Counted from the first letter of the stretch, positions 1 through 64,000 are shown. The stretch is DNA of 64,000 nucleotides from Rufibacter radiotolerans (GCF_001078055.1 NZ_CP010777.1:1138408-1202407); one strand, 5' to 3'. A program made the numbers and translations. The notes: generated from the sequence alone by a model not told the origin.

Positions 1-1
1 T

Positions 2-196
2 AAAAAAGGCACCACCATTATAGAACTTATACCTGATAAGTATACAAATCCCTGCTTTGCTACATTAGCTGTCCACAATGAGCTAAAGTATTTTCCTTGC
101 GTGTTTCCAACCATTACATATGAGGGGCGGCAGCAAGATTATGAATGGGAAATTGAGCTAAGTTCAATTGACTCTGTTTTGTCCAAATTAATTTAA
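2..196 (+). CDS. C-terminal fragment of a GT61-like glycosyltransferase (cut by window edge)
   Basis: An open frame enters from the left edge and stops with TAA at 194-196, giving 64 codons. The visible residues begin KKGTTIIELIPDKY and continue through a LAVHNELKYFPC stretch. This resembles the C-terminal end of GT61/DUF563 capsular glycosyltransferases, where a 'G..IIEL.P' strand is followed by a short helix and a strand. It lies 23 bp upstream of the next glycosyltransferase on the same strand, which fits a polysaccharide operon. Only the tail is visible, so the family call is tentative. Confidence 0.55.
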   Translation, partial: KKGTTIIELIPDKYTNPCFATLAVHNELKYFPCVFPTITYEGRQQDYEWEIELSSIDSVLSKLI

Positions 197-219
197 AACT
201 TTAATTACGAGAGTAATTA

Positions 220-2829
220 ATGAGTATTATGTTTTCCAAAAAAATAAAGATAAGTCTTACCCCTAGCCCAGCATTAAAGCAGCAAGAAATTAACGGGATA
301 ATAACGTATGAGTCTTTTGATAATGATCCTTTTTTTGAGATCTGGCCTCTGGACGGCATATTAAAAGCTGGCTGGTATAAAGTTGCTTTAGGGCTTAAGT
401 TGCAGCAAGGTGAAATTATTATTCCTAAAATTTATTTTGACTTTGGAAACGGATACTCTGAAGAATACCACTGGAAATTGTACTTCAGAGATGCAGAAGT
501 TTTAGGACTGGTTAAGCTTCCCTGGGATTGTTACAGACTTAGATTAGATGTTTCAGAGACTAATGTGGTATTTGAAGCTTCTGACTTGACTATTTTTAAA
601 CTTACAAAACCGCAAGCCATTTTCCAGTCCTTTAAGGTGCTTGAAAAAATTGGTGAAAGCAGGGCTTCGTTTCTCAAAAAGGTTGTTTATCAAAAAAACG
701 TAAAGGAAAGAAAGAAAATCCTGAAGTCGGTTTTTGACGGCTCCTATGTGCCCCTTCCTTACCATGAGTTACCAGCTATTGATGAAAAGCAAACTCAATT
801 TAATAAAGAAGTTGATATAGCCGAGTTATTAACCTATAGTACAATCCACGCGGAGAAGCTTAAGGAAACTAAGCGTAACCATGAAATCATATCGAAACTA
901 AATTATAGAGCCGATAACCAGGTGCCTGTAGACATTATTTTGCCTGTATACAATGGTTTGCATTTTTTAGAAAAATTAATACCCCAAATTTTTAGTAATA
1001 GTGACTTGCCCTTTACACTACATATCATAGATGATTGTAGCCCTGATCAAGAAGTTGTAGATTATCTGCAGGAAGCAGTACTTAAATATAATAACCTTAA
1101 TGTAACACGAAATACAACCAATTTAGGGTTTACTAAGACCGTTAATAAGCTGTTAAGTATTTGCCGGCAAGATGTAATAGTTTTGCTAAATAGTGACATT
1201 GAAGTCCCTGGAAACTGGTTATCTACACTAATAGCCCCTTTATTGTTAGATGATAAAATAGGCACTGTTACGCCCATGTCTAACTGTGCCACTATCTGTA
1301 GCTTTCCAAATTTAGGAGATAACCCCATATTAGATGGGTATGATGTAGAATCATTAAACGCCCCTCTTAAAGATTTCCAGACCTATTATGAAGAAATTCC
1401 TACAGGTGTTGGCTTCTGTATGGCCATAAATGGTAAGATGCTTACAAAAGTGGGTACCTTAAATGAAGAGGCTTTTCCTAGAGGTTACGGGGAAGAGGTG
1501 GACCTGTGTTTTAGGGCAAGAAAAAAGGGCTATAAAAGTGTCCTTAATTCTAATTTATTTATTTACCATAAACACGGAGGGAGTTTTGCCAGCGCAGAAA
1601 AGGTAAAGTTGCTGAATGAAAACCAAAAGAAATTAGAGGTGCTTCATCCTGAATTTAATCAGGTGCTTAAAAAGTATTTTAACAATAACACCTTTATTTT
1701 ACAAAAGCTTGCTTATTTTATAAAGATACTACAATCTGAAGGTAAACTGGTTTCTGTGTTTCTGGATCATGATTTAGGAGGCGGAACCAATGTATATGCA
1801 AGTAACTATTTGCTAAAAGAAAAGGAAAACTGCTTTCTTTATGGGCAGTATTTAAATCCGAACAGAAACGGCGACAAAAGAATTCTGTTTTCTCTTTCCT
1901 ATAAGAACTATAATCTAAAGTTTGGGATTGATGAAATTCAGACCTTGTTTGATTTGTTTGACTTTTACAACCTTAAAATAAACAAGATTGTAATAAATAA
2001 CTTAGTAAGTTACCATAATAGCTTGCTGTTGGCTAAGCAAATTATTGAGTACAAGAAGAAGAATAGTGATGTCTTCCTGCAAGCCTTAGGGCATGACTTC
2101 TTTTTTATATGTCCTAATTTCCTTTTGTTTAGAGACAACAAAGAGTTTTGTGGCGTGCCCACTGATTTAAGTGAGTGTATTACCTGTCTGAAGGGGATTA
2201 GTAAAAACATTGATCCTCAATTGGTGCCAAATGACTTCACCACTGTAGAAGAGTGGAGGAGAACCTGGGGCGACCTACTTACTGTCTATGCCAATGAATT
2301 AGTGGTGTTTAGTGAATCTACTAAAGCTTTATTTCTGAAGGTTTGGCCGTTGTTAAGTACTAAAATTCAATTAACGCCGCATTCTTTGGTTGGGTTTACC
2401 AAAAATGAGAAACGTATATTAAATATTGGTATTTTAGGAAATATACATTCTGTAGCGAAGGGGGCTAGGTTTATTCAAGAACTGGCCATTTATATACAGC
2501 AGAATAATCTGCATCATTTTAAGCTGATTAATTTTGGGGGGATACAATCCACGTTTGATCATCCTGCTATAATCAAAACAGGAGGCTATTCATTAAATGA
2601 GCTTCACTTTAAACTGGCGCAAAATAAGGTTGATGTCATTTTTATTCCATCTGTATGGTCTGAAACCTTCTCTTACACTACGCTGGAAGCTATAGAGACT
2701 GGAATTCCAACCGCTTGCTTTAAGTTAGGAGGCCAGTTTGACCAAGTAAGGCATTACGATAAAGGAATTGTGGTAGAAGAGATTAATCCTGAAGCCTTTA
2801 TCAACGCAGTTACTAATTACTTCAACTAG
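220..2829 (+). CDS. Two-domain glycosyltransferase, GT2 followed by GT4-like
   Basis: An 869-residue protein probably acting at the cytoplasmic face of the inner membrane in surface glycan assembly. Residues 1-230 match nothing I recognise. A GT2 domain starts near residue 236 with VDIILPVYNG, has an IIDDCSP strand, a LLNSDIEVP metal/sugar-nucleotide segment and a GYGEEVDLCFRARKKG acceptor-side motif near 421. From about residue 735 a GT4-like C-terminal half carries ILGNIHSVAKG and IFIPSVWSETFSYTTLEA, the usual donor-binding region. No signal peptide or membrane segment is evident. The start at 220 (ATG) has a second in-frame ATG at 229, and I cannot choose firmly between them. The gene is AT-rich compared with the rest of the window. 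It ends 9 bp before the next gene, so the two are probably co-transcribed. Confidence 0.85.
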   Translation: MSIMFSKKIKISLTPSPALKQQEINGIITYESFDNDPFFEIWPLDGILKAGWYKVALGLKLQQGEIIIPKIYFDFGNGYSEEYHWKLYFRDAEVLGLVKLPWDCYRLRLDVSETNVVFEASDLTIFKLTKPQAIFQSFKVLEKIGESRASFLKKVVYQKNVKERKKILKSVFDGSYVPLPYHELPAIDEKQTQFNKEVDIAELLTYSTIHAEKLKETKRNHEIISKLNYRADNQVPVDIILPVYNGLHFLEKLIPQIFSNSDLPFTLHIIDDCSPDQEVVDYLQEAVLKYNNLNVTRNTTNLGFTKTVNKLLSICRQDVIVLLNSDIEVPGNWLSTLIAPLLLDDKIGTVTPMSNCATICSFPNLGDNPILDGYDVESLNAPLKDFQTYYEEIPTGVGFCMAINGKMLTKVGTLNEEAFPRGYGEEVDLCFRARKKGYKSVLNSNLFIYHKHGGSFASAEKVKLLNENQKKLEVLHPEFNQVLKKYFNNNTFILQKLAYFIKILQSEGKLVSVFLDHDLGGGTNVYASNYLLKEKENCFLYGQYLNPNRNGDKRILFSLSYKNYNLKFGIDEIQTLFDLFDFYNLKINKIVINNLVSYHNSLLLAKQIIEYKKKNSDVFLQALGHDFFFICPNFLLFRDNKEFCGVPTDLSECITCLKGISKNIDPQLVPNDFTTVEEWRRTWGDLLTVYANELVVFSESTKALFLKVWPLLSTKIQLTPHSLVGFTKNEKRILNIGILGNIHSVAKGARFIQELAIYIQQNNLHHFKLINFGGIQSTFDHPAIIKTGGYSLNELHFKLAQNKVDVIFIPSVWSETFSYTTLEAIETGIPTACFKLGGQFDQVRHYDKGIVVEEINPEAFINAVTNYFN

Positions 2830-2838
2830 TATACCCAG

Positions 2839-3558
2839 ATGGAGACGTTCAAGTGTGCTATTCTATACCATAACTACTATAGCATAGACGGGATTGAAGA
2901 TATCAGGAATCGTATTAGCCTGTTAACTGGCCATAAGGTTTTACTATTGGTTAGTTTGTCTGAGAAATTGTTTCTGGAAGGCAATTTTAAGAATTCTGAA
3001 ACGGAGAAGTTTGTTATTTCCACCAATAAAGGAAAAGATATTGGTGGAAAGCTTCTGTTGATAGACCTGGTTCAGAAATTGTACCCCCAAATTCCTTACC
3101 TGATCTTGTTGCACGATAAAAGGAGTTACCAAAAATTCTCTGGAAATCTTGAAAAGGAAAAGTTGTTTGAAATCATTCAGCCCGCAAAATTTAGTGCCAT
3201 TTTAGAATTGATGGAAAATGATAAAAGCGTGGGTATTGTAGGTACCAAGTCTACGCTCAGAAACGAGTTCCAGCCAACTACGGGTACTTTCAATACTACA
3301 AATAATACCCTTTTAAAGCAGTTAAGCCAGCGGTATAACCTAACACCTGCAGGATACCAGTTTGTGGGGGGGACCATGTTTTGGGTAAAGACTTCTGTCT
3401 TCCTTGGTTTTTTTGGCAAAAATAATCCTGTTGAAATCCGGGGATCCTTGGAGAGCGGAAACATCTTGGATGGCAAAAATGGTACTATCACCCATTCCTG
3501 GGAAAGACTTTTATGTTGGATTGTCACTTCCAGCGGATTTAAAATTATTGGTATTTAG
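2839..3558 (+). CDS. RgpF-like (rhamnan synthesis protein F family) protein
   Basis: A 239-residue protein with the hallmarks of the RgpF family, which takes part in rhamnose-containing polysaccharide synthesis. The visible motifs are NKGKDIGGKLLLID near residue 55, a LLHDKRS strand near 95, GFVGGTMFW-like sequence (here QFVGGTMFW) near 178, and HSWERLLCW near the C-terminus, matching the conserved 'HSWERLF' end of the family. The gene starts 9 bp after the upstream glycosyltransferase. Its stop codon abuts the ATG of the next gene with no spacer, so translational coupling is likely. The substrate cannot be read from sequence. Confidence 0.75.
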   Translation: METFKCAILYHNYYSIDGIEDIRNRISLLTGHKVLLLVSLSEKLFLEGNFKNSETEKFVISTNKGKDIGGKLLLIDLVQKLYPQIPYLILLHDKRSYQKFSGNLEKEKLFEIIQPAKFSAILELMENDKSVGIVGTKSTLRNEFQPTTGTFNTTNNTLLKQLSQRYNLTPAGYQFVGGTMFWVKTSVFLGFFGKNNPVEIRGSLESGNILDGKNGTITHSWERLLCWIVTSSGFKIIGI

Positions 3559-4425
3559 ATGTTTAATCAGGTCTGCATTCGCTCAAACCAACTCACCCAG
3601 GTAAGAGAAGTATTTTCCCTTATAGGTAATACATCTATTTCATTTACCCATGGCGTAGAGGAACCGGAGCCAGGTTTTGTTCTGGATTTAACTTCTTTCT
3701 ATTATGGGGAGGATGCGCCTACGGCCTCCTTTAACATTTTGGTACAGAACGCCTCTGGTCCGGATTTTCTGAACCAATTAGGTATCTTGTTTGCCCATCC
3801 TAGCTATTTAAGGACAGAAAGAGGCCTGTGCGTTTTTTATAATAACGCAGCACTTGGCTTACGGGGGCTTCTAGAAAATTTCCTTACCAGGCAAGGGTTC
3901 ACTGAGTTTGTTCTGGAGGGGGTAACGTGTGACATAATGCCCTCAGAGAACCTTACCTGGCATTTGCTTCCTGGCACTTTGCTAATGAATGACACCAAGG
4001 TTTCATCTTTTACTTATTTTTACCAGGAGTACCTGAACCACAGATACCAATACCAAGATTTTTTGCTTCTTACTCCAGGTAAGCTAAACACCCTGAAAGG
4101 GGTAGTAGAGGAAATAGAGAAAGCCAGCAAAGCCTTCCAAGAAAACCGGCCTCACTTGGCGGCTTTGTTTAAGGACTTGTATGCCCTGCATAAGCAAAAT
4201 CACCATTTGGCCTTGCTAGCTGACATACGGGCAAAAGAAATAACTACCCTTCATGAACTGTTCCGGGAAAATGCCCAGCATAAGGAAACAGAGTATATTC
4301 TGAATTTCTACACGCAGGAATACGAGGTGTTGCCATTATGGTATAAGCGCATGGGGCACATCATTAAGGCGGTAATGGGCAAGCGCACCTGGAAGTCCTT
4401 GTTACCTAAAGCTGAGGCAAGGTAA
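3559..4425 (+). CDS. Unknown protein of the polysaccharide locus
   Basis: A 288-residue protein that I do not recognise. The N-terminal ~170 residues are mixed and strand-rich, with no nucleotide-sugar motif. The C-terminal ~110 residues are predicted helical (EEIEKASKAFQE, then LHELFRENAQHKE). It ends in a basic YTQEYEVLPLWYKRMGHIIK tail of the kind often seen at the ends of glycan-locus glycosyltransferases. There is no signal peptide or transmembrane segment. It sits directly between the RgpF-like gene (zero spacing) and a GT4/GT2 fusion (1 bp spacing), so a role in the same glycan assembly, perhaps as a partner protein, is inferred from context only. Confidence 0.7.
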   Translation: MFNQVCIRSNQLTQVREVFSLIGNTSISFTHGVEEPEPGFVLDLTSFYYGEDAPTASFNILVQNASGPDFLNQLGILFAHPSYLRTERGLCVFYNNAALGLRGLLENFLTRQGFTEFVLEGVTCDIMPSENLTWHLLPGTLLMNDTKVSSFTYFYQEYLNHRYQYQDFLLLTPGKLNTLKGVVEEIEKASKAFQENRPHLAALFKDLYALHKQNHHLALLADIRAKEITTLHELFRENAQHKETEYILNFYTQEYEVLPLWYKRMGHIIKAVMGKRTWKSLLPKAEAR

Positions 4426-4426
4426 C

Positions 4427-6589
4427 ATGATTAAATACTGGCTTCTAACTACAGAATATCCCCCTTTCCATGGGGGCGGGATTAGCACGTATTGCCTTCA
4501 TACAGCGCGCATGTTGCAGGATAATGGATATCAGGTAACTGTCTTTCTGTCAGATAACCAGGTCCAAGACTATAGCAACTCTATAGAGAAAGGTGTGCAA
4601 GTGGTGCGGTTCAATGTAAACAGCCTTTCTGAGAAGATGGACCTTGATTACTCGGCCCGGCTCAGTTACGCCTTTGTAAATGTTTTAAAAAAGGTGGTTG
4701 ACCTACATGGGAAACCAGATATCATAGAGGCGCAAGATTACCTGGGAGTTGGGTACTACCTCCTCCAGTTCAAGCATACCCTCTCTGAGCCTTTTGTCTC
4801 TATACCGGTACTACTTACCTTACATTCTCCTGCATTCTTGTATTTGGAGTACAATAGGGTAGCCACCTATAAGTTTCCTGAATTCTGGATCTGTGAAATG
4901 GAGAAACAGGCTATTGTATCGGCTTCTTATCTGGTGACCCCTACAGAGTTTTTGGCCAAAGAAATAGATAAGACGTTTCCCCTGGATAAAAACAAAGTTT
5001 CACTTGTGCCTAACCCATATCAACGGGTAAACCGGGAACTTGACATCCAAGCAGATATTACTCCGGGCAAAGTAGTCTATTATGGAAAGTTATCCAGGCA
5101 AAAAGGAAGCTTTGCATTGTTGGCTTACTTTAAAGATCTATGGGACGAAGGCCATACCTGCCAATTGTACATGGTGGGTGCAATAGATATTGTCTACCAT
5201 GTAGAAATGCGCACCATGGGTGATATTCTACAACAGAAATACCAAGCCTACATCAAAAAAGGATTATTGCATTTCGTTGGCAAAATTACGCCCCAAGAGG
5301 CAGCGGCTTATGTAGCAGATGCGCAAGTAGTGGTTTTTCCTAGCCTGATAGATAACCTGCCTTATGCGGTTATTGAAATGATGGACTTAGGCAAGGTGGT
5401 GTTAGCCTCTAAACAGGGCGGTCAGCGGGAAATTATTGAAGACGGCAAGACAGGGTTTCTGTTTGACCATAGTATTTCAGGCGATTTTAAACAACAACTC
5501 ACGCGTATTCTAGAGTTAAGCACTCAAGAGCTTATCGACATAGGGAAGCGTGCGCAAAAAAGTATCCTGGAAAAATATTCTTACGCCACCATCTTTCCCC
5601 AAAAGGCAAAAGTAATTCAGGCACTTTTAGAAACCGGGGTGCCGCCGGTGGCAGAGAAATTCCCTTTTGTGTACCAGGAAGCTTTTGCCACGGTACCGGC
5701 GCAGAATGATATGCTAACAGTCATCATCCCATTCTATAACATGGGACAATATATCAATGAAACTCTCCAGTCTGTTCTCGCTTCTGATTACCCGCACCTT
5801 GAACTTATAATCATTGATGACGGAAGCACTGAGGCTCAAAGTATTCAAGTGCTGCAGGAAATAGAGAAAGATCCTAAAATCACCGTTCTAAGAAAACAAA
5901 ATGAAGGCCTGGCTACGGCCAGAAATTTTGGCGCCTCAAAGGCTGCAGGCTCTTACATAGCCTTTCTGGATGCGGATGATAAAGTAAGCCCTACGTATTA
6001 TTTTAAAGCCATCTCAATATTAAAAGCATACTCCAATGTTTTTTTTGTAGGGTGCTGGGTCCAATATTTTGGAAGGTCAGAAAAGACTTGGATCACCTTT
6101 AATCCCCAGCCGCCTTATTTATTAACGCACAACATGATCAATAGCAGTGGGTTAGTCTATAAGAAAGACGCTTTCCTAATGGCCGGGCAGAATGATGCCC
6201 AACTGGAGTTTGGACTGGAAGACTATGATAGTGTTTTGGGCTTGGTAAAACATGGATTCAATGGAGTAGCAATTCCAGAATTCCATTTCCATTATAGGGT
6301 AAGAAAGGGTTCTATGTTCAGGAGCCTGAACAAGAACAAGTTGGTATTCTCTTACAAATACATTGCAGAAAAACATTCTTTGCTTTTTAGTAAATTCGGG
6401 CCTCAAATTTCCCATTTGCTTACTGCAAACGGGCCTGGTTTCTTCTATGAGAGCCCTACTGAAGAAATTAATTTAAAATTAGGTTCAGGTTTAACAAGTT
6501 CAGTTAAATCTTTTGGAAAAAAGGTGGTGAATAAAAACGCTGCCTTAAAGAAAATGGCACTTTTTGGATTAAGATTACTTAAATATTAA
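4427..6589 (+). CDS. GT4-GT2 fusion glycosyltransferase
   Basis: A 720-residue bifunctional glycosyltransferase. Residues 1-400 form a GT4 (GT-B fold) unit: TTEYPPFHGGGISTYC at the N-terminus, VYYGKLSRQKGSF near 220, and VVVFPSLIDNLPYAVIEMM with the EX7E-type region near 305. From about residue 428 a GT2 (GT-A) domain begins with LTVIIPFYNMGQYI, followed by IIIDDGSTE and AFLDADDKVSP, the last holding the DxD-type metal site. The domain order is the reverse of the upstream GT2/GT4 protein, so the operon holds two two-step enzymes. The gene starts 1 bp after the previous stop. Codon composition is less AT-rich than in the first and last genes of the locus. Confidence 0.9.
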   Translation: MIKYWLLTTEYPPFHGGGISTYCLHTARMLQDNGYQVTVFLSDNQVQDYSNSIEKGVQVVRFNVNSLSEKMDLDYSARLSYAFVNVLKKVVDLHGKPDIIEAQDYLGVGYYLLQFKHTLSEPFVSIPVLLTLHSPAFLYLEYNRVATYKFPEFWICEMEKQAIVSASYLVTPTEFLAKEIDKTFPLDKNKVSLVPNPYQRVNRELDIQADITPGKVVYYGKLSRQKGSFALLAYFKDLWDEGHTCQLYMVGAIDIVYHVEMRTMGDILQQKYQAYIKKGLLHFVGKITPQEAAAYVADAQVVVFPSLIDNLPYAVIEMMDLGKVVLASKQGGQREIIEDGKTGFLFDHSISGDFKQQLTRILELSTQELIDIGKRAQKSILEKYSYATIFPQKAKVIQALLETGVPPVAEKFPFVYQEAFATVPAQNDMLTVIIPFYNMGQYINETLQSVLASDYPHLELIIIDDGSTEAQSIQVLQEIEKDPKITVLRKQNEGLATARNFGASKAAGSYIAFLDADDKVSPTYYFKAISILKAYSNVFFVGCWVQYFGRSEKTWITFNPQPPYLLTHNMINSSGLVYKKDAFLMAGQNDAQLEFGLEDYDSVLGLVKHGFNGVAIPEFHFHYRVRKGSMFRSLNKNKLVFSYKYIAEKHSLLFSKFGPQISHLLTANGPGFFYESPTEEINLKLGSGLTSSVKSFGKKVVNKNAALKKMALFGLRLLKY

Positions 6590-6593
6590 TTAA

Positions 6594-7391
6594 ATGATTA
6601 CAACTGTTTACAAAGACTGGATTAGGCAAAGCAATAAACTGGAGAGACTCTTTTTATTGGCTAAGATTGAATTTAAATTACGATACTATGAAAATAGGCT
6701 AGGCTTGTTTTGGGCCGTTATCAAGCCTTTAATGGACTTAGCTATTTATTATATAGTTTTTAAAACTATTATGAAGCAGGGCGTGGATAACTACGCGTCT
6801 TTTCTTTTTATTGGTCTAATATTTTATAATTTTTTCTTAGAAAGCACCAGTGGCACTGTTTCTATTTTAAATACTAAAAAGTATTTATATGAATACAGTA
6901 ATATGAATAAGCTGGAAATTTATATATCTACTTTGCTGAGTAATTCTATTGGCTTTCTTTTTAACCTCACCGTTTTTACTTTCTTTTATTTAGTAATAGA
7001 ACCCGGAGATAATATAATTACCTGGAAGGCAGTGTTTATTGTTCCCCTTTTCTTTAATATGTTCATTTTGGCGTTGGGATTTTCTTTAATCCTGTCAAAT
7101 GTTTATATAATAGCAAAAGATATAAGCCAGATTTGGATGGTGTTTACTACGCTGTTTTTCTTTGTGTCTCCAATTTTCTATAGGCTTCAGACCTTTAGAG
7201 AAAGTGTTCCTGGTGCTGATTATATCAATCCGTTTGCAGGTATTATTATAAATGCGCGTAAAGTAATAATGGAGGGCGTATATCCAGAGTGGGAGCTTTT
7301 CTATTTTGATTTTGGGTACGCCTTTCTGGTTTTAATGTTGGGATTAATTTTATTGAATAAGTTAGGAGCAAAGGCTTCTGAGAAATTGTAA
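6594..7391 (+). CDS. ABC-2 type polysaccharide export permease (Wzm/TagG type)
   Basis: A 265-residue integral membrane protein with about six hydrophobic segments and the N-terminal amphipathic LFLLAKIEFKLRYYENRLGLFWAVIKPL region typical of ABC-2 O-antigen and teichoic acid export permeases (this stretch spans residues 19-46). In the family it forms the channel that passes undecaprenyl-linked polysaccharide across the inner membrane, powered by the adjacent ATPase. The family-typical FVSPIFYR segment lies near residue 190. It starts 4 bp after the GT4-GT2 gene and is followed within 6 bp by the ATPase gene. The gene is AT-rich. Confidence 0.9.
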   Translation: MITTVYKDWIRQSNKLERLFLLAKIEFKLRYYENRLGLFWAVIKPLMDLAIYYIVFKTIMKQGVDNYASFLFIGLIFYNFFLESTSGTVSILNTKKYLYEYSNMNKLEIYISTLLSNSIGFLFNLTVFTFFYLVIEPGDNIITWKAVFIVPLFFNMFILALGFSLILSNVYIIAKDISQIWMVFTTLFFFVSPIFYRLQTFRESVPGADYINPFAGIIINARKVIMEGVYPEWELFYFDFGYAFLVLMLGLILLNKLGAKASEKL

Positions 7392-7397
7392 TTGGTT

Positions 7398-8132
7398 ATG
7401 GATAAGCAGATAGCTATAAAAGCAAGAAATATTAGTAAAACGTTTAAGATTACAGAAGACAGCCATAATACAGTCAAGCATCGTCTTTTCAATATATTTA
7501 ATCCGCCAAGAAGGAAGTTTGTGCCTGCTTTAAAAAGCTTGTCATTAGAAATAAAAAAAGGGGAGTGTATTGGGCTATTAGGACGTAATGGTTGTGGTAA
7601 ATCTACGCTGGTAAAATTATTGGCAGGGGTGTACCCTACAGACAGTGGCTACATTCAAATTAATGGTTCTACCATGCTCATGAACCTTGGAGTAGGTATG
7701 AGCCATGAACTTACGGCCAGAGAAAATATTTATGTTTCGGGGTCAGTACTAGGCTTAAAAATAAAACAGGTAGATGCCATTTTTGATGAAATCATTGCCT
7801 TTGCCGAGTTAGAAGACTTTGTAGACACCAAAATAAAGTTCTTCTCCTCTGGTATGGTTGCCCGATTAGGGTTTTCTGTGGCCGTTAATGCAGGAGCAGA
7901 TATTATGTTTTTAGATGAAGTTTTCGCGGTGGGCGATGCCAAATTTCAAGAGAAGGCCATTAAGGTTTTTGAAAGCTCCTGGATTGAAGGGAGAACCGTT
8001 ATTCTTGTGAGCCATAGCATGGAAACCATAAGAAAATATTGTCATAGGGCGGCTTATATGAAAAATGGCGAATTAAAATATATAGGTGACCCTACTACTG
8101 CTATAGATATGTACTTGGAGGATAACCAGTAA
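7398..8132 (+). CDS. ABC polysaccharide export ATPase (Wzt type, without carbohydrate-binding domain)
   Basis: A 244-residue ATPase partner of the preceding permease. The Walker A motif GRNGCGKST lies near residue 62, the signature is FFSSGMVARLGF near 150, Walker B is IMFLDEVFAVGD near 170, and the switch histidine is in LVSHSM near 204. The protein ends soon after the nucleotide-binding domain and lacks the C-terminal O-antigen-binding extension of longer Wzt proteins, which suggests chain-length control does not depend on recognition of a capped end. A TTG at 7392 could extend the frame by two residues, but I chose the ATG at 7398. This is the last gene of the tight operon, since a 217-bp gap follows. 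Confidence 0.9.
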   Translation: MDKQIAIKARNISKTFKITEDSHNTVKHRLFNIFNPPRRKFVPALKSLSLEIKKGECIGLLGRNGCGKSTLVKLLAGVYPTDSGYIQINGSTMLMNLGVGMSHELTARENIYVSGSVLGLKIKQVDAIFDEIIAFAELEDFVDTKIKFFSSGMVARLGFSVAVNAGADIMFLDEVFAVGDAKFQEKAIKVFESSWIEGRTVILVSHSMETIRKYCHRAAYMKNGELKYIGDPTTAIDMYLEDNQ

Positions 8133-8349
8133 ATTCAACGCCTGCAAAAGCAAAGTTTAAAATGGGTTATTTTTAAGGGAATTTATATCATTTAGGAATT
8201 AGAAGCGCCAAAGCTAGAATTCTCTACTGCAACTTTAAGGTATTTATATAGTTTGCCTATTGCCAAGTAAATTCTTTTTGGGTGTATGTTATAGGTATAG
8301 AGGAGTATTTATTCAGTTTGAGAATCAAAAGAAATTAAAAGGTAATTAT

Positions 8350-9078
8350 ATGGGATTGATAAATTTAGACGCTGAAAAAATTGAGGTTTTAAAAAGCCAT
8401 GGATTAGAGGTTCTCCCTGGAATGGTTCATATTGATAGCGACCTTTCATTTTCCTCCCCCTGCGGTGTGAAATGGTCTGTTACCGAGCAAGGGGTTGAAC
8501 TGGGCGCTTTTAGTTATATGGTCAGCGGATTCATTTGCGGAACTAAGATTGGGAGATACTGTTCTTTCGGGGAAAACATACAGATAGGGCGCCAAAGCCA
8601 TCCTTTGAACTGGATCAGTACATCGCCATTCCTGTACCTCAATAACAGCATGATTGTTCCTTTTAATGAGGATTTAAAAGAGGTCACCACACAAGAAATA
8701 CAATACTTACCTGTCCCGCCCACCAGCCTGCAGAGAACTGTCATAGGTAATGATGTCTGGATTGGGCATGGTGCTATGGTACTCCCTGGCGTCACAATTG
8801 GGGACGGGGCGATCATTGCAGCTGGTTCAGTTGTGACAAAAGATGTTCCGCCCTATGCCATAGTTGGAGGAAATCCTGCCAGCTTTATAAAGTTCAGATT
8901 ACCTTTTGAATTAATTTCTGAAATCCAGAAAACAGAATGGTGGAATTACAGCCCAAAGGTTCTGAATACGTTTCCGATTTGGTCGCCAACCCAATTTATT
9001 GAAGAATTCAACAAAGCGAAAGATCAACTGGAACCTTACCAAGGTGCTTTCCAAAAAGTAAGCGACATACTTAATTAA
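8350..9078 (+). CDS. CatB-like hexapeptide-repeat O-acetyltransferase
   Basis: A 242-residue left-handed beta-helix acyltransferase of the xenobiotic/CatB-type family, probably adding acetyl groups to sugars of the glycan made by this locus. The visible features are a [16 protein letters not shown] segment and the repeat block [20 protein letters not shown] with [19 protein letters not shown], which includes the family's active-site region. The open frame runs back to a TTG at 8260, but those extra 30 codons are not family-like. The ATG at 8350 is preceded by AAAAGG a few bases upstream, so I chose it. A 32-bp perfect inverted repeat follows the stop codon. Confidence 0.85.
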
Positions 9079-9080
9079 AT

Positions 9081-9153
9081 ATCTATATAAATCAGAAGAC
9101 AGTCCATAAAGAAGTAAACGCTCTTTATGGACTGTCTTCTGATTTATATAGAT
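9081..9153. terminator. Bidirectional terminator-like hairpin with 32-bp perfect stem
   Basis: The arms 9081-9112 and 9122-9153 are exact reverse complements, with a 9-nt loop. It lies between two convergent genes (8350-9078 plus; 9181-10446 minus) and so could end transcription from both sides. The stem is AT-rich and far longer than a usual intrinsic terminator. Confidence 0.75.
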
Positions 9154-9180
9154 AGACACCGAAAACGAAATTTCGGGGCC

Positions 9181-10446
9181 TTATTTCTTATTTGAGTTTA
9201 AGAGCACAAAAGGAATAAAAAAACCCGCCAGCATGGTCCCGAAGTTCTTCCCAAAGTAGACTTCCGTGATCCATGCGGTATAGAAAGTGAGTAGGAAGAC
9301 CAGGGCAAGGGCGTTTCCGGTTCTGTAGGCTTGTCCCAGAGGCAGCAGCACCCAGGCTAGCAAGAAAACCAAAAAGCCCATCACGCCGGTGGAGAAAAGC
9401 ACGTCCAGATAGTTGCTGTGCACGTTCTTGTCGGTTTGCAGAGCCATGTGGAATTTCTTTTCGCGGTACTTCTCCCGCAGCACCTCGTCTTTATCGCCCA
9501 CGCCGACGCCAGTAATTGGGCTGCTCTGAAAGACCTCCCAACCGCAGGTCCAGGCGGCCAGCCGGAAGTTGGCGCCGTTCCACTGGTCTGGGGTAATGGC
9601 CATATTGTAGTGGCTTTCGGGGCCTTTGCTCTCAAAGTCAAAGCGTTGGTAGGTGAGTTCTTTGTACCGGTTGAAAGTAGAGGGAAGGAGCTTATTAATG
9701 ACTACAGTTCCTATTACCAGGCCTAACACCAGGGTAGCGCCTTCCAAGTATTTCCGCTTTTGGAGTATGTAGTAGAAGCTGAAACAGAGCGTTGCCGCCA
9801 CCAATACCGCAAACATAATACGGCTGGCCAGGAGATAGCTAAAGGCAAACAGGAAAACCACAGCCAGCAACATCTTGAAAGGGTGTTTGGTGTTTTGGAA
9901 GAATATGGCTTTGGCGAAAATGTAAATGGCCAGATTTACCGCCAAGGCCACGTAAATGGATTGCTGCCTGATAAGCCCCGTGAGTGCGTCATTGTAAAGA
10001 TAATCGGTTCGGCTGGCGGAGTAGGCGGTATGGATGCTGCTTCCCAAGCACAGCAGGCAGACCAAGGTGGTGATGGTGGCATAAGAAAGCAGGACGTTTT
10101 CTTTGAAGTCTTCGCGGAGCTTCAATAATCCAATGCTTATAGGAAATGCGAATAACGGCAGCCTGATCTTGAGGTGATGCAGACCCATGGGCACATCATC
10201 AGACACCAGAGTACTAACTACCAGAAGCAGAAAAAAGGCTAACATGGCCTGAAGGTCAAAGCGCTTCTTGAAGGTCAACCATTTTTCTTGCAGACTGCCG
10301 ATAGAGAAGCTATAAATCACCAGAAGCCCGGCGAGGTTAGAACTAAGAGCGCTTAGCTGCGCAAAAAAGAGGGTAATAAAGAAAAGCAGGAATAAAGCAT
10401 AGAGGCCCTTTTCTTTCTTATTAAGAGAATGTAAAAATTCAATCAT
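9181..10446 (-). CDS. O-antigen ligase / polymerase family membrane protein (Wzy_C)
   Basis: A 421-residue polytopic membrane protein with about ten to twelve hydrophobic segments. The large periplasmic loop carries NFRLAAWTCGWEVFQSSPI, then GVGVGDKDEV and NVHSNYLDVLFSTGVMGF. This is the Wzy_C pattern (R..W, GvG.G, H.N.LD...tG..G) shared by WaaL O-antigen ligases and some polymerases. It would join or polymerise glycan on the periplasmic face. It is convergent with the glycan operon, so it is a separate transcription unit but plausibly acts on the exported product. Ligase and polymerase cannot be told apart from sequence alone. Confidence 0.85.
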   Translation of the reverse strand: MIEFLHSLNKKEKGLYALFLLFFITLFFAQLSALSSNLAGLLVIYSFSIGSLQEKWLTFKKRFDLQAMLAFFLLLVVSTLVSDDVPMGLHHLKIRLPLFAFPISIGLLKLREDFKENVLLSYATITTLVCLLCLGSSIHTAYSASRTDYLYNDALTGLIRQQSIYVALAVNLAIYIFAKAIFFQNTKHPFKMLLAVVFLFAFSYLLASRIMFAVLVAATLCFSFYYILQKRKYLEGATLVLGLVIGTVVINKLLPSTFNRYKELTYQRFDFESKGPESHYNMAITPDQWNGANFRLAAWTCGWEVFQSSPITGVGVGDKDEVLREKYREKKFHMALQTDKNVHSNYLDVLFSTGVMGFLVFLLAWVLLPLGQAYRTGNALALVFLLTFYTAWITEVYFGKNFGTMLAGFFIPFVLLNSNKK

Positions 10447-10646
10447 GGAGGAGAATGGTAAATCAAGTAGGAAGGCAAATCATTAAGCCTTTTTTAGGTT
10501 GGCAGCCTTGAAAATTTCTTGAAGGTGATTCTGCAAAAATAGCAAAGGAAAAGGTGATCTCTTTAGTATTTCCTTGCCAATGTATAGGAGACTGGTAATG
10601 ACCTACACCAGAAGTTTTTTAAGAAACATAGAGCCATTTAAAAACA

Positions 10647-10681
10647 AAAAAGCCGCTCCTGCCTTAGCAGAAGCGGCTTTT
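10647..10681 (-). terminator. Hairpin terminator downstream of the small membrane protein gene
   Basis: An aaaagccgct / agcggctttt inverted repeat with a short loop lies 22 bp beyond the stop of the minus-strand gene 10703-11134. On the minus strand the stem is followed by a run of T residues. This fits a Rho-independent terminator. The rest of the gap 10447-10646 shows no other feature. Confidence 0.75.
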
Positions 10682-10702
10682 GCACCTTGTCACACGGACA
10701 GG

Positions 10703-11134
10703 TTAGTCTAACCAGGCATTCCAGGGAATGCGGCTGAGTACCAGAATCAGGCCCAGGCCGTAGAAGATAGCGATGGTCTTGAAGCCGCGGTTGGTTCCAA
10801 TCTGGCGCTTGGCCTTAGAGTAGCCCACCGTGATCAGGATCACGGCCAGCACCATCATGAGGGGGTGTTCCAGGAAATAAAGCCGGGAAGTAGCGTCTTT
10901 TATGGCGGCGCCAGAGGCATTGGATAACCCCAGCGGGGACACCAGGTAAAGGATAATGCCTATTACCACCTGCAGGTGCGTGGCGATGAGCCCGAAGAGA
11001 CCAAGTTTGCGGTCTTTGTCTGTGAAGGTTCTGTTGCCCGACAAGCCTACCAGGGCCGCGCCCAAAGAGATCAATAAGCCTAATAGCACCAGATAGCCCA
11101 TATAAGAGTGTAAGTGCTGTAATCCTGTATACAT
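10703..11134 (-). CDS. Small polytopic membrane protein (Bacteroidota 'cytochrome B'-annotated family)
   Basis: A 143-residue membrane protein with four hydrophobic segments. It begins MYTGLQHLHSYMGYLVLL, the typical start of a family in Bacteroidota often labelled 'cytochrome B'. Histidines H7, H9 and one in THLQVVIG lie within or near membrane segments and could bind haem, but this is unproven. The frame could extend to an ATG at 11185, adding 17 residues that do not look family-like, so I chose the ATG at 11134. It ends near a clear terminator and appears monocistronic. Confidence 0.75.
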   Translation of the reverse strand: MYTGLQHLHSYMGYLVLLGLLISLGAALVGLSGNRTFTDKDRKLGLFGLIATHLQVVIGIILYLVSPLGLSNASGAAIKDATSRLYFLEHPLMMVLAVILITVGYSKAKRQIGTNRGFKTIAIFYGLGLILVLSRIPWNAWLD

Positions 11135-11250
11135 AGTTTCAGAGGTTGGTTGCAGAGGTAAATATAAGGAATACCTATATACCATAGGAAAGATTACGCC
11201 AGATTCACTCGAACTTCAAAAAAGAGCCCATCCTGCAAAACCTATGAAAG

Positions 11251-11289
11251 CTGTTTTGAGCCTGTTTTCAGAAAAAGGCCCCAAAAACG
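11251..11289. repeat. Dispersed palindrome family, copy A
   Basis: A 'ctgttttgagcctgttttc' left arm is followed by a degenerate right arm 'gaaaaaggccccaaaaacg'. This is a diverged member of the family described under findings. It lies in the gap between two minus-strand genes. Confidence 0.6.
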
Positions 11290-11338
11290 CTAATTGCTTT
11301 CTCCTGAGAAGGGAAGGCCGCGCTGGCAAGTGACCAAC

Positions 11339-12457
11339 CTATAAATGAAAGCCAAGGCCCCATTCAATCACGTTGGCGTGGCCATCATGGGCCATGAGCA
11401 AAGCGCTGGCCGAGAGATGTTCAAAGAGCTGGTACTTGAGGCCGTAGCGCTGGTAATAGTCAGGGAAAAGATGGTGCGGCTGGTAAATGTAGCGCCCAAA
11501 ATGGAAGACGGCCGCCAAATTCCCCACGTGTAACTCATGCCCCACAAAAATACCGGCCGTCCGCTTGTCTAAGTAGCCCTCTGGGTAGTTGACCCCTTTG
11601 TTCAGGTACTCTTCGCCAATGGCGGTATCATGAATGGCATCGGCGCCCAGTAAAAAGGAATTGGTGTGGGTGACCCGTTTGCTAGCGAAGGCCGACATCA
11701 TGTACACTTGGTGTTTGAAATCATCGCGCAGCACCTCTTTCACGCCGGCGGCCAGCCTGATATTCATGCGCACGCGCTTGTCAAGCTCGGGGGCGGTAGG
11801 GTCTTGCCCTGCCGCCGGGGCCACCGGTGGTTTGGAGCCGTAGCGTACCCCAAGACCCAACAGCGGCATGTTCATGCCGTTGTTGGATTGGTTAAGGCTG
11901 CCGTTTGAGAAGTGCCGGAACCCAAAGATAACATTCAGAAACAAACGGTCATGGACTGGGTATTCATAGCGCAAATTCCCCCTGAGCGAGAAGGTGAGGG
12001 GGCTGCCAATGGCTTTGTTATTTTCATTGGACGTGGAGTTGTAATACATGGTGCTGTAGACTAAGCCAGTGCCCAGGTTATACCGCAGGCTTCCTTTGCC
12101 GATTTTGGTAATGGGGCCATCCAGGTAAGAAGTCACCGCCACCGATTTTCCCAGTTCCTGGGGCACCATGTAATTGAAATAAGCCAGCGCAAACCCAATG
12201 GAAGGAAGTTTGTATTTCGGCTCCCAGAACCTTCTGCCCGAGGTCTGTTTGTTGGCGTAAAGCTCCACCCCATGCAGGTGCGAGTAATTGAGCAAGGAAA
12301 GCCCCGACCTATACCGGAAAAAAGCCCCGTAATACCCGTTCACGCCATAAGACCAGGATCCCTTCGGCGATGGGAGTGGGTCTTGGTTTTGGGAAAAAGC
12401 AGGAAGGGAGGCAGTGAGCAATAGGAAGAGAAAGAAGGCCCTTAAGGAACGGAGCAT
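11339..12457 (-). CDS. PagL-like acyloxyacyl hydrolase (lipid A 3-O-deacylase family)
   Basis: A 372-residue outer-membrane protein with a signal peptide (RAFFLFLLLTASLPAFSQ, cleavage after FSQ). The central part carries FRHFSNGSLNQSNNGMN, matching the PagL catalytic block in which a His and a Ser two residues on (H-x-S) form the active site and a conserved N/G segment follows. PagL enzymes remove a 3-O acyl chain from lipid A at the outer membrane. The protein is roughly twice the length of classical PagL (~150-185 residues), and the extra C-terminal half ends in an aromatic F-H-L typical of outer-membrane barrels. It lies near an O-antigen ligase-like gene, suggesting envelope remodelling. 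Confidence 0.75.
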   Translation of the reverse strand: MLRSLRAFFLFLLLTASLPAFSQNQDPLPSPKGSWSYGVNGYYGAFFRYRSGLSLLNYSHLHGVELYANKQTSGRRFWEPKYKLPSIGFALAYFNYMVPQELGKSVAVTSYLDGPITKIGKGSLRYNLGTGLVYSTMYYNSTSNENNKAIGSPLTFSLRGNLRYEYPVHDRLFLNVIFGFRHFSNGSLNQSNNGMNMPLLGLGVRYGSKPPVAPAAGQDPTAPELDKRVRMNIRLAAGVKEVLRDDFKHQVYMMSAFASKRVTHTNSFLLGADAIHDTAIGEEYLNKGVNYPEGYLDKRTAGIFVGHELHVGNLAAVFHFGRYIYQPHHLFPDYYQRYGLKYQLFEHLSASALLMAHDGHANVIEWGLGFHL

Positions 12458-12741
12458 AGCACGGTAAAAGGTTAGACAATGGCAGGTCTACTGTGGTTTT
12501 GGGTAAGCTGAAAGGCGATTTTAAAGATAGTAGAAATGCAGAAACTATTTGGCATCAACCCACGCAGGAAAGCTCTTATGCTTATTTTATTTGCTTGTGG
12601 TATCATAGGGCAGGAGCGACGTCGCCCATAATGGTTGGGTAGAATCTTCCTAAATAAGATAAAACAGCAGCCATTTTGAAACCTCCTGCTTTAAGAAGGG
12701 CTATAACTAGTCTAGAGATGTTTCACTTAAAGCATATACTT
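12458..12741. other. Intergenic region between divergent genes
   Basis: About 280 bp separates the minus-strand PagL-like gene from the plus-strand Cys-rich gene, and it must hold both promoters. I could not place a confident Bacteroidota-type promoter here. A short gggc...gccc inverted repeat near 12608-12629 is the only visible structure. Confidence 0.4.
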
Positions 12742-12984
12742 ATGGAAGCGACTTGTAATCACTGTGCCCACTGGGTGCAAGACCAAAAGATAGTTGAAGT
12801 ACAAAGCAAAGACTTTGGGGTATGTGATGAACTGACCGGCAAGCACGCCATGGACCCGGAATATGTGCTGCCGCTGGTACACGTTGACGCCCTCCATGAT
12901 ACCAAGCCCAAACAGTTTGAGATGATCACCGGCGCTATGTTCGGGTGCAACCACTTTGACGAACGCCGCAGCTGGATAGAGTAA
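12742..12984 (+). CDS. Small cysteine-containing conserved-type protein
   Basis: An 80-residue soluble protein with four cysteines spaced C5-x2-C8, C28 and C69. These could form a zinc or iron-sulphur site (the C-x2-C plus G-x-C and FGCNHF elements look metal-binding). I do not recognise a named family. The frame is open back to 12676, but the first 22 residues look like non-coding sequence, and the ATG at 12742 gives MEATCNHC immediately. A 26-bp perfect hairpin follows the gene, supporting it as a real transcript. Alternative starts at 12718 or 12676 cannot be excluded. Confidence 0.6.
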   Translation: MEATCNHCAHWVQDQKIVEVQSKDFGVCDELTGKHAMDPEYVLPLVHVDALHDTKPKQFEMITGAMFGCNHFDERRSWIE

Positions 12985-13026
12985 CTTAGCCACTTGTTGC
13001 AGTTCTCCTGTGTAACAGGGTACAAA

Positions 13027-13080
13027 GCCTATAAAAAGAGCCGCTTTTCCTTTTAAGGAAAAGCGGCTCTTTTTATAGGC
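13027..13080 (+). terminator. Hairpin terminator with 26-bp perfect stem
   Basis: The arms 13027-13052 and 13055-13080 are exact reverse complements with a 2-nt loop, starting 42 bp after the Cys-rich gene. The right arm includes 'ctctttttat', giving an internal U-run. The rest of the gap (13081-13378) contains nothing else I can name. Confidence 0.7.
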
Positions 13081-13378
13081 TTTACCAGGAGCAGCCATTG
13101 GGCAAGGTAGACGACAGGCACTGCGCAGGTTTCTTTTGCCCGGGCAAATCCGGAGCCTCTGCTCCTTTACATTTGGCTTATCCATAGATGGAGGTTCAGG
13201 CCCTGCCTCCCGGATAAAGGAAGCCTTAGCGTGACCATACAAAGGTACAGCAGGGGTGGAGGGGTTGGCTGCCTGTTGCCCTTCTCTTAAATATTTAATG
13301 GTTTACCTGAAACCGGTACAAAGGCCTATGGGAATTGCAATACATTCTGTATTATTATAGGCTTTTTAACAATCCATC

Positions 13379-16300
13379 ATGTGCTTAGGTAAATACACAC
13401 CCTTGGTAGGGCTTGCTTTCTTATTTCTGTCTGTTTTAGGGTGTGAAAAAAGCACAAAATCAGAAAAGGCAGGCCAGGCTGGTGCAGGTACTGCCGCTCC
13501 CACGCTCTTTACCCTGCTCCCTGTTGAAAAAACCAACGTAACCTTTAACAATGCTCTTACTGAAACGCCCTTTGCCAACATTATGGCCTACCAGTATTTT
13601 TACAACGGTGGGGGCGTGGCCGTAGGCGATTTAAACCAGGATGGCCTGCAGGATATTTATTTTTCAGGGAACCTGGTGCCTAATCAGCTGTACCTGAACA
13701 AAGGAAAGATGCAGTTTCAGGATGTAACGGCCGTTGCCGGGGTGGCAGGCAGACCCAATACCTGGAAAACAGGAGTCTCCATTGCTGATGTAAACGGAGA
13801 TGGCCTGCCTGATATATACCAGTGCTATTCGGGGCACATGCCCGGGAGTGCCCGGGTTAACCAGCTGTTCATAAACCAGGGCGCAGGAGCCAATGGGGTG
13901 CCGGTGTTTATTGACAAAGCCGCTGAGATGGGCCTTGCCGATTCGGCCTACAGCACCCATGCCGTGTTCTTTGACTATGACCGCGATCAGGACCTGGACC
14001 TGTTCCTGCTCAACCACAACCCGGTGCAGTTTGTGAACCTTGATGCAGTGACCATCCAAGAAATTCTGAAAAAGCCGGAGCGCAATATGCAGGCCAAGCT
14101 GTACCAGAACAACCAGGCCGTTTTCAAAGAGGTGTCAGACAAGGCGGGGCTGCACAAATCAGCGTTCTCCTACGGACTGGGCGTGGGGGTGTCTGATATT
14201 AACCAGGACGGTTGGCCCGACCTCTATGTCTCCAATGATTACTCAGCCCCTGACCGCCTGTTGATCAATAACCAAAACGGCACCTTCTCAGATCAATCAA
14301 AACCTGCCCTGCAGCACACGCCTATTTACTCTATGGGCAATGACCTGGCAGATATCAATAATGATGGCCTGACCGATATCATGGCCCTGGACATGCTGCC
14401 GGAAGACAACAAGCGCCAGAAGCTGCTGTTTGGGCCTGATAATTATGAATACTTTGACCTGTTGGTCAAGGCCGGGTTCAACCACCAGTACATGCGCAAC
14501 ATGCTGCAGGTGAACAATGGCAACGGTACCTTCAGTGAAATTGGCCAGCTGAGCGGCGTCTCCAATACAGACTGGAGCTGGGCGCCGCTGGTGGCGGACT
14601 ACGACAACGACGGCTGGAAGGACCTGTTCATCAGTAACGGCTTTCTGCGTGATTTCACCAACATGGACTTTATCAAGTTCCGGAGTTCGTACTTCCAGTA
14701 CCTGCGCGGTAGGGTAACGCCTGAGAGTGTAATGAACCTGCTCTCTAAAATGCCGGCCTCAAACGTGAACAATTATATGTTCCGGAACAATGGCAACCTG
14801 CAGTTCAGTAACATGGGGCAAGATTGGGGGTTTAACGCTCCATCAAACAGCAACGGGGCCGCTTACGCAGATTTTGATAATGACGGTGATCTGGACCTGG
14901 TCACAAACAACGTAAACCAAACCGCTTTCGTCTACATGAACCAAAGCGAGAAGCAGCTGAAAAACCGGTACCTGCAGGTAAAACTGGCAGGGGTTGGTTT
15001 GAATACCCAAGGCCTGGGGGCCAAAATAACCCTGTACCACCAGGGGCAACAGCAGTTTCAGGAGCAGATGCCCTCCCGCGGATACCAGAGCACGGTGTCG
15101 CCGGTACTGCATTTTGGGCTAGGCACCCTTACCGCGGTAGACTCAGTGCGGGTGGTATGGCAGAGCGGCAAACAACAGGTGCTCACCCAGGTACCCACCA
15201 ACCAGGTGCTCACCCTGGAGGAGAAGAATGCGGCGGGTACCTACGTGGCTCGTCCTTTTGAAAAACCGCTGTTCAGCCCTACAGCCTCCCCCTTGCCTTT
15301 TGCGCACCAGAAAAACAATGTAAACGACTTTAAGCGGCAGCCGCTCATGGTGAGCCCCCAATCGTTCAGTGGGCCTTGCATGGTAAAAGCAGACGTGAAC
15401 CGAGACGGGTTGGAAGACCTGTTTGTGGGCGGGGGGGCTGGTCAGGCTGGTGTCTTGTACCTGCAGAACCGCAACGGTCAATTTACGGCAAAACCTACCC
15501 CGGCTTTCGCCCTTGACAAGGCCAGTGATGATGTAGATGCCCTGTTCTTTGACGCCAACAAAGACGGAGCCCCTGATTTGTACGTGGTGAGCGGGGGGTA
15601 CCACCAGTTTACCCCAGATGATGCCGCCCTGCAGGACCGGCTGTACCTGAACGATGGCAAAGGCAATTTCACCAAAGCCCCCACCGGCACATTGCCGGCC
15701 ATGCGCACCAGTACCAGTTGTGCCCGGGCGGCCGACGTGAACGGCGATGGGGACCTTGACCTATTTGTGGGCGGCCGCGTGGTGCCGGGCCGCTACCCCG
15801 AAACACCGCGCAGTTACGTGCTCCTGAACAATGGCAAAGGGCAGTTCACTGACCAGACAGCCACAATTGCCCCCCAACTGCAGCAGATAGGCCTGGTTAC
15901 CGATGCCGCCTGGCATGACCTAGACCGGAACGGTACCCTTGAGCTGCTGCTGGTAGGGGAGTGGATGCCCCTGACCGTTTTCAGCCTGAAAAACGGGAAA
16001 CTAACCCAAAACACCAAGGCCTTCTTCGCCAGAAAATACAGCGGGTGGTGGACCAAGCTCCTGGTGGCTGACTTCAACGGCGACAACCGACCTGATCTGC
16101 TGGTGGGTAACCAGGGGCTGAATACCCAGTGCAAAGCCTCAGACAAAGAACCCGCTGAGCTGTATTATAAAGATTTTGACGACAATGGCGCGGTAGATCC
16201 TATCCTTTGCTTTTATGTTCAGGGCAAAAGCTACCCTTATGTGACCCGTGATGAACTGTTGGACCAGGTGAGCATGATGCGCACCCGCTTTCAGGACTAC

Positions 16301-16735
16301 GCCAGTTACGCCAACGCCAGCCTTGAAAACATCTTCTCTGCAGAGGAACTTAAAGGAGCGGGCAAGCTGTCTAGCAATCACCTGCAAACGGCTTACTTTC
16401 AGGGTACAGCCACCGGAACCTTTAAAGAAATGCCCCTGCCATTGCAGGCCCAGTACGCACCAGTATTTGCCCTGGCCACGCTTGATGCCAACCACGACGG
16501 AGCCCCAGATGTGCTGCTGGGCGGTAACGTGAATAAGGCCCGGCTGCGGTTCGGGAAGTCAGACGCCAACTATGGCATGCTGCTGCAGAACGACGGCAAG
16601 GGTAATTTTACGTACGTGCCGCAGCAGCGGTCAGGGTTTAAAGTCTACGGCGATGTGCGCAGCATTATGCCTTTGAAAAATACGGTTCTGTTTGGCATAA
16701 ACCAGATGCCGCTTACCGCTTACAAGTTACGCTAA
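13379..16735 (+). CDS. FG-GAP/VCBS-repeat lipoprotein with ASPIC/UnbV domain
   Basis: An 1118-residue surface or periplasmic lipoprotein: GLAFLFLSVLGC gives a signal peptide with lipobox cysteine at residue 22. Fourteen Ca2+-binding-loop-like motifs of the type DxNxDGxxDI recur (for example DLNQDGLQDIYFSG, DINQDGWPDLYVSN, DFDNDGDLDLV, DANKDGAPDLYV), as in integrin-type beta-propellers. An ASPIC/UnbV domain lies at about residues 528-600 (GLGAKITLY, MPSRGYQSTVSPVLHFGLG). Such proteins are common in Bacteroidota glycan-use and surface-binding loci, but the ligand is unknown. The TAA stop overlaps the ATG of the next gene (TAATG), so the two are translationally coupled. Confidence 0.9.
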   Translation: MCLGKYTPLVGLAFLFLSVLGCEKSTKSEKAGQAGAGTAAPTLFTLLPVEKTNVTFNNALTETPFANIMAYQYFYNGGGVAVGDLNQDGLQDIYFSGNLVPNQLYLNKGKMQFQDVTAVAGVAGRPNTWKTGVSIADVNGDGLPDIYQCYSGHMPGSARVNQLFINQGAGANGVPVFIDKAAEMGLADSAYSTHAVFFDYDRDQDLDLFLLNHNPVQFVNLDAVTIQEILKKPERNMQAKLYQNNQAVFKEVSDKAGLHKSAFSYGLGVGVSDINQDGWPDLYVSNDYSAPDRLLINNQNGTFSDQSKPALQHTPIYSMGNDLADINNDGLTDIMALDMLPEDNKRQKLLFGPDNYEYFDLLVKAGFNHQYMRNMLQVNNGNGTFSEIGQLSGVSNTDWSWAPLVADYDNDGWKDLFISNGFLRDFTNMDFIKFRSSYFQYLRGRVTPESVMNLLSKMPASNVNNYMFRNNGNLQFSNMGQDWGFNAPSNSNGAAYADFDNDGDLDLVTNNVNQTAFVYMNQSEKQLKNRYLQVKLAGVGLNTQGLGAKITLYHQGQQQFQEQMPSRGYQSTVSPVLHFGLGTLTAVDSVRVVWQSGKQQVLTQVPTNQVLTLEEKNAAGTYVARPFEKPLFSPTASPLPFAHQKNNVNDFKRQPLMVSPQSFSGPCMVKADVNRDGLEDLFVGGGAGQAGVLYLQNRNGQFTAKPTPAFALDKASDDVDALFFDANKDGAPDLYVVSGGYHQFTPDDAALQDRLYLNDGKGNFTKAPTGTLPAMRTSTSCARAADVNGDGDLDLFVGGRVVPGRYPETPRSYVLLNNGKGQFTDQTATIAPQLQQIGLVTDAAWHDLDRNGTLELLLVGEWMPLTVFSLKNGKLTQNTKAFFARKYSGWWTKLLVADFNGDNRPDLLVGNQGLNTQCKASDKEPAELYYKDFDDNGAVDPILCFYVQGKSYPYVTRDELLDQVSMMRTRFQDYASYANASLENIFSAEELKGAGKLSSNHLQTAYFQGTATGTFKEMPLPLQAQYAPVFALATLDANHDGAPDVLLGGNVNKARLRFGKSDANYGMLLQNDGKGNFTYVPQQRSGFKVYGDVRSIMPLKNTVLFGINQMPLTAYKLR

Positions 16736-18078
16736 TGAAAAAAGGATTGCCGTTCTTATTGCTGATACTAGCCCTTTGGGGCTGTGCAGAGCGGGGCCAG
16801 GAGAAAAAGCAGAACCTGGCTTTCAGTTCTAAACAGATTAGCCAGATCATTCACCGCATGACAGATGTCATGGTGAATGATGTCACCAATCCGCCTTTGG
16901 CTTCCAGGTTTTTCTCGTATGCCACCCTTGCCGGGTATGAGGTGGTGTCTCAGAACGACAGTTCCTATCACTCTATGCACGGGGTGCTGAACCAGTACCC
17001 GCAACTGCACAAACCTGATTCTATTACCGGGTATTCTGTGGAGTTGACGGCGTTGTTGGCCATGATGGAAACTGCCCGGAAAATGCAGCCTTCAGGCGCG
17101 CTGCTGGACTCGCTCAAGACACACTTCCTGGACTCCTGCCGGCAGGAAGGCCTGTCTGAAGATGTGATTGCCGCTTCACTGGCGTATGCGCAGCAGGTCA
17201 GCAAAGGGGTTCTGGCTTACGCCAAAGCAGATAAATACAACCGCATCAGTAATTACGCCCGCTACACGCCTACTGAAGGAAAGGGAAAGTGGTATCCCAC
17301 CCCACCCGGATATTTTGCCCCGGTAGAGCCCTATTTTAGCACCATCAGGTCGTTTACTTTAGACAGAAGCAGCCAGTTTAAGCCGGTACCGCCCGTGGTG
17401 GTTTCCACAGAGAAGGCCTCTCCCTTTTTCCAGCTGCTGCAGCACGCTTATACCACCAGCAAAACCCTTACCCAGGAACAGAAAGAAATCGCTTTTTTCT
17501 GGGACTGCAACCCGTTTGCCCTGCAGGACAACGGGCATCTGCAGGCGGGCCTGAAGAAAATATCACCCGGTGCCCACTGGCTGGGTATTACCGGCATTGC
17601 CTGTGCCCAGGCCAAGACTGATTTCAGCAAAGCTTTGAAGGTGCATACCGTGGTTTCCCTGGCACTGATGGACGGCTTTATTTCCTGCTGGGATGAGAAG
17701 TTCCGCAGCAACCGTATACGGCCCGAAACGGCCATCCGACAGCAGCTTGACCCATCGTTCCGGCCCCTGCTCCAGACCCCGCCGTTCCCTGAGTACCTGA
17801 GTGGCCATTCCACTATCTCGTCAGCTTCTGCGGTTATTCTAACCCATTACTTCGGTGATCATTTTAAATACTCTGATACCGTGGAAGAGCGTTTCGGGCT
17901 GCCCGCCCGCACGTTTAACTCCTTCCAGGACGCTGCCATAGAAGCAGGGGTAAGCCGCTTCTATGGGGGTATCCATTTCATGGATGCCATAGAAAACGGC
18001 CGCACTCAGGGCTTGCAGGTAGGGGAGTGGGTGCTCCGGAAGGTAGAGGGTGGACCCCAGGTGCTAGCGAAAAAGTAG
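16735..18078 (+). CDS. Vanadium-dependent haloperoxidase / PAP2-family lipoprotein
   Basis: A 447-residue lipoprotein (LLLILALWGC lipobox, Cys at residue 17). The C-terminal half has the three acid-phosphatase/vanadate-pocket motifs: KFRSNRIRPETAI near 322-334, PEYLSGHSTISS near 350-362, and SRFYGGIHF near 407-415 (SR-x5-H). These residues bind vanadate or phosphate in haloperoxidases and PAP2 phosphatases. The enzyme could oxidise halides with peroxide or hydrolyse phosphate esters in the periplasm, and sequence cannot decide. It is coupled by a 1-bp stop/start overlap to the FG-GAP lipoprotein, a pairing that recurs in Bacteroidota. Confidence 0.85.
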   Translation: MKKGLPFLLLILALWGCAERGQEKKQNLAFSSKQISQIIHRMTDVMVNDVTNPPLASRFFSYATLAGYEVVSQNDSSYHSMHGVLNQYPQLHKPDSITGYSVELTALLAMMETARKMQPSGALLDSLKTHFLDSCRQEGLSEDVIAASLAYAQQVSKGVLAYAKADKYNRISNYARYTPTEGKGKWYPTPPGYFAPVEPYFSTIRSFTLDRSSQFKPVPPVVVSTEKASPFFQLLQHAYTTSKTLTQEQKEIAFFWDCNPFALQDNGHLQAGLKKISPGAHWLGITGIACAQAKTDFSKALKVHTVVSLALMDGFISCWDEKFRSNRIRPETAIRQQLDPSFRPLLQTPPFPEYLSGHSTISSASAVILTHYFGDHFKYSDTVEERFGLPARTFNSFQDAAIEAGVSRFYGGIHFMDAIENGRTQGLQVGEWVLRKVEGGPQVLAKK

Positions 18079-18400
18079 CCTCTCTTTTACAGAACTATTG
18101 CCTCCTGCTTCTTCAGGTAGCTTGGCTCCCTGCTTTTTTGGTCTCTTTTTGAAGGTCAGGTTAAAACAGCCTTAAAACACAGGGCCTCCACTCATGGCCT
18201 TGCGCAGCACAAGGCCTCAAGCTGGCGGAGGACCTTTCATTACCTGTATACCTGCTTCCACAACAAACTGCCACGGCAGCAAAAGGACCAAAGCCACTCT
18301 TTTGGCTGAGCGCCTAAGCCTCTTGCGTTGCGGCGGCAAAAACTACAGCCGCGGCCTCTTCCGGTTTTAAATTCAAGAAATCAGCAGTCTACCCCTCACT

Positions 18401-18444
18401 TCTGTTTTGAGCCTGTTTTATGAAACACAAGCCTAAAACGGAAG
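18401..18444. repeat. Dispersed palindrome family, copy B
   Basis: The left arm 'ttctgttttgagcctgtttt' (its first base lies at 18400) and the right arm 'aagcctaaaacggaag' are the same family as the copies listed elsewhere, with diverged right-arm bases. Confidence 0.65.
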
Positions 18445-18457
18445 CCACTCTATAAAC

Positions 18458-18494
18458 GCAGACCTCACAGGTTTTCAAAACCTGTGAGGTCTGC
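18458..18494. repeat. Perfect hairpin 'gacctcacaggtttt' type
   Basis: Positions 18458-18494 form a near-perfect 37-nt palindrome with arms gcagacctcacaggtttt and aaaacctgtgaggtctgc. I recall the same 'agacctcacaggttt' hairpin from intergenic regions of other Bacteroidota. Here it lies between convergent genes and may act as a terminator for either. Confidence 0.65.
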
Positions 18495-18539
18495 AACTCC
18501 CTCGATCTAACAATGAGCAATCAACAATAAACAATTTAT

Positions 18540-20987
18540 TTACCTCCAATCCACCTTCGGGAAGCGGGCTTTTAGGGAGCCGCGCATTAAGCGGTATTCT
18601 TCCTGCCAGAAGTAATGCAGGCTGTTCACCACCTTCAAAGGCTTTAGGTCTGGGGTGAGCAGGTGCAGGGCCACGCCTACGTCGCCGCCGTCTACGGTAG
18701 GGTTGTGCTCCCAGGCAAACACGTCTTGCAGCCTAATCTCCATGATAGGGGCCAGAGCATTGTCTGGGTAGTACAGTTCCACAGCGTGGCCATCTGGTAG
18801 CGTCAAAGTGGCCGGGGCCAGTTCTTCCAGGCGTTCGCGTTGCTCGCGGGTCAGCATGTTCTGGAGCAGGGGGAGCAGGTCAATGTCCAGGAGGTCCTGG
18901 CCAATCTGAACGTCTTCCAGGTGGTAGGCCAGCCACTCGTTACAAGTCATGAGCAGGGTAGGGATGCTGATATCGGGGAAGCCTTCGGTGGGGTGCCATT
19001 TCCGTAGGCACAGCACGCGGTTCTGGAACTGCTTCACGGCCTCAGAGAAGTTTAGCCAGTCCTCGCCTTCGCGCTTGATGGTTTCGCAGATGGCTTGCAC
19101 CAGGAAACGTTCGTCGGGCTCGGGCAGGGGTTTGCTTTGGAGCACAATACTTCCAATGCGCATGTCACGGGAGGCTGTTAATTCGCCTTCCTCGGGGTCC
19201 CAGGAAACCACGTCTTTCTGCTTGACTAGCGGGGCCAGGTCTTTGGGGTTGAGCGGCGAGGCCAGGAAAATGCGGCCCGGACCATCGCCGCCGGCGTGCA
19301 GGTGGGCAATGGCCAGCCAGGGGTCATGGGCCAGGTCATCGCGGTGGCCGGCAGAGGCGTACTTGCCGTTGGCCAGCTGGAACTGGGCGTTGTTGCCGGG
19401 CCTTGCGTAGGCAATGCGCTCTGGGTAGCAGTTAGCCAGTAGCACGCCCGTCTCATACGGGTCTACCGTGGTGTTCTCGGGCTCAATGTTAAACAGGCGC
19501 CGGTAGGAAGACGCAATCTTGTCAATCTTGGAGAAGCGCTTCTGGTGCAGGACTTCTTTGCGGGTGCGGCGCAGGGCCTCTAGGCGCAGGTTCAGGTCAA
19601 TGCCGACTTCGCGGGGCAAAGGGTCACGTTCTTCCAGCAGGGCGGCAACATCAGTGGCCAGGGCCAATTGGTCGCTTTCCTGGGCGGCCAGCAGCATGTG
19701 CGCCAGACGCGGGTGCGTGGGCAGGGCGTGCATCTTCCGGCCATGCTCCGTGATGCGGCCGTTCTCCAGGGCATTGAGCTGATGCAGGGTTTCCTGGGCG
19801 TACAGCAGGGCGGCTTTGGGCGGCGGCGTGAGCCAGGTGAGCGCCCTGATGTCTGAGATGCCCCAGGCGGCCATGTCCAGCACCAGCGGGGCCAGATCGG
19901 CTTCCTGAATCTCGGGGGTGCGGTGTGGGGCCAGGCGTTCGTGCAGGGCTTCGGTCCAGAGGCGGTAACAGGTGCCCGGACCTAACCTTCCGGCCCGACC
20001 GGCGCGTTGGTCGGCGGCGTCTTTGGAGATGCGCACCGTTTCCAGCCTGCTCAGGCCGGTGGCGGGGTCAAAGCGCTGGGTTTTGGCAAAGCCGGTATCA
20101 ATGACCACGGTAACGCCTTCAATGGTGAGGCTGGTCTCTGCAATGGAGGTAGCCAGCACCACTTTGCGCTTGCCGTTGCGGTCTGGCATAATGGCGGCGT
20201 ACTGCTTGCCGGGGGGCAACATGCCGTACAGCGGGTGGATGGCCACCTCGCGCAGGCCTCTCCTAAGCAGGGCTTCCACTTTTCTGATGTCCTGCTCGCC
20301 GGGCAGAAACACCAGCACATCGCCTTGCTGTTCTTGCAGGGCTTTCCGGGTGGCGCGGTCAGTCATTTCATGGAGCAGTTGGGCATCGGTCTCGCCGGCG
20401 TAATGCACGTCTATGGGGTATTGCCGGCCCTGGCTCTCTACGGCGGGGGCGTTGAGCAGGCGGGTGAGCTGGGGCATGTTGAGCGTGGCGCTCATGACCA
20501 GAATGCGCAGGTCTGGGCGCTGGGTGCTCTGGGCTTCGCGTGCCAGGGCCATGGCCACGTCTGCGTGGATGCTCCGCTCATGGAACTCGTCAAAAATGAC
20601 CAGCCCTACGCCGTTGAGGGCGTTGTCTGAATGCAGCATGCGGGTGAGGATGCCCTCAGTGACTACCTCCAGGCGGGTCTTCTCTGAAGTGCGGTTCTCA
20701 AAACGGATGCGGTAGCCCACGGTCTGGCCCACCTCCTGGCCCAGCAGTTGTGCCAGCCGTTCGGCAATGGTGCGGGCCGCCAGCCGGCGGGGTTCCAGCA
20801 TGATGATTTTCTGCCCCTTCAGCCAGGCCTCGTCTAAGAGAGCCAGCGGCAACAGGGTACTCTTGCCCGCCCCCGGAGGCGCGTTCACAATAAGGGTGTT
20901 CTGGGCGGCCAGGTTTTCGCGCACCGCCGGAATGATTTCCCGAACGGGTAGATCTATGGAAAAGGGATCGAAAGACAAGGGTGACAA
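18540..20987 (-). CDS. hrpB: ATP-dependent helicase HrpB
   Basis: An 815-residue DEAH-box helicase of the HrpB family. Walker A GAGKST is at residues 39-44 within IVNAPPGAGKST, the DEFH box is in VIFDEFHERS near 133, motif III-like VMSATLN lies near 165, and the QRAGRAGR motif VI near 332 completes the helicase core. The C-terminal half has the helicase-associated and HrpB_C regions. The length is normal for the family (~800-840). The frame opens with TTG at 20987 immediately after an in-frame stop, and a second TTG lies three codons on. No ATG is available near the conserved SFDPFSIDLPV start, so a TTG start is likely. Cellular substrate is unknown. Confidence 0.95.
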   Translation of the reverse strand: MSPLSFDPFSIDLPVREIIPAVRENLAAQNTLIVNAPPGAGKSTLLPLALLDEAWLKGQKIIMLEPRRLAARTIAERLAQLLGQEVGQTVGYRIRFENRTSEKTRLEVVTEGILTRMLHSDNALNGVGLVIFDEFHERSIHADVAMALAREAQSTQRPDLRILVMSATLNMPQLTRLLNAPAVESQGRQYPIDVHYAGETDAQLLHEMTDRATRKALQEQQGDVLVFLPGEQDIRKVEALLRRGLREVAIHPLYGMLPPGKQYAAIMPDRNGKRKVVLATSIAETSLTIEGVTVVIDTGFAKTQRFDPATGLSRLETVRISKDAADQRAGRAGRLGPGTCYRLWTEALHERLAPHRTPEIQEADLAPLVLDMAAWGISDIRALTWLTPPPKAALLYAQETLHQLNALENGRITEHGRKMHALPTHPRLAHMLLAAQESDQLALATDVAALLEERDPLPREVGIDLNLRLEALRRTRKEVLHQKRFSKIDKIASSYRRLFNIEPENTTVDPYETGVLLANCYPERIAYARPGNNAQFQLANGKYASAGHRDDLAHDPWLAIAHLHAGGDGPGRIFLASPLNPKDLAPLVKQKDVVSWDPEEGELTASRDMRIGSIVLQSKPLPEPDERFLVQAICETIKREGEDWLNFSEAVKQFQNRVLCLRKWHPTEGFPDISIPTLLMTCNEWLAYHLEDVQIGQDLLDIDLLPLLQNMLTREQRERLEELAPATLTLPDGHAVELYYPDNALAPIMEIRLQDVFAWEHNPTVDGGDVGVALHLLTPDLKPLKVVNSLHYFWQEEYRLMRGSLKARFPKVDWR

Positions 20988-21372
20988 TTAAGAAGTAGGA
21001 ATTAAGAATTAGGAATGTGGCAGAAAACGAAGGCTTACATGGCTCCCTTTTCGCTGTGCCATTCCGGAAGGACCTTGGGGGCGAGCGGTGGTTGCGTTTA
21101 TGCAACGCTTATCTGGTTCGCCCGCAAGGTCCTTTCAGGAAGACAAAAGTACGGGAAAGAATTTTAGCTGGAGCGACGTATAAGGATAGCTGCATAGGAG
21201 GAAGTGGCAGATTTAGTGAATGCCGCTTTCTACCAGCAGGCAGAGTGCCTGGTTCATGCTACCGGACCAGCAACTTTAGCGCCCTGCTTTCCCGCGTCGG
21301 GTTGGACTACTTCCGCAAAGCGGGTAAGGTCCTTTAAGGGGTTGACTGGTTCACCTTATGTGGGGCGGTTGG
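20988..21372. other. Intergenic region with a long imperfect palindrome
   Basis: A 385-bp gap between two minus-strand genes. It holds the imperfect palindrome at 21061-21142, a diverged relative of the element at 57792-57884, and a partial 'aaggtccttt' repeat near 21327. Open frames here do not look coding. Confidence 0.5.
21061..21142. repeat. 'ggaccttg' imperfect palindrome, diverged copy of the 57.8-kb element
   Basis: The left arm attccggaaggaccttgggg and the right arm cccgcaaggtcctttcagga are imperfect reverse complements around a ~40-nt centre. The arrangement (ctgaaaggatcttg ... caagatcctttcag) matches the cleaner copy at 57792-57884. Confidence 0.6.
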
Positions 21373-22578
21373 CTACAGATAACTCAGCCATTTCTTCTCT
21401 GGGTGGGCCGTTTTGTAGCGGCTGTACCTGCGGCAGGCGGGGTAGAGCGCCAGCACTAGGCATAACCAGAAAAGGTACACGTAGGGTAACTCTAACCCCA
21501 CGCCTTCTTTGGGCCGGCCAAACTCCAGCATCCCGAAGGGCAGGTCTTGCCACTTCACGCCCTGCAGCAGCACCATCACCAGCATAGACGTGTGAATCAC
21601 GTACCAGTGCACCAGGTAAAAGAAGAGCGGCACGCGGCCGTAGGTGGCCAGGAACCCCGTGACGGCATTGTTGGCCAAGTGAATCAGCGCCTGCAGCACA
21701 AACATAAGGCCCAGAAACAGCAGAATAAACTGCAACGAAGGGGCGTATTTGGTCACGTTCAGGAAAGACAGGAAGGTGAACACCGCGGTACTCTGCGGGG
21801 CCCAGGGCGAAGGCTCGCCGTACAGGTTAAAGTACCGCAACCCGGCAAAAACCACCAGGAACAGCAGCCCCGTGAGCCATAAGGTTCTTCGGCGGGCGGC
21901 GGCTTCCTGTTTAAAGACTTCGCCAAACCCGTACCCCAGCAGCAGAATTCCCAACCAGGGAACCAACGGATAGGCCACCAACACCGCCGGACCTACCTCA
22001 AAGGGAAAGAAGCCCTGGCGAAACAACAGCGAATACAGAAACGTACCGCCCATGGTCTCCGCGGGACCCACCTGGGGCAACAGGTTGTGCAAGACCACCA
22101 TGGCCAGCCCCAGGCCGCCAATGACTCTGCTGGGCAAGCGCAACAGCGCCGCCAGCGCCACAAACCCAAACCCGATGGCAAAGATAACCTGCAGCATGAC
22201 GGTCCTGAACTGGATATCAAACCAAATCCCGAAGCCGATGACCGTTACCTCCAGCGCCATCAGCCAAAGGCCCCGGCGCAACAAAAACTTCTGGGCCCGG
22301 GCCACGTCTCCGTGGCTTTTAAGCGCCAGGTACGCCGAGGTGCCCGCCAGAAACACAAACGTGGGCGCGCAGAAATGCGTGACCCAGCGCGTCAAAAACA
22401 ACCCGGGGGTGGTAGTGGCAAACGCCAGCGGGTCTTGCGCCAGCGAGGTGGTGTGCATCAAATCCCGCACGTGGTCCAGGGCCATGATCACAATGGCCAG
22501 GCCCCGCACCACGTCAATAGTGGATACCCGGTGCTGGCGGGTGAGCAAGGGAGAAGAAGTAAGTACCGTTTGGGTCAT
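21373..22578 (-). CDS. DUF1624 / heparan-alpha-glucosaminide N-acetyltransferase-like membrane protein
   Basis: A 401-residue polytopic membrane protein with about ten hydrophobic segments. The N-terminal signature STIDVVRGLAIVIMALDHVR is the DUF1624/HGSNAT-type motif containing the conserved Asp and His of membrane acyltransferases. A second block, THFCAPTFVFLAGTSAYL, is also family-typical. Members are thought to move acyl groups from cytoplasmic CoA to extracytoplasmic sugars, but the bacterial substrates are mostly unknown. It is on the same strand as hrpB with a 385-bp gap, so probably a separate unit. It is flanked on its upstream side by a broken second copy of the hrpB 5' end. Confidence 0.8.
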   Translation of the reverse strand: MTQTVLTSSPLLTRQHRVSTIDVVRGLAIVIMALDHVRDLMHTTSLAQDPLAFATTTPGLFLTRWVTHFCAPTFVFLAGTSAYLALKSHGDVARAQKFLLRRGLWLMALEVTVIGFGIWFDIQFRTVMLQVIFAIGFGFVALAALLRLPSRVIGGLGLAMVVLHNLLPQVGPAETMGGTFLYSLLFRQGFFPFEVGPAVLVAYPLVPWLGILLLGYGFGEVFKQEAAARRRTLWLTGLLFLVVFAGLRYFNLYGEPSPWAPQSTAVFTFLSFLNVTKYAPSLQFILLFLGLMFVLQALIHLANNAVTGFLATYGRVPLFFYLVHWYVIHTSMLVMVLLQGVKWQDLPFGMLEFGRPKEGVGLELPYVYLFWLCLVLALYPACRRYSRYKTAHPEKKWLSYL

Positions 22579-22649
22579 AGGCGGAAAGGTTGGGAAGGGT
22601 TACCAATTGGTTCTAAGGTAATTATCTTCGGTTTTCTTTCCTAGAGAAG

Positions 22650-22685
22650 AGTAGGAGAGAAAGGATGCCTTTCTCTCCTTTTGTT
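22650..22685. terminator. Hairpin between DUF1624 gene and hrpB remnant
   Basis: Arms aggagagaaagg and cctttctctcct are separated by a few bases and followed on the plus strand by 'tttgtta'. No intact gene ends here, but the hrpB remnant (minus) ends 50 bp upstream of it on that strand, so it may be that gene copy's surviving terminator. Confidence 0.5.
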
Positions 22686-22734
22686 ATGTCAATGTGCGGT
22701 CAGTAAGTAGGCAGTGTTCCGGTAGCTTGGTGTT

Positions 22735-22914
22735 CTATCCTTTGAGCCAGGCGTCGTCTAAGAGGGCCAACGGCAACAGGGTACTCTTGCCCGCCCCCGG
22801 AGGCGCGTTCACAATCAGTGTGTTCTGGGCGGCAAGGTGTTCCCGCACGGAAGGGATAATCTCCCTAACGGGCAGGTCTATGGTAAATGGGTCGAAAGGC
22901 AAGGGGAAGAGTAT
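22735..22914 (-). pseudogene. hrpB: Truncated second copy of the hrpB 5' end
   Basis: On the minus strand this stretch encodes, from about 22909 down, FDPFTIDLPVREIIPSVREH... through APPGAGKST to LLDDAWLKG and then a TAG stop at 22735-22737. This is about 55 residues matching HrpB residues 6-59 with roughly 90 percent identity by eye, including an intact Walker A motif. In hrpB the codon at the stop position encodes Gln (CAG), so the remnant ends at a point mutation or breakpoint. It has no ATG, and all other helicase domains are missing. It lies directly beside the AT-rich ATPase-TOPRIM gene. Confidence 0.85.
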
Positions 22915-23157
22915 TAATGTAAAAAATTAAAATAGAGATTCTATGAGTCAATGGTAAATTTACTAAAGTTGTTAATAGTTGAAGATATATACCTTGATAA
23001 CATTCTGAAATTAAGGTGTTATAATTTGATAATGTTAATAAATTTAGAATATTGTATATTTGGAAGGTTTAATTTTGTTTATTGGGTTGTTTTTGTAAAA
23101 ACTAAATTGATTTTTGGTTTATAAGCGTTTGTTAATAAATTAAATTTTTTAATATAA
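22915..23157. promoter_or_regulatory. AT-rich leader region of the ATPase-TOPRIM gene
   Basis: About 240 bp of very AT-rich sequence begins abruptly after the hrpB remnant and runs up to the ATG at 23158. It must hold the promoter of the defence-type gene, but I cannot place specific boxes. The composition break near 22915 is sharp. Confidence 0.4.
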
Positions 23158-25566
23158 ATGGCATTTATCAAATCTTTAGGGGTTGAGAACTTTAGGACTT
23201 TTAATTCAATGGTTTCTATTGAATTAGAGTCAATAAATGTATTAACAGGTGTAAATAATTCGGGTAAAAGCTCATTGTCAAAATTATTACTCTTAATTAA
23301 AGATAGTTTTGTTGATAATAAATTTTTGCAAAATTTAGATTTTGCTGGAAAATCGCATAGTCTTGGAGATTATCAAAATGCGGTTTTCGAACAGAATAGT
23401 AGTGAGGCAATATCTATATTGGTTGATTTTCCAATATTTAAAACAGATAAGTATAAGATTCACTTAAAGTATTTGCCCAAAAAAGACGTAAAATCTTATA
23501 AAGCTGAGTGTATAAGTTTAGTAGTTTTCGAAAAGAGTAGTAATGTTGAGCTGTTTTCGCTGGCAAGGAAGAGTTTTTCCAATGAAAAAGTAGACCATTA
23601 TTTCGATTCAATTCAAGATTCATTTGATTTATTTATTAATATTTCAAAATTTACTCAAGAGGTTCAATTTATTTTAAAAAAAATAAAGGAAAAAGAAGAG
23701 GAGAATGCAAATTGGTTTAAAAGAGTCTCTTCTAGTAGTATAGAGTATTTGGAAGACCCAAAGGAGCAATATGGGACAAAGTTTGAAGAATTTGATTTCA
23801 GAGTTGAGAAGCAATACGTAGATATACATTTAAGCGGTCCTCAGTATAATTTTGGCTCTAATGAAACAATGCTAAAATTGAAAACTTCAATTGAGGAGTT
23901 TTTGAATTTAAAATTAAAGGATGATATAAAATTTAGTTCAATATTTACAGGTTACGATGTTGACTCTTTATATGGTCCAGAGAGTTCATTAAAAGATTTT
24001 AATACATTAGAGAACGCAATTTATTCTTTGTCTTTTCAGAATATTCGGGTTATTAGAAAAAAGGAAGTAAAAGGTAAAGTGGTTGCTGTGCTTCTAGGTT
24101 TACTATTTACAGATGCATTTTATGTTATTAAGTCATTTTTTACTAAAAATTTAAATCATTTGCCTCTTTCAAGAGGAGAATTGAAAAGATTACATCTTGG
24201 TGATGGGAATATATTAGATAGAGTTATTACTGATTTATATTTTCATGAAAGGAACGAGGGTTTTTCCTTGCCTAAAACTTTTATTTTAGAATGGATTAGA
24301 AAATTTGGTATTGATGATTTTAATGATTACGAAATCAAGCATTTCCCAGAACATGATGTTTGTACTTTTGCCTTATTAAAAACTACTGGAAGTCCTTATA
24401 AAATTGTTAAAAGGAAAGTTTTAGCTGACTTGGGATTCGGTGTGGCCCAACTGATATTATTGCTGTCAAAAATAGCAACCCTTGCAAGACAACAGGGGCA
24501 ATATTATGGAGAATATAGGGAACTCGATTGTACTCCTCAGCTTTTAATTATTGAAGAGCCAGAATCTCATTTTCACCCCAAATGGCAATCACTACTAGCT
24601 GATATGCTAATAGACGCTTGTGATAGATTTAATATCCAGTTTATAATTGAAACACACAGTGAGTATTTTGTCAGAAGGCTCCAATATCATGTTGCTAATG
24701 AAACTGTGTCTTCTGAATGCATTCGTATTTATTATATTAATAAAAATGGACCTAACAATACATTAATAAAATATATGGAGTTAGGTTACAATGGGTCGTT
24801 TAGAGAACAATTTGAAAGTGGTTTTTTTGATGAGTTGACGACCTTATATGATGAAATAAAGGTAGTGCAGGAGATTCAAGCTTATAAAAATGAGATTGAT
24901 GAATTCAAAAAGCGTTATAATACTGATATTACTTGTATAGTGCTTACGGAGGATGCTGAGGCTGATGATAATATCAATTCAAATCTTGGTTTAGTGTTGA
25001 AATCAAATGGTTTCTGCATGGATAAAGTGAAAATTAAAACTTATCATACATCAGGTGATTTAAGACTGGCCGCTGGTATGATAAAAGCTTATGAGGATTT
25101 GGATAATGTCAAGTTAATTGTTTGGCATCTAGATGGAGATTTTGAATATACAAAGAAATTGGCCACAGTAGAAGGCCTTATTGCTAAGCAAGGGCTAACT
25201 AAAACAATGCCATTTGTAACTAAATATAACGATATTGAGGGGTACTTTATTAATGAGAAGCACATAAAGTATTTGTGTCCAACATTAAAAATATCTCTTA
25301 TAAGGTCTTTGATATTAAAAGCTCAAAATGAATTGCAAGAAAAGAGTTTGAAAATACTTATAAAGAGACTATCGGATAATGTAGAGCCGGCAGTGTTGCT
25401 ATATAATAGTAATCCTTTAATATATAGTCATACAAAAAGTATGGTTAAAAAGTTAAACAATTTAATTAATCAGCATTTGAAATTGAAGAATACTCTTGCT
25501 ATTCTTCAATACTCGCCATACTTATTAGATGATAAGCTAAAGGCTTATTCAAAAATATTAGTATGA
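23158..25566 (+). CDS. OLD/PARIS-like AAA ATPase with DUF3696-type segment and C-terminal TOPRIM-like domain
   Basis: An 802-residue protein. The SMC/RecF-type ATPase has Walker A GVNNSGKSS at residues 31-39, a family-typical DLGFGVAQLILLLSKIA block near 422, Walker B LLIIEEPESHFHP near 462, and IIETHSEYFVRRLQ near 495. GYNGSFREQFESGFFDE near 545 resembles the DUF3696 end of such ATPases. The last ~210 residues look TOPRIM/DUF4435-like: VLTEDAE near 595 (catalytic-Glu strand), IVWHLDGDFE near 655 (DxD), and NDIEGYFI near 692 (as in DUF4435 IENYL). This would be a fused sensor ATPase and nuclease, as in class 1 OLD proteins or merged PARIS AriA-AriB. The gene is far more AT-rich than its neighbours and stands alone, which suggests transfer. 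Antiphage function is inferred. Confidence 0.75.
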   Translation: MAFIKSLGVENFRTFNSMVSIELESINVLTGVNNSGKSSLSKLLLLIKDSFVDNKFLQNLDFAGKSHSLGDYQNAVFEQNSSEAISILVDFPIFKTDKYKIHLKYLPKKDVKSYKAECISLVVFEKSSNVELFSLARKSFSNEKVDHYFDSIQDSFDLFINISKFTQEVQFILKKIKEKEEENANWFKRVSSSSIEYLEDPKEQYGTKFEEFDFRVEKQYVDIHLSGPQYNFGSNETMLKLKTSIEEFLNLKLKDDIKFSSIFTGYDVDSLYGPESSLKDFNTLENAIYSLSFQNIRVIRKKEVKGKVVAVLLGLLFTDAFYVIKSFFTKNLNHLPLSRGELKRLHLGDGNILDRVITDLYFHERNEGFSLPKTFILEWIRKFGIDDFNDYEIKHFPEHDVCTFALLKTTGSPYKIVKRKVLADLGFGVAQLILLLSKIATLARQQGQYYGEYRELDCTPQLLIIEEPESHFHPKWQSLLADMLIDACDRFNIQFIIETHSEYFVRRLQYHVANETVSSECIRIYYINKNGPNNTLIKYMELGYNGSFREQFESGFFDELTTLYDEIKVVQEIQAYKNEIDEFKKRYNTDITCIVLTEDAEADDNINSNLGLVLKSNGFCMDKVKIKTYHTSGDLRLAAGMIKAYEDLDNVKLIVWHLDGDFEYTKKLATVEGLIAKQGLTKTMPFVTKYNDIEGYFINEKHIKYLCPTLKISLIRSLILKAQNELQEKSLKILIKRLSDNVEPAVLLYNSNPLIYSHTKSMVKKLNNLINQHLKLKNTLAILQYSPYLLDDKLKAYSKILV

Positions 25567-25688
25567 TTAAATTTTGATTAATAGATAAGTTTTGCTTATG
25601 ATATACCTTGATGAATTTTGATAAGATTTGTAGTTAGACTAAAACTGATAATTGCACTAAATAATTAATTAGTGATTTTAAGAATGTA

Positions 25689-26267
25689 TCACTCTTCCTC
25701 ATAAACCCGCTCAATCCTCCTATCCGGTATCAACCACATCAACGCCACCAGCACATAGACACCGTTCGCGGCCCAGGGGCTCCAGAAGGAGAGGGCTATG
25801 CCGGTCAGGTACAAGAGCGGGGAGAGTTTGCCTTTCAGGTCTTGGCCAATGGCTTTGGCGAGGAGGGAGTCTTTGCCGTTCTTTCTAATGATGGTCTGCT
25901 CCAGCACCCAATAGGCAATAGAGCACAGGAGCAGGATGCCGCCATACAAGGCCGTAGCCGCCGGCGCGAAGCTGTTTTCGCCCATCCAGCCGGTGGCAAA
26001 GGGAATCAAAGACAGCCAGAAAAGCAGGTGAAGGTTGGCCCAGAGAATACTTCCGTTCACCTTGGCGGCGCTGTGGAGCATGTGGTGGTGGTTGTTCCAG
26101 TAAATGCCAATGTAGATGAAGCTGAGCACGTAGCTCAGGAATACGGGCAAGAGCGGGACCAGGGCGCGCCACTCGGTGCCGTGCGGTACCTTTATCTCCA
26201 GTACCATAATGGTGATGATGATGGCCATGACGCCATCACTAAATGCTTCTAGCCGTCCTTTGTTCAT
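25689..26267 (-). CDS. TMEM175-family potassium channel protein
   Basis: A 192-residue membrane protein with about six hydrophobic segments. It begins with the family signature RLEAFSDGVMAIIITIMVLE, the FSDG motif of TMEM175/DUF1211 channels. Bacterial members form tetrameric K+ leak channels in the inner membrane. The length is normal for a bacterial TMEM175. The gene is GC-balanced, unlike the adjacent ATPase-TOPRIM gene with which it converges across a 122-bp AT-rich gap. It appears monocistronic. Confidence 0.9.
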   Translation of the reverse strand: MNKGRLEAFSDGVMAIIITIMVLEIKVPHGTEWRALVPLLPVFLSYVLSFIYIGIYWNNHHHMLHSAAKVNGSILWANLHLLFWLSLIPFATGWMGENSFAPAATALYGGILLLCSIAYWVLEQTIIRKNGKDSLLAKAIGQDLKGKLSPLLYLTGIALSFWSPWAANGVYVLVALMWLIPDRRIERVYEEE

Positions 26268-26375
26268 GTGTGGGGGCCATGTTCTGGCGCACGGTTCTAC
26301 TTACAAAAAGGAAGGTAGTACTAAAAGTTGTATGTAGGAAAAGCTATATTGATTTAATTTAAAGGTGTAGAAAGG

Positions 26376-26429
26376 GCAAGATTTCGTTTTGGGCTTGTTT
26401 TGAATAAAACAGGCTCAAAACGATCTTGC
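26376..26429. repeat. Dispersed palindrome family, copy C
   Basis: The core ttcgttttgggcttgtttt / aaaacaggctcaaaacg is flanked by copy-specific outer arms gcaagat / atcttgc that also pair. The self-complementary span is therefore 54 nt. Confidence 0.8.
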
Positions 26430-26474
26430 CGGGTTATAGCGGGAACAGAAGGCAAATGCCTGGTGACCTCCTGC

Positions 26475-26515
26475 TAAATGGCGGGGCGGCACCTCTATTG
26501 CCACCCCGCCATTTA
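26475..26515 (-). terminator. GC-rich hairpin terminator after the Cache-cupin gene
   Basis: Arms taaatggcggggcggca and tgccaccccgccattta pair with one mismatch, 44 bp beyond the stop of the minus-strand gene 26559-28649. No strong U-run follows. Confidence 0.6.
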
Positions 26516-26558
26516 CACAAATAGAAAGAAATTAACGGTTTAGGTCCTCAAAGGGCTA

Positions 26559-28649
26559 TCAGGCATGGTCCTGTTCCGTGGGTTTCTTCTGGTTGCGCAG
26601 GTACTGGTCCTGCCCCTGTAGCCAGTCTTCGCGGCCCGGGGAGAAGAGGGTCACAAAATCAGTGTCTTCCAGTAAAATGACAGAATGGGGAACATCTGGC
26701 GGAACCAGGATAATTTCACCGGTCCGCACCACCACCTCGCGGTCATCAAAGACATATTTCAAGGTCCCCGAAAGTACCCAGGTATTTTCTTCGTTTACAT
26801 GCTGGTGGCGTTCTACTTCCGCTCCGTCTTTCCCCTGGAACCTGGCCAGGGTAGTCTTTTCCCCGAAGAGCACCTGGCGCTTAAGTAAGTCTGTCAGCTC
26901 CTCTGTGTGAACTGCCTCCCAGGAGCTTTTCTGTATCTTCTCTTTCACGTCTTTGCTGGAAGGGCCGTCCCCGCCGTAGAGTCCGGAACCCACAATATAG
27001 GTCTTGCCGTCTTTCGCCTGCACTTTTTGTACATAGGTTTGCTTAAGCGCCGGCGTATTAGAGCCGGGTTGGTACCAATAGCACTCCAGCCAAGCTCTGC
27101 CGTCGGTCATGGCCGTTGATATTTCAATTCTTACTATTTCCTTGCCTTTCAGGTCCTTCAGTTTCATCAGATTTTTTCCTTCCAGGCTGGGTTGCGCGGG
27201 GTTCACCAGTTCAACACCTTCGGGGGTCTGCACAAAAACATAGGTGTCCATGAAATAGAAGGGGCCCGTTTTATCCCGTAGCTGACCAAAGGCGTCCTGC
27301 CCCTTTTCCGCTACCAACAAGGCCGCCCGGTTCACCAGATCCTCAATCATGGCTTTGTCTAGTTGCAGGTGGTAAACGCCGCAACCAATAATGAAGGTCT
27401 GGCCAGAGGGGTAGGTGACCTGCTTAACAAACGTAGATTTCCAGGTGGGGAAGATGTAGCCTGGCTGTGGGTATTGGTAGTGGACCCACCCTTCACCGCC
27501 CGGACTGGCCCCCGCCTCCAGCATCATCTGAATCATAGGCTTGCCCAGGGCATCTTTCTGCTCCAGCACGTTTATTCCCTCGGTGGTTGGCTCTGCCGCA
27601 TGGAAAACCCGGGTCCCGTCAAAGCCTAAGACAAAGAAGTAGGTTTCGTCATTCAGCCATTTTGAGTTTTTTTCCCTGAACTGGGGGTACGCTTCTTCGC
27701 CTTGCTGCTGCAGCAAATCGGCGGCCTGCCTTACCAGATTCATTAATTCCGGAGCGGTCATGGTGGCGGCAGGCTTGGTGCCTTTAGGCGCATCTGGCAG
27801 GTAAACGCCGCAGCCCACGGCCATCGGTTTACCGTCCAAAAGGGCTTTGTGCACGTACGCCGATTTTTGGCTAGAGACACTCTCGCCGGGTTTGGGCCAC
27901 ATGTAATCTACCCAGCCCTCGCCTTTGGTGTTCACAATCTCCAGAATATCCTTAATAAGGTACTTGCCCTTGGTGTCTTTATAGTCCAGGATATTACGAC
28001 CCTCTATGGTTGGAAAAGCCGGGTTTACCAACTCATTGCCCTCCAGGTCCATCACGAAGATATAAGCGTCCTTGGCCAGGTACTGGCTTTTAGGGTCATG
28101 GAAGAGCGGGAAGGCGGCTTTCCCATGCTGCTCTATCTCGCCCACCGCGTTCAGGACCAGGTCTGCCACAAATTCGCGCTCCATGCGGTTGTCATACATG
28201 CCGCTGCCAATCACGTAGGTTTTCCCGTTGGGGGCCTTTGCCTGGTGCACGTAGCTGCTCTTCCAGCGGGGGAGGAGCTCACCCGGTTTGGGCCATTGGT
28301 AGTGGAACCAGCCCTCCGGTTTGTCTGGGTGCGCCTTGGTGGCGCCTATCAGGCCCCAGACAATGGATTTGCCGTTCAGGTCTTTTAGGTCCAGTTGGTT
28401 TTTCCCTTCCATGTCTGGCTCTGGGTGCACCAGCATGTTTCCCTCCAGGTCCAGTACAAAAACATACGTCTCGCCCTGGCGCCAGCGGCTGTCCGGTACC
28501 TTAAAATCCTTAAATGCCGCCTCGCCCACCTTCTCCACCAGGGCGACGGCGTCCTGCACCAGCCTGGTTACCTCACTTGTGTCTTTATTTTCTGGCGGGG
28601 CACTTACAAGAGAGGCTGTCTCTTTAGAATTGATTTCTAGTGTTTCCAT
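26559..28649 (-). CDS. Four tandem single-Cache domains plus C-terminal cupin, no signal peptide
   Basis: A 696-residue protein with four tandem copies of a ~135-residue sCache_2-type domain at about residues 25-160, 160-290, 300-435 and 435-562. Each repeats the order DxYVFV..xxG, a GxNxLxxKD..GK block, GWxxYxWPKPG, KxxYV and a final GxGxY. A cupin follows at about 585-680, with HQHVNEENTWVLSG (H615, H617) and PPDVPHSV (H655) as likely metal ligands. Cache domains normally sense small ligands outside the cell as part of receptors. Here there is no signal peptide, transmembrane segment, histidine kinase or chemotaxis domain, so the protein looks cytoplasmic. It is a paralogue of the next gene upstream, 58 bp away on the same strand, and probably shares its operon. 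Ligand unknown. Confidence 0.85.
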   Translation of the reverse strand: METLEINSKETASLVSAPPENKDTSEVTRLVQDAVALVEKVGEAAFKDFKVPDSRWRQGETYVFVLDLEGNMLVHPEPDMEGKNQLDLKDLNGKSIVWGLIGATKAHPDKPEGWFHYQWPKPGELLPRWKSSYVHQAKAPNGKTYVIGSGMYDNRMEREFVADLVLNAVGEIEQHGKAAFPLFHDPKSQYLAKDAYIFVMDLEGNELVNPAFPTIEGRNILDYKDTKGKYLIKDILEIVNTKGEGWVDYMWPKPGESVSSQKSAYVHKALLDGKPMAVGCGVYLPDAPKGTKPAATMTAPELMNLVRQAADLLQQQGEEAYPQFREKNSKWLNDETYFFVLGFDGTRVFHAAEPTTEGINVLEQKDALGKPMIQMMLEAGASPGGEGWVHYQYPQPGYIFPTWKSTFVKQVTYPSGQTFIIGCGVYHLQLDKAMIEDLVNRAALLVAEKGQDAFGQLRDKTGPFYFMDTYVFVQTPEGVELVNPAQPSLEGKNLMKLKDLKGKEIVRIEISTAMTDGRAWLECYWYQPGSNTPALKQTYVQKVQAKDGKTYIVGSGLYGGDGPSSKDVKEKIQKSSWEAVHTEELTDLLKRQVLFGEKTTLARFQGKDGAEVERHQHVNEENTWVLSGTLKYVFDDREVVVRTGEIILVPPDVPHSVILLEDTDFVTLFSPGREDWLQGQDQYLRNQKKPTEQDHA

Positions 28650-28707
28650 GGGTAAAGGAAGTTTGGGTATGAAGGAATTTTAAGGTCTCCTGAACAAGAA
28701 GACCGTG

Positions 28708-30552
28708 CTATTTCTTTTGCTTACTGCTTTTCCCCTTGGGCACGTTAAGGGCTTCTGTCGCGTCCTGGGTAGGGTAGAAGCCAGCCCCTACAATGTAGGT
28801 GTCGGGGCCGTGGGTTACTTTTCTAACGTAGGTGAGTTTTTTGCTTTGCGTGTTTTCGTTGGGCTTGTACCAATAGTATTCCACCCAGGCGCTGTCTTTC
28901 TGCATTACGGCGGTAATGTAGTCGCGCACCGAGTAATTTCCTTTCAGGTCTTTGGTGTTCCAGAGGTTGGTGCCTTCCAGGCTGGGCTGGGCGCCGTTGA
29001 CCAGTTCATCGCCTGTCGGCGATTCCACAAACACGTAGGTGTCCATGAACACGTAGCGGCCAGTCTTGTCACGCAGCGCCGGGAAGGCTTCTTTGCCTTT
29101 GGAAGCCACCAGGGCGGCGGCCCGGTCCACAAGGTCCTTGATCAGGGTCTGGTCCATCTGCATGTGGTAGATGCCGCTGCCAATGATGTATGGCTGGCCG
29201 TTAGGGAACGTGACCCGTTTAACGAACACAGATTTCCAGGCCGGGAAAATATCGCCGGGCTCTGGGTACATGTAGTGCAGCCAGCCTTCGCCGGCGGGGC
29301 TGTTTCCTTCTTCCAGAATCCTTTTGCCATAGGGCCGGCCTAGCACGTCTCTGGCGCCTGCCGCATTGCTGCCGGCCAGCTTAGGATCAGCGGCATGGAA
29401 AGCCCGCCTTCCTTTCAGGTCCCAGACAATAAAGTAGGTGTTGTCTTTATACCATTTTGAGCCTTTACGCTTGAACTCGAGGTAGGCGTCTTCGCCTTTC
29501 TTTTCAAAGACCGTGGCGGCCTCGCGGACCAGGGCCATAAGTTCTGGGGCGGTCATGGCGCGGACGGCAGTGGTAGGCCTGGGGGCGTCTGCCAGGTAAA
29601 CGCCGCAGCCCACGGCCACCGGTTTGCCGTCCAGCATAACTTTCTGCACGTACGCTGATTTGGGTGCCGGAACGTTCTCGCCGGGTTTAGGCCACTGGTA
29701 ATCTACCCAGCCCGAGTCTTTGGTCTGCACCGTTTTCAGGATCTCCTTGGTGAGGTACTTGCCGGTGGGGTCCTTCACGTTTAAAATGTTGCGCCCTTCC
29801 AGGTTGGGGAAAGCCGGGTTCACTAACTCTATCCCTTCCATGGTGAGCACAAAAATGTAGGCATTTTTCACCAGGAACGGGCCCGCCGGGTCATGGAAGG
29901 CCTTAAAGGCGCCTTTGCCCTTTTGCTGGATCTCCATGACCGCGTCTTTGACCATGTCTACCACAAACGCGCGCTCCATGCGGTCATCATACAAACCACT
30001 GCCTACCACGTAACTCTTGCCCGACGGGGCTTTTACCTGGCGCACGTAACTGCTTTTCCAGCGCGGAAGGAGCCCCCCCGGAACCGGCCACTGGTAATGG
30101 AACCAGCCTTCGGGTTTGTTGGGGTGTTCTGTAGCGGCCGTCAGGAGGCCCTGAATGATGGGTTTGCCTTTCAGGTCTTTGAGGTTTATCTGGTTTTTGC
30201 CCACCATGGTGGAATCTGCGTGCACCAGCATGTTGCCCTGTGGGTCCAGCACAAAAACATAGGTCTGGCCTTTCCGCCAGCGGCTGCCGGGTACCTTGAA
30301 CTCCTGGAAGGCCGCCTCGCCCTTCTGCTGGATAAGCCCGCCCGCGTCTTTTACCAGAGCGGTAATTAGGGCAATAGAGTCCTGGGTTTGGGTGCCGGAA
30401 ATTTGGCCAGGAGGCCGAAGATTCTGATCCGAAGCCTGGGCAGAAGGGTGTAGGGTCCACAAGGCATTACCGGGACGGGCGGGCCCCAACACCAACCAGC
30501 CAGCCAGAAGAACAGCCGCGGCGATGACAAGCAAGAGAGATGCTTTTTTCAT
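28708..30552 (-). CDS. Four tandem single-Cache domains, N-terminally anchored or secreted
   Basis: A 614-residue paralogue of the Cache-cupin protein. The N-terminus MKKASLLLVIAAAVLLAGWLVLG is a signal peptide or membrane anchor, placing the four Cache domains (about residues 60-190, 190-325, 330-465 and 465-590) in the periplasm. The repeats keep the same order, for example YVFVLDPQGNMLVH, GWFHYQWPVPG and KSYVVGSGLY. Each domain matches its counterpart in the neighbour (domain 1 to domain 1, and so on) better than the other domains, so the whole four-domain array was duplicated. It lacks the cupin and ends in a basic KGKSSKQKK tail. No output domain is present. It is the first gene of the pair. 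Confidence 0.85.
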   Translation of the reverse strand: MKKASLLLVIAAAVLLAGWLVLGPARPGNALWTLHPSAQASDQNLRPPGQISGTQTQDSIALITALVKDAGGLIQQKGEAAFQEFKVPGSRWRKGQTYVFVLDPQGNMLVHADSTMVGKNQINLKDLKGKPIIQGLLTAATEHPNKPEGWFHYQWPVPGGLLPRWKSSYVRQVKAPSGKSYVVGSGLYDDRMERAFVVDMVKDAVMEIQQKGKGAFKAFHDPAGPFLVKNAYIFVLTMEGIELVNPAFPNLEGRNILNVKDPTGKYLTKEILKTVQTKDSGWVDYQWPKPGENVPAPKSAYVQKVMLDGKPVAVGCGVYLADAPRPTTAVRAMTAPELMALVREAATVFEKKGEDAYLEFKRKGSKWYKDNTYFIVWDLKGRRAFHAADPKLAGSNAAGARDVLGRPYGKRILEEGNSPAGEGWLHYMYPEPGDIFPAWKSVFVKRVTFPNGQPYIIGSGIYHMQMDQTLIKDLVDRAAALVASKGKEAFPALRDKTGRYVFMDTYVFVESPTGDELVNGAQPSLEGTNLWNTKDLKGNYSVRDYITAVMQKDSAWVEYYWYKPNENTQSKKLTYVRKVTHGPDTYIVGAGFYPTQDATEALNVPKGKSSKQKK

Positions 30553-31026
30553 AGGTAGAGGTAGAGTTAGGAAAGGAATGAGCAGGCTAGTTGGTCATGG
30601 GCCGGAGCCACGGAAGCTAGGTTCTCCAAGGGCAGGGGTACTGCCGGTCAGGGGTCTTTTGCTCAGGAGAAAAACCTTTGCGCCGGTTCTGCTTCTGTAG
30701 CCCAGGTGGATCACATGTGGGGGAGCAAATACCCGGGGATTTGGTATCTGTGGGGATAGTATTTTTTACGACGAGGTGCCCTGTTGGTTGTTAGGGCACT
30801 TAGGTAGAATCAGCAGCAGGCACCTTTGGCCATGGCAAGCGCGTCCGTGCTTTGGTTTTTCTTTTGAATTCAGGGGCCGGCTATCTGGGCAAGGTTGGTT
30901 CTCCTGAAATCACTACTTGTGGCTATTGAAACCCGGTAAACGCAGAACTCCCGTTTTGAGCCTGTTTTCTGTAAAACAGGCCCAAAACGGGAGTTCTTTC
31001 TAAAGACTTTTCTAAACGACTTCTCC
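30553..31026. other. Intergenic region with palindrome copy D
   Basis: A 474-bp gap between two minus-strand genes. It holds the promoter region of the Cache pair and palindrome copy D (30944-30997), which sits 26 bp beyond the end of the SHOCT-like gene. No coding frame is convincing. Confidence 0.5.
30944..30997. repeat. Dispersed palindrome family, copy D
   Basis: The core cccgttttgagcctgttttc / aaaacaggcccaaaacggg has copy-specific outer arms agaactc / gagttct. Almost the whole 54 nt is self-complementary. It is positioned as a terminator for the minus-strand gene 31027-31614. Confidence 0.85.
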
Positions 31027-31614
31027 TTACGACAGCAGGTCTTTGATCTGCAGCTGCATCCAGAGTTCCTCGTGTTCTTCCTGGCTCAGGATACCCATTT
31101 CGCGCAGCCACCCGAACCGCTCAATCAGCACTTCCTGGGGCAGGTGTTGTTCTACCACGCCATATTTGTTTTTATAGTAGGCCTGAATGTGGGCATGAAT
31201 AGACAAGATAAAGTTATCTACCTCCATGTTGGAAGGGCTCCCGCGGAACAGTTCCAGCGTTTTGGCCCCGCCGGTGAGCAGGACAAGGTCGCGGTTGGTA
31301 TGAGAGAAGGCCAGCGCCGCCAGCACCATAGACACCAGGGTGGCGCTAATCCAGAGCAAGGCAACCGGACCCGCGCCCTCGTGCAGGAATGAAACCACAA
31401 AGGAATACAGACTGATGCCGGAGAAAAGGCTGAGCAGGCATGCCGGCAGGAGCGCGGCTTTCTCGCGTTTCTTCACCAGTTCAAAGCCCATGTCTTCGTA
31501 CCGAATGCGGTACTCCATGTTTTCTTTCCAGTTCGTGGTAATGACCCTGATCCCAGATTTCCTCAAGGTGAATTCTTTGCTGCTGAATAGGTGGCGCTGC
31601 TTTAGCTCTTTCAT
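31027..31614 (-). CDS. Membrane protein with SHOCT-like C-terminus
   Basis: A 195-residue protein of unknown function. Two hydrophobic segments lie near residues 57-75 and 85-105 (LLPACLLSLFSGISLYSFVV and the LLWISATLVSMVLAALAF stretch). The C-terminal RFGWLREMGILSQEEHEELW resembles the SHOCT motif, a short domain seen at the ends of many membrane proteins and thought to mediate oligomerisation. The frame opens to 31695, but residues before the ATG at 31614 (MKELKQRHLF) do not look conserved. The region around residues 20-45 may be a PH-like strand set. No operon partner is clear. Confidence 0.65.
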   Translation of the reverse strand: MKELKQRHLFSSKEFTLRKSGIRVITTNWKENMEYRIRYEDMGFELVKKREKAALLPACLLSLFSGISLYSFVVSFLHEGAGPVALLWISATLVSMVLAALAFSHTNRDLVLLTGGAKTLELFRGSPSNMEVDNFILSIHAHIQAYYKNKYGVVEQHLPQEVLIERFGWLREMGILSQEEHEELWMQLQIKDLLS

Positions 31615-31847
31615 TATTCTTAGATGGATAACGTAACCAGATATATGCTTTTGCTGAATTGTGCAAAAAGGTAAGAAGAAAAATGTAGCAAGCAAGCGTT
31701 TGAAGCTAATATTTGTAATTTTCTTTCACGTTATAATTAAAAATATGGTTTTTCATATTTAACCATAGGATTGGAGAAAGAGTAGGACTTCTGGGGGAAT
31801 GGGTGCGGGTAGGGAGGGGTGGTTTTTGGGCAGGGGGATTAGGGATA

Positions 31848-31900
31848 GGGGATTGCAAATCCGTATTTCGGTAGTTCGGGATTGCAAATCCCAAACAGCG
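31848..31900 (+). repeat. REP-like double hairpin R1
   Basis: Two short hairpins built on the ggattgcaaatcc palindrome (ggattGCAaatcc), separated by a linker containing 'ttcggtagttcg' and ending 'aaacagcg'. Direct orientation. Confidence 0.75.
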
Positions 31901-31976
31901 GTCAGAATAGGAATGGGAGCATTACAGGAAGATTCCAAATACTTGAACTTGATTGAATAGACTTACCGTTCATGGA

Positions 31977-32030
31977 AGGCGGATTACAAATCCGCTTTTC
32001 AATGGTTCGAGATTGCAAATCCCAAACAGC
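31977..32030 (+). repeat. REP-like double hairpin R2
   Basis: Hairpin gcggattacaaatccgc, linker ttttcaatggttcg, and a second hairpin gattgcaaatc ending 'aaacagc'. Same orientation as R1. Confidence 0.75.
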
Positions 32031-32059
32031 AATAATTAAAAGTATTATAGAACTCTGTA

Positions 32060-32111
32060 GCTCTTTCGGATTTGCAATCCGAAAGTACCGAAAGGGGGAT
32101 TTGCAATCCCC
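32060..32111 (-). repeat. REP-like double hairpin R3, inverted
   Basis: Hairpin tttcggatttgcaatccgaa, a short gtac-centred linker, then gggatttgcaatccc. This is the reverse-complement orientation of R1 and R2. R3 and R4 differ by about one base over 52. Confidence 0.8.
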
Positions 32112-32223
32112 TACGCATTTCTTCTAAAACTAAACTACCCTTAACTGTCCCCTTAAAACCAGCCACTTTTTTTCAAAATTGACAGCTGATTCGTAAGCTT
32201 ATTTGTTCTAGAAAAAGGAAGGG

Positions 32224-32769
32224 TTACTGCACCAAAATAATTTCCAGCAGGCCTTGTTCGCCCGCATAGTCACGGGCAGAACTGTAGAGATAATGTTCAG
32301 GTTCACTCACAATTTCTGCCCGGACCGGGTTTTGGTGAATGTATTCCAGTTTTTGGTCCAAAAAAGCATTGGAGTGAATTTCCTTGGCTTCATTGCCTTC
32401 TTGCCAGAATTTGTATTGCATAATTTTCGGGTCTTGCGCTCCTCTGAATGTGAATCTACTCAACCACCTTTCCTTTCTGCGTTCATTTTTCTCTTGAATA
32501 GCTTTGATAAGGGCTTTGCTTGTAAACTTCTTGAAGTCTCTTAAAATATGGGATAGGTTTTGCCCTTCTTTAGCGCTTGCTATTAAATGAAGGTGGTTGG
32601 TCATTAAACACCAGGCATATACTTCTAGTCCCTTCTCCTGTTGGCAGTACCTAAGGGCATCTACTAACAGGTGCTTGTACACCGGTCTTGTGAAAACATC
32701 TATCCAGTCCACTACAGTAAGCGTCAGGTAATACAAATACCCTTCCTGGATTTTATTCTTGATGCCCAT
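32224..32769 (-). CDS. REP-associated tyrosine transposase (RAYT, Y1_Tnp family)
   Basis: A 181-residue Y1 HUH-type transposase. The HUH motif is in CLMTNHLHLIA (H59, H61), and the likely catalytic tyrosine is Y143 in KLEYIHQNPVRAEIV. The C-terminal YLYSSARDY is the usual RAYT ending. RAYTs are single-copy domesticated relatives of IS200/IS605 TnpA that act on REP hairpins, which here lie on both sides of the gene (R1-R3 downstream, R4-R5 upstream). The length is normal and the frame is intact, so the protein may be active. It lies divergent to uvrA. Confidence 0.9.
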   Translation of the reverse strand: MGIKNKIQEGYLYYLTLTVVDWIDVFTRPVYKHLLVDALRYCQQEKGLEVYAWCLMTNHLHLIASAKEGQNLSHILRDFKKFTSKALIKAIQEKNERRKERWLSRFTFRGAQDPKIMQYKFWQEGNEAKEIHSNAFLDQKLEYIHQNPVRAEIVSEPEHYLYSSARDYAGEQGLLEIILVQ

Positions 32770-32887
32770 TGCTTACAGGATATATTTTCTGCCCTTATAC
32801 CCATATAGGCCTTTTAAAGGTTGTAGGGTAACACTGAATCTATCGTACTTGCACTTTCGATTTTGTAACCACTTTTTTCTTTTTTTT

Positions 32888-32939
32888 GCTCTTTCGGATT
32901 TGCAATCCGAAAGTACCGAAAGGGGGATTTGTAATCCCC
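32888..32939 (-). repeat. REP-like double hairpin R4, inverted
   Basis: Near-identical to R3 (tttcggatttgcaatccgaa, linker with gtac, then gggatttgtaatccc), with one visible base change in the second hairpin. Confidence 0.8.
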
Positions 32940-32970
32940 GTGCGAACAAACTTTTCAACACAAGCAGCAG

Positions 32971-33023
32971 GCGGATTGCAAATCCGCTTTTCAAAAGTTC
33001 GGGATTGCAAATCCCGAACAGCG
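32971..33023 (+). repeat. REP-like double hairpin R5
   Basis: The cleanest copy: hairpin gcggattgcaaatccgc, linker ttttcaaaag, then hairpin ttcgggattgcaaatcccga, followed by acagcgg. Direct orientation, opposite to the adjacent R4. Confidence 0.8.
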
Positions 33024-33106
33024 GTAGCAGCAGTAGGATAGTTTACAAAGATAACAGCGCCATCGCTGCTTGCGTAAGGGCAAAGACTCCTTTGGTTCTA
33101 CCGCAC

Positions 33107-35647
33107 ATGGCAAAAAACACACACGCAACCCCGCCTTCAGAATTCACCGGCTTCGTCACCGTCCGCGGGGCCCGCGAGCATAACCTCAAGAACGTAGACC
33201 TCACCATTCCCCGCGATGCGCTGGTGGTGTTCACGGGTGTGTCGGGGTCCGGCAAGTCGTCGTTGGCATTTGGCACGCTGTACGCCGAGGCCCAGCGCCG
33301 TTATTTGGAGAGTGTGAGCCCCTACGCGCGGCGGTTGTTCCACCAGATGGCCGTGCCCGAGGTAGACGCCATTGAGGGTTTGCCCCCGGCGGTGGCCTTG
33401 CAGCAACAGCGCGGTACTCCTACCACCCGTTCCAGCGTAGGCAGCGTGACCACGCTCTCCAACCTGGTGCGCATGCTCTACAGCCGGGCTGGTGATTACC
33501 CCAAAGGTCAGGGCATTATCTACGCCGAGGCTTTCTCACCTAACACCCCTGAAGGCGCCTGCCCTACCTGCCACGGCCTGGGCCGGATTTACGAGGTGAC
33601 CGAAGAAAGCATGGTGCCTGACTCAAGCCTCACCATCAGGGAAAGAGCCATTGCCGCCTGGCCCACTGCTTGGGGTGGTCAGAACCAGCGCGACATTCTG
33701 GTGACCCTGGGCATTGACGTGGACCGCCCTTGGCGCGACCTTCCCAAGAAAGACCGTGATTGGATTCTATTCACCGAGGAGCAACCCGTGGTGCCCGTGT
33801 ACCCCGGCTACACCCCAGAGCAAACCCAGCGCGCGCTCAAACGCAAAGAGGAACCCAACTACATGGGCACCTTCTCTAGCGCCCGGCGGCACGTGTTCCA
33901 TACGTTTGCCAACACCAACAGCCCGCTTATGAAGAAGCGGGTAATGCAGTACATGCTTCACACCAACTGCCCCACTTGCCAGGGGAAACGCCTGAATCCC
34001 GCCTCGCTGTCGGTGACCTTTGCGGGCTATGATATAACGGAGTTGTCGCGTCTGCCCCTGCAACGCGTGGCCCAGACCCTGAAACCGTATGTGAGCGCCG
34101 TTACCACTAGCCACACCCGGCATGACGAGGAGCACCCGGAGCAGGTGATTGTGAAGCAGCGCATCGCCCAGGATTTGGTGGCGCGTATTCAGGTACTATT
34201 AGATTTAGGTCTGGGATATCTGTCCCTTGAACGAAGTACGCCTACCTTGTCGCCGGGGGAGTTGCAGCGCCTGCGCCTGGCTACGCAATTATACTCGCAT
34301 TTGTTTGGCGTGGTGTATGTGCTGGATGAGCCCTCGGCGGGGCTGCACCCCAGTGACACGTTGGCCCTGCTTACCGCCTTGGAAAATCTCAAGAAAGCGG
34401 GAAATTCCCTGTTTGTGGTGGAGCATAACCTGGACGTGATCCGGCAAGCCGATTGGTTGGTGGACGTAGGCCCGGCCGCCGGCGAGAAAGGCGGGGAGAT
34501 TCTCTACAGCGGTCCGCCCGAGGGGTTGAAAACCGTTTATGACTCCCAGACCGCTGCCTATCTTTTTGGCGCCACGCCGGTACCTGCACGCGAACGCCGT
34601 ACCCCCACCGGTTGGCTGAAACTAAGCGGCGTGACCCGCAACAATCTGCACCAGCTGGATGCTGCCTTTCCGCTAGGTGTGTTCACTACCGTCACGGGCG
34701 TATCGGGGTCGGGTAAGTCTAGTCTGGTAAGTCAGGTGCTGGTAGAACTGGTGGCCGAACATCTGGGGCATGAGTTGCAACCCGAGGAAGAGGAAACCGA
34801 TGGCTTGGAGCAGTCGGCTCCGCAAACTACCGGCGGAAGAATTGTGAGTGGCATGGAGCAGATCAAGCGGCTGGTGCGGGTAGACCAAAAGGCCATCGGG
34901 CGCACGCCCCGTTCCAACATGGCTACCTATACCGGCTTGTTTGACCACGTGCGCAAACTCTTCGCGGCCACGCCGCTGGCCAAGAAGCGCCGGTATGATG
35001 CGGGCCGTTTCTCCTTTAACGTAGCCAAAGGCCGCTGTGAGAACTGCACCGGCGAAGGCTTCGTGATGGTGGAACTGCTCTTTCTGCCCAGCGTGTACGC
35101 TCCTTGCCCGGTCTGCCACGGTGCCCGCTACAACTCCCAAACCCTGGAAGTCACTTACCGCGACCTGAACATTGCCGAAGTGCTGAACCTGACGGTAGAT
35201 GCTGCCCATGAATTCTTTGATGAGGAACCCGCTATTCACCGCGCCCTTTCAGTACTGCGCGAAGTAGGCCTGGGCTACCTGCGTTTGGGTCAGCCTGCTA
35301 CTGAACTCTCGGGCGGGGAGGCCCAGCGCATCAAACTGGCCACTGAACTGCAGCGCCTGAGCCGGGGCAATTCTTTGTATGTGCTGGATGAACCCACCAC
35401 CGGTCTGCACCCCTCAGACGTGGAGAAACTCATGGCCCAGCTGGAGGTGCTGGTAGACGCTGGTAACACGGTCATTGTGGTAGAGCATACCATGCGCGTA
35501 GCCGCCGCCAGCGACTGGGTAATGGACATCGGCCCCGGGGCCGGGGAGGAGGGAGGCCAGATTGTAGCCGCCGGTAAGCCGGAAGAAGTAGCGAAGGTGA
35601 AGAAGAGCAAGACAGCACCCTTTTTGAAAGACGCTTTAGGAAAGTAG
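33107..35647 (+). CDS. uvrA: UvrA-like excinuclease ATPase, class lacking the UvrB-binding domain (UvrA2 type)
   Basis: An 846-residue double-ABC protein. VRGAREHNLKNVDLTIPRD opens the first half, with Walker A TGVSGSGKSSLAF near 42, LSPGELQRLRLATQL near 382 and VLDEPSAGLHP. The second half has VSGSGKSSL near 532, LSGGEAQRIKLATEL near 734 and VLDEPTTGLHP. Zinc modules are CPTCHGLG near 152 and CENCTGEGF...CPVCHG near 644-670. It is about 100 residues shorter than canonical UvrA, and after ALQQQRGTPTTRSSVGSVT the protein lacks a recognisable UvrB-binding insert, as in class II UvrA/DrrC proteins linked to damage tolerance or drug resistance. The open frame extends to 32759, but that part is translated REP DNA; I chose the ATG at 33107. 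Confidence 0.88.
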   Translation: MAKNTHATPPSEFTGFVTVRGAREHNLKNVDLTIPRDALVVFTGVSGSGKSSLAFGTLYAEAQRRYLESVSPYARRLFHQMAVPEVDAIEGLPPAVALQQQRGTPTTRSSVGSVTTLSNLVRMLYSRAGDYPKGQGIIYAEAFSPNTPEGACPTCHGLGRIYEVTEESMVPDSSLTIRERAIAAWPTAWGGQNQRDILVTLGIDVDRPWRDLPKKDRDWILFTEEQPVVPVYPGYTPEQTQRALKRKEEPNYMGTFSSARRHVFHTFANTNSPLMKKRVMQYMLHTNCPTCQGKRLNPASLSVTFAGYDITELSRLPLQRVAQTLKPYVSAVTTSHTRHDEEHPEQVIVKQRIAQDLVARIQVLLDLGLGYLSLERSTPTLSPGELQRLRLATQLYSHLFGVVYVLDEPSAGLHPSDTLALLTALENLKKAGNSLFVVEHNLDVIRQADWLVDVGPAAGEKGGEILYSGPPEGLKTVYDSQTAAYLFGATPVPARERRTPTGWLKLSGVTRNNLHQLDAAFPLGVFTTVTGVSGSGKSSLVSQVLVELVAEHLGHELQPEEEETDGLEQSAPQTTGGRIVSGMEQIKRLVRVDQKAIGRTPRSNMATYTGLFDHVRKLFAATPLAKKRRYDAGRFSFNVAKGRCENCTGEGFVMVELLFLPSVYAPCPVCHGARYNSQTLEVTYRDLNIAEVLNLTVDAAHEFFDEEPAIHRALSVLREVGLGYLRLGQPATELSGGEAQRIKLATELQRLSRGNSLYVLDEPTTGLHPSDVEKLMAQLEVLVDAGNTVIVVEHTMRVAAASDWVMDIGPGAGEEGGQIVAAGKPEEVAKVKKSKTAPFLKDALGK

Positions 35648-35988
35648 GATGGACGTTTTAAGGGTGTTTTCCGGAATACAGGCCCAAAACGCAATTTGAG
35701 TTTTTAATCTGGCGCAAGATTGGGCCAAGGAGTAACTTGGGATAAACTTGTTGCCAGTTTGCAACTGACTGCTGTACAGCTAAACCCTTTTTAAGGCAGG
35801 TTGAAAACAGACCTACCACTGAAACTACCGTACTTAAACCAAAGAAATTTTACCTTCTAACCCATTGAAACGCAGCTATTGATTTTACAAAAGTTGATGG
35901 AATAAAATACTGCAACTTAATAGGCTCCAGTTTTACATAAGAAGTGTATTTTGTAAATTGACTCTAAATACAAAGGACCGACAAAACT
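35648..35988. other. Intergenic region with palindrome copy J
   Basis: A 341-bp gap. Palindrome copy J lies just after uvrA, and the rest is AT-rich sequence that must hold the promoter of the next lipoprotein gene. Nothing else is recognisable. Confidence 0.5.
35653..35692. repeat. Dispersed palindrome family, copy J
   Basis: gcgttttgggcctg-type core is present: acgttttaagggtgttttcc on the left and gaatacaggcccaaaacgc on the right. It lies 6 bp after the uvrA stop codon. Confidence 0.7.
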
Positions 35989-36891
35989 ATGACTACACGT
36001 AGACGCTCGTACCTATCACTTGTTACACTTCTTTTTCTGGCCCTAGGGTGCGGAGACAAAAAAGAAGAAGAACCTACACCTAAACCTGAGCCAGCCGAGG
36101 TGAAATGCCTATTGTTGAAGGAGCAAATAACCTTTCCCGCGCCAGGAGAGTCCCTTACCCGCACCATTACTTTTGATGGAGACAGGGTAACGCAAATAAG
36201 TGATGTGCTGCAGGGGCAACGGCCTACTACTTCCACCGTGGTGTATGGATACAATGTCAAGGGCGAAGTTATCTCTACCACTTTGGTAGATCCTCAGGGC
36301 TTGCCACTGGAAGCGTTTGCCTTTGAGCATGATGCCAATGGATTGGTGAAGAAGGTAGACTGGTATAACAAAAAGCAGAACCCCGGGTCACCGCAGTTGG
36401 CCCTGTATGCCACCAAAGAATATACCTATACTGATAAGAAGCTAATCAATGTGAAGAATTGGTTGGTGACCGGTTCTCCGCGGCTACTATTGAATGATTT
36501 TAACTTTACCTATGATGCCAAAGGAAATGTGACCCAAGTGCATGAATACCGGGTGTTAGGTTACATTGACAACAATCCAGACAATTACAATGATATTGTT
36601 ATCAACGTGACCTATACCTATGATGACAAAATGAATCCCTACAAAGAGAGTTGGTATATGAAGTACCTTCCTACCGGTTTGTTTATTCCTGGCTTATCTC
36701 AGAATAACATAGTAGCTACTACTTCTGCCACTACCCTGGAAGGTACGAAAAAAGGGCCAGGCGCTAACTTCAATACCAACATGTATAATTTCACCAATAC
36801 TACTACCTATGCCTACACAGACAAAGGCAGGCCAAATACCGCCACGTATTCTGGTGGTTCGGTGCGTACCTTTACCTACAAGTGTGAGTAA
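35989..36891 (+). CDS. Lipoprotein with YD/RHS-like short repeats
   Basis: A 300-residue lipoprotein (LVTLLFLALGC lipobox, Cys at residue 21), followed by a Lys/Glu/Pro-rich linker (DKKEEEPTPKPEPAE). The rest is built of short strand repeats such as YGYNVKGEVIST, EHDANGLVKKVDWYN, YTYTDKKLINV, FTYDAKGNVTQVHEY and YTYDDKMNPY. These look like the YD repeats of RHS/DUF4595-type Bacteroidota lipoproteins. It is probably surface- or periplasm-exposed, with no known enzymatic activity. A 27-bp perfect-stem hairpin follows. Confidence 0.75.
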   Translation: MTTRRRSYLSLVTLLFLALGCGDKKEEEPTPKPEPAEVKCLLLKEQITFPAPGESLTRTITFDGDRVTQISDVLQGQRPTTSTVVYGYNVKGEVISTTLVDPQGLPLEAFAFEHDANGLVKKVDWYNKKQNPGSPQLALYATKEYTYTDKKLINVKNWLVTGSPRLLLNDFNFTYDAKGNVTQVHEYRVLGYIDNNPDNYNDIVINVTYTYDDKMNPYKESWYMKYLPTGLFIPGLSQNNIVATTSATTLEGTKKGPGANFNTNMYNFTNTTTYAYTDKGRPNTATYSGGSVRTFTYKCE

Positions 36892-36910
36892 GATTGAATT
36901 TAAATTTTTT

Positions 36911-36969
36911 CCCTCCCCTAAAAGCTGATGCCTGAAGGGGAACTTCAGGCATCAGCTTTTAGGGGAGGG
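36911..36969 (+). terminator. Hairpin terminator with 27-bp perfect stem
   Basis: Arms 36911-36937 and 36943-36969 are exact reverse complements with a 5-nt loop (gggaa), starting 19 bp after the lipoprotein stop codon. No U-run follows, so RNA processing rather than classical termination is also possible. Confidence 0.7.
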
Positions 36970-37241
36970 CTTGAACTATGAAGTCTACGTCTGGCCATAC
37001 CCGTGGCAAGTCATCACCCCCCGGATTTAATGGCGAAAGGCAGGAGTCTTCAATAGGAATTTATGAGCACCGGCGTATTGTTTCAACAGGCCTATGGCTT
37101 TTGCCTTTTTGACTTTTTCAGGGCATAGCTTAGAGGCAGTTACAGTAATGTGTCTCTTCTTTTAAAGTAACCAAGGCGGTTCTTAAAAGAAGAGAAGTTG
37201 TCTTTTGAAAAGGAAGATTATAGATGATTATAGATTAGGGC

Positions 37242-38159
37242 TTATGCCACCATGGTAGAAGCGCCTGTTTTTATCTGGCTATTGATTACCTCCAGGATCA
37301 GGCGCTCAATCACATCATTATCCAGCTCTGGGTTGCTGCTGGTAATGAACTCAAATACTTTATGCTGGAGACGCTGTTTCTCTACCACAGATCTGTCTTG
37401 CAGGCCTTCCATTTTCACGTACTGGTCAATTTTGTAGGCGACAAAGATCTCCAGGTTCTCTGGCCGCAGGAAAATCTCTGTTAAGTTGTTCATGCCTGCC
37501 TGTGGGGCATGGTGGGCAACCACCGGGGCAGCTTCTTTGTGAATAGTGTTCTTGAGCGTTTTCACTTCTTCCATTAATTTTTCAATGGAATCAAGCATGA
37601 ACTTTTCTGCTGATTCTTTACTAGCGCTTGGCTTCTCTTTCTTGTACTCCCCCAGAATCTCCAGAAAAGTGCCAATGGTGGCATTCTCCTTCAGCTTTAG
37701 GGCCATCTCTTCAATCTTGCCCTTCAGCGCTTTCTGGAAGGCCAGAATGGCGGTGAACCGAAGACCTCTGGGGTAAGTTATAGGCTCTATAGGAAAGGAG
37801 TCAAAGGTATAGTTGGTGGCATCATCTTTTATAATAATGGTGGGCTTGTCAAAGGCCAACCGCATGCCCAGGGCAAACATTACATTGGGGTTTTTACCGC
37901 TCACGTCAAACACCATAAGTGGGTTGTTGTACATGGTCTGAATGATGTCCTTTTTTACAAGGCAGGTTTCATCTGAATGACACGTTACCTGAGGCTCAAA
38001 CTCTGAGTCCCTGATCACGTCTGTCACAATAGACAATACCTCCCGCCAATGCTCAGCAGACACGCCATCTATAGGAGACGAAGGCATTACCAATCCACAC
38101 ATCTCAACTGCCCTTTCTTTCCCGTTAACTCCTATTTCTACTTGAACCTTAGTGTTCAT
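37242..38159 (-). CDS. Nucleoside 2-deoxyribosyltransferase/TIR-like domain protein with altered catalytic motif
   Basis: A 305-residue soluble protein. The N-terminal ~130 residues follow the NDT/TIR-like fold used by several nucleotide-consuming immune effectors: VMPSSPIDGVSAEHW, a MVFDVSGKNPNVMF strand and KPTIIIKDD. In family members the motif is usually NPNVxxELG, with the Glu acting in N-glycosidic bond cleavage, but here it reads NPNVMFALG. The codon is GCC at 37872-37874, so Ala (residue 96) replaces Glu. The C-terminal half is helical with two probable coiled coils (SIEKLMEEVKTLKN). The frame opens at a TTG (38165); I chose the ATG at 38159. A partner gene is not evident, so it stands alone between two large gaps. 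Confidence 0.65.
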   Translation of the reverse strand: MNTKVQVEIGVNGKERAVEMCGLVMPSSPIDGVSAEHWREVLSIVTDVIRDSEFEPQVTCHSDETCLVKKDIIQTMYNNPLMVFDVSGKNPNVMFALGMRLAFDKPTIIIKDDATNYTFDSFPIEPITYPRGLRFTAILAFQKALKGKIEEMALKLKENATIGTFLEILGEYKKEKPSASKESAEKFMLDSIEKLMEEVKTLKNTIHKEAAPVVAHHAPQAGMNNLTEIFLRPENLEIFVAYKIDQYVKMEGLQDRSVVEKQRLQHKVFEFITSSNPELDNDVIERLILEVINSQIKTGASTMVA

Positions 38160-38863
38160 ATTCAATGGGTGATGTATAAATATATTATAATTTTTAAGCC
38201 TTTAAGAAAGAACGGGGGGCTGTGCTTTCTCGTTTATTTATAAACAATATCTAAAAAAATATTCAGATTTGGAGATAATTGAGCGAATTTTTGAAACAAA
38301 AATCTGATTGATTCGTCACTAACCTCCGTTTCTTGCTTTAATAGCGGTTTGCCGCCCAAACAAGCCATTTTAAAGGCTAGTAAATAAAGGTAAAAAAGTA
38401 TGAAAGGCAGATTGAGCCCTGTAGATGGTATTTATAAAATACTTAGAACTAAGTATATAAGTATTGAGTTTTCTTACTTTGCCATTTTGCTGTTAGAAGA
38501 AGCCCCAATAAAAAGGCTAAAGAATTATTCCTACTATAGAGTACTTTTTTCAGGAATGATATTTATTTGTTTTAGTTGAAATAGTTATATATTAAATTCA
38601 CAAGCTTATAAAAATAAATATGTAAAGAAAAGACTTACTTAAATATGAATAATAATTATATGAAAAGATGAATATTGGCTTTCTGACCTTGGATTGGGCT
38701 TCAGATAGTAGGTAAAAGATAAAGTTTATCACTTTACAACCAGTTAGGTCTAAAATAAGAAGCAAGGCTGCTATCCTAGAAAAAGAAAGAAACAAAAGAG
38801 CCTCCCGATAAAGTATGTTACTCTTTCTTTGGGAGGCCCTTCTATAAGGTGGTAGACTATATT
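38160..38863. other. AT-rich intergenic region
   Basis: A 704-bp gap between two minus-strand genes. Apart from the terminator at 38799-38838 I see no structure. A 65-codon minus-strand frame at 38598-38795 is hydrophobic and Lys/Tyr/Phe-rich but has the composition of random AT-rich DNA. Confidence 0.45.
38799..38838 (-). terminator. Hairpin terminator after the Tyr/Gly-rich protein gene
   Basis: Arms gcctccc (with an adjoining aaag) and ctttgggaggc pair, and on the minus strand the stem is followed by a T-rich run (ctcttttgtttcttt). It lies 26 bp beyond the stop of the minus-strand gene 38864-39634. Confidence 0.75.
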
Positions 38864-39634
38864 TTAAAATTCGTCTGAATCGTTTTGCCAGCGGCCATAC
38901 CCCTGAGGGTTGTTACGGCTGTAGGTGCTTTCATCATGGCCATACGTGCTACCTCTGTTGTTGCCGGTGTTTACCCCATAAGAGGGACCATGCCAATCGT
39001 CTTGCTGTTGGCTGCCTTTATAGCCTTGCCCACCGGCATAGGAGGCGCCACCATAGGTGCTGCCCCTTTCTGCATTATAAGAGTCATAGAAAGACCTGTT
39101 ACCGTAGCTAGGGTTAATTCTGCCTGCCTGCCACCCAAATGGTCCAGACGGTCCACTATGTCTTGTTCTTTCCCCCCGGCCTTGGGCATAAGGGTGATCT
39201 TGTTCCTCCTGCTGGTATCTATAGCGATGTTCCCTGCGGACATTATCAAATTGATCTGACGTTCCGCCATAGCCTAAACTGCCATGGCCCCGCCGGCTCT
39301 CATTTCTTATCTCTTGATCCTCTTCCCAACGAGGTACCATATGGTCTGGCCTGAAATGAGTTTGGTAGTGCTGACCAAACCGGCCCTGGCTATAATTGCT
39401 TTGCGAAGGGTAAGCACCGCTTAAATGGGGACGATAGTGACCTGCTGAAGGCATGTGCTGGCGTTCATATCTGCTGTAGTCCTGGCCAAAGCGGTCAAAG
39501 TCGTTTCGGTGGTGTTGTGGGTATTGGTATTCTCCACGCATATCATAGTCAGGACGGTCTTGATGGTCCTGCTCCTGTTGCATGAAGCGCCGGTAGTTCC
39601 AGATATCAAACCAATCTATTTCTCGTCTGTCCAT
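38864..39634 (-). CDS. Low-complexity Tyr/Gly/Arg/Ser/Gln-rich, probably disordered protein
   Basis: A 256-residue protein with no recognised domain, no cysteine, no signal peptide and almost no aliphatic residues. It is rich in Tyr, Gly, Arg, Ser, Gln, His and Asp, with spaced aromatic-small units such as GGASYAGGQGYKGSQQ, YGVNTGNNRGSTYG and SPYGNRSFYD-like stretches (here NPSYGNRSFYDSY). This is the composition of sticker-and-spacer proteins that condense or bind RNA in eukaryotes. The N-terminal MDRREIDWFDIWNYRRF is short and amphipathic and could be a docking motif. An orthodox terminator follows and a 1-kb gap lies upstream. Function unknown. Confidence 0.7.
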   Translation of the reverse strand: MDRREIDWFDIWNYRRFMQQEQDHQDRPDYDMRGEYQYPQHHRNDFDRFGQDYSRYERQHMPSAGHYRPHLSGAYPSQSNYSQGRFGQHYQTHFRPDHMVPRWEEDQEIRNESRRGHGSLGYGGTSDQFDNVRREHRYRYQQEEQDHPYAQGRGERTRHSGPSGPFGWQAGRINPSYGNRSFYDSYNAERGSTYGGASYAGGQGYKGSQQQDDWHGPSYGVNTGNNRGSTYGHDESTYSRNNPQGYGRWQNDSDEF

Positions 39635-40705
39635 AGCTGTTAGGTTAAGGTTAGAAATGGTGTTACTTAGTTTAACGCGCCGTGTGCCATCCGGTTTACG
39701 AGGTGGTTTCTTAGTTAGGGAAGAGGCTTAAAAGGTTCTTTTAGTTAATGCAGTAAGACCACCCGATAAACAAACCTGAGTTGGCTCACAATACACTTGA
39801 CTATAAAAAGTAATAGGTATATTTAATATAATTTATTAGTGTTAAATGTAGAATAATTTAACACTAATAAGTGTAACTTAAAATATGTGGTTCGTATAAT
39901 TAGATTATAATTCAGTTACACATGCACCTTTACTAAAGGTGTTTAATTGGGAAGCAACTCCCTTAATGCTCTTAAGTATTTCCCTTGTATGGGAGATAAA
40001 GAGATGAGAAATAGCCCTAATTTCTCAGGAACAGGTTAAGCAGAAGAAAGGAAAGAGACGTTTATTTTTTCAGATAAAGCGTTATTTACTAACTATTCAA
40101 GTTTTAATACCCTACCAAGTTAGAAGCAGAAAATCTATCTGCTTTTCCCTCCTACATCGGTTTATTCATATGTAAGCTAACTTAAGAAATTAGCAAAGAA
40201 GAATTTATTGCCAGAAATGGACTTTCAGACAGGGAGCAGAAGCGGTTTGCTTTTGAGGTTTATTGGAATATTGTTAAATAATATATTTAAATTATAATTT
40301 TTTGCTTATGTAGAAGCTGTTCTGTTGTTTTTTTAAAATGCCTTTGAAAGGAAGCAGTTCCAAAGAAAAGCCAGTTTTTATTTTCTGGTTTGGAAAAGCC
40401 TACTAATGGCCATGGTCAGTTATTTTCAGTTATTTATTAGCTGGTCATAAAAATTAAGAGATTTTTATGGCTAACATATGCTTAAACAATTAGGAGCTGG
40501 AATAACTATGTTATATTAAGAATAAAGCCTGAATTGGTTTAGTTATTTGATAGTTTATTTTCACCAATTGTATGGTAATAAAACGCAGATATTGCCAAAA
40601 TAATGTTGTAGATAAAAGACTAATTAAAGATGTTATCTGCTGAGTGTTTAGGTGTATTACTAACAAGGGTTTTAAATTTTTTTAACCATTTAATCATTCA
40701 TAATT
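39635..40705. other. 1.07-kb AT-rich intergenic region
   Basis: Between the divergent genes 38864-39634 and 40706-41176. It contains the inverted repeat at 39833-39870 and a short cacctttactaaaggtg hairpin at 39925-39941. No frame looks coding. The length suggests an unrecognised RNA, long leaders or decayed genes. Confidence 0.45.
39833..39870. repeat. Inverted repeat ttattagtgttaaat
   Basis: Arms ttattagtgttaaat (39833-39847) and atttaacactaataa (39856-39870) are exact reverse complements with an 8-nt loop. It is about 200 bp upstream of the Tyr/Gly-rich gene start and could be an operator or a hairpin. Confidence 0.55.
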
Positions 40706-41176
40706 ATGAAAGCAAGAATCTTAAGTTTCGCCTTTGCGCTTATTGCGCTGTTCAGTTTTAATAATGCTTTTGCACAGAACCTTGTTGTGAAACAACAACC
40801 TACTGCCACTGACTTAGGAAAAAATTTACAAATCTGTGTTGATTTTGCTGGTTTAGGTAATATTGATGAGGTGGATATTACAGTGTACTATACAGCTACA
40901 GTTGAAACAGGTTGTATTAACCAAGGGCAAGCGAAAAAAGATGGGGATCAAGTCCCAGGTCTGACTCAAACTTTACCTGGTCAAAGTTCCACACTTACAT
41001 TTGATGTGAGAAATGGAAGAACAAGAGGCTGCCAGACTCTTGTAACTAATTTTACACCGGGAGAGTGTCCTAGTTCAAATATGACAGGAACAGTATCTGA
41101 TGTTACTTTTACAAATGTTTACTTCACCATTTTAGGTCGGAGATTCGACTTGCCAAACCCAACACCTGTAAGGTAG
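40706..41176 (+). CDS. Secreted protein of unknown function
   Basis: A 156-residue protein with a clean signal peptide (ILSFAFALIALFSFNNAFAQ, cleavage after FAQ). The mature part is ~133 residues, strand-rich, with four cysteines (C44, C70, C109, C121 in the precursor) likely to form two disulphides. Segments such as DITVYYTATVETGC and STLTFDVRNGRTRGC suggest an immunoglobulin-like fold. I do not recognise a family. It is followed by a 22-bp-stem hairpin and then a TonB-dependent receptor gene, but the hairpin suggests separate or attenuated transcription. Confidence 0.7.
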   Translation: MKARILSFAFALIALFSFNNAFAQNLVVKQQPTATDLGKNLQICVDFAGLGNIDEVDITVYYTATVETGCINQGQAKKDGDQVPGLTQTLPGQSSTLTFDVRNGRTRGCQTLVTNFTPGECPSSNMTGTVSDVTFTNVYFTILGRRFDLPNPTPVR

Positions 41177-41183
41177 TAAAAAT

Positions 41184-41239
41184 AAAACAGCCAAAGCACC
41201 TTAATTTAACTCAGACCATTAAGGTGCTTTGGCTGTTTT
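41184..41239 (+). terminator. Hairpin with 22-bp perfect stem between secreted protein and receptor
   Basis: Arms 41184-41205 and 41218-41239 are exact reverse complements with a 12-nt loop, 7 bp after the stop codon of the secreted protein. It lies only 35 bp before the receptor's ATG, so it may act as an attenuator or 3' stabiliser. Confidence 0.7.
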
Positions 41240-41273
41240 CAAAATACTGTTTCCTACTCCAGTTAAATACAAT

Positions 41274-43712
41274 ATGAGACTACAAAGTAAAATAGTATTT
41301 AGGATATGTCGAATGCTGCTTACTGGTTTTTTTTGTATCTTTTATTTTATCACCTCTGCTCAACATTTGCCATCAATAATAACACTAAAAGGCACAATAG
41401 CAGATTCTTCTAATAAGATTCCGCTCAGCTACGTGACTATTGTTATAAAAGAAAATAGTAACAACCAAGTAACTAACTCCACTATCTCAGAGCAAGATGG
41501 TACCTATAGGCTTTCTATTTTGACTGATAAATATTATCAGATGTCCTTTAGTTTTATAGGCTATAAAACTAAAAATATTCATCTATCAACCTTGACTTCC
41601 CCTGTTCACGACCTTGGCACCATTCTTCTCTCCCCCACTGCTACCCAACTGGAGGAAGTTCAAGTAACTGCCCAAAAGCCACTGATAGAGCAAAGTATAG
41701 ACAAGACCACTTACCACGTGGAGGCAGACCCAGAGGTAAATCTGCTCAGCACGCTCGATATGCTGCGCAAAGTGCCGTTCCTGACGGTGGATGCAGAAGA
41801 TAACCTGACACTCAACGGGCAGATGAATTACCAAATCCTGGTCAACGGGAAACGATTAGCACTTTTCTCTTCTAATCCCAGCGAAGTCCTTAAAACACTT
41901 CCCGCCAACTCAATCAAACAGGTTGAAATCCTCACTAACCCGTCTGCCTGCTATGAGGCTGCCGGCACTGGTGGTGTCATCAACATCATCACCCACAAGC
42001 GAAGCATCAGCGGATATAACGGCTCAATTAATTTGGTGGCAGGGCATCCTGAGTCCTATAACGGGAGCGCATCACTAACAGCCACCGCGGGTAAAGTCAG
42101 CGTAACCGGTAGGTATAGTAATAACTATGCTAAACAGCCGGAGAATAATAGCATCTTTTACAGGCTGGACAACGTGCGTGGCAGCAGATTAGAGCAAACC
42201 GGAAATGGCAGCGGCGAGAACAGGGCTCAAAATTTCGGCGGTGAACTAACATATGATATAAGTCTGCTAGACCAATTTACCCTTTCCTATGGTATGAACA
42301 GTAACAACGGTTCAAATAATAATATCCAGCAAGTCTCACATTTAAACATTGCTGGTGAAACGACAGAGTCTTATCAGAACATTAACAAGGGCAACAACGA
42401 TGGCAACAATTCATACTTAAATCTTGGCTACCAGCGCAGTTTCAAAAACAATAGCATGCGCAGCTTCTCCTTCGACCTCAGCAGGAACAACAGTGAGAAC
42501 GAGAGTGCATCAGGTTTTTCATTGGAGCCCATTATCAATTACACAGGACGTCAAACCACCACACAAAACCAGGATGTGGCACGGGAGTATAACTTGCAGG
42601 CTGATTATACCCACCCACTGGGCAAGCAAACGCTGGAGCTGGGTATAAAATCGGTACTGCAGGAAAACAACAGCGGTTATTTTTATAAGAACCTGGAGCA
42701 GGAGACAGGTATGTTGGTGCTGGACTCTGCCTTGAGCAACAGCTTCGACTATCGTCAGGACATCCATGCCGCCTATGCCTCCTTCAACCTCCGCAACAAC
42801 AAGTGGGTACTTAGAACAGGGCTCAGGGTGGAGGAAACAAGGCTTCATGCCAACTTCCGCTCTTCATCCACTAAGGCCTCGCAGCAGTACCGCAATCTGT
42901 TTCCTAATATCACCCTCAGCCTTATGTTAAAAGAGAGCAGCACGCTCAAACTCTCTTATACCCAGCGCATACAGCGTCCGAGCCTCTATGACCTCAACCC
43001 TTACGTGGACGCCACAGACCCGCTCAATGTCAGCTACGGTAATCCTGCTTTGGACCCGGCCACTAGTCATATCCTGCAACTTGATTACATTAAGTATATT
43101 AAAGCCACCTCTCTGAGTGCGGGTCTTTCCCACCACTTCACAAACAATGCTATCCAGTATTTCACCACACTGGGAGAGGATTCGGTAGCCCGCAGCACGT
43201 ACGGCAATCTGGGCCATGACCGAATGTATAATTTCTCACTTAACAGCAATACCACATTTTCTAAAAAACTAACCCTTAACCTCAACATCGGTACTAGCTA
43301 CGTATCTTATACCAGCATGCTGGAAGGCAGGCCTCAAGCCAACAAGGGTTTTATCTACAGCGTAAGGGGAGCCATGGCCTACCGCATGGGTAAGACCTGG
43401 AGAGCAAGCGGCAACTTGAATTATAACTCCCCTAACGTATTGCTGCAAGGTAGCACTAGTGGATATACCTGGAGTAGTGTAGCGCTCAACAAGCAATTCT
43501 TGAAAAACGGGAAAGCAAGCCTGAGCCTGTCTGTCAGGAGTCCGTTTGAAGCAAGGCGGCACACTTCTTCTGAGACAACCGGTTTAACTTTCTACCAGAG
43601 ACGGGAGTCCTATACAGTGATCAGGCAATTCACGGTAGGCTTCAATTACCGGTTTACCAAACTGAAAACCAGTGCACCTCCTGAAAATTTAATTAGAAGA
43701 AAAAAGCCTTAG
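41274..43712 (+). CDS. TonB-dependent receptor-like outer-membrane beta-barrel protein
   Basis: An 812-residue outer-membrane protein with signal peptide (MLLTGFFCIFYFITSAQ region). A carboxypeptidase-regulatory-like domain spans about residues 25-105 (LKGTIADSSNKIPLSYVTIV, then DGTYRLSI). A plug-like domain follows at about 120-225 (LLSTLDMLRKVPFLTV and GTGGVINIIT), and the rest is a barrel of the OMP_b-brl_3 type. The frame could start at a TTG at 41229 inside the preceding hairpin; the ATG at 41274 gives a proper signal peptide. The partner SusD-type gene is absent, so a peptide, metal or small-molecule ligand is as likely as glycan. Confidence 0.85.
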   Translation: MRLQSKIVFRICRMLLTGFFCIFYFITSAQHLPSIITLKGTIADSSNKIPLSYVTIVIKENSNNQVTNSTISEQDGTYRLSILTDKYYQMSFSFIGYKTKNIHLSTLTSPVHDLGTILLSPTATQLEEVQVTAQKPLIEQSIDKTTYHVEADPEVNLLSTLDMLRKVPFLTVDAEDNLTLNGQMNYQILVNGKRLALFSSNPSEVLKTLPANSIKQVEILTNPSACYEAAGTGGVINIITHKRSISGYNGSINLVAGHPESYNGSASLTATAGKVSVTGRYSNNYAKQPENNSIFYRLDNVRGSRLEQTGNGSGENRAQNFGGELTYDISLLDQFTLSYGMNSNNGSNNNIQQVSHLNIAGETTESYQNINKGNNDGNNSYLNLGYQRSFKNNSMRSFSFDLSRNNSENESASGFSLEPIINYTGRQTTTQNQDVAREYNLQADYTHPLGKQTLELGIKSVLQENNSGYFYKNLEQETGMLVLDSALSNSFDYRQDIHAAYASFNLRNNKWVLRTGLRVEETRLHANFRSSSTKASQQYRNLFPNITLSLMLKESSTLKLSYTQRIQRPSLYDLNPYVDATDPLNVSYGNPALDPATSHILQLDYIKYIKATSLSAGLSHHFTNNAIQYFTTLGEDSVARSTYGNLGHDRMYNFSLNSNTTFSKKLTLNLNIGTSYVSYTSMLEGRPQANKGFIYSVRGAMAYRMGKTWRASGNLNYNSPNVLLQGSTSGYTWSSVALNKQFLKNGKASLSLSVRSPFEARRHTSSETTGLTFYQRRESYTVIRQFTVGFNYRFTKLKTSAPPENLIRRKKP

Positions 43713-44262
43713 AGAATAGAAGGGAAGTAGGAGGTATGTCCAAATTGAATCTTTCATGCTCTTTCTTTCATGGGAAGTCGTGGGGAATTTAAGTTTCAAG
43801 GAATAAAATTGGCTTGAAGCTACTGTTCATATACTTATATCGATTTAATAATGTAATGCAATTAAATATAAGCAATATTAAATTTATATATATGTGTTGT
43901 TATTGCCTTTGCGTGGAGCATTTCTAATTTTGGAACAACCTGATTAGTGGTTTATAAAAGCCTCTGAAAAATAATTGGAGAGGTTTATTATTCTGTAGTT
44001 GAACTTTTTACCATACTTAATGACCTGTAACAGGTGCTAATTTAAAGTTAGCGCACTACTGGATTGCGGCCTTGATTAATATTGAAATACGAGCAGGCGG
44101 TGAAGCTTTAGATTCGTCTTGTATTAATGGTGCAAAAAACCATCTAGCAAACTATGATTTGAGAGGCACTACCACAACAAAAGCCTTACTGAATGCCTGG
44201 TAGATTTCAAGAAGCTCCAGCAATAATGGCAGATCAACAAACTTGTACATTTAAGTATTAGA

Positions 44263-44310
44263 AGCAGCAGCCGTTTATGGGGAAACCTATTGATGGCTGC
44301 TTTTTATTTT
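44263..44310 (+). terminator. Hairpin terminator with T-run
   Basis: Arms agcagcc and ggctgct are followed by tttttatttt. It lies in a long gene-free gap, so it probably ends a short unannotated transcript, perhaps the remnant frame at 44024-44206. Confidence 0.6.
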
Positions 44311-44356
44311 AGTTTCGTATCGTAAATTCCAGAGTAAACTTTCAGTTTAGCTATGG

Positions 44357-44380
44357 TTTCAGGAAAACGGGCTTAAAACA
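44357..44380. repeat. Dispersed palindrome family, partial copy L
   Basis: The half-element 'tttcaggaaaacgggcttaaaac' matches the centre and right arm of the family. The left arm is poorly preserved. Confidence 0.4.
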
Positions 44381-45078
44381 CATGACCTTTATCTAAGTGC
44401 AAAAGGCCTCAGTACTATTATAATTTAAGAAAGCACCTGTAAATGAATGAACTACTCACTGATAGGTAGGTCTTCATTTAGCGGCTTTTCCTTAAAACTT
44501 TAACAAAAATTTATAAACCTATGAGTATATAGGTCGTATGAAAACCAAAGGCCTGCAAATAATATTATAAATTATATTTAAATAGTTAAAATATTAAGGA
44601 CCTTTTACTGTTTTAATGGGTATTGCAACACCCCGTCAATATCTATGCAGGCTTACTTTAAAGCTATTTTAGTTTAAAAGATTTCTACTTCCCCTATCCC
44701 CCTTACCCCCAAGTGCTTTTAGATCATGGTCAAGTCTATAAAAGTCTTACCACTTATCTGAAACGAAAAGTTAAGGTTTTATTGGCTCTAAGGATACGTT
44801 ACGTCTGGCCCAAAGCTGAATGGTATGCCTTTTTCTAGTTTCAGCTATTCCTATGGAACGCTTGGCTAGGGATGGGTACATCACCTTAAGGTCTTTCTTG
44901 ACACACAATGTAAAAACCTGAAGTTTATTCTGTCTCGGTCCTGTAAACGACTGCTGTATGTAGCATCTAACTTATCCGCTTAATTACTAAACCTCTCTGG
45001 TTTAGGTTCTGGTAACACCATCCACTAATTTATTTTTTGTCTTTCATAGTATAAGTCCACTTTAATTAATTACCGTTT

Positions 45079-47340
45079 ATGAAAAACCATTACCAATGCA
45101 AAAGCATGACGGGGATCGTTGTGCCTAATTTATCCACCTCCTTATGGCGCTCTACGTTTGCGCTGGTAGCTTCTATGTTGATGGGGGTAGGCGCTTTTGC
45201 CCAAATAGCCCCCGTTAATCCGCCAATAAATGGCTTTCATATTGATGGGGGCCTACGGGCAAATACCCCTACCGTAAATGTTGGTGACTGGGTATTTGGT
45301 AGCCCTGTGGTTTCTGGTACTGGCGGGCGCGTGTTTACTGATGCCGGTGTTCCAATAAGCGGGGTTAATGCAGAGCTTAAAAGAGATCTATATAATAGCT
45401 CAACTGATATCATATTTACAGAGGGTAGTAAATTTAATGCAAGCCCAGCCTCATGGGCTTGGACGGCCAGCAGCGCCCCAGATAAAAATGATATCAATAA
45501 TGCCATGTACCTGGTGACCAAAGGCACCAATAATGATGACTGGTTAGTAGTAGGCGGTGACCGCTTATCAACCAATGGTACCAGTTATATTGATTTTGAG
45601 CTCTTGCAGAAAACCGTAACCCGCAATACAAACAATAACGGATTTTCCACAGGAGGAACAGATGGAGGTAGGACGGTAAATGACCTGGTGATCTCTATGG
45701 AATATAGCAATGGAGGAGGCAAGCCAAACGTAGCTATTTATAAATGGGCGTCTTTGTCCGGCGGAAAGTTCGGGTATCAGTTAATACCGGGTTCTACCGT
45801 AATCTCCACTAACCCAACCGTCACTTTAAATGATATTGCCTTTGCAGAAACTAACAGAACTGGTACAGAAAATGTGCCTTTTGAGGCATTTGGTAGCACT
45901 ACCTACAAGCAATTTGCCTTTGTGGAGGCAGCTATTAACATGACCAAACTCATAGGGGCCTTAGGAGACCCTTGCCTGGGCCTAAGTATTAAAACCGTAT
46001 TTATTAAAACCAAGGCCTCAGATTCTAACACGGCAGCGCTTAAAGACTTGGTAGAGCCTATTCAGGTGTCCATTACCTTTGGTACTGCCTCTATTGCTTA
46101 TTCAGGGCCTTATTGCAATACAGGAACAGCAACTGTTACCCAAAGTGGTACTGGAGGAGGAACCTATTCTTATGCTCCTAAATCACCTACTCCAAGTACC
46201 AATACCATCTCTCTTAATTCAAGCACAGGCGCCATAGATTTGGCTGCTAGTATGCCAGGTACCTACACTATTACTTATTCATTTACCACAAACGGTTGTG
46301 CAAAAACAGCCACCACAGATATAACCATTAAGGCCAGTACCTCGCACACGACCACTGCGTCTGCATGTGATAGTTATACCTGGGCCGGTCCGCTTGGGAA
46401 CGGGCAAACCTATACTTCTTCAGGAACTTACACCAACGAGACCACAAACGCAGACGGCTGTACGCATACAGAGACGCTGGATCTTACAATCACAGGTTCA
46501 CCTGTGGGTACTAATACCAGCATGTCAGCTTGCCCCACTACGGCTGGCGGCACTACAGCTTACTTTGACCTGACCACTGAGGAAGCGACCGTAACCGGAG
46601 GAGTTGCAGGGGTGACGGTAGCAGGTTGGTACACAGGCTACAACAGCTCTACTAAAGTTTTCTCTGGTCTTATTTCTACCCCTAACAACTATTCTTCTGG
46701 CACTGCCACGGTTTATGCCAAGTTAGCCAAAGGCACCTGTTATGGTGTAGCAGAGAATGAACTAACTGTGAACCAGTCACCTGGCAAGCCATCTGTCACT
46801 TATAACGCACCAGCGTGTGATGAAGTGGTCTTTAGTGTGACGGTAAACTCTCCAATTATTGGTGCTATGTATAAAATCACAGACAAGGATGGCAACAATT
46901 CAGATGAGATAACCGCAGAAGAAGGCAAAGATGTCATATTCCTTAACCGAGCCGCCGGGTCTGGTTATATTGTAATGGCTACAATTGGTGATTGTGTTTC
47001 TGAGGCAGAGACTTGCGGGTCCCCAACCCCAGCTATGAAATCAGAGGTTAAATCACTTAAAACAGAGAGCATCAAAAGTGAAGAACGGGCAGTGGCCTAT
47101 CCTGTTCCATTCTATGACAAGGCTACCATTGAGTTTACAGTAGAGCAAAGTGGCAAGTATGTTATCAACCTGTATGACATGAATGGAGAACTGGTGCGCG
47201 AGGTTAAATCCGGGACTGCCAAAGCTGGCGAGAAAAACATAGTGGAACTAGATGGAAAAGATCTGGCAGATGGAATGTACGTTGCCAGAATCTTAAGCAG
47301 CACTGGTAAAAAATCAATTAAACTGTTAAAACGGAGGTAG
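45079..47340 (+). CDS. Secreted T9SS cargo protein, adhesin-like
   Basis: A 753-residue exported protein. The N-terminal signal peptide ends at GVGAFAQ. Residues ~45-320 form a Ser/Thr/Asn-rich domain of unknown type, followed by Ig-like repeats with cysteine pairs (for example CNTGTATVTQSGTGGG and NADGCTHTETLDLT). Residues ~672-753 are a type A T9SS sorting domain: AYPVPFYDKATIEFTV, KYVINLYDMNGELVREV, and the ending DGMYVARIL...KSIKLLKRR. Such cargo is exported across the outer membrane by the type IX system and usually anchored to A-LPS. The surface role is inferred. A perfect hairpin terminator follows. Confidence 0.85.
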   Translation: MKNHYQCKSMTGIVVPNLSTSLWRSTFALVASMLMGVGAFAQIAPVNPPINGFHIDGGLRANTPTVNVGDWVFGSPVVSGTGGRVFTDAGVPISGVNAELKRDLYNSSTDIIFTEGSKFNASPASWAWTASSAPDKNDINNAMYLVTKGTNNDDWLVVGGDRLSTNGTSYIDFELLQKTVTRNTNNNGFSTGGTDGGRTVNDLVISMEYSNGGGKPNVAIYKWASLSGGKFGYQLIPGSTVISTNPTVTLNDIAFAETNRTGTENVPFEAFGSTTYKQFAFVEAAINMTKLIGALGDPCLGLSIKTVFIKTKASDSNTAALKDLVEPIQVSITFGTASIAYSGPYCNTGTATVTQSGTGGGTYSYAPKSPTPSTNTISLNSSTGAIDLAASMPGTYTITYSFTTNGCAKTATTDITIKASTSHTTTASACDSYTWAGPLGNGQTYTSSGTYTNETTNADGCTHTETLDLTITGSPVGTNTSMSACPTTAGGTTAYFDLTTEEATVTGGVAGVTVAGWYTGYNSSTKVFSGLISTPNNYSSGTATVYAKLAKGTCYGVAENELTVNQSPGKPSVTYNAPACDEVVFSVTVNSPIIGAMYKITDKDGNNSDEITAEEGKDVIFLNRAAGSGYIVMATIGDCVSEAETCGSPTPAMKSEVKSLKTESIKSEERAVAYPVPFYDKATIEFTVEQSGKYVINLYDMNGELVREVKSGTAKAGEKNIVELDGKDLADGMYVARILSSTGKKSIKLLKRR

Positions 47341-47362
47341 CAGTAAACGCTTCCAACAAGGT

Positions 47363-47408
47363 GATGCCGCCAGAGAGTAAGTTCTCTGGCGGCATCGCTT
47401 TTTTTTAA
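47363..47408 (+). terminator. Rho-independent terminator after the T9SS cargo gene
   Basis: Arms gatgccgccagaga and tctctggcggcatc with a short loop are followed by cgcttttttttaagg, a classical U-run. It is 22 bp after the stop codon. Confidence 0.9.
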
Positions 47409-47480
47409 GGCATAACCAAACCTGCCGGCCCGTATGTAACCATCTTTTATTTCTTGATTGTGCCCCTTGGGATATGTCTG

Positions 47481-47517
47481 GTTTTTGCCTGTTTTCAGGA
47501 AAACGGCTCTAAAACGC
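47481..47517. repeat. Dispersed palindrome family, copy H
   Basis: gtttttgcctgttttcagg / aaaacggctctaaaacgc. Shortened outer arms. It lies in the gap between convergent genes. Confidence 0.65.
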
Positions 47518-47578
47518 AAAGTCTGCATTACCACTTTCTCAAAACCGGAAGGCAACAAACTTGGCAGAAAGGCTTTCC

Positions 47579-47619
47579 TATTTCGAGCCTGTTTTCCTGA
47601 AAGTAGCCCTAAAACAGAA
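47579..47619. repeat. Dispersed palindrome family, copy I
   Basis: tttcgagcctgttttcctga / aagtagccctaaaacagaaa. It lies just beyond the stop of the SNF2 helicase gene on its minus strand. Confidence 0.65.
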
Positions 47620-47622
47620 ACG

Positions 47623-50600
47623 CTACCCCAACAAACTTAGCAACTCCTGTTTGGTCATGGACTTCAGCATGGCGCCATCGGTCTTCACCAGGTCCTGGGC
47701 CAGGTCTTTCTTAGTGGCCTGCAGTTTCATGATCTTTTCCTCCACGGTATTGGGGCAGATGAGGCGCACGGCTACTACATTCTTTTCCTGCCCAATGCGG
47801 TAGGTGCGGTCAATGGCCTGGTTCTCGGTGGCGGGGTTCCACCAGGGATCTACCAGAAACACGTAGTCGGCGCGGGTGAGGTTGAGGCCGGTGCCACCTG
47901 CCTTCAAACTGATCAGGAACACGCGCACGTCTTCCTGCTCCTGAAACTGCGCCACGGCCCCCGCCCGGTCTTTGGTCTGGCCGGTGAGGAGCGAGTATTT
48001 AATGCCACGGGCGTTGAGTTCTTTCTGGATAAGGTTCAGCATAGAAACAAACTGCGAGAACACCAGTATTTTATGGTGGGGCGCCTTGCTCTCAATCTGC
48101 TCCAGCAGCACCTCCAGCTTAGCCGATTCATTGCTGCCCGAGGTGGCTTCCTGTTCTGGCAGCAGCGCCGGCGAGTTACAGATCTGCCGTAGTTTGGTCA
48201 GGCCTCTCAAGACACTCATGCTGTTTCTGGGTATTTCCTCTTCGGCCTGGGCCGAGATATAATCCCGTATCTCCCGCTCATGTAACGCATATACCTGCCG
48301 CTGCTCTTTGCCCATCTCACAGTACAGCACCATTTCTGTTTTCTCAGGCAGCTCTTTGGCTACCTGCTCCTTGGTTCTTCGCAGCAGGAAAGGACTGATC
48401 TTGCGCTGCAGTTCGGTGGCGCGCTTGCTGCTCTTGAACTGGTCAATGGGCTTGGAGTAATAGTCTCTAAAGAAACGTTTGTTGCCCAGCAGGCCCGGGC
48501 AGGCGAAGGAAAGCTGGCCGTACAGGTCATAGGTGCTGTTCTCCAGGGGCGTGCCTGTGAGCACTACCCGGTTGCGGGCCTGCAGCAGGCGCACGGCCCG
48601 GTAGCGCTGCGACTCAGGATTCTTAATGGCCTGTGACTCGTCCAGGAAAATATAGTTGAACGTGTAGTTTTTGAGGAGCGCGATATCAGACAGCAGCGTG
48701 CCATAGGAGGTAAGCACCAAGTCAAAACCGTCCAGGTCTTTGATCGCCTTTACCCGGCTGGTTCCGTAGAGGGTCATGATGCGGAGGGAGGGGGCAAATT
48801 TGGCCACTTCGTTCTGCCAGTTGAAAAGGAGTGAGGTTGGTACCACCACTAGGTTGGTGTTGTGGCCGCCTTTGCGTTTAAGCGATAAGATAAAGGCCAG
48901 AACCTGTACCGTTTTACCCAGACCCATGTCATCTGCCAGACAGCCCCCGAAGTTGAACTGGTCCAGAAAGTGCAGCCAGTTCAGGCCCTGCCTCTGATAG
49001 GGGCGCAGGGTGGCCTTCAGGTCCTGGGGAACTTCTATTTCTTCAATGGCCTCAAACCGGGAAAGCTTCTTGCGGTAGAGCGCCAGTTCCTCCCGCACTT
49101 CCTGGCTCAGAACCTCCGTCTCATACAGTTCCTCTATGCTGGCGAAATTCATCTTGGGAGTGCGAAGCCGGTCGCCCACTACTTCAGAATTTTCAAAGAA
49201 GCGGTTAAGTTTTTCCAGCCATTCCTGGGGTAGGATGCCCTGGGTGCCGTCATCTAAGGTGACAAAGCGGGTCTTGTGCCTGAGGGCCTTGTGCAGGTGT
49301 TTCAGGGATGCTTTCTGTGAACCGAAGGTTATGTCCAGGGAGGTGTCAAACCAGTTAATGCCGCTGGTGACCAGAATAGTGACTTTGGCCTTGTGCGGAT
49401 TGAGGTTTTGCTGTTTCAGTTCTTTGAACCCTAAAAGGGTGATGTCCTGATTCCGCCAGGCGTCAAAGGCCTCCAGAAACCAATCCTGGGTCAGGAACCG
49501 GTCGCGGTGCAGGTAAAAGCAGTCCAGGTGCAGCTGCTCCTTAAAGTGGGGGTGCTGCTTGAGAATCTGAGCCGTGAACTGCAGCTCCGCCTCCTGGTCC
49601 CGGGCCACTATAAATGCTTTGCCCTGGGCATCGGTGGCATGGATCTGCTTTTTGGATAGCACAGGTACTTCCACATGGCCATAGCGCATCACGGGCGTGA
49701 GCAGGATGTAGTCTTCAGATTCAGACAGGTATAACAGTCGTTCTCTGTCCTGGGTAAAGCCCTGCTCCTTGAGTTGGCGGGCTGTGGCGGGCTTCAGGAA
49801 TGAGTAGGAAATCTTGATCCTGGCCTCTAGATTAGCCAGAATATTCTGCCGGAACTCCTCAAACTTAGATTCATGTACCAGCACCTGGTGGCCCCGCTTC
49901 TGGAAGAAATCAATGACCCGGCGTAGGTCTGGGTTGTGCAACAAATATAAGCAGGCTTGCACCTGCAGAAAATGGCCGTACCTGAGTTGCAGGTGCCGCA
50001 GCAGGAAAGGTTGGCCTTCTATGTGCAACTGGGCATAAATGGCGTAGAAATGGTCTTTGTAATCTACCTCCAGCACCAATTCCAGGTTGGTTTTCTTGAG
50101 TTGTACCGGGGCCACTGAACTGGCGGTTATATTAGCTGATACTTCTGGATTATGCTGGTAAACCGCCAGATGGAGTGGGTTCTGCACCAGGGCCTTTAAG
50201 GGCTCCAGGTCTACATCAGTGGGTTCAGCGTTATAGTTATTCTGAAACCGGGCCAGGGCTGTATAGAACTTCAACTCACTGGGGTGGTCTGTCTGCCAGA
50301 TAAAATCTAGGGGGTTTAACGTTTTAAGCGGGTTCTTTACTTTGCCTGCCTGGGTAATAGTAGACTCCAGCAGTTCCACTGTTAGGTGCCGGTAGTATTT
50401 ATGCTCGCCCAGGACCACTATCCTCTGAGTATTGGTATTGGTTTCTCTTGCGCCCGGCAAAAAGGGGAGCTTTTGCGCAGGGATAAGTTTCTCTCTGAGC
50501 AAGGCCTGGGATTCTTCTGTTACCGGCAGGAGGTTAGGATTTCTGGGTGTAATGTGCAGGCTCTTGTTCAGGTACTCCACTTTAAAGTGTAAGTCCAGGT

Positions 50601-51021
50601 CTTCTTCTTCGGCTAAGCCAAAGGCAGCGGCTACCGGCTTAATCTTCTCCCTACGTAGGGCCACGTCAAAAAATACGCTCAGTTCGGGACGGTTGAGCAA
50701 AGTCTGCAGTACTTGGGTCTGGTGTTCGCACAGGCCTTTCTTGGGAGTTGGGCACCCACAGGACAGCACCAGCCCGTTTTGCTGCTGCACCACCGTTACC
50801 GCCGGGAACCGCCCAAACGGAGAGATGCCCGAAATAGTGGCTTTATTCAGTTCTATTTGGGTAGGCTGTAGGGCGAAACCAGAAGTTCCAGCCGCCATGG
50901 CCTCGGCAGAGGAATGGCGGGCAATAGTAGCATAGGTAAGCGAAGAAACCGAGATATCTGGCAGGAGGTAATGCGTGGGGTGAGGTACTGTCTTTGCACG
51001 TGTTCCGTCTTGCTCCGCCAT
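47623..51021 (-). CDS. SNF2-family helicase with N-terminal SWIM-type zinc finger
   Basis: An 1132-residue ATP-dependent DNA-binding/remodelling enzyme. Near residues 88-100 a CGCPTPKKGLCEHQ element fits a SWIM zinc finger (CxC...CxH). The SNF2 core has DMGLGKTVQ near 697, FLDESQAIKNP near 793, and VVLTGTPLEN just after. The C-terminal helicase lobe has LISLKAGGTGLNLT, VDPWWNPATENQAIDRTYRIGQ and VRLICPNTVEEKI near the end. Length and order match the bacterial SNF2/Rad54 group found widely in Bacteroidota. The biological target is unknown. Convergent with the T9SS cargo gene. Confidence 0.9.
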   Translation of the reverse strand: MAEQDGTRAKTVPHPTHYLLPDISVSSLTYATIARHSSAEAMAAGTSGFALQPTQIELNKATISGISPFGRFPAVTVVQQQNGLVLSCGCPTPKKGLCEHQTQVLQTLLNRPELSVFFDVALRREKIKPVAAAFGLAEEEDLDLHFKVEYLNKSLHITPRNPNLLPVTEESQALLREKLIPAQKLPFLPGARETNTNTQRIVVLGEHKYYRHLTVELLESTITQAGKVKNPLKTLNPLDFIWQTDHPSELKFYTALARFQNNYNAEPTDVDLEPLKALVQNPLHLAVYQHNPEVSANITASSVAPVQLKKTNLELVLEVDYKDHFYAIYAQLHIEGQPFLLRHLQLRYGHFLQVQACLYLLHNPDLRRVIDFFQKRGHQVLVHESKFEEFRQNILANLEARIKISYSFLKPATARQLKEQGFTQDRERLLYLSESEDYILLTPVMRYGHVEVPVLSKKQIHATDAQGKAFIVARDQEAELQFTAQILKQHPHFKEQLHLDCFYLHRDRFLTQDWFLEAFDAWRNQDITLLGFKELKQQNLNPHKAKVTILVTSGINWFDTSLDITFGSQKASLKHLHKALRHKTRFVTLDDGTQGILPQEWLEKLNRFFENSEVVGDRLRTPKMNFASIEELYETEVLSQEVREELALYRKKLSRFEAIEEIEVPQDLKATLRPYQRQGLNWLHFLDQFNFGGCLADDMGLGKTVQVLAFILSLKRKGGHNTNLVVVPTSLLFNWQNEVAKFAPSLRIMTLYGTSRVKAIKDLDGFDLVLTSYGTLLSDIALLKNYTFNYIFLDESQAIKNPESQRYRAVRLLQARNRVVLTGTPLENSTYDLYGQLSFACPGLLGNKRFFRDYYSKPIDQFKSSKRATELQRKISPFLLRRTKEQVAKELPEKTEMVLYCEMGKEQRQVYALHEREIRDYISAQAEEEIPRNSMSVLRGLTKLRQICNSPALLPEQEATSGSNESAKLEVLLEQIESKAPHHKILVFSQFVSMLNLIQKELNARGIKYSLLTGQTKDRAGAVAQFQEQEDVRVFLISLKAGGTGLNLTRADYVFLVDPWWNPATENQAIDRTYRIGQEKNVVAVRLICPNTVEEKIMKLQATKKDLAQDLVKTDGAMLKSMTKQELLSLLG

Positions 51022-51891
51022 CTTTCTGGTTGTTTACTGGGCACCAAAGGTAAGCAGAAACTTTGGCTGGGGAGAAGGCACAAAAAGGTGGGGAGAAAAG
51101 CCTTGGTACACAAGGTGAACAGGAAAAGAGAAGGTAAGCGTTTCATAGGCCACAGTAAGTGTCGCCATTTGGGCAACTATTAAAGGGGGATTTCCTATCC
51201 TTTACCAGGTTCCTTTAGATATTTGATAATTATTTAAAGGAAATTTTATATTTTTCTAATCTTAAAGAAGAGAATATTGCAAAATCGCTTAATAATACTA
51301 GTATAGTAAACGGAGTCTTGGTATAAAGATTTTTTAAGAAAATATTTATACATAAGGTATTGTAGATATAATTATTGTAATTAATTTTATGACTTATAAA
51401 GACCTAAGGTGATAAAAAATAGTAATATTATATAGTTACTTAAAAGTAAGTATTTAGAAGCTTATTTTAACAATATAGATTTGCAGAATTTTAATGTACC
51501 TAAGGTTAGGTTGGATTTTAGGGATAGTTTTTATTTCCATTGCCTAAGGCCATATACAAAGCTTGCCCCCAACAAGCTATGGTCTTTTAAGATGTAACGT
51601 AGGGAGAGTCTGAAGATTACTATTTTCTGACGTTACTCTTTGGCAGAACTGATAGTGTCTCACTATCAGTTTATTATCAGTTTTAAAACAAGTTTATTTT
51701 AAAAGAGCATTACCCAAAGGGTCTTATGTGACAATAGATCATTTGCCTTTTAGGTGCTGCGTGAAATCAAAATGACTTTGGTTACAAGATAAGGTACGCC
51801 TTTAGAATAAAGTGCGCCTGGTATAATTATGCCTTCTTCAAGTTTAACTAATATATAAACAACTAAAAATTAACCACTTAAAAACAAATTA
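51022..51891. other. 870-bp AT-rich intergenic region
   Basis: Between the divergent SNF2 helicase and lipoprotein genes. It contains a small perfect hairpin, actgatagtg / cactatcagt, at 51648-51670, and no convincing coding frame. The AT-rich stretch 51220-51480 looks like promoter or decayed DNA. Confidence 0.45.
51648..51670. repeat. Short perfect hairpin
   Basis: actgatagtg - tct - cactatcagt. It is 222 bp upstream of the lipoprotein start, and the arm sequence 'tatcag' recurs at 51675-51680. It may be an operator site. Confidence 0.45.
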
Positions 51892-52758
51892 ATGACAAGA
51901 AACATTTTTACCCGCTTCAATTTAGGTGCAACTATTGTTACTGTAGCCCTTCTGCTAGGAGGTTGTGAAAACGCAATGGATGAGCTAAGCAATTCTAAGG
52001 CCAGCAGCGCTGAAGGAGTAACTGTAAATGATAATAAGGTTATTGTATCCATTAATCAAGCAGGGCCTGTCTCAGCAGGTAGTTCTGTTGTAATTACCGC
52101 TTCAAAAGGAGTTGGGCAAGAAGAAGGAACAATTGCCTTAGAAGAGAAAATAGTTAATGAAGGTGTTGAAAGCTGGGTTACGGTAGCTAATCCTTTAGTA
52201 ATTGAATCTGCGTCTGTTGACTTAGATAATGGAAGAGAGTTCAGAGGCTATTTAACAAGACCACAAGGCACTAATAAGGCAGCTCAAAATAATGATTTTG
52301 TCTCAACCTCTATCAAACTGAAAGTACAGGAAGACTGTGCAGGTTTTAATCTTGATCCTTCAATGGTTTCAGTGAAATATTTAGGTAATAACAATTATGA
52401 GTTCACAACTGATTATGTAGTAACTACTTGTGGAAGAGCCGTAAACGGTATCAAGTTGCAGGGTGGTTTAACCGCTGGTGCTGTGTTTGTAAAGGACCAA
52501 ACTACATCTGGTGTGGTTCCTAAAACGACCGGTAAAGGAGATAAGTCTAATACCGTGCTTACCTGGAATGTAGGTGACATGCCGGCAGGTGCCACGAAAA
52601 CTTTCACTGTGGTTTACTCCCAGAAAGTTGCCTGTGGCACAATGAAAACTATCACTGGAGCATGGTCTGCCAAAGGAACATACCCAGATGACTTAACTGC
52701 TGCAGTAGCTGGTTATGATAACACCCAAGCATATTCTGCAATGTCTTGCTCTTTCTAA
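51892..52758 (+). CDS. Lipoprotein with strand-rich repeat region
   Basis: A 288-residue lipoprotein: LGATIVTVALLLGGC gives a lipobox Cys at residue 25. The mature part is Ser/Thr/Val-rich, with a central ~100-residue sandwich-like region and a C-terminal DUF11-like unit (VLTWNVGDMPAGATKTFTVV, then a KVACGTMKTITGAW strand). Cysteines in the C-terminal half (C147, C183, C250, C286 by rough count) may form disulphides. I do not recognise a family. The product is presumably surface- or periplasm-facing. It is followed at once by a 35-bp-stem hairpin, so it appears monocistronic. Confidence 0.7.
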   Translation: MTRNIFTRFNLGATIVTVALLLGGCENAMDELSNSKASSAEGVTVNDNKVIVSINQAGPVSAGSSVVITASKGVGQEEGTIALEEKIVNEGVESWVTVANPLVIESASVDLDNGREFRGYLTRPQGTNKAAQNNDFVSTSIKLKVQEDCAGFNLDPSMVSVKYLGNNNYEFTTDYVVTTCGRAVNGIKLQGGLTAGAVFVKDQTTSGVVPKTTGKGDKSNTVLTWNVGDMPAGATKTFTVVYSQKVACGTMKTITGAWSAKGTYPDDLTAAVAGYDNTQAYSAMSCSF

Positions 52759-52761
52759 GAA

Positions 52762-52835
52762 CTAATAATATATAATAAAGGAAATAGCTCCTAACTTAAT
52801 AGTTAGGAGCTATTTCCTTTATTATATATTATTAG
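52762..52835 (+). terminator. Hairpin with 35-bp perfect stem and 4-nt loop
   Basis: Arms 52762-52796 and 52801-52835 are exact reverse complements, starting 3 bp after the stop codon of the lipoprotein gene. The stem is far longer than a normal intrinsic terminator and no clear U-run follows, so the RNA could be a double-stranded RNase III substrate. Confidence 0.7.
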
Positions 52836-52984
52836 AGTAAGGACGTGGTCTAAAAAAAATACTTGACTTAGGTTTATCTTCAAAAACTACCTTAAGCAAC
52901 TCCCAATCCCCATTTTTTCCTAACTTTAAGCTTGTAACATGAACAGAAGCAATCAAAAACTTCTAACCTCTATTTCAAGCTTTT

Positions 52985-55219
52985 ATGAAAAACCGAATAA
53001 TATCCTCTGCCAGGAAATCCAGTGTCCTGGTGATGCTGGCGCTGGTGGGCTGTACCTCCACCCAACCGCAGCAAGGCACAGCCACCACCTCAACCCAGGC
53101 CCCTGAAGTAACGGAAATGAAAGACGTTGACAATACGGCCTTGCCAGAAAACACCTTGTTAAAAGAGTGGACCGGACCTTACGGTGGTGTGCCGGCTTTT
53201 GACAAAATGAGCCTCACAGACCTGGCCCCTGCCATGGAGGTGGGTATGAAAATGCATCTTGCAGATATTGACGCCATTACCAACAACCCCGCTGCCCCCA
53301 CGTTTGAGAACACCATTGTGCCCTATGAGAAAGCCGGCGAGGCGCTGAGCAGAGCCTTTACCTACTACGGCATATGGGGCAGCAACCTATCCACCCCTGA
53401 GTTCAGGAAGATACAAGGCGAACTGGCGCCCAAGATCTCTGATTTCCGGTCTAAAATCTCGCAGAACAAAGCCCTGTTTGACCGCATCAAGGCCGTGTAT
53501 GACAATTCCCAGAAAACGGCCTTGCCCGCCGACCAGCAGCGGGTGGTGCAATTGATCTATGAAGAGTTTGCTATGGAAGGGGCCGGGCTTGACGCTGCCG
53601 CCAAAGAACGCTACGCTGCCATCAATAAAGAACTGTCTTCCCTCTACACCACGTATGGTAACAACGTGCTGGCAGATGAGGAGAAGTATGTGACCTACAT
53701 CACCAAAGACCAGTTGAGTGGCTTGCCTGAGTCCTTTGTGAAGGCCGCCGCCAAAGCCGCCACAGACAACGGCAAGCCCGGCATGTACGCCATCACCAAT
53801 ACCCGTTCCAGCATGGATCAGTTCCTGACCTACTCAGACAACCGGGCCCTGCGTGAGAAAGTCTGGAACACCTATTACTCCCGCGGAGACAACGGCGATG
53901 CCAATGACAACAACCAGAACATCACCAAGATTCTGCAACTCAGAGATGAGCGCGTAAAACTGCTGGGTTATGACACCTACGCCGATTGGCGCCTGCAGAA
54001 CCGCATGGCCAAGAACCCGCAGAACGCCATGAACTTGATGAATGCCGTATGGCCGGCAGCCCTGGCGCGCGTATCACAGGAAGTGAAAGACATGCAGGCG
54101 GTGGCTAATGCCAGCGGCGCTAAAATCACCATTGCCCCCTGGGACTACCGCTACTACGCTGAGAAAGTGCGCAAGAAAAAGTATGACCTTGACTCAGATG
54201 AGGTGAAGCAGTACCTGGAGCTGGGCAACCTTACCCAGGCCATCTTCTTCACTGCCGGGGAGTTGTTCAACTTCAAGTTTACCCCGGTGCCAGCCGGCTC
54301 AGTTCCTGTGTACCACCCAGACGTGAAGGTGTGGGAAGTAACTGATAAAACCAGCGGGGAGCACATTGGCCTTTGGTATTTAGATCCGTTTGCCCGGCAG
54401 GGAAAGCGTTCCGGCGCCTGGGCCTCGCCGTACCGCAGCCATACCACCTTCAATGGCAAGAAAACGGTATTGGCCTCTAATAACTCTAACTTCATCAAGC
54501 CCGCTCCCGGCGAGCCGGTGCTGGTTTCCTGGGATGACGCCACCACGTTCTTCCATGAGTTTGGGCACGCGCTCCACTTCCTGTCTTCCAACGTGAAATA
54601 CCCTACGTTGAACAGCGGCGTGCGTGACTACACCGAATTCCAGAGCCAGTTACTGGAGCGGTGGTTGTCTACAGACAAGGTGATCAACCAATTCCTGAAG
54701 CACCACAAAACCGGAAAGGTGATGCCTCCGGAGTTGGTCGCCAAAATCAAGAAAGCCGCCACGTTTAACCAAGGCTTTGAGACCACTGAGTTCCTGGCCT
54801 CGGCACTCATGGACATGAAGTTCCATACCGTGAAAGACCCTACCGACCTGGACCCTGATAAGTTTGAGCGTGAGACCCTGGCTGCCTTAAAAATGCCGAA
54901 GGAGATTGTGATGCGTCACCGGTCGCCGCACTTTACCCACGTATTCTCGGGTGAGGGCTACGCCGCTGGGTACTATGGTTACCTCTGGGCAGATGTGCTC
55001 ACCGCAGATGCGGCAGAAGCCTTTGAAGAAGCCCCTGGGGGATTCTATGACAAGCAGGTGGCGGCCAAACTGGTGAAATACCTCTTCGCGCCGCGTAACT
55101 CCATGGACCCCGCAGAAGCTTACCGCCTGTTCAGGGGCCGCGATGCCAAAATAGACGCCCTCATGCGCGACCGCGGTTTCCCGGTGCCTAATCAGAAAAC
55201 CCAGAAGGCTAAGAAATAA
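52985..55219 (+). CDS. M3-family zinc metallopeptidase lipoprotein (peptidyl-dipeptidase Dcp-like)
   Basis: A 744-residue enzyme. A lipobox at SVLVMLALVGC (Cys 23) makes it a periplasmic lipoprotein. The zinc-binding HEFGHALH motif lies at about residues 524-531, with the third ligand expected in the helix just after (DYTEFQSQ region, E near 551). The catalytic C-terminal part, with HRSPHFTHVFSGEGYAAGYYGYLW, is typical of the Dcp/oligopeptidase A group. It would remove dipeptides or short peptides in the periplasm. Length fits the family. A palindrome copy lies 28 bp after the stop. Confidence 0.92.
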   Translation: MKNRIISSARKSSVLVMLALVGCTSTQPQQGTATTSTQAPEVTEMKDVDNTALPENTLLKEWTGPYGGVPAFDKMSLTDLAPAMEVGMKMHLADIDAITNNPAAPTFENTIVPYEKAGEALSRAFTYYGIWGSNLSTPEFRKIQGELAPKISDFRSKISQNKALFDRIKAVYDNSQKTALPADQQRVVQLIYEEFAMEGAGLDAAAKERYAAINKELSSLYTTYGNNVLADEEKYVTYITKDQLSGLPESFVKAAAKAATDNGKPGMYAITNTRSSMDQFLTYSDNRALREKVWNTYYSRGDNGDANDNNQNITKILQLRDERVKLLGYDTYADWRLQNRMAKNPQNAMNLMNAVWPAALARVSQEVKDMQAVANASGAKITIAPWDYRYYAEKVRKKKYDLDSDEVKQYLELGNLTQAIFFTAGELFNFKFTPVPAGSVPVYHPDVKVWEVTDKTSGEHIGLWYLDPFARQGKRSGAWASPYRSHTTFNGKKTVLASNNSNFIKPAPGEPVLVSWDDATTFFHEFGHALHFLSSNVKYPTLNSGVRDYTEFQSQLLERWLSTDKVINQFLKHHKTGKVMPPELVAKIKKAATFNQGFETTEFLASALMDMKFHTVKDPTDLDPDKFERETLAALKMPKEIVMRHRSPHFTHVFSGEGYAAGYYGYLWADVLTADAAEAFEEAPGGFYDKQVAAKLVKYLFAPRNSMDPAEAYRLFRGRDAKIDALMRDRGFPVPNQKTQKAKK

Positions 55220-55246
55220 GCAATAGCTTACCCTTTATTAAATTGC

Positions 55247-55298
55247 AAAATCCCGTTTTGGGCCTGTTTTTCAGAAACTGGGCCCAAAACGGGATTTT
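55247..55298. repeat. Dispersed palindrome family, copy E
   Basis: aaaatcccgttttgggcctg / tgggcccaaaacgggatttt with a short central loop. Outer arms are copy-specific (aaaatccc / gggatttt). It lies 28 bp after the M3 peptidase stop codon, where it could end transcription. Confidence 0.85.
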
Positions 55299-55389
55299 TA
55301 TTTTATGCTTCTTTCCAACAGACTGAGATAACAGTTCCCCAAAGAATCCCTCTTAACCTTCAATCACTCACTAAATCGCCAGCCCTTTA

Positions 55390-55419
55390 TTCACTCATTC
55401 ACTCAATCACTCATTCACA
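55390..55419. repeat. Short direct repeats 'cactcattcactcaat'
   Basis: Imperfect repeats of cactcattcac overlap the 3' end of msrB. Low-complexity sequence only, with no clear function. Confidence 0.4.
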
Positions 55420-55853
55420 AGCCTCAGGCTTTCAGAATTAATGCAAAAGCGCAGGCCATGCGGCGCGGGCCCGTCCGGGAAGACATGGCCCAGATGCCCG
55501 CCGCAGACATTGCATTGCACTTCTATGCGCTGCAGGTGGTGGCTGTCATCAAAGAGGAAGCGCAGGCCGCTTTTAGATAAAGGCTGGGTGAAGCTGGGCC
55601 AACCAGAGATGGCGTGGTATTTTTCCTGGGAAGCGAACAACGCTTCGCCACAGCCCGCGCAGACATAAGTGCCCGGGGCATAAGACCGGCAATAGAGGTT
55701 GCGGTAGGGCGGCTCAGTTCCTTTCTCCCGAAGCACGTGGTACTGGGCCGGGCTGAGCAGTTGCCGCCACTCGGCCTTGGTTTTCTCCACGGTAAAGGGT
55801 GGTTCCGGGTTACTGTACTTGGCATATTTGATCACGTCTATCCACCGGAGCAT
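55407..55853 (-). CDS. msrB: Peptide-methionine (R)-S-oxide reductase
   Basis: A 148-residue cytosolic-type MsrB. The catalytic Cys is C137 in GLRFCINSESL, and the zinc-binding pairs are C65/C68 (CAGC) and C114/C117 (CNVC). The SGWPSF motif near 83-88 is family-invariant. It reduces methionine R-sulphoxide in proteins. No signal peptide is seen, so it likely acts in the cytoplasm. Length is normal. The gene is divergent to the DUF3943 protein gene and separated from it by about 245 bp. Confidence 0.95.
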   Translation of the reverse strand: MLRWIDVIKYAKYSNPEPPFTVEKTKAEWRQLLSPAQYHVLREKGTEPPYRNLYCRSYAPGTYVCAGCGEALFASQEKYHAISGWPSFTQPLSKSGLRFLFDDSHHLQRIEVQCNVCGGHLGHVFPDGPAPHGLRFCINSESLRLVNE

Positions 55854-55910
55854 AGGGTCTGAATGTAGAATGTTAGTATTTCATTATTGCTGAAATGGGC
55901 TAGGTGAAAC

Positions 55911-55950
55911 CTGTTTTGAGGCCGTTTTTCTGAAAACAGGCTCAAAACAG
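55911..55950. repeat. Dispersed palindrome family, copy F
   Basis: ctgttttgaggccgtttttc / gaaaacaggctcaaaacag. It lies between the divergent msrB and DUF3943 genes, so in this case it is in a promoter-bearing region, not after a gene. Confidence 0.75.
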
Positions 55951-56099
55951 TTGGCCCCCGGACCGTCAAAACCCAGCACCGTATTCGTACCAGAGCGTGG
56001 ATTATCCCGTATGTAGGGCTAAAATAGAGAAGCTTTGGCCCTGCGTCATCTGCGTTTTGCTGTTTAGCGCCGCTTCTCTAAGCACCATACCAGTTTTAC

Positions 56100-57659
56100 A
56101 TGAGATCAGTTTTTACGTTTATTTTACTTCTTTTCCTGACTTTGGGGGCACAGGCGCAAATTATTACGGCGCCAGATTCCATTAAGGCCGGCAAGGGTAC
56201 CCGAAAACAGCAACTAGACAAAATCAAGGCCCGCAAAAACCGCCTCTTCACCGATTCGCTGGGCGGAAGCGAACCCGCCAACGCCGTTCTGCTGGATACC
56301 ACCTTGTTCAATAAATACGGTGATCTGTTGCATGATGACCCGGAGTATAACCCGCGCCAGCCGCTCTGGAAACCCGCCGCCCAGGTATTGGGCATTAATG
56401 CCGTGTTCATGGGGTTTAACCGATACGTGGCCAAAGCAGATTACGGCTACGTTAGCCCTTCCACCTGGAAGCGGAACCTGAGGTCTGAACCAGAATGGGA
56501 CACCGATGAGTTTGGCATTAACTTTATTGGGCACCCGTACCAGGGCACGCTTTACTTTAACGCCGCCCGCGCCCAGGGCTACAGCTACTGGCAGTCCCTA
56601 CCCTTCGCCGTGGGCGGAAGCCTGACCTGGGAGTACTTTGGCGAGAATACGCTGCCGTCTTACAATGACATGATTTACACGCCTTTGAACGGGGCGTTCC
56701 TGGGGGAGGTCCTGTACCGGGTGAGCTCCAATATCCTGGATGACCGTACCACAGGCCGGGAGAGGGCGGTGCGCGAAATTGCCGCCGGCCTCATCAACCC
56801 GGTGCGCGGCCTGAACCGGCTGTTGCAGGGCAAAACCTTCCAGGTGACCAACAAAGAGGTGTATGAGAAAGAGCCTATCAACGTGACCCTGTTTGCCGGG
56901 GTGCACCGCCAGAACAGAAATCAGGACGATGTCTTTGGGGCGGGCTATAACAACGCCATGCTCAACGTGCAGTTAGACTACGGCAACCCGTTTGAATTGC
57001 AGAAACGCAAACCCTTTGACCTTTTCCGGCTGCGCGCCGAGTTTAGCGAAAGCAAGCAGGACACCGTGTCTGGCATCATCAATAACATTACCGGCTATGG
57101 TGTACTCCTGGGCCGGAACAACCAGGTAGGCAAATTGGACCTGCTTACTGGCTTCTTCCAATACTATGACTACTGGAACACCCGCAACTTTGACCTGGGA
57201 GCCCTGGGGTTTGGAGGAGGGTTATTCGCCCGGTACCCGCTTTCCAGGCAAGTGAACCTGTACACCAACGCGCACCTGGGCGTGATACCCTTGGCCGGTA
57301 ACAGCACGCGCTTTGCCCCAGATGAGAATGGCCTCCGGGATTATGTTTATACCACCGGCCTGCACGGCAAACTGGAAACTACGCTAAGTCTGGGCAAATA
57401 CGCCTCGGCGGCCTTTGTGTATTACCATTACTGGCTCAAAACCTTTGAGGGCCTGGAAGGCAGCAACTCCATTGGCATTGTGCGGCCCCGTCTCACGGTA
57501 CAGGTATTCAAGAATGTAAGCTTGGGCTATGAGCATTTCGGGTACACCACCAACCGCCGCCTGGAAGCTTTCCCCATCCAACGCTCCACCATCACCGACC
57601 AGAAAATCTTCCTCCAGCTTTTCCTGCAAGACCCCCAGCGCAAGGGGAGGTATAATTAG
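56100..57659 (+). CDS. DUF3943 outer-membrane beta-barrel protein
   Basis: A 519-residue protein with a signal peptide (MRSVFTFILLLFLTLGAQAQ, cleavage after AQAQ). The DUF3943 region includes WKPAAQVLGINAVFMGFNRY near residue 91, INFIGHPYQGTLYFNAARAQ near 140, and EYFGENTLPSYNDMIYTP near 180. The C-terminal part reads as a beta-barrel. Members are outer-membrane proteins of unknown function common in Bacteroidota. It is followed by palindrome copy G, then the 57.8-kb element, ahead of a convergent operon. Confidence 0.8.
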   Translation: MRSVFTFILLLFLTLGAQAQIITAPDSIKAGKGTRKQQLDKIKARKNRLFTDSLGGSEPANAVLLDTTLFNKYGDLLHDDPEYNPRQPLWKPAAQVLGINAVFMGFNRYVAKADYGYVSPSTWKRNLRSEPEWDTDEFGINFIGHPYQGTLYFNAARAQGYSYWQSLPFAVGGSLTWEYFGENTLPSYNDMIYTPLNGAFLGEVLYRVSSNILDDRTTGRERAVREIAAGLINPVRGLNRLLQGKTFQVTNKEVYEKEPINVTLFAGVHRQNRNQDDVFGAGYNNAMLNVQLDYGNPFELQKRKPFDLFRLRAEFSESKQDTVSGIINNITGYGVLLGRNNQVGKLDLLTGFFQYYDYWNTRNFDLGALGFGGGLFARYPLSRQVNLYTNAHLGVIPLAGNSTRFAPDENGLRDYVYTTGLHGKLETTLSLGKYASAAFVYYHYWLKTFEGLEGSNSIGIVRPRLTVQVFKNVSLGYEHFGYTTNRRLEAFPIQRSTITDQKIFLQLFLQDPQRKGRYN

Positions 57660-57697
57660 GGTTCTGAGTCTTTAGTCCTGAGTCTGCAGAATAAAAA

Positions 57698-57746
57698 GAA
57701 ACCCGTTTTGGGCCTGTTTTATGGGAAACAGGACCAAAACGGGTTT
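57698..57746. repeat. Dispersed palindrome family, copy G
   Basis: aaacccgttttgggcctgtt / aaacaggaccaaaacgggtt with copy-specific outer arms, followed on the plus strand by a T-run (ttttttg). This makes it a good terminator for the DUF3943 gene. Confidence 0.85.
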
Positions 57747-57791
57747 TTTGTTTTAGGTGCTTTCCTTTGCATTTTACTGCTTCCTCCTCCC

Positions 57792-57884
57792 TTTGTCATC
57801 CTGAAAGGATCTTGTGGGCGGACGGCAGTAGCGGGTATTAAATGTCATTACCGTTCGCTACCAAGATCCTTTCAGGATGACAAA
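57792..57884. repeat. ~93-bp palindromic element with perfect 23-bp outer arms
   Basis: Outer arms tttgtcatcctgaaaggatc and its complement (57792-57814 and 57862-57884) are exact, with an imperfect middle (ggcggacggcagtagc / gttcgctacc). It resembles the degenerate element at 21061-21142. 'gtcatcctgaaaggatc' elements are familiar to me from intergenic regions of other Bacteroidota. It lies between convergent genes. Confidence 0.75.
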
Positions 57885-57912
57885 AAAAAGAAAAAGATTA
57901 TTCTTACTTTTC

Positions 57913-59280
57913 TTACAAATCCACTATTTCATTTCGTTGCGGGATAAAACAGCCCCAGCCTAGTTTTTCTTTGATTTTGTCTTTGAGCATCTGGGCGGCG
58001 GTGGGTTCGCCGTGCACCAGGAAGACCTGTTTGGGTGGGGTCTTCATCTCGCTTAGCCAGTCCAGGAGTTCCTTTTGGTCGGCGTGGCCGGAGAGGCCTT
58101 CCAGGTTGAGCACCTCAGCTTTCACTGCGTACATTTTCCCAAAGATTTTCAGTTCAGGCGCTCCTTGCTCCAGTTGCCAGCCACGGGTGCCTTCGGCCTG
58201 GTAGCCGGCCAGCAGGATGGTAGTGGCGGGGTTGTCCAGGTATTTGGTGAGGTAGGTGAGAATGCGGCCGCCGGTGAGCATGCCGCTCCCGGCAATCACA
58301 ATTTTGGGGCCCTTGCGGTCAATGATCTCCCAGGTTTCACGGTACGAAGTCACAATTCTGAAGTTAGAGAACATTTGCAGGCATTCTTCACCAGAGAGCT
58401 TGTGCCAGGACAAGGACTGGTAGAAAACCTTGAGCGTATCGGCGCCCATGGGCGTATCCAGAATGATGGGCATTTCTGGGATGGCCTCCTCCAGTTTTAG
58501 CTGCCATAGCAGGTACATAAGCGACTGGGCACGTTCTACGGCAAAGCTGGGAATCAACAGGGTGCCTTGCCGGCTAAAGGTTTTGGTGACTATCTTTTTT
58601 AGCAGCGCCTTGGTTTCTTCTTTGGGGTGCAGGCGGTCGCCGTAGGTACTTTCCAGGAGCAGCACATCGGCCTGGTCTGGTTTCTCGGGGGCATGCAGCA
58701 GCAGGTCCTGGGGCCGACCAATATCTCCGGAGAAGACCAGCATTTTGTCATCCACCTCCAGCTCAATGAACGTGGCCCCCAACAGGTGCCCGTTGTACCG
58801 GAAACGGCAGCGTACCTTTTCGGCAATAGAAATCCAGTGGTTGAGGGGCTTCATCCGGAACAGGCGCAGGGTTTTCTCCACGTCTTTTAGCGTATAGAGC
58901 GGAAGGGCAGGTTTGTGCCGGGAAAAGCCTTCCTCGTTGGCCTGCCGGGCCTCCACCTCCTGGATCTTGGCACTGTCCTTGAGGATGATTTCGGCAATGT
59001 CCAGGGTGGGGTCAGTGCCCCAGATTTCGCCGCGGTAGCCCAGCTGCACCAGTTTGGGCAGGTAGCCGGTATGGTCCAGGTGGCCGTGGGTGAGCAGTAC
59101 CAGGTTGATCTCTTCCGGGGAGAAGGCCGGTCGTTCCCAGTTAAGCTGGCGTACTTCTTTCAGGCCCTGGAAAAGGCCGCAGTCAATGAGAATTTTCTGG
59201 CCCTTGACGGTAAGCAGGTATTTGGAGCCGGTCACGGTGCCGGCAGCCCCTAAAAACTGAAGCGAGATATCGGTTTCCAT
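57913..59280 (-). CDS. Beta-CASP metallo-beta-lactamase fold protein (RNA-processing, YSH1-like)
   Basis: A 455-residue predicted metal-dependent nuclease. The HGHLDHTGYLP metal-binding motif lies near residue 64-74, then SGDIGRPQDLLL near 188 and a beta-CASP block with VIAGSGMLTGGRI near 330 and LEGLSGHADQKELLDW near 394. A DGR-type RNA-specificity end (VFLVHGEPTAAQML near 415) closes it. Archaeal and bacterial homologues cleave RNA. It is the last gene of a minus-strand operon, 21 bp after the ATP-cone nuclease gene. Confidence 0.9.
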   Translation of the reverse strand: METDISLQFLGAAGTVTGSKYLLTVKGQKILIDCGLFQGLKEVRQLNWERPAFSPEEINLVLLTHGHLDHTGYLPKLVQLGYRGEIWGTDPTLDIAEIILKDSAKIQEVEARQANEEGFSRHKPALPLYTLKDVEKTLRLFRMKPLNHWISIAEKVRCRFRYNGHLLGATFIELEVDDKMLVFSGDIGRPQDLLLHAPEKPDQADVLLLESTYGDRLHPKEETKALLKKIVTKTFSRQGTLLIPSFAVERAQSLMYLLWQLKLEEAIPEMPIILDTPMGADTLKVFYQSLSWHKLSGEECLQMFSNFRIVTSYRETWEIIDRKGPKIVIAGSGMLTGGRILTYLTKYLDNPATTILLAGYQAEGTRGWQLEQGAPELKIFGKMYAVKAEVLNLEGLSGHADQKELLDWLSEMKTPPKQVFLVHGEPTAAQMLKDKIKEKLGWGCFIPQRNEIVDL

Positions 59281-59301
59281 AGGTATGGTAAAAAATGAGG
59301 T

Positions 59302-60153
59302 TTAACTGGGTTGGCAGAGGTCATAGGCTTCGCGCATGATGCGGTGCAGGCGTTCGGTGCCAATGCCCAGATCTTCCAGCAGGGCGGGGCTATGGCAGAT
59401 TTCCTTACAGAGTACCACCTTTTCCTGCAGCAGGTGCTGCTTTTCAAAGCTGGTGAGGGTGGTGAGGCTGGTAATGGGGTGGATGCCGCTTTGCTCCACC
59501 AGTTCCTTCAGGCCCCGGCCCTCCGGGAAGTTCCAGCCCAGCATGTGCAGCCCGGCGCAGGTACCGTAGGCAATGGCATCTGAGGTAAAACGGGTATTGG
59601 TGACGGCCCAGCCCTGGTACTCTATATCCTCCCGGCCTTCTCTTTTTTTAAGTTCGGTTTCCATGTCTCTGAACCTGGAGTGGATGTAGAGCGGGGTTTT
59701 AACGTCGCACTGGTAATTGGCCTGGTTATGGAACTTGCACTCAATGAGCAGGTGCAGGTTGCCCCGGGTGGCTACTACGTCTACCTCATGGCTCACGCAA
59801 TGGCCTTTCATGATCTGGCCCACGGCTACGTTATAGCCCTGCTCTTTGAAGATCTCGCCCACAAAACGCTCAAACGGGTACCCCGATGGCCCCAATTCCA
59901 TGATGGCAGACTTGAGTTTGTACCGCGCCGCCAGCGCCCCGGGCTTCCTTTTTAACAAGGCAAAGGCTTTTTTATAGATCTTGCGGGTAGGAATGCCCTG
60001 GTATAGCTGGTCTTCAATCTGGGCAATAATGTCCTCTATAATGGCCTCGCTGGCCCCGGCCGCCGACAGGGATTTCTTCAGCTTGCTGTAAGAGAAGGGC
60101 GCGGTCTCCCCGGATGATTTGGTGATGAGGTAGTTAGCCTTGTGCTTCTTCAT
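59302..60153 (-). CDS. ATP-cone domain fused to an Mrr-like nuclease domain
   Basis: A 283-residue protein with an unusual pairing. Residues ~6-90 form an ATP-cone, a nucleotide-sensing domain best known from ribonucleotide reductase (ITKSSGETAPFSYSKLKKSL and RKIYKKAFALL). Residues ~93-160 look like a restriction-endonuclease fold: FERFVGEIFKEQGY, EVDVVATR (D125), and LIECKFHN (E138, K140), an D-ExK nuclease core. The remaining C-terminal ~100 residues are helical, with a few conserved-looking cysteines. It lies 3 bp after the P-type ATPase gene and 21 bp before the beta-CASP gene, so all three are one operon. An ATP/dATP-gated nuclease is the inference. Confidence 0.8.
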   Translation of the reverse strand: MKKHKANYLITKSSGETAPFSYSKLKKSLSAAGASEAIIEDIIAQIEDQLYQGIPTRKIYKKAFALLKRKPGALAARYKLKSAIMELGPSGYPFERFVGEIFKEQGYNVAVGQIMKGHCVSHEVDVVATRGNLHLLIECKFHNQANYQCDVKTPLYIHSRFRDMETELKKREGREDIEYQGWAVTNTRFTSDAIAYGTCAGLHMLGWNFPEGRGLKELVEQSGIHPITSLTTLTSFEKQHLLQEKVVLCKEICHSPALLEDLGIGTERLHRIMREAYDLCQPS

Positions 60154-60156
60154 GGT

Positions 60157-62865
60157 TTAATAGATGATTTTAAGTTTCCTTAGTGCCAGGTTCAGGAAGA
60201 AAGACAGCAGGCTGAACCCCAAAATGACGGCAGCCATCTCTTTATCAAAGGAACTAAGGCGTAGGGCCTTCGCCAGGGTGGGCACCAGCAACACCAGCGC
60301 CAGAATGCCCACGCACAGCAAGAGCGCCAGCCAAACGTATTTGTTGGTGAAGACCTCATTCCTGTAAAAGGCGACTTTGGTGCTGCCCATGTTAAACACG
60401 TGCCACAGCTGGCAGAGAATGAGGGTGAAAAACAGGATGTTGTTGGAATAGTTGAGGTCCCAATCGCTTTGGTCATAGACCACCCAATGCCCAAAGGAGA
60501 CGGCTCCAATCACGCACGCAGAGATAACGGCCGCATACACCACCAATGAGATCCAGTGGGCGTTCTTCAGGATGGGCTCTTCCAGATGGCGGGGTTTGTG
60601 TTTCATGACAGTGGGGTTACCGGGGCTCACCCCCAGCGCCAGCGCCGGCAACACGTCTGTGATCAGGTTAATGAACAGGATCTGGATGGGCACCAACTGG
60701 AAATCAAAGGCCAGCAAAGACACCATCGTCACCAGAAAAAGCTCACTTAAGTTACAGGAAAGCAGAAAAATGACAAACTTTCTAATGTTGTCAAAGATGA
60801 TGCGGCCCTGTTTTATGGCCAGGACTATGGATGGGAAAGAATCATCCTGTAAGATCATGTCAGCTACTTCCTGGGCCACCTGCGTGCCCCGTATGCCCAT
60901 GGCAATGCCTATGTCTGCCTTCTTAAGGGCGGGAGCATCATTCACCCCGTCGCCGGTCATGCCTACCACCATCTGGTTGGCCTGCAGAAGCGTGACCAGG
61001 TCCAGTTTCTGCCGGGGGCTTACCCGCGCAAACACCGCCGACTCCAGCCATTCTTTTTTCTGTTGCTCTGAAAGCTGGTCATAGGCCGGCATGTTGCTGC
61101 CATGGATCACCAGCGCCTGCTGCCCCTTTGTGATGCCTACCTGTTCGGCAATGTTACGGGCGGTGGCCGGGTGGTCACCGGTGATCATTTTTACGTCTAT
61201 CCCCGCCGAGGCGCATTCGGCCAGGGCCTGTTTAACGTCTTCGCGCGGCGGGTCCAGGAGGCCGGCAATGCCCAGAAATACCAATTCCTCCAGCAGAATA
61301 TTCTTGGTTTCCTGGGTGTCCTTGTAGGCAAAGGCCAGTACTTTCAGGCCTTCATTGGCAATCTGTTCCTCTTTCTTCTGCCATTCCTCGCGGTCCTGGG
61401 GAGTAAGTGCCTGCGGTTGGCCGTTGGTTAACTGGTGGGTGCAGCGCTGGAGCAGTTCTTCCAGGGCGCCCTTGGCGTAGATCACGGCCTGGTCTCCATT
61501 CCGGTGCAAAGTGCCCATCACTTTGGTCTCTGAGTTAAAGGATTCCTCGGCTAGTTTAGGGTATTGGGTTTTTACCTGCTCCAGGTGTAGCCCGGCGGCC
61601 AGCGCGAATTTGAGGAGGCCGGTCTCTACGGGGTCACCTACTTCTTTTTCCTGCTGGTTAATAATCTCGTACCGAGCGGTGTTGCACAAGACGGCACACA
61701 AGAGCAACTGCTTGTAGCTTTCCTTTTCCTGCAGGTGCTGCGGGTCTGAAAGAAAAATGATTTCACCCTTTAAGGGATTGGGCCTAATTTGGGCCTCGGC
61801 GCCCGCCACCACAATGCGGTTTACCTCAATCTCATTTTTGGTAAGGGTGCCGGTTTTATCTGTGCAGATGACATTGGTGCTGCCCAGCGTCTCTACCGCC
61901 GACAGTTTCTTGACAATGACCTGGTGCCGGGCCATGCGCAACATGCCCTGGGCGAGGGCCAGCGTGGCCACAATGGTCAGCCCCTCAGGAATGGCGGCCA
62001 CCGCCAGGGCAATAGCCGTGGTGAGACTCTCCATCCAGGGCCGGTGCTGGAGCAGGCCTGCCCCAAAAACCAAAACGCACAGAAAAATGGTGATTTTGAT
62101 AAGCTTATGGCTGAACGATTCCAGCTTTTTCTCCAGCGGCGTAGCCGATTGCTGGGCGCTTTGCACCAGGTTGGCAATCTGGCCCAGCTCGGTGTTCATA
62201 CCTGTGCCGGTTACCAGTGCATGGCCATTGCCCTTGGTCACGAAACTGCCTTTAAAGACCATGTTCACCCGTTCGGCCAGAGGTTGGCTATCTGGCAGGA
62301 CTTCAATTTTCTTGGGTATGGGCAGAGACTCGCCGGTGAGCGCAGACTCGTTTACCTCCAGCTGCATGGTATGAAACAAGCGGGCGTCTGCGGAGATCAT
62401 GTCACCAGCCTCAAGAAAAAGCACGTCGCCGGGCACAATGTGCTCAGAGGAGATTTCCTCCAGACGGCCGCCCCGTAGTACCTTGGCCGGCACCATGGCC
62501 ATTTCGCGGAGCGCCTCCATAGATTGGCGGGCATTGTATTCCATAAAGAACCCAATGAACCCGTTAAGCAGAATCACCAATAAAATAGCCGAGCCATCCA
62601 GCCATTCCTGAAACAGAAAAGAGAGGCCCATGGCGGCCAGCAGCAGGAAGGTAATGGGCCCGGTGAACTGATGGAGCAGCACTACCAGCAGGCTTTCCTG
62701 TTGCTGTTTATCCACCTGGTTTTCGCCCCATTGCTTTAATCTGGCTTCTATCTCTTGGGCACTTAATCCCTTTTCCAGATTACCGGCCAAAGCGGTGGCC
62801 AGCTCCTCCGGTGAAAGGGCGTGTGGGTTAGGGAGGGTATGCGGAAGCGCTTGCGTTTTGGCCAT
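60157..62865 (-). CDS. P-type cation-transporting ATPase (type II, Ca2+/Na+ like)
   Basis: A 902-residue ten-segment P-type ATPase. The actuator TGES motif is near residue 178, the phosphorylation site DKTGTLT near 335, and the hinge MTGDGVNDAPALKKADIGIA near 638. The M4 PEGLT motif (AVAAIPEGLTIVATLAL) and the M6 FINLITDVLPALALG motif are of the SERCA/PMCA type II class, so Ca2+ (or Na+) is the likely cargo. It is the first gene of the three-gene operon with the ATP-cone nuclease and beta-CASP genes. The N-terminus has no regulatory extension. Confidence 0.92.
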   Translation of the reverse strand: MAKTQALPHTLPNPHALSPEELATALAGNLEKGLSAQEIEARLKQWGENQVDKQQQESLLVVLLHQFTGPITFLLLAAMGLSFLFQEWLDGSAILLVILLNGFIGFFMEYNARQSMEALREMAMVPAKVLRGGRLEEISSEHIVPGDVLFLEAGDMISADARLFHTMQLEVNESALTGESLPIPKKIEVLPDSQPLAERVNMVFKGSFVTKGNGHALVTGTGMNTELGQIANLVQSAQQSATPLEKKLESFSHKLIKITIFLCVLVFGAGLLQHRPWMESLTTAIALAVAAIPEGLTIVATLALAQGMLRMARHQVIVKKLSAVETLGSTNVICTDKTGTLTKNEIEVNRIVVAGAEAQIRPNPLKGEIIFLSDPQHLQEKESYKQLLLCAVLCNTARYEIINQQEKEVGDPVETGLLKFALAAGLHLEQVKTQYPKLAEESFNSETKVMGTLHRNGDQAVIYAKGALEELLQRCTHQLTNGQPQALTPQDREEWQKKEEQIANEGLKVLAFAYKDTQETKNILLEELVFLGIAGLLDPPREDVKQALAECASAGIDVKMITGDHPATARNIAEQVGITKGQQALVIHGSNMPAYDQLSEQQKKEWLESAVFARVSPRQKLDLVTLLQANQMVVGMTGDGVNDAPALKKADIGIAMGIRGTQVAQEVADMILQDDSFPSIVLAIKQGRIIFDNIRKFVIFLLSCNLSELFLVTMVSLLAFDFQLVPIQILFINLITDVLPALALGVSPGNPTVMKHKPRHLEEPILKNAHWISLVVYAAVISACVIGAVSFGHWVVYDQSDWDLNYSNNILFFTLILCQLWHVFNMGSTKVAFYRNEVFTNKYVWLALLLCVGILALVLLVPTLAKALRLSSFDKEMAAVILGFSLLSFFLNLALRKLKIIY

Positions 62866-63032
62866 GGTTGGTCTTTGCTAACAGCCTAAAGTCCATGTAC
62901 TACCAGAAAAAATGCCACTTCTTTTCATACGTTCCTTGCAGTTTAAAAGCCACCCGGGCGGCAACCAGTTTTACAGGAGGATGCGCTATTGCTTTCCGGT
63001 TTGGGACGGCCTGGAGCATGAAAAAAGTAAAA

Positions 63033-63072
63033 GGCGTTTTAGGCCCGTTTTCTGGAGAACAGGCCTGAAACG
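63033..63072. repeat. Dispersed palindrome family, copy K
   Basis: ggcgttttaggcccgttttc / gaacaggcctgaaacgg. It lies in the gap between the VIT1-like gene and the ATPase gene on the minus strand, 50 bp beyond the VIT1-like stop codon on that strand. Confidence 0.7.
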
Positions 63073-63121
63073 GAACATTCAGGTCACCTTGGACAGGGCA
63101 GATCCAAAATTTCTGGTACTT

Positions 63122-63880
63122 CTACAAGTCCTTAAGTAGGATACCTACCAGGTAGGCCAGGGAGGCCGCGGCGCCCCCCAGCAAAAGGGTTTCCAGGCCG
63201 GACGAATACCAGGGCTTGTACACAAACTTGCTTTTGAGGGCGCCAATCCCAAAAAAAGCAATGGCGGTGCAAACACTGCTCCACAGGAAAGGCGACTGAA
63301 GGTTTCCCTTGAAATAGTAATCAAACAGAAAGGGCGCTACCGGAATAAAGCCCACCAAAAGAAAAGCGGTAAAGGTGGCAAAGGCCGCTTTCCAGGCCGA
63401 CATGGGGTTGAGGGACATGCCGTGTTCTTCCTGCACCATGGTCTCGCACCAGAGCTGCTTGTCTGCGGTGATGGTTTGCACTATTTGCTCCAGCATGTCA
63501 CCGTTGAAGCCTTTGGCGGCATAGATCTGCCTGATTTCCTCCTGCTCCCCCTCCGGGAACAATTCTATGTGGTTGCGTTCATCGGTGCGGGTCTTTTCCA
63601 GGAGCTGTAGTTCTGTGTTGGTGCCCAGGTAGTTGCTCACGGCCATACTGAACCCATCGGCCAGCAGGTTAGCCATGCCCATAATGATCACAATCTGAGG
63701 AGCCAGGCTGGCCCCCGCCACCCCAGACACCACCGCGAAGGTGGTCACGGCGCCATCTACCGCCCCGTACACAAAATCTTTGAGATAACTATGCTTGGTC
63801 TGCTGCTGCAGCCGTGACCTTACCTGCTCCGGCGTATGCGAAGCCTCCAGTTGCTTCCGTATGAGATCTTGTGGTTGCAT
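63122..63880 (-). CDS. VIT1/CCC1-family metal transporter
   Basis: A 252-residue membrane protein with about five hydrophobic segments. The N-terminal segment has DFVYGAVDGAVTTFAVVSGV and GMANLLADGFSMAVSNYLG, the typical VIT1 TM1/TM2 regions, followed by a cytoplasmic metal-binding stretch with EEIRQIYAAKGF and a Glu/His-rich helix (TDERNHIELFPEGEQEEI). Family members export iron or manganese into vacuoles or out of the cytoplasm. It is on the same strand as the three-gene operon but separated by a 256-bp gap. Confidence 0.88.
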   Translation of the reverse strand: MQPQDLIRKQLEASHTPEQVRSRLQQQTKHSYLKDFVYGAVDGAVTTFAVVSGVAGASLAPQIVIIMGMANLLADGFSMAVSNYLGTNTELQLLEKTRTDERNHIELFPEGEQEEIRQIYAAKGFNGDMLEQIVQTITADKQLWCETMVQEEHGMSLNPMSAWKAAFATFTAFLLVGFIPVAPFLFDYYFKGNLQSPFLWSSVCTAIAFFGIGALKSKFVYKPWYSSGLETLLLGGAAASLAYLVGILLKDL

Positions 63881-64000
63881 ACAGCATACAGGTGACGGTA
63901 CGGCAGATGGACCTTATCAGGGCCTGACAAGCCAAAGCTCTGTAGTTTTCCATCCTTATAATTTACTCCAGAACGCAAGGCGAGGTTGTTCCGGAACGGG

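Follow-up and report, generated by a model that had tools for sequence, protein, structure and literature searches.

Two adjacent genes of Rufibacter radiotolerans encode proteins with the same array of four sCache_2 domains and no output domain. The first protein, P0002, is predicted to be exported; the second, P0001, has no signal peptide and ends in a cupin with a likely metal site. This arrangement is real and conserved but rare. The reading that we favour, tentatively and as plausible rather than probable, is a pair of output-less carboxylate binders in two compartments, an exported array and a cytoplasmic array-cupin protein. The window, that is, the whole stretch of DNA that was analysed, comprises 64,000 nucleotides; the features of interest are listed in Table 1.

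Table 1. Features of the gene pair, with positions counted from the first letter of the window
Feature	Residues	Pocket	Coordinates	Strand	Basis
P0002 gene, predicted exported four-Cache protein, first of pair	614 aa		28708-30552	-	Pfam, hydropathy, AlphaFold2, structural matches
P0002 N-terminal signal peptide or membrane anchor (predicted)	1-40		30433-30552	-	sequence, hydropathy
P0002 Cache A1	63-193	Y-F-H-Y-W-K	29974-30366	-	
P0002 Cache B1	194-326	Y-F-N-Y-W-K	29575-29973	-	
P0002 Cache A2	338-468	Y-I-H-Y-Y-K	29149-29541	-	
P0002 Cache B2	469-597	Y-F-N-Y-W-K	28762-29148	-	
Intergenic gap P0002/P0001, 58 bases			28650-28707	-	
P0001 gene, signal-less four-Cache and cupin protein, second of pair	696 aa		26559-28649	-	Pfam, AlphaFold2, hydropathy, closed upstream frame
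P0001 Cache A1	27-157	Y62 F64 H75 Y117 W119 K130	28179-28571	-	
P0001 Cache B1	158-290	Y196 F198 N209 Y249 W251 K262	27780-28178	-	
P0001 Cache A2	302-432	Y337 F339 H350 Y391 Y393 K404	27354-27746	-	
P0001 Cache B2	433-562	Y470 F472 N483 C523 W525 K536 (Tyr143 equivalent lost)	26964-27353	-	
P0001 cupin	575-685		26595-26927	-	Pfam, sequence and fold matches
REP-like palindrome downstream of pair			26385-26422	.	
REP-like palindrome upstream of pair			30952-30989	.	

Domain architecture and predicted location

Pfam sCache_2 (PF17200) matched four stretches in each protein, with E-values of 1.5e-63 (P0001) and 4.4e-68 (P0002) and scores of 213.8 and 228.5 bits against a curated cut-off of 25. 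The two arrays share 61% identity across 532 residues and correspond domain by domain. Domains 3-4 align to domains 1-2 at 42%; hence, the array consists of a two-domain unit that is present twice (A-B-A-B), and its domains are named A1-B1-A2-B2. Structure prediction, proposed as a check in the initial annotation, was run for both proteins with AlphaFold2 and yielded four Cache folds in each (mean pLDDT 80.2 for P0001 and 80.9 for P0002). The top structural match of the P0002 model is 4k08 (Z 19.0, rmsd 2.9, 129 aligned), with further matches to 5g4y (Z 18.2), 2qhk (Z 17.9) and 4exo (Z 17.0). These best matches are carboxylate-binding sCache_2 domains. Foldseek retrieved the same sCache_2 domains for the P0001 model.

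P0002 starts with a hydrophobic stretch (residues 5-22) and has a putative cleavage site, AQA-S, near residue 40. Its N-terminal hydropathy, taken as the maximum over 15-residue stretches within the first 60 residues, is 2.8 versus at most 0.91 in the signal-less members. The measure lies at 2.0-2.8 in 11/11 exported arrays and at 0.91 or below in all signal-less proteins, including the stand-alone cupin of a related genome, G1206. The frame of P0001 is closed upstream by an in-frame TAA 30 bases 5' of the ATG, which rules out a missed upstream signal peptide, and its N-terminal hydropathy is low. From these features, P0001 is predicted to be cytoplasmic and P0002 to be exported.

Cache domains are normally extracytoplasmic and are regarded as standard extracytoplasmic sensors of bacteria. 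Together with the likeness of the two arrays, this would favour an export of P0001 that needs no classical signal, placing both proteins outside the cytoplasm and leaving no second compartment. We consider such a route quite improbable: all intact signal-less copies, from two genera, lack a hydrophobic N-terminus, in contrast to each of the exported copies. In G1206, the cupin with a gene of its own also lacks one and is signal-less next to arrays that do carry a signal.

On the minus strand, the gene of P0002 precedes that of P0001. A search of the short gap between them found no terminator-like site, which is consistent with both genes being on one transcript. Pfam and NCBIfam detected no kinase, GGDEF, chemotaxis or other output domain in either protein. 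The initial annotation had described two adjacent genes at 26559-30552, coding for the same four-domain array, with a signal or membrane segment on one product, none on the other and no output domain in either. All of this, with the coordinates and strand, was confirmed, as was the C-terminal cupin with a His-x-His metal site (Cupin_2 match, His615/His617).

Recurrence and history of the pair

The full-length array is present in the window genome and in 6/203 other genomes of the family, all six in one other genus; it was found in 0/15 congeners of the window genome. A search for the pair in other genomes retrieved the window's order, an exported array followed by a signal-less array with cupin, in three species (G1176, G1168 and G1194). 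A fourth, G1195, has the same pair with a frameshifted signal-less copy, due to decay or sequencing error. The fifth, G1206, has a split arrangement: 15 bases after two exported arrays comes a separate gene for a signal-less cupin of 119 aa, which fits a cytoplasmic location of the cupin. Lone exported arrays occur in G1209, in G648, a member of another family of the same class, and as extra copies in G1168 and G1194. Besides G648, no further full-length array was present in samples of the class and of the phylum, each with about 400 genomes, and an order-level sample gave partial array matches only. A viral origin was rejected, as a search of viral contigs gave no relative. A plasmid origin was rejected as well; matches were partial, with less than 60% identity and none spanning 80% of the array. 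In the loci compared, the pair has no conserved neighbour coding for a transporter, regulator or enzyme. Gene neighbourhood was discarded as a functional clue, because nothing is conserved beyond the pair itself.

In the complete genome of a congener, G237, the pair is absent and the orthologues of the flanking genes adjoin: the TMEM175-like protein is 97% identical and the product of the gene at 31027-31695 is 42% identical. The short gap between them contains one palindrome similar to the REP-like palindromes around the pair. This fits a gain or loss of the pair, in either direction, via recombination at these palindromes.

The 15 arrays supplied 60 domains for a tree, which places A1, A2 and B2 each in one group; B1 requires only one extra change. 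Because the domains group by position, the four-domain array is older than all these duplications, in line with the earlier proposal that it existed before the pair was duplicated. In G1194, G1206 and G1168, A1 has undergone gene conversion: neighbouring copies have 87-93% DNA identity in A1 versus 64-69% in B1, A2 and B2 (for G1194, 93% versus 65-69% elsewhere). Fisher tests on fourfold sites support the homogenisation with p values of 2e-8 (G1194), 5e-10 (G1206) and 0.02 (G1168). The window pair (p 0.86) and G1176 (p 0.26) gave no signal of A1 conversion between copies, so the homogenisation is not general. It may reflect nothing more than gene conversion of tandem genes. For A1 and B1, a grouping of the four signal-less copies is rejected (p 2e-5 and p 0.03, respectively), but not for A2 and B2. 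Whether the signal-less state arose once is thus not readable from the arrays; the conflict among domains is as expected if domains recombine.

The dN/dS ratio is 0.04-0.18 across the measured segments (0.06 for A2 of two signal-less copies), which argues that they are functional. A decaying or accidental fusion without function would agree with the rare, patchy distribution and with the frameshifted copy of G1195. Given these low ratios, the invariant metal site of the cupin and the intact maintenance in four species of two genera, it is very improbable.

Ligand pockets and the cupin

PscD binds propionate via Tyr90, His103, Tyr143 and Lys156, and the acid lies in an aromatic sandwich between Trp92 and Trp145 (PMC5062169). 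A histidine at the His103-type position marks pyruvate/acetate-type domains, and a leucine marks the lactate type (PMC12415202). Six PscD-aligned positions were compared in 15 arrays by residue identity only. The A1 pocket is Y-F-H-Y-W-K in 15/15 arrays, the same in exported and signal-less copies, with a phenylalanine in place of PscD Trp92. 4EXO likewise has a phenylalanine at this sandwich position (PMC12415202). The B1 pocket is Y-F-N-Y-W-K in 14/15 arrays, with Phe replaced by Tyr in one; all 15 have Asn instead of His. A2 varies among arrays, and its Tyr143 equivalent is lost in 3/4 intact signal-less copies, those of the three relatives. The Tyr143 equivalent of B2 is lost in 4/4 intact signal-less copies and also in the exported arrays G1206_S1 and G648.

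Judged from the alignment, A1 appears to retain all four carboxylate contacts and, with Phe for Trp92, the aromatic sandwich. Since the pocket positions of A1 are kept and its histidine is of the pyruvate/acetate type, the foremost candidate for binding a C2/C3 acid is A1, in both proteins. The A2 and B2 pockets are partly decayed in signal-less copies; therefore, a shared ligand would involve at most A1 and perhaps B1. The initial annotation had suggested, as one reading, the same ligand for both proteins; this could apply to A1 at most and perhaps to B1.

In the favoured reading of two compartments, the exported P0002 would bind a small carboxylate of the acetate, propionate or pyruvate class, mainly by A1 and probably by B1. 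P0001 would be its cytoplasmic sister, with kept A1 and B1 pockets and a metal-binding cupin at the C-terminus. The roles would most likely be split as follows: in the periplasm, P0002 captures the acid or raises its local concentration, and in the cytoplasm, the array of P0001 keeps this acid, or one closely related to it, beside the cupin. The cupin may either act on the acid or report its presence. The two-compartment idea, first raised in the initial annotation, gains from the like A1 pockets, from the recurrence of the gene order in three species and, frameshifted, in a fourth, and from the homogenised A1 of three relatives. The Tyr143 losses in A2 and B2, the Phe for Trp in A1, the lack of a conserved neighbour and the lack of A1 conversion in the window pair and G1176 count against it. 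It is rather unlikely that the two proteins form a metabolite-sensing pair with the same Cache array outside and inside, in which the inner copy reads out via the metal cupin and A1, kept alike by gene conversion in some species, recognises the same acid.

Separate functions after the duplication, with no shared ligand, are possible though doubtful. The exported array would then serve a membrane receptor or transporter encoded elsewhere, as its co-sensor or as a periplasmic binding protein. The signal-less copy would have been taken over to scaffold or oligomerise a cupin enzyme. The Tyr143 losses in signal-less B2 (all copies) and A2 (three of the four intact ones) point this way, as do the lone and extra exported arrays and the divergence between two copies of one genome, which are only 54-65% identical in B1, A2 and B2. 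Exported Cache units can also partner a transporter, since in 7/7 loci of genomes that we take to be Chlorobiaceae-like, the gene of a two-Cache lipoprotein lies upstream of that of a PF00860 permease, at a distance of 50 bases or less. However, the signal-less copies keep their A1 and B1 pockets, a conservation that scaffolding alone would not require, and in three species A1 has stayed alike between copies.

Pfam Cupin_2 matches residues 609-668 of P0001 (E 1.6e-12). The likely metal ligands are His615, His617, Glu621 (or Glu620) and His655, and the site is intact; these residues align with His50, His52, Glu56 and His90 of BeKdgF. His, His, Glu and His are kept in 6/6 Cache-linked cupins, which form one clade (98/98) separate from 23 stand-alone cupins. 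BeKdgF (7zyb, 7zyc) is among the best matches by sequence (E 6e-10) and by fold. The cupin also matches CelOCE (9bwf), and Foldseek gives both CelOCE and BeKdgF. A KdgF-type enzyme opening 4,5-unsaturated uronates, accompanied by Cache arrays for uronate breakdown products, would agree with these matches, with the metal ligands and with the kept equivalents of Arg108 (Arg673 in P0001) and Phe104. The chance of this is very small. The catalytic residue of BeKdgF is Asp102 (PMC11381880). Its equivalent is Thr667 in P0001 and Val in two relatives, and Asp is present in only 3/6 Cache-linked cupins; the P0001 cupin is therefore not classed as KdgF. Uronate genes were not seen beside the pair, and the pockets of the Cache domains are similar to those that bind C2/C3 acids.

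Comparison with known Cache and cupin proteins

If the favoured reading of output-less binders on both membrane sides is true, the working places and coupling partners of Cache domains are wider than known. The recurrence in a few related species suggests that the same small acid may be a ligand on either side of the membrane, without the usual receptor. The literature searched contained no published Cache-cupin fusion, and the titles and abstracts listed for cytoplasmic or four/tandem Cache domains, which mainly concern calcium channels and cachexia, revealed no bacterial counterpart of the pair. As far as we could find, the pair is unstudied.

KdgF and CelOCE share the cupin fold with P0001, and KdgF also the metal ligands. 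The P0001 cupin differs from KdgF by the catalytic Asp, which is not kept, and by its fusion to Cache domains. The sCache_2 sensors PscD, Adeh_3718 and 4EXO of V. parahaemolyticus share the Cache fold (Z 17-19) and the carboxylate contact positions of A1. These known sensor domains, from chemoreceptors and kinases, are single and sit in membrane receptors with an output module. In the pair, by contrast, four domains stand in tandem, an output module is missing and one of the two proteins lacks an export signal. By Pfam and NCBIfam, neither P0001 nor P0002 has the output domain in the same protein that characterises Cache transmembrane receptors.

Closer in architecture are stand-alone exported Cache proteins of Desulfobacterota, which in most of 22 loci consist of a signal peptide and a Cache domain without output. 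By inspection, their pocket is Y-F-H-Y-W-K, like that of A1, but they have one domain and no cupin, and a signal-less partner was not seen. The Chlorobiaceae-like lipoprotein is an output-less A-B unit with about 30% identity to the array over 265 residues. It differs by having two domains, a second pocket that is decayed by inspection, a transporter partner and no cupin. Stand-alone Cache domains are unusual, since more than 90% normally come joined to signalling modules (preprint, PMC12889525). The sCache_heme stand-alone proteins of that study are output-less, as are P0001 and P0002, but the CXXCH heme motif that defines them is absent from both sequences of the pair. In nearly all cases, a Cache domain controls an output domain of its own protein, and the output-less pair departs from that. 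Output-less Cache proteins are already known; the arrangement of the pair adds another form.

REP-like palindromes and a transposase-like gene

The Cache pair is flanked on both sides by copies of a REP-like palindrome with the arm CGTTTTGRGCCTGTTTT. The window contains 10 such arms, versus 0 expected by chance. Genome-wide, 862 matches with at most one mismatch were found, versus 0 with the reversed control. A Y1_Tnp (PF01797) transposase-like gene is also encoded in the window, and the genome G1168 of a second genus has a relative of it, likewise close to its Cache pair (locus L097, 3213-3758). The Y1_Tnp family includes REP-associated transposases.

Features around the Cache pair
Feature	Position in window	Strand	Remark
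REP-like palindrome	26385-26422; 30952-30989		six further arms across the window
Y1_Tnp (PF01797) transposase-like gene	32224-32769	-
AAA_15/AAA_21 ATPase gene	23158-25566	+	low GC; between HGSNAT-like and TMEM175-like genes

Neighbouring and related loci

At the place of the AAA_15/AAA_21 ATPase gene, the complete congener genome G237 has a different gene, the start of which resembles an ATP-binding protein. In G1195, another genome of the second genus, a frameshift close to the end of B1, the second Cache domain, splits the signal-less array-cupin gene (L100, 7098-9157); the exported neighbour of this gene is intact. Two or three PF00860-type permease genes surround the two-Cache lipoprotein at L080 and L104, loci of Chlorobiaceae-like genomes.
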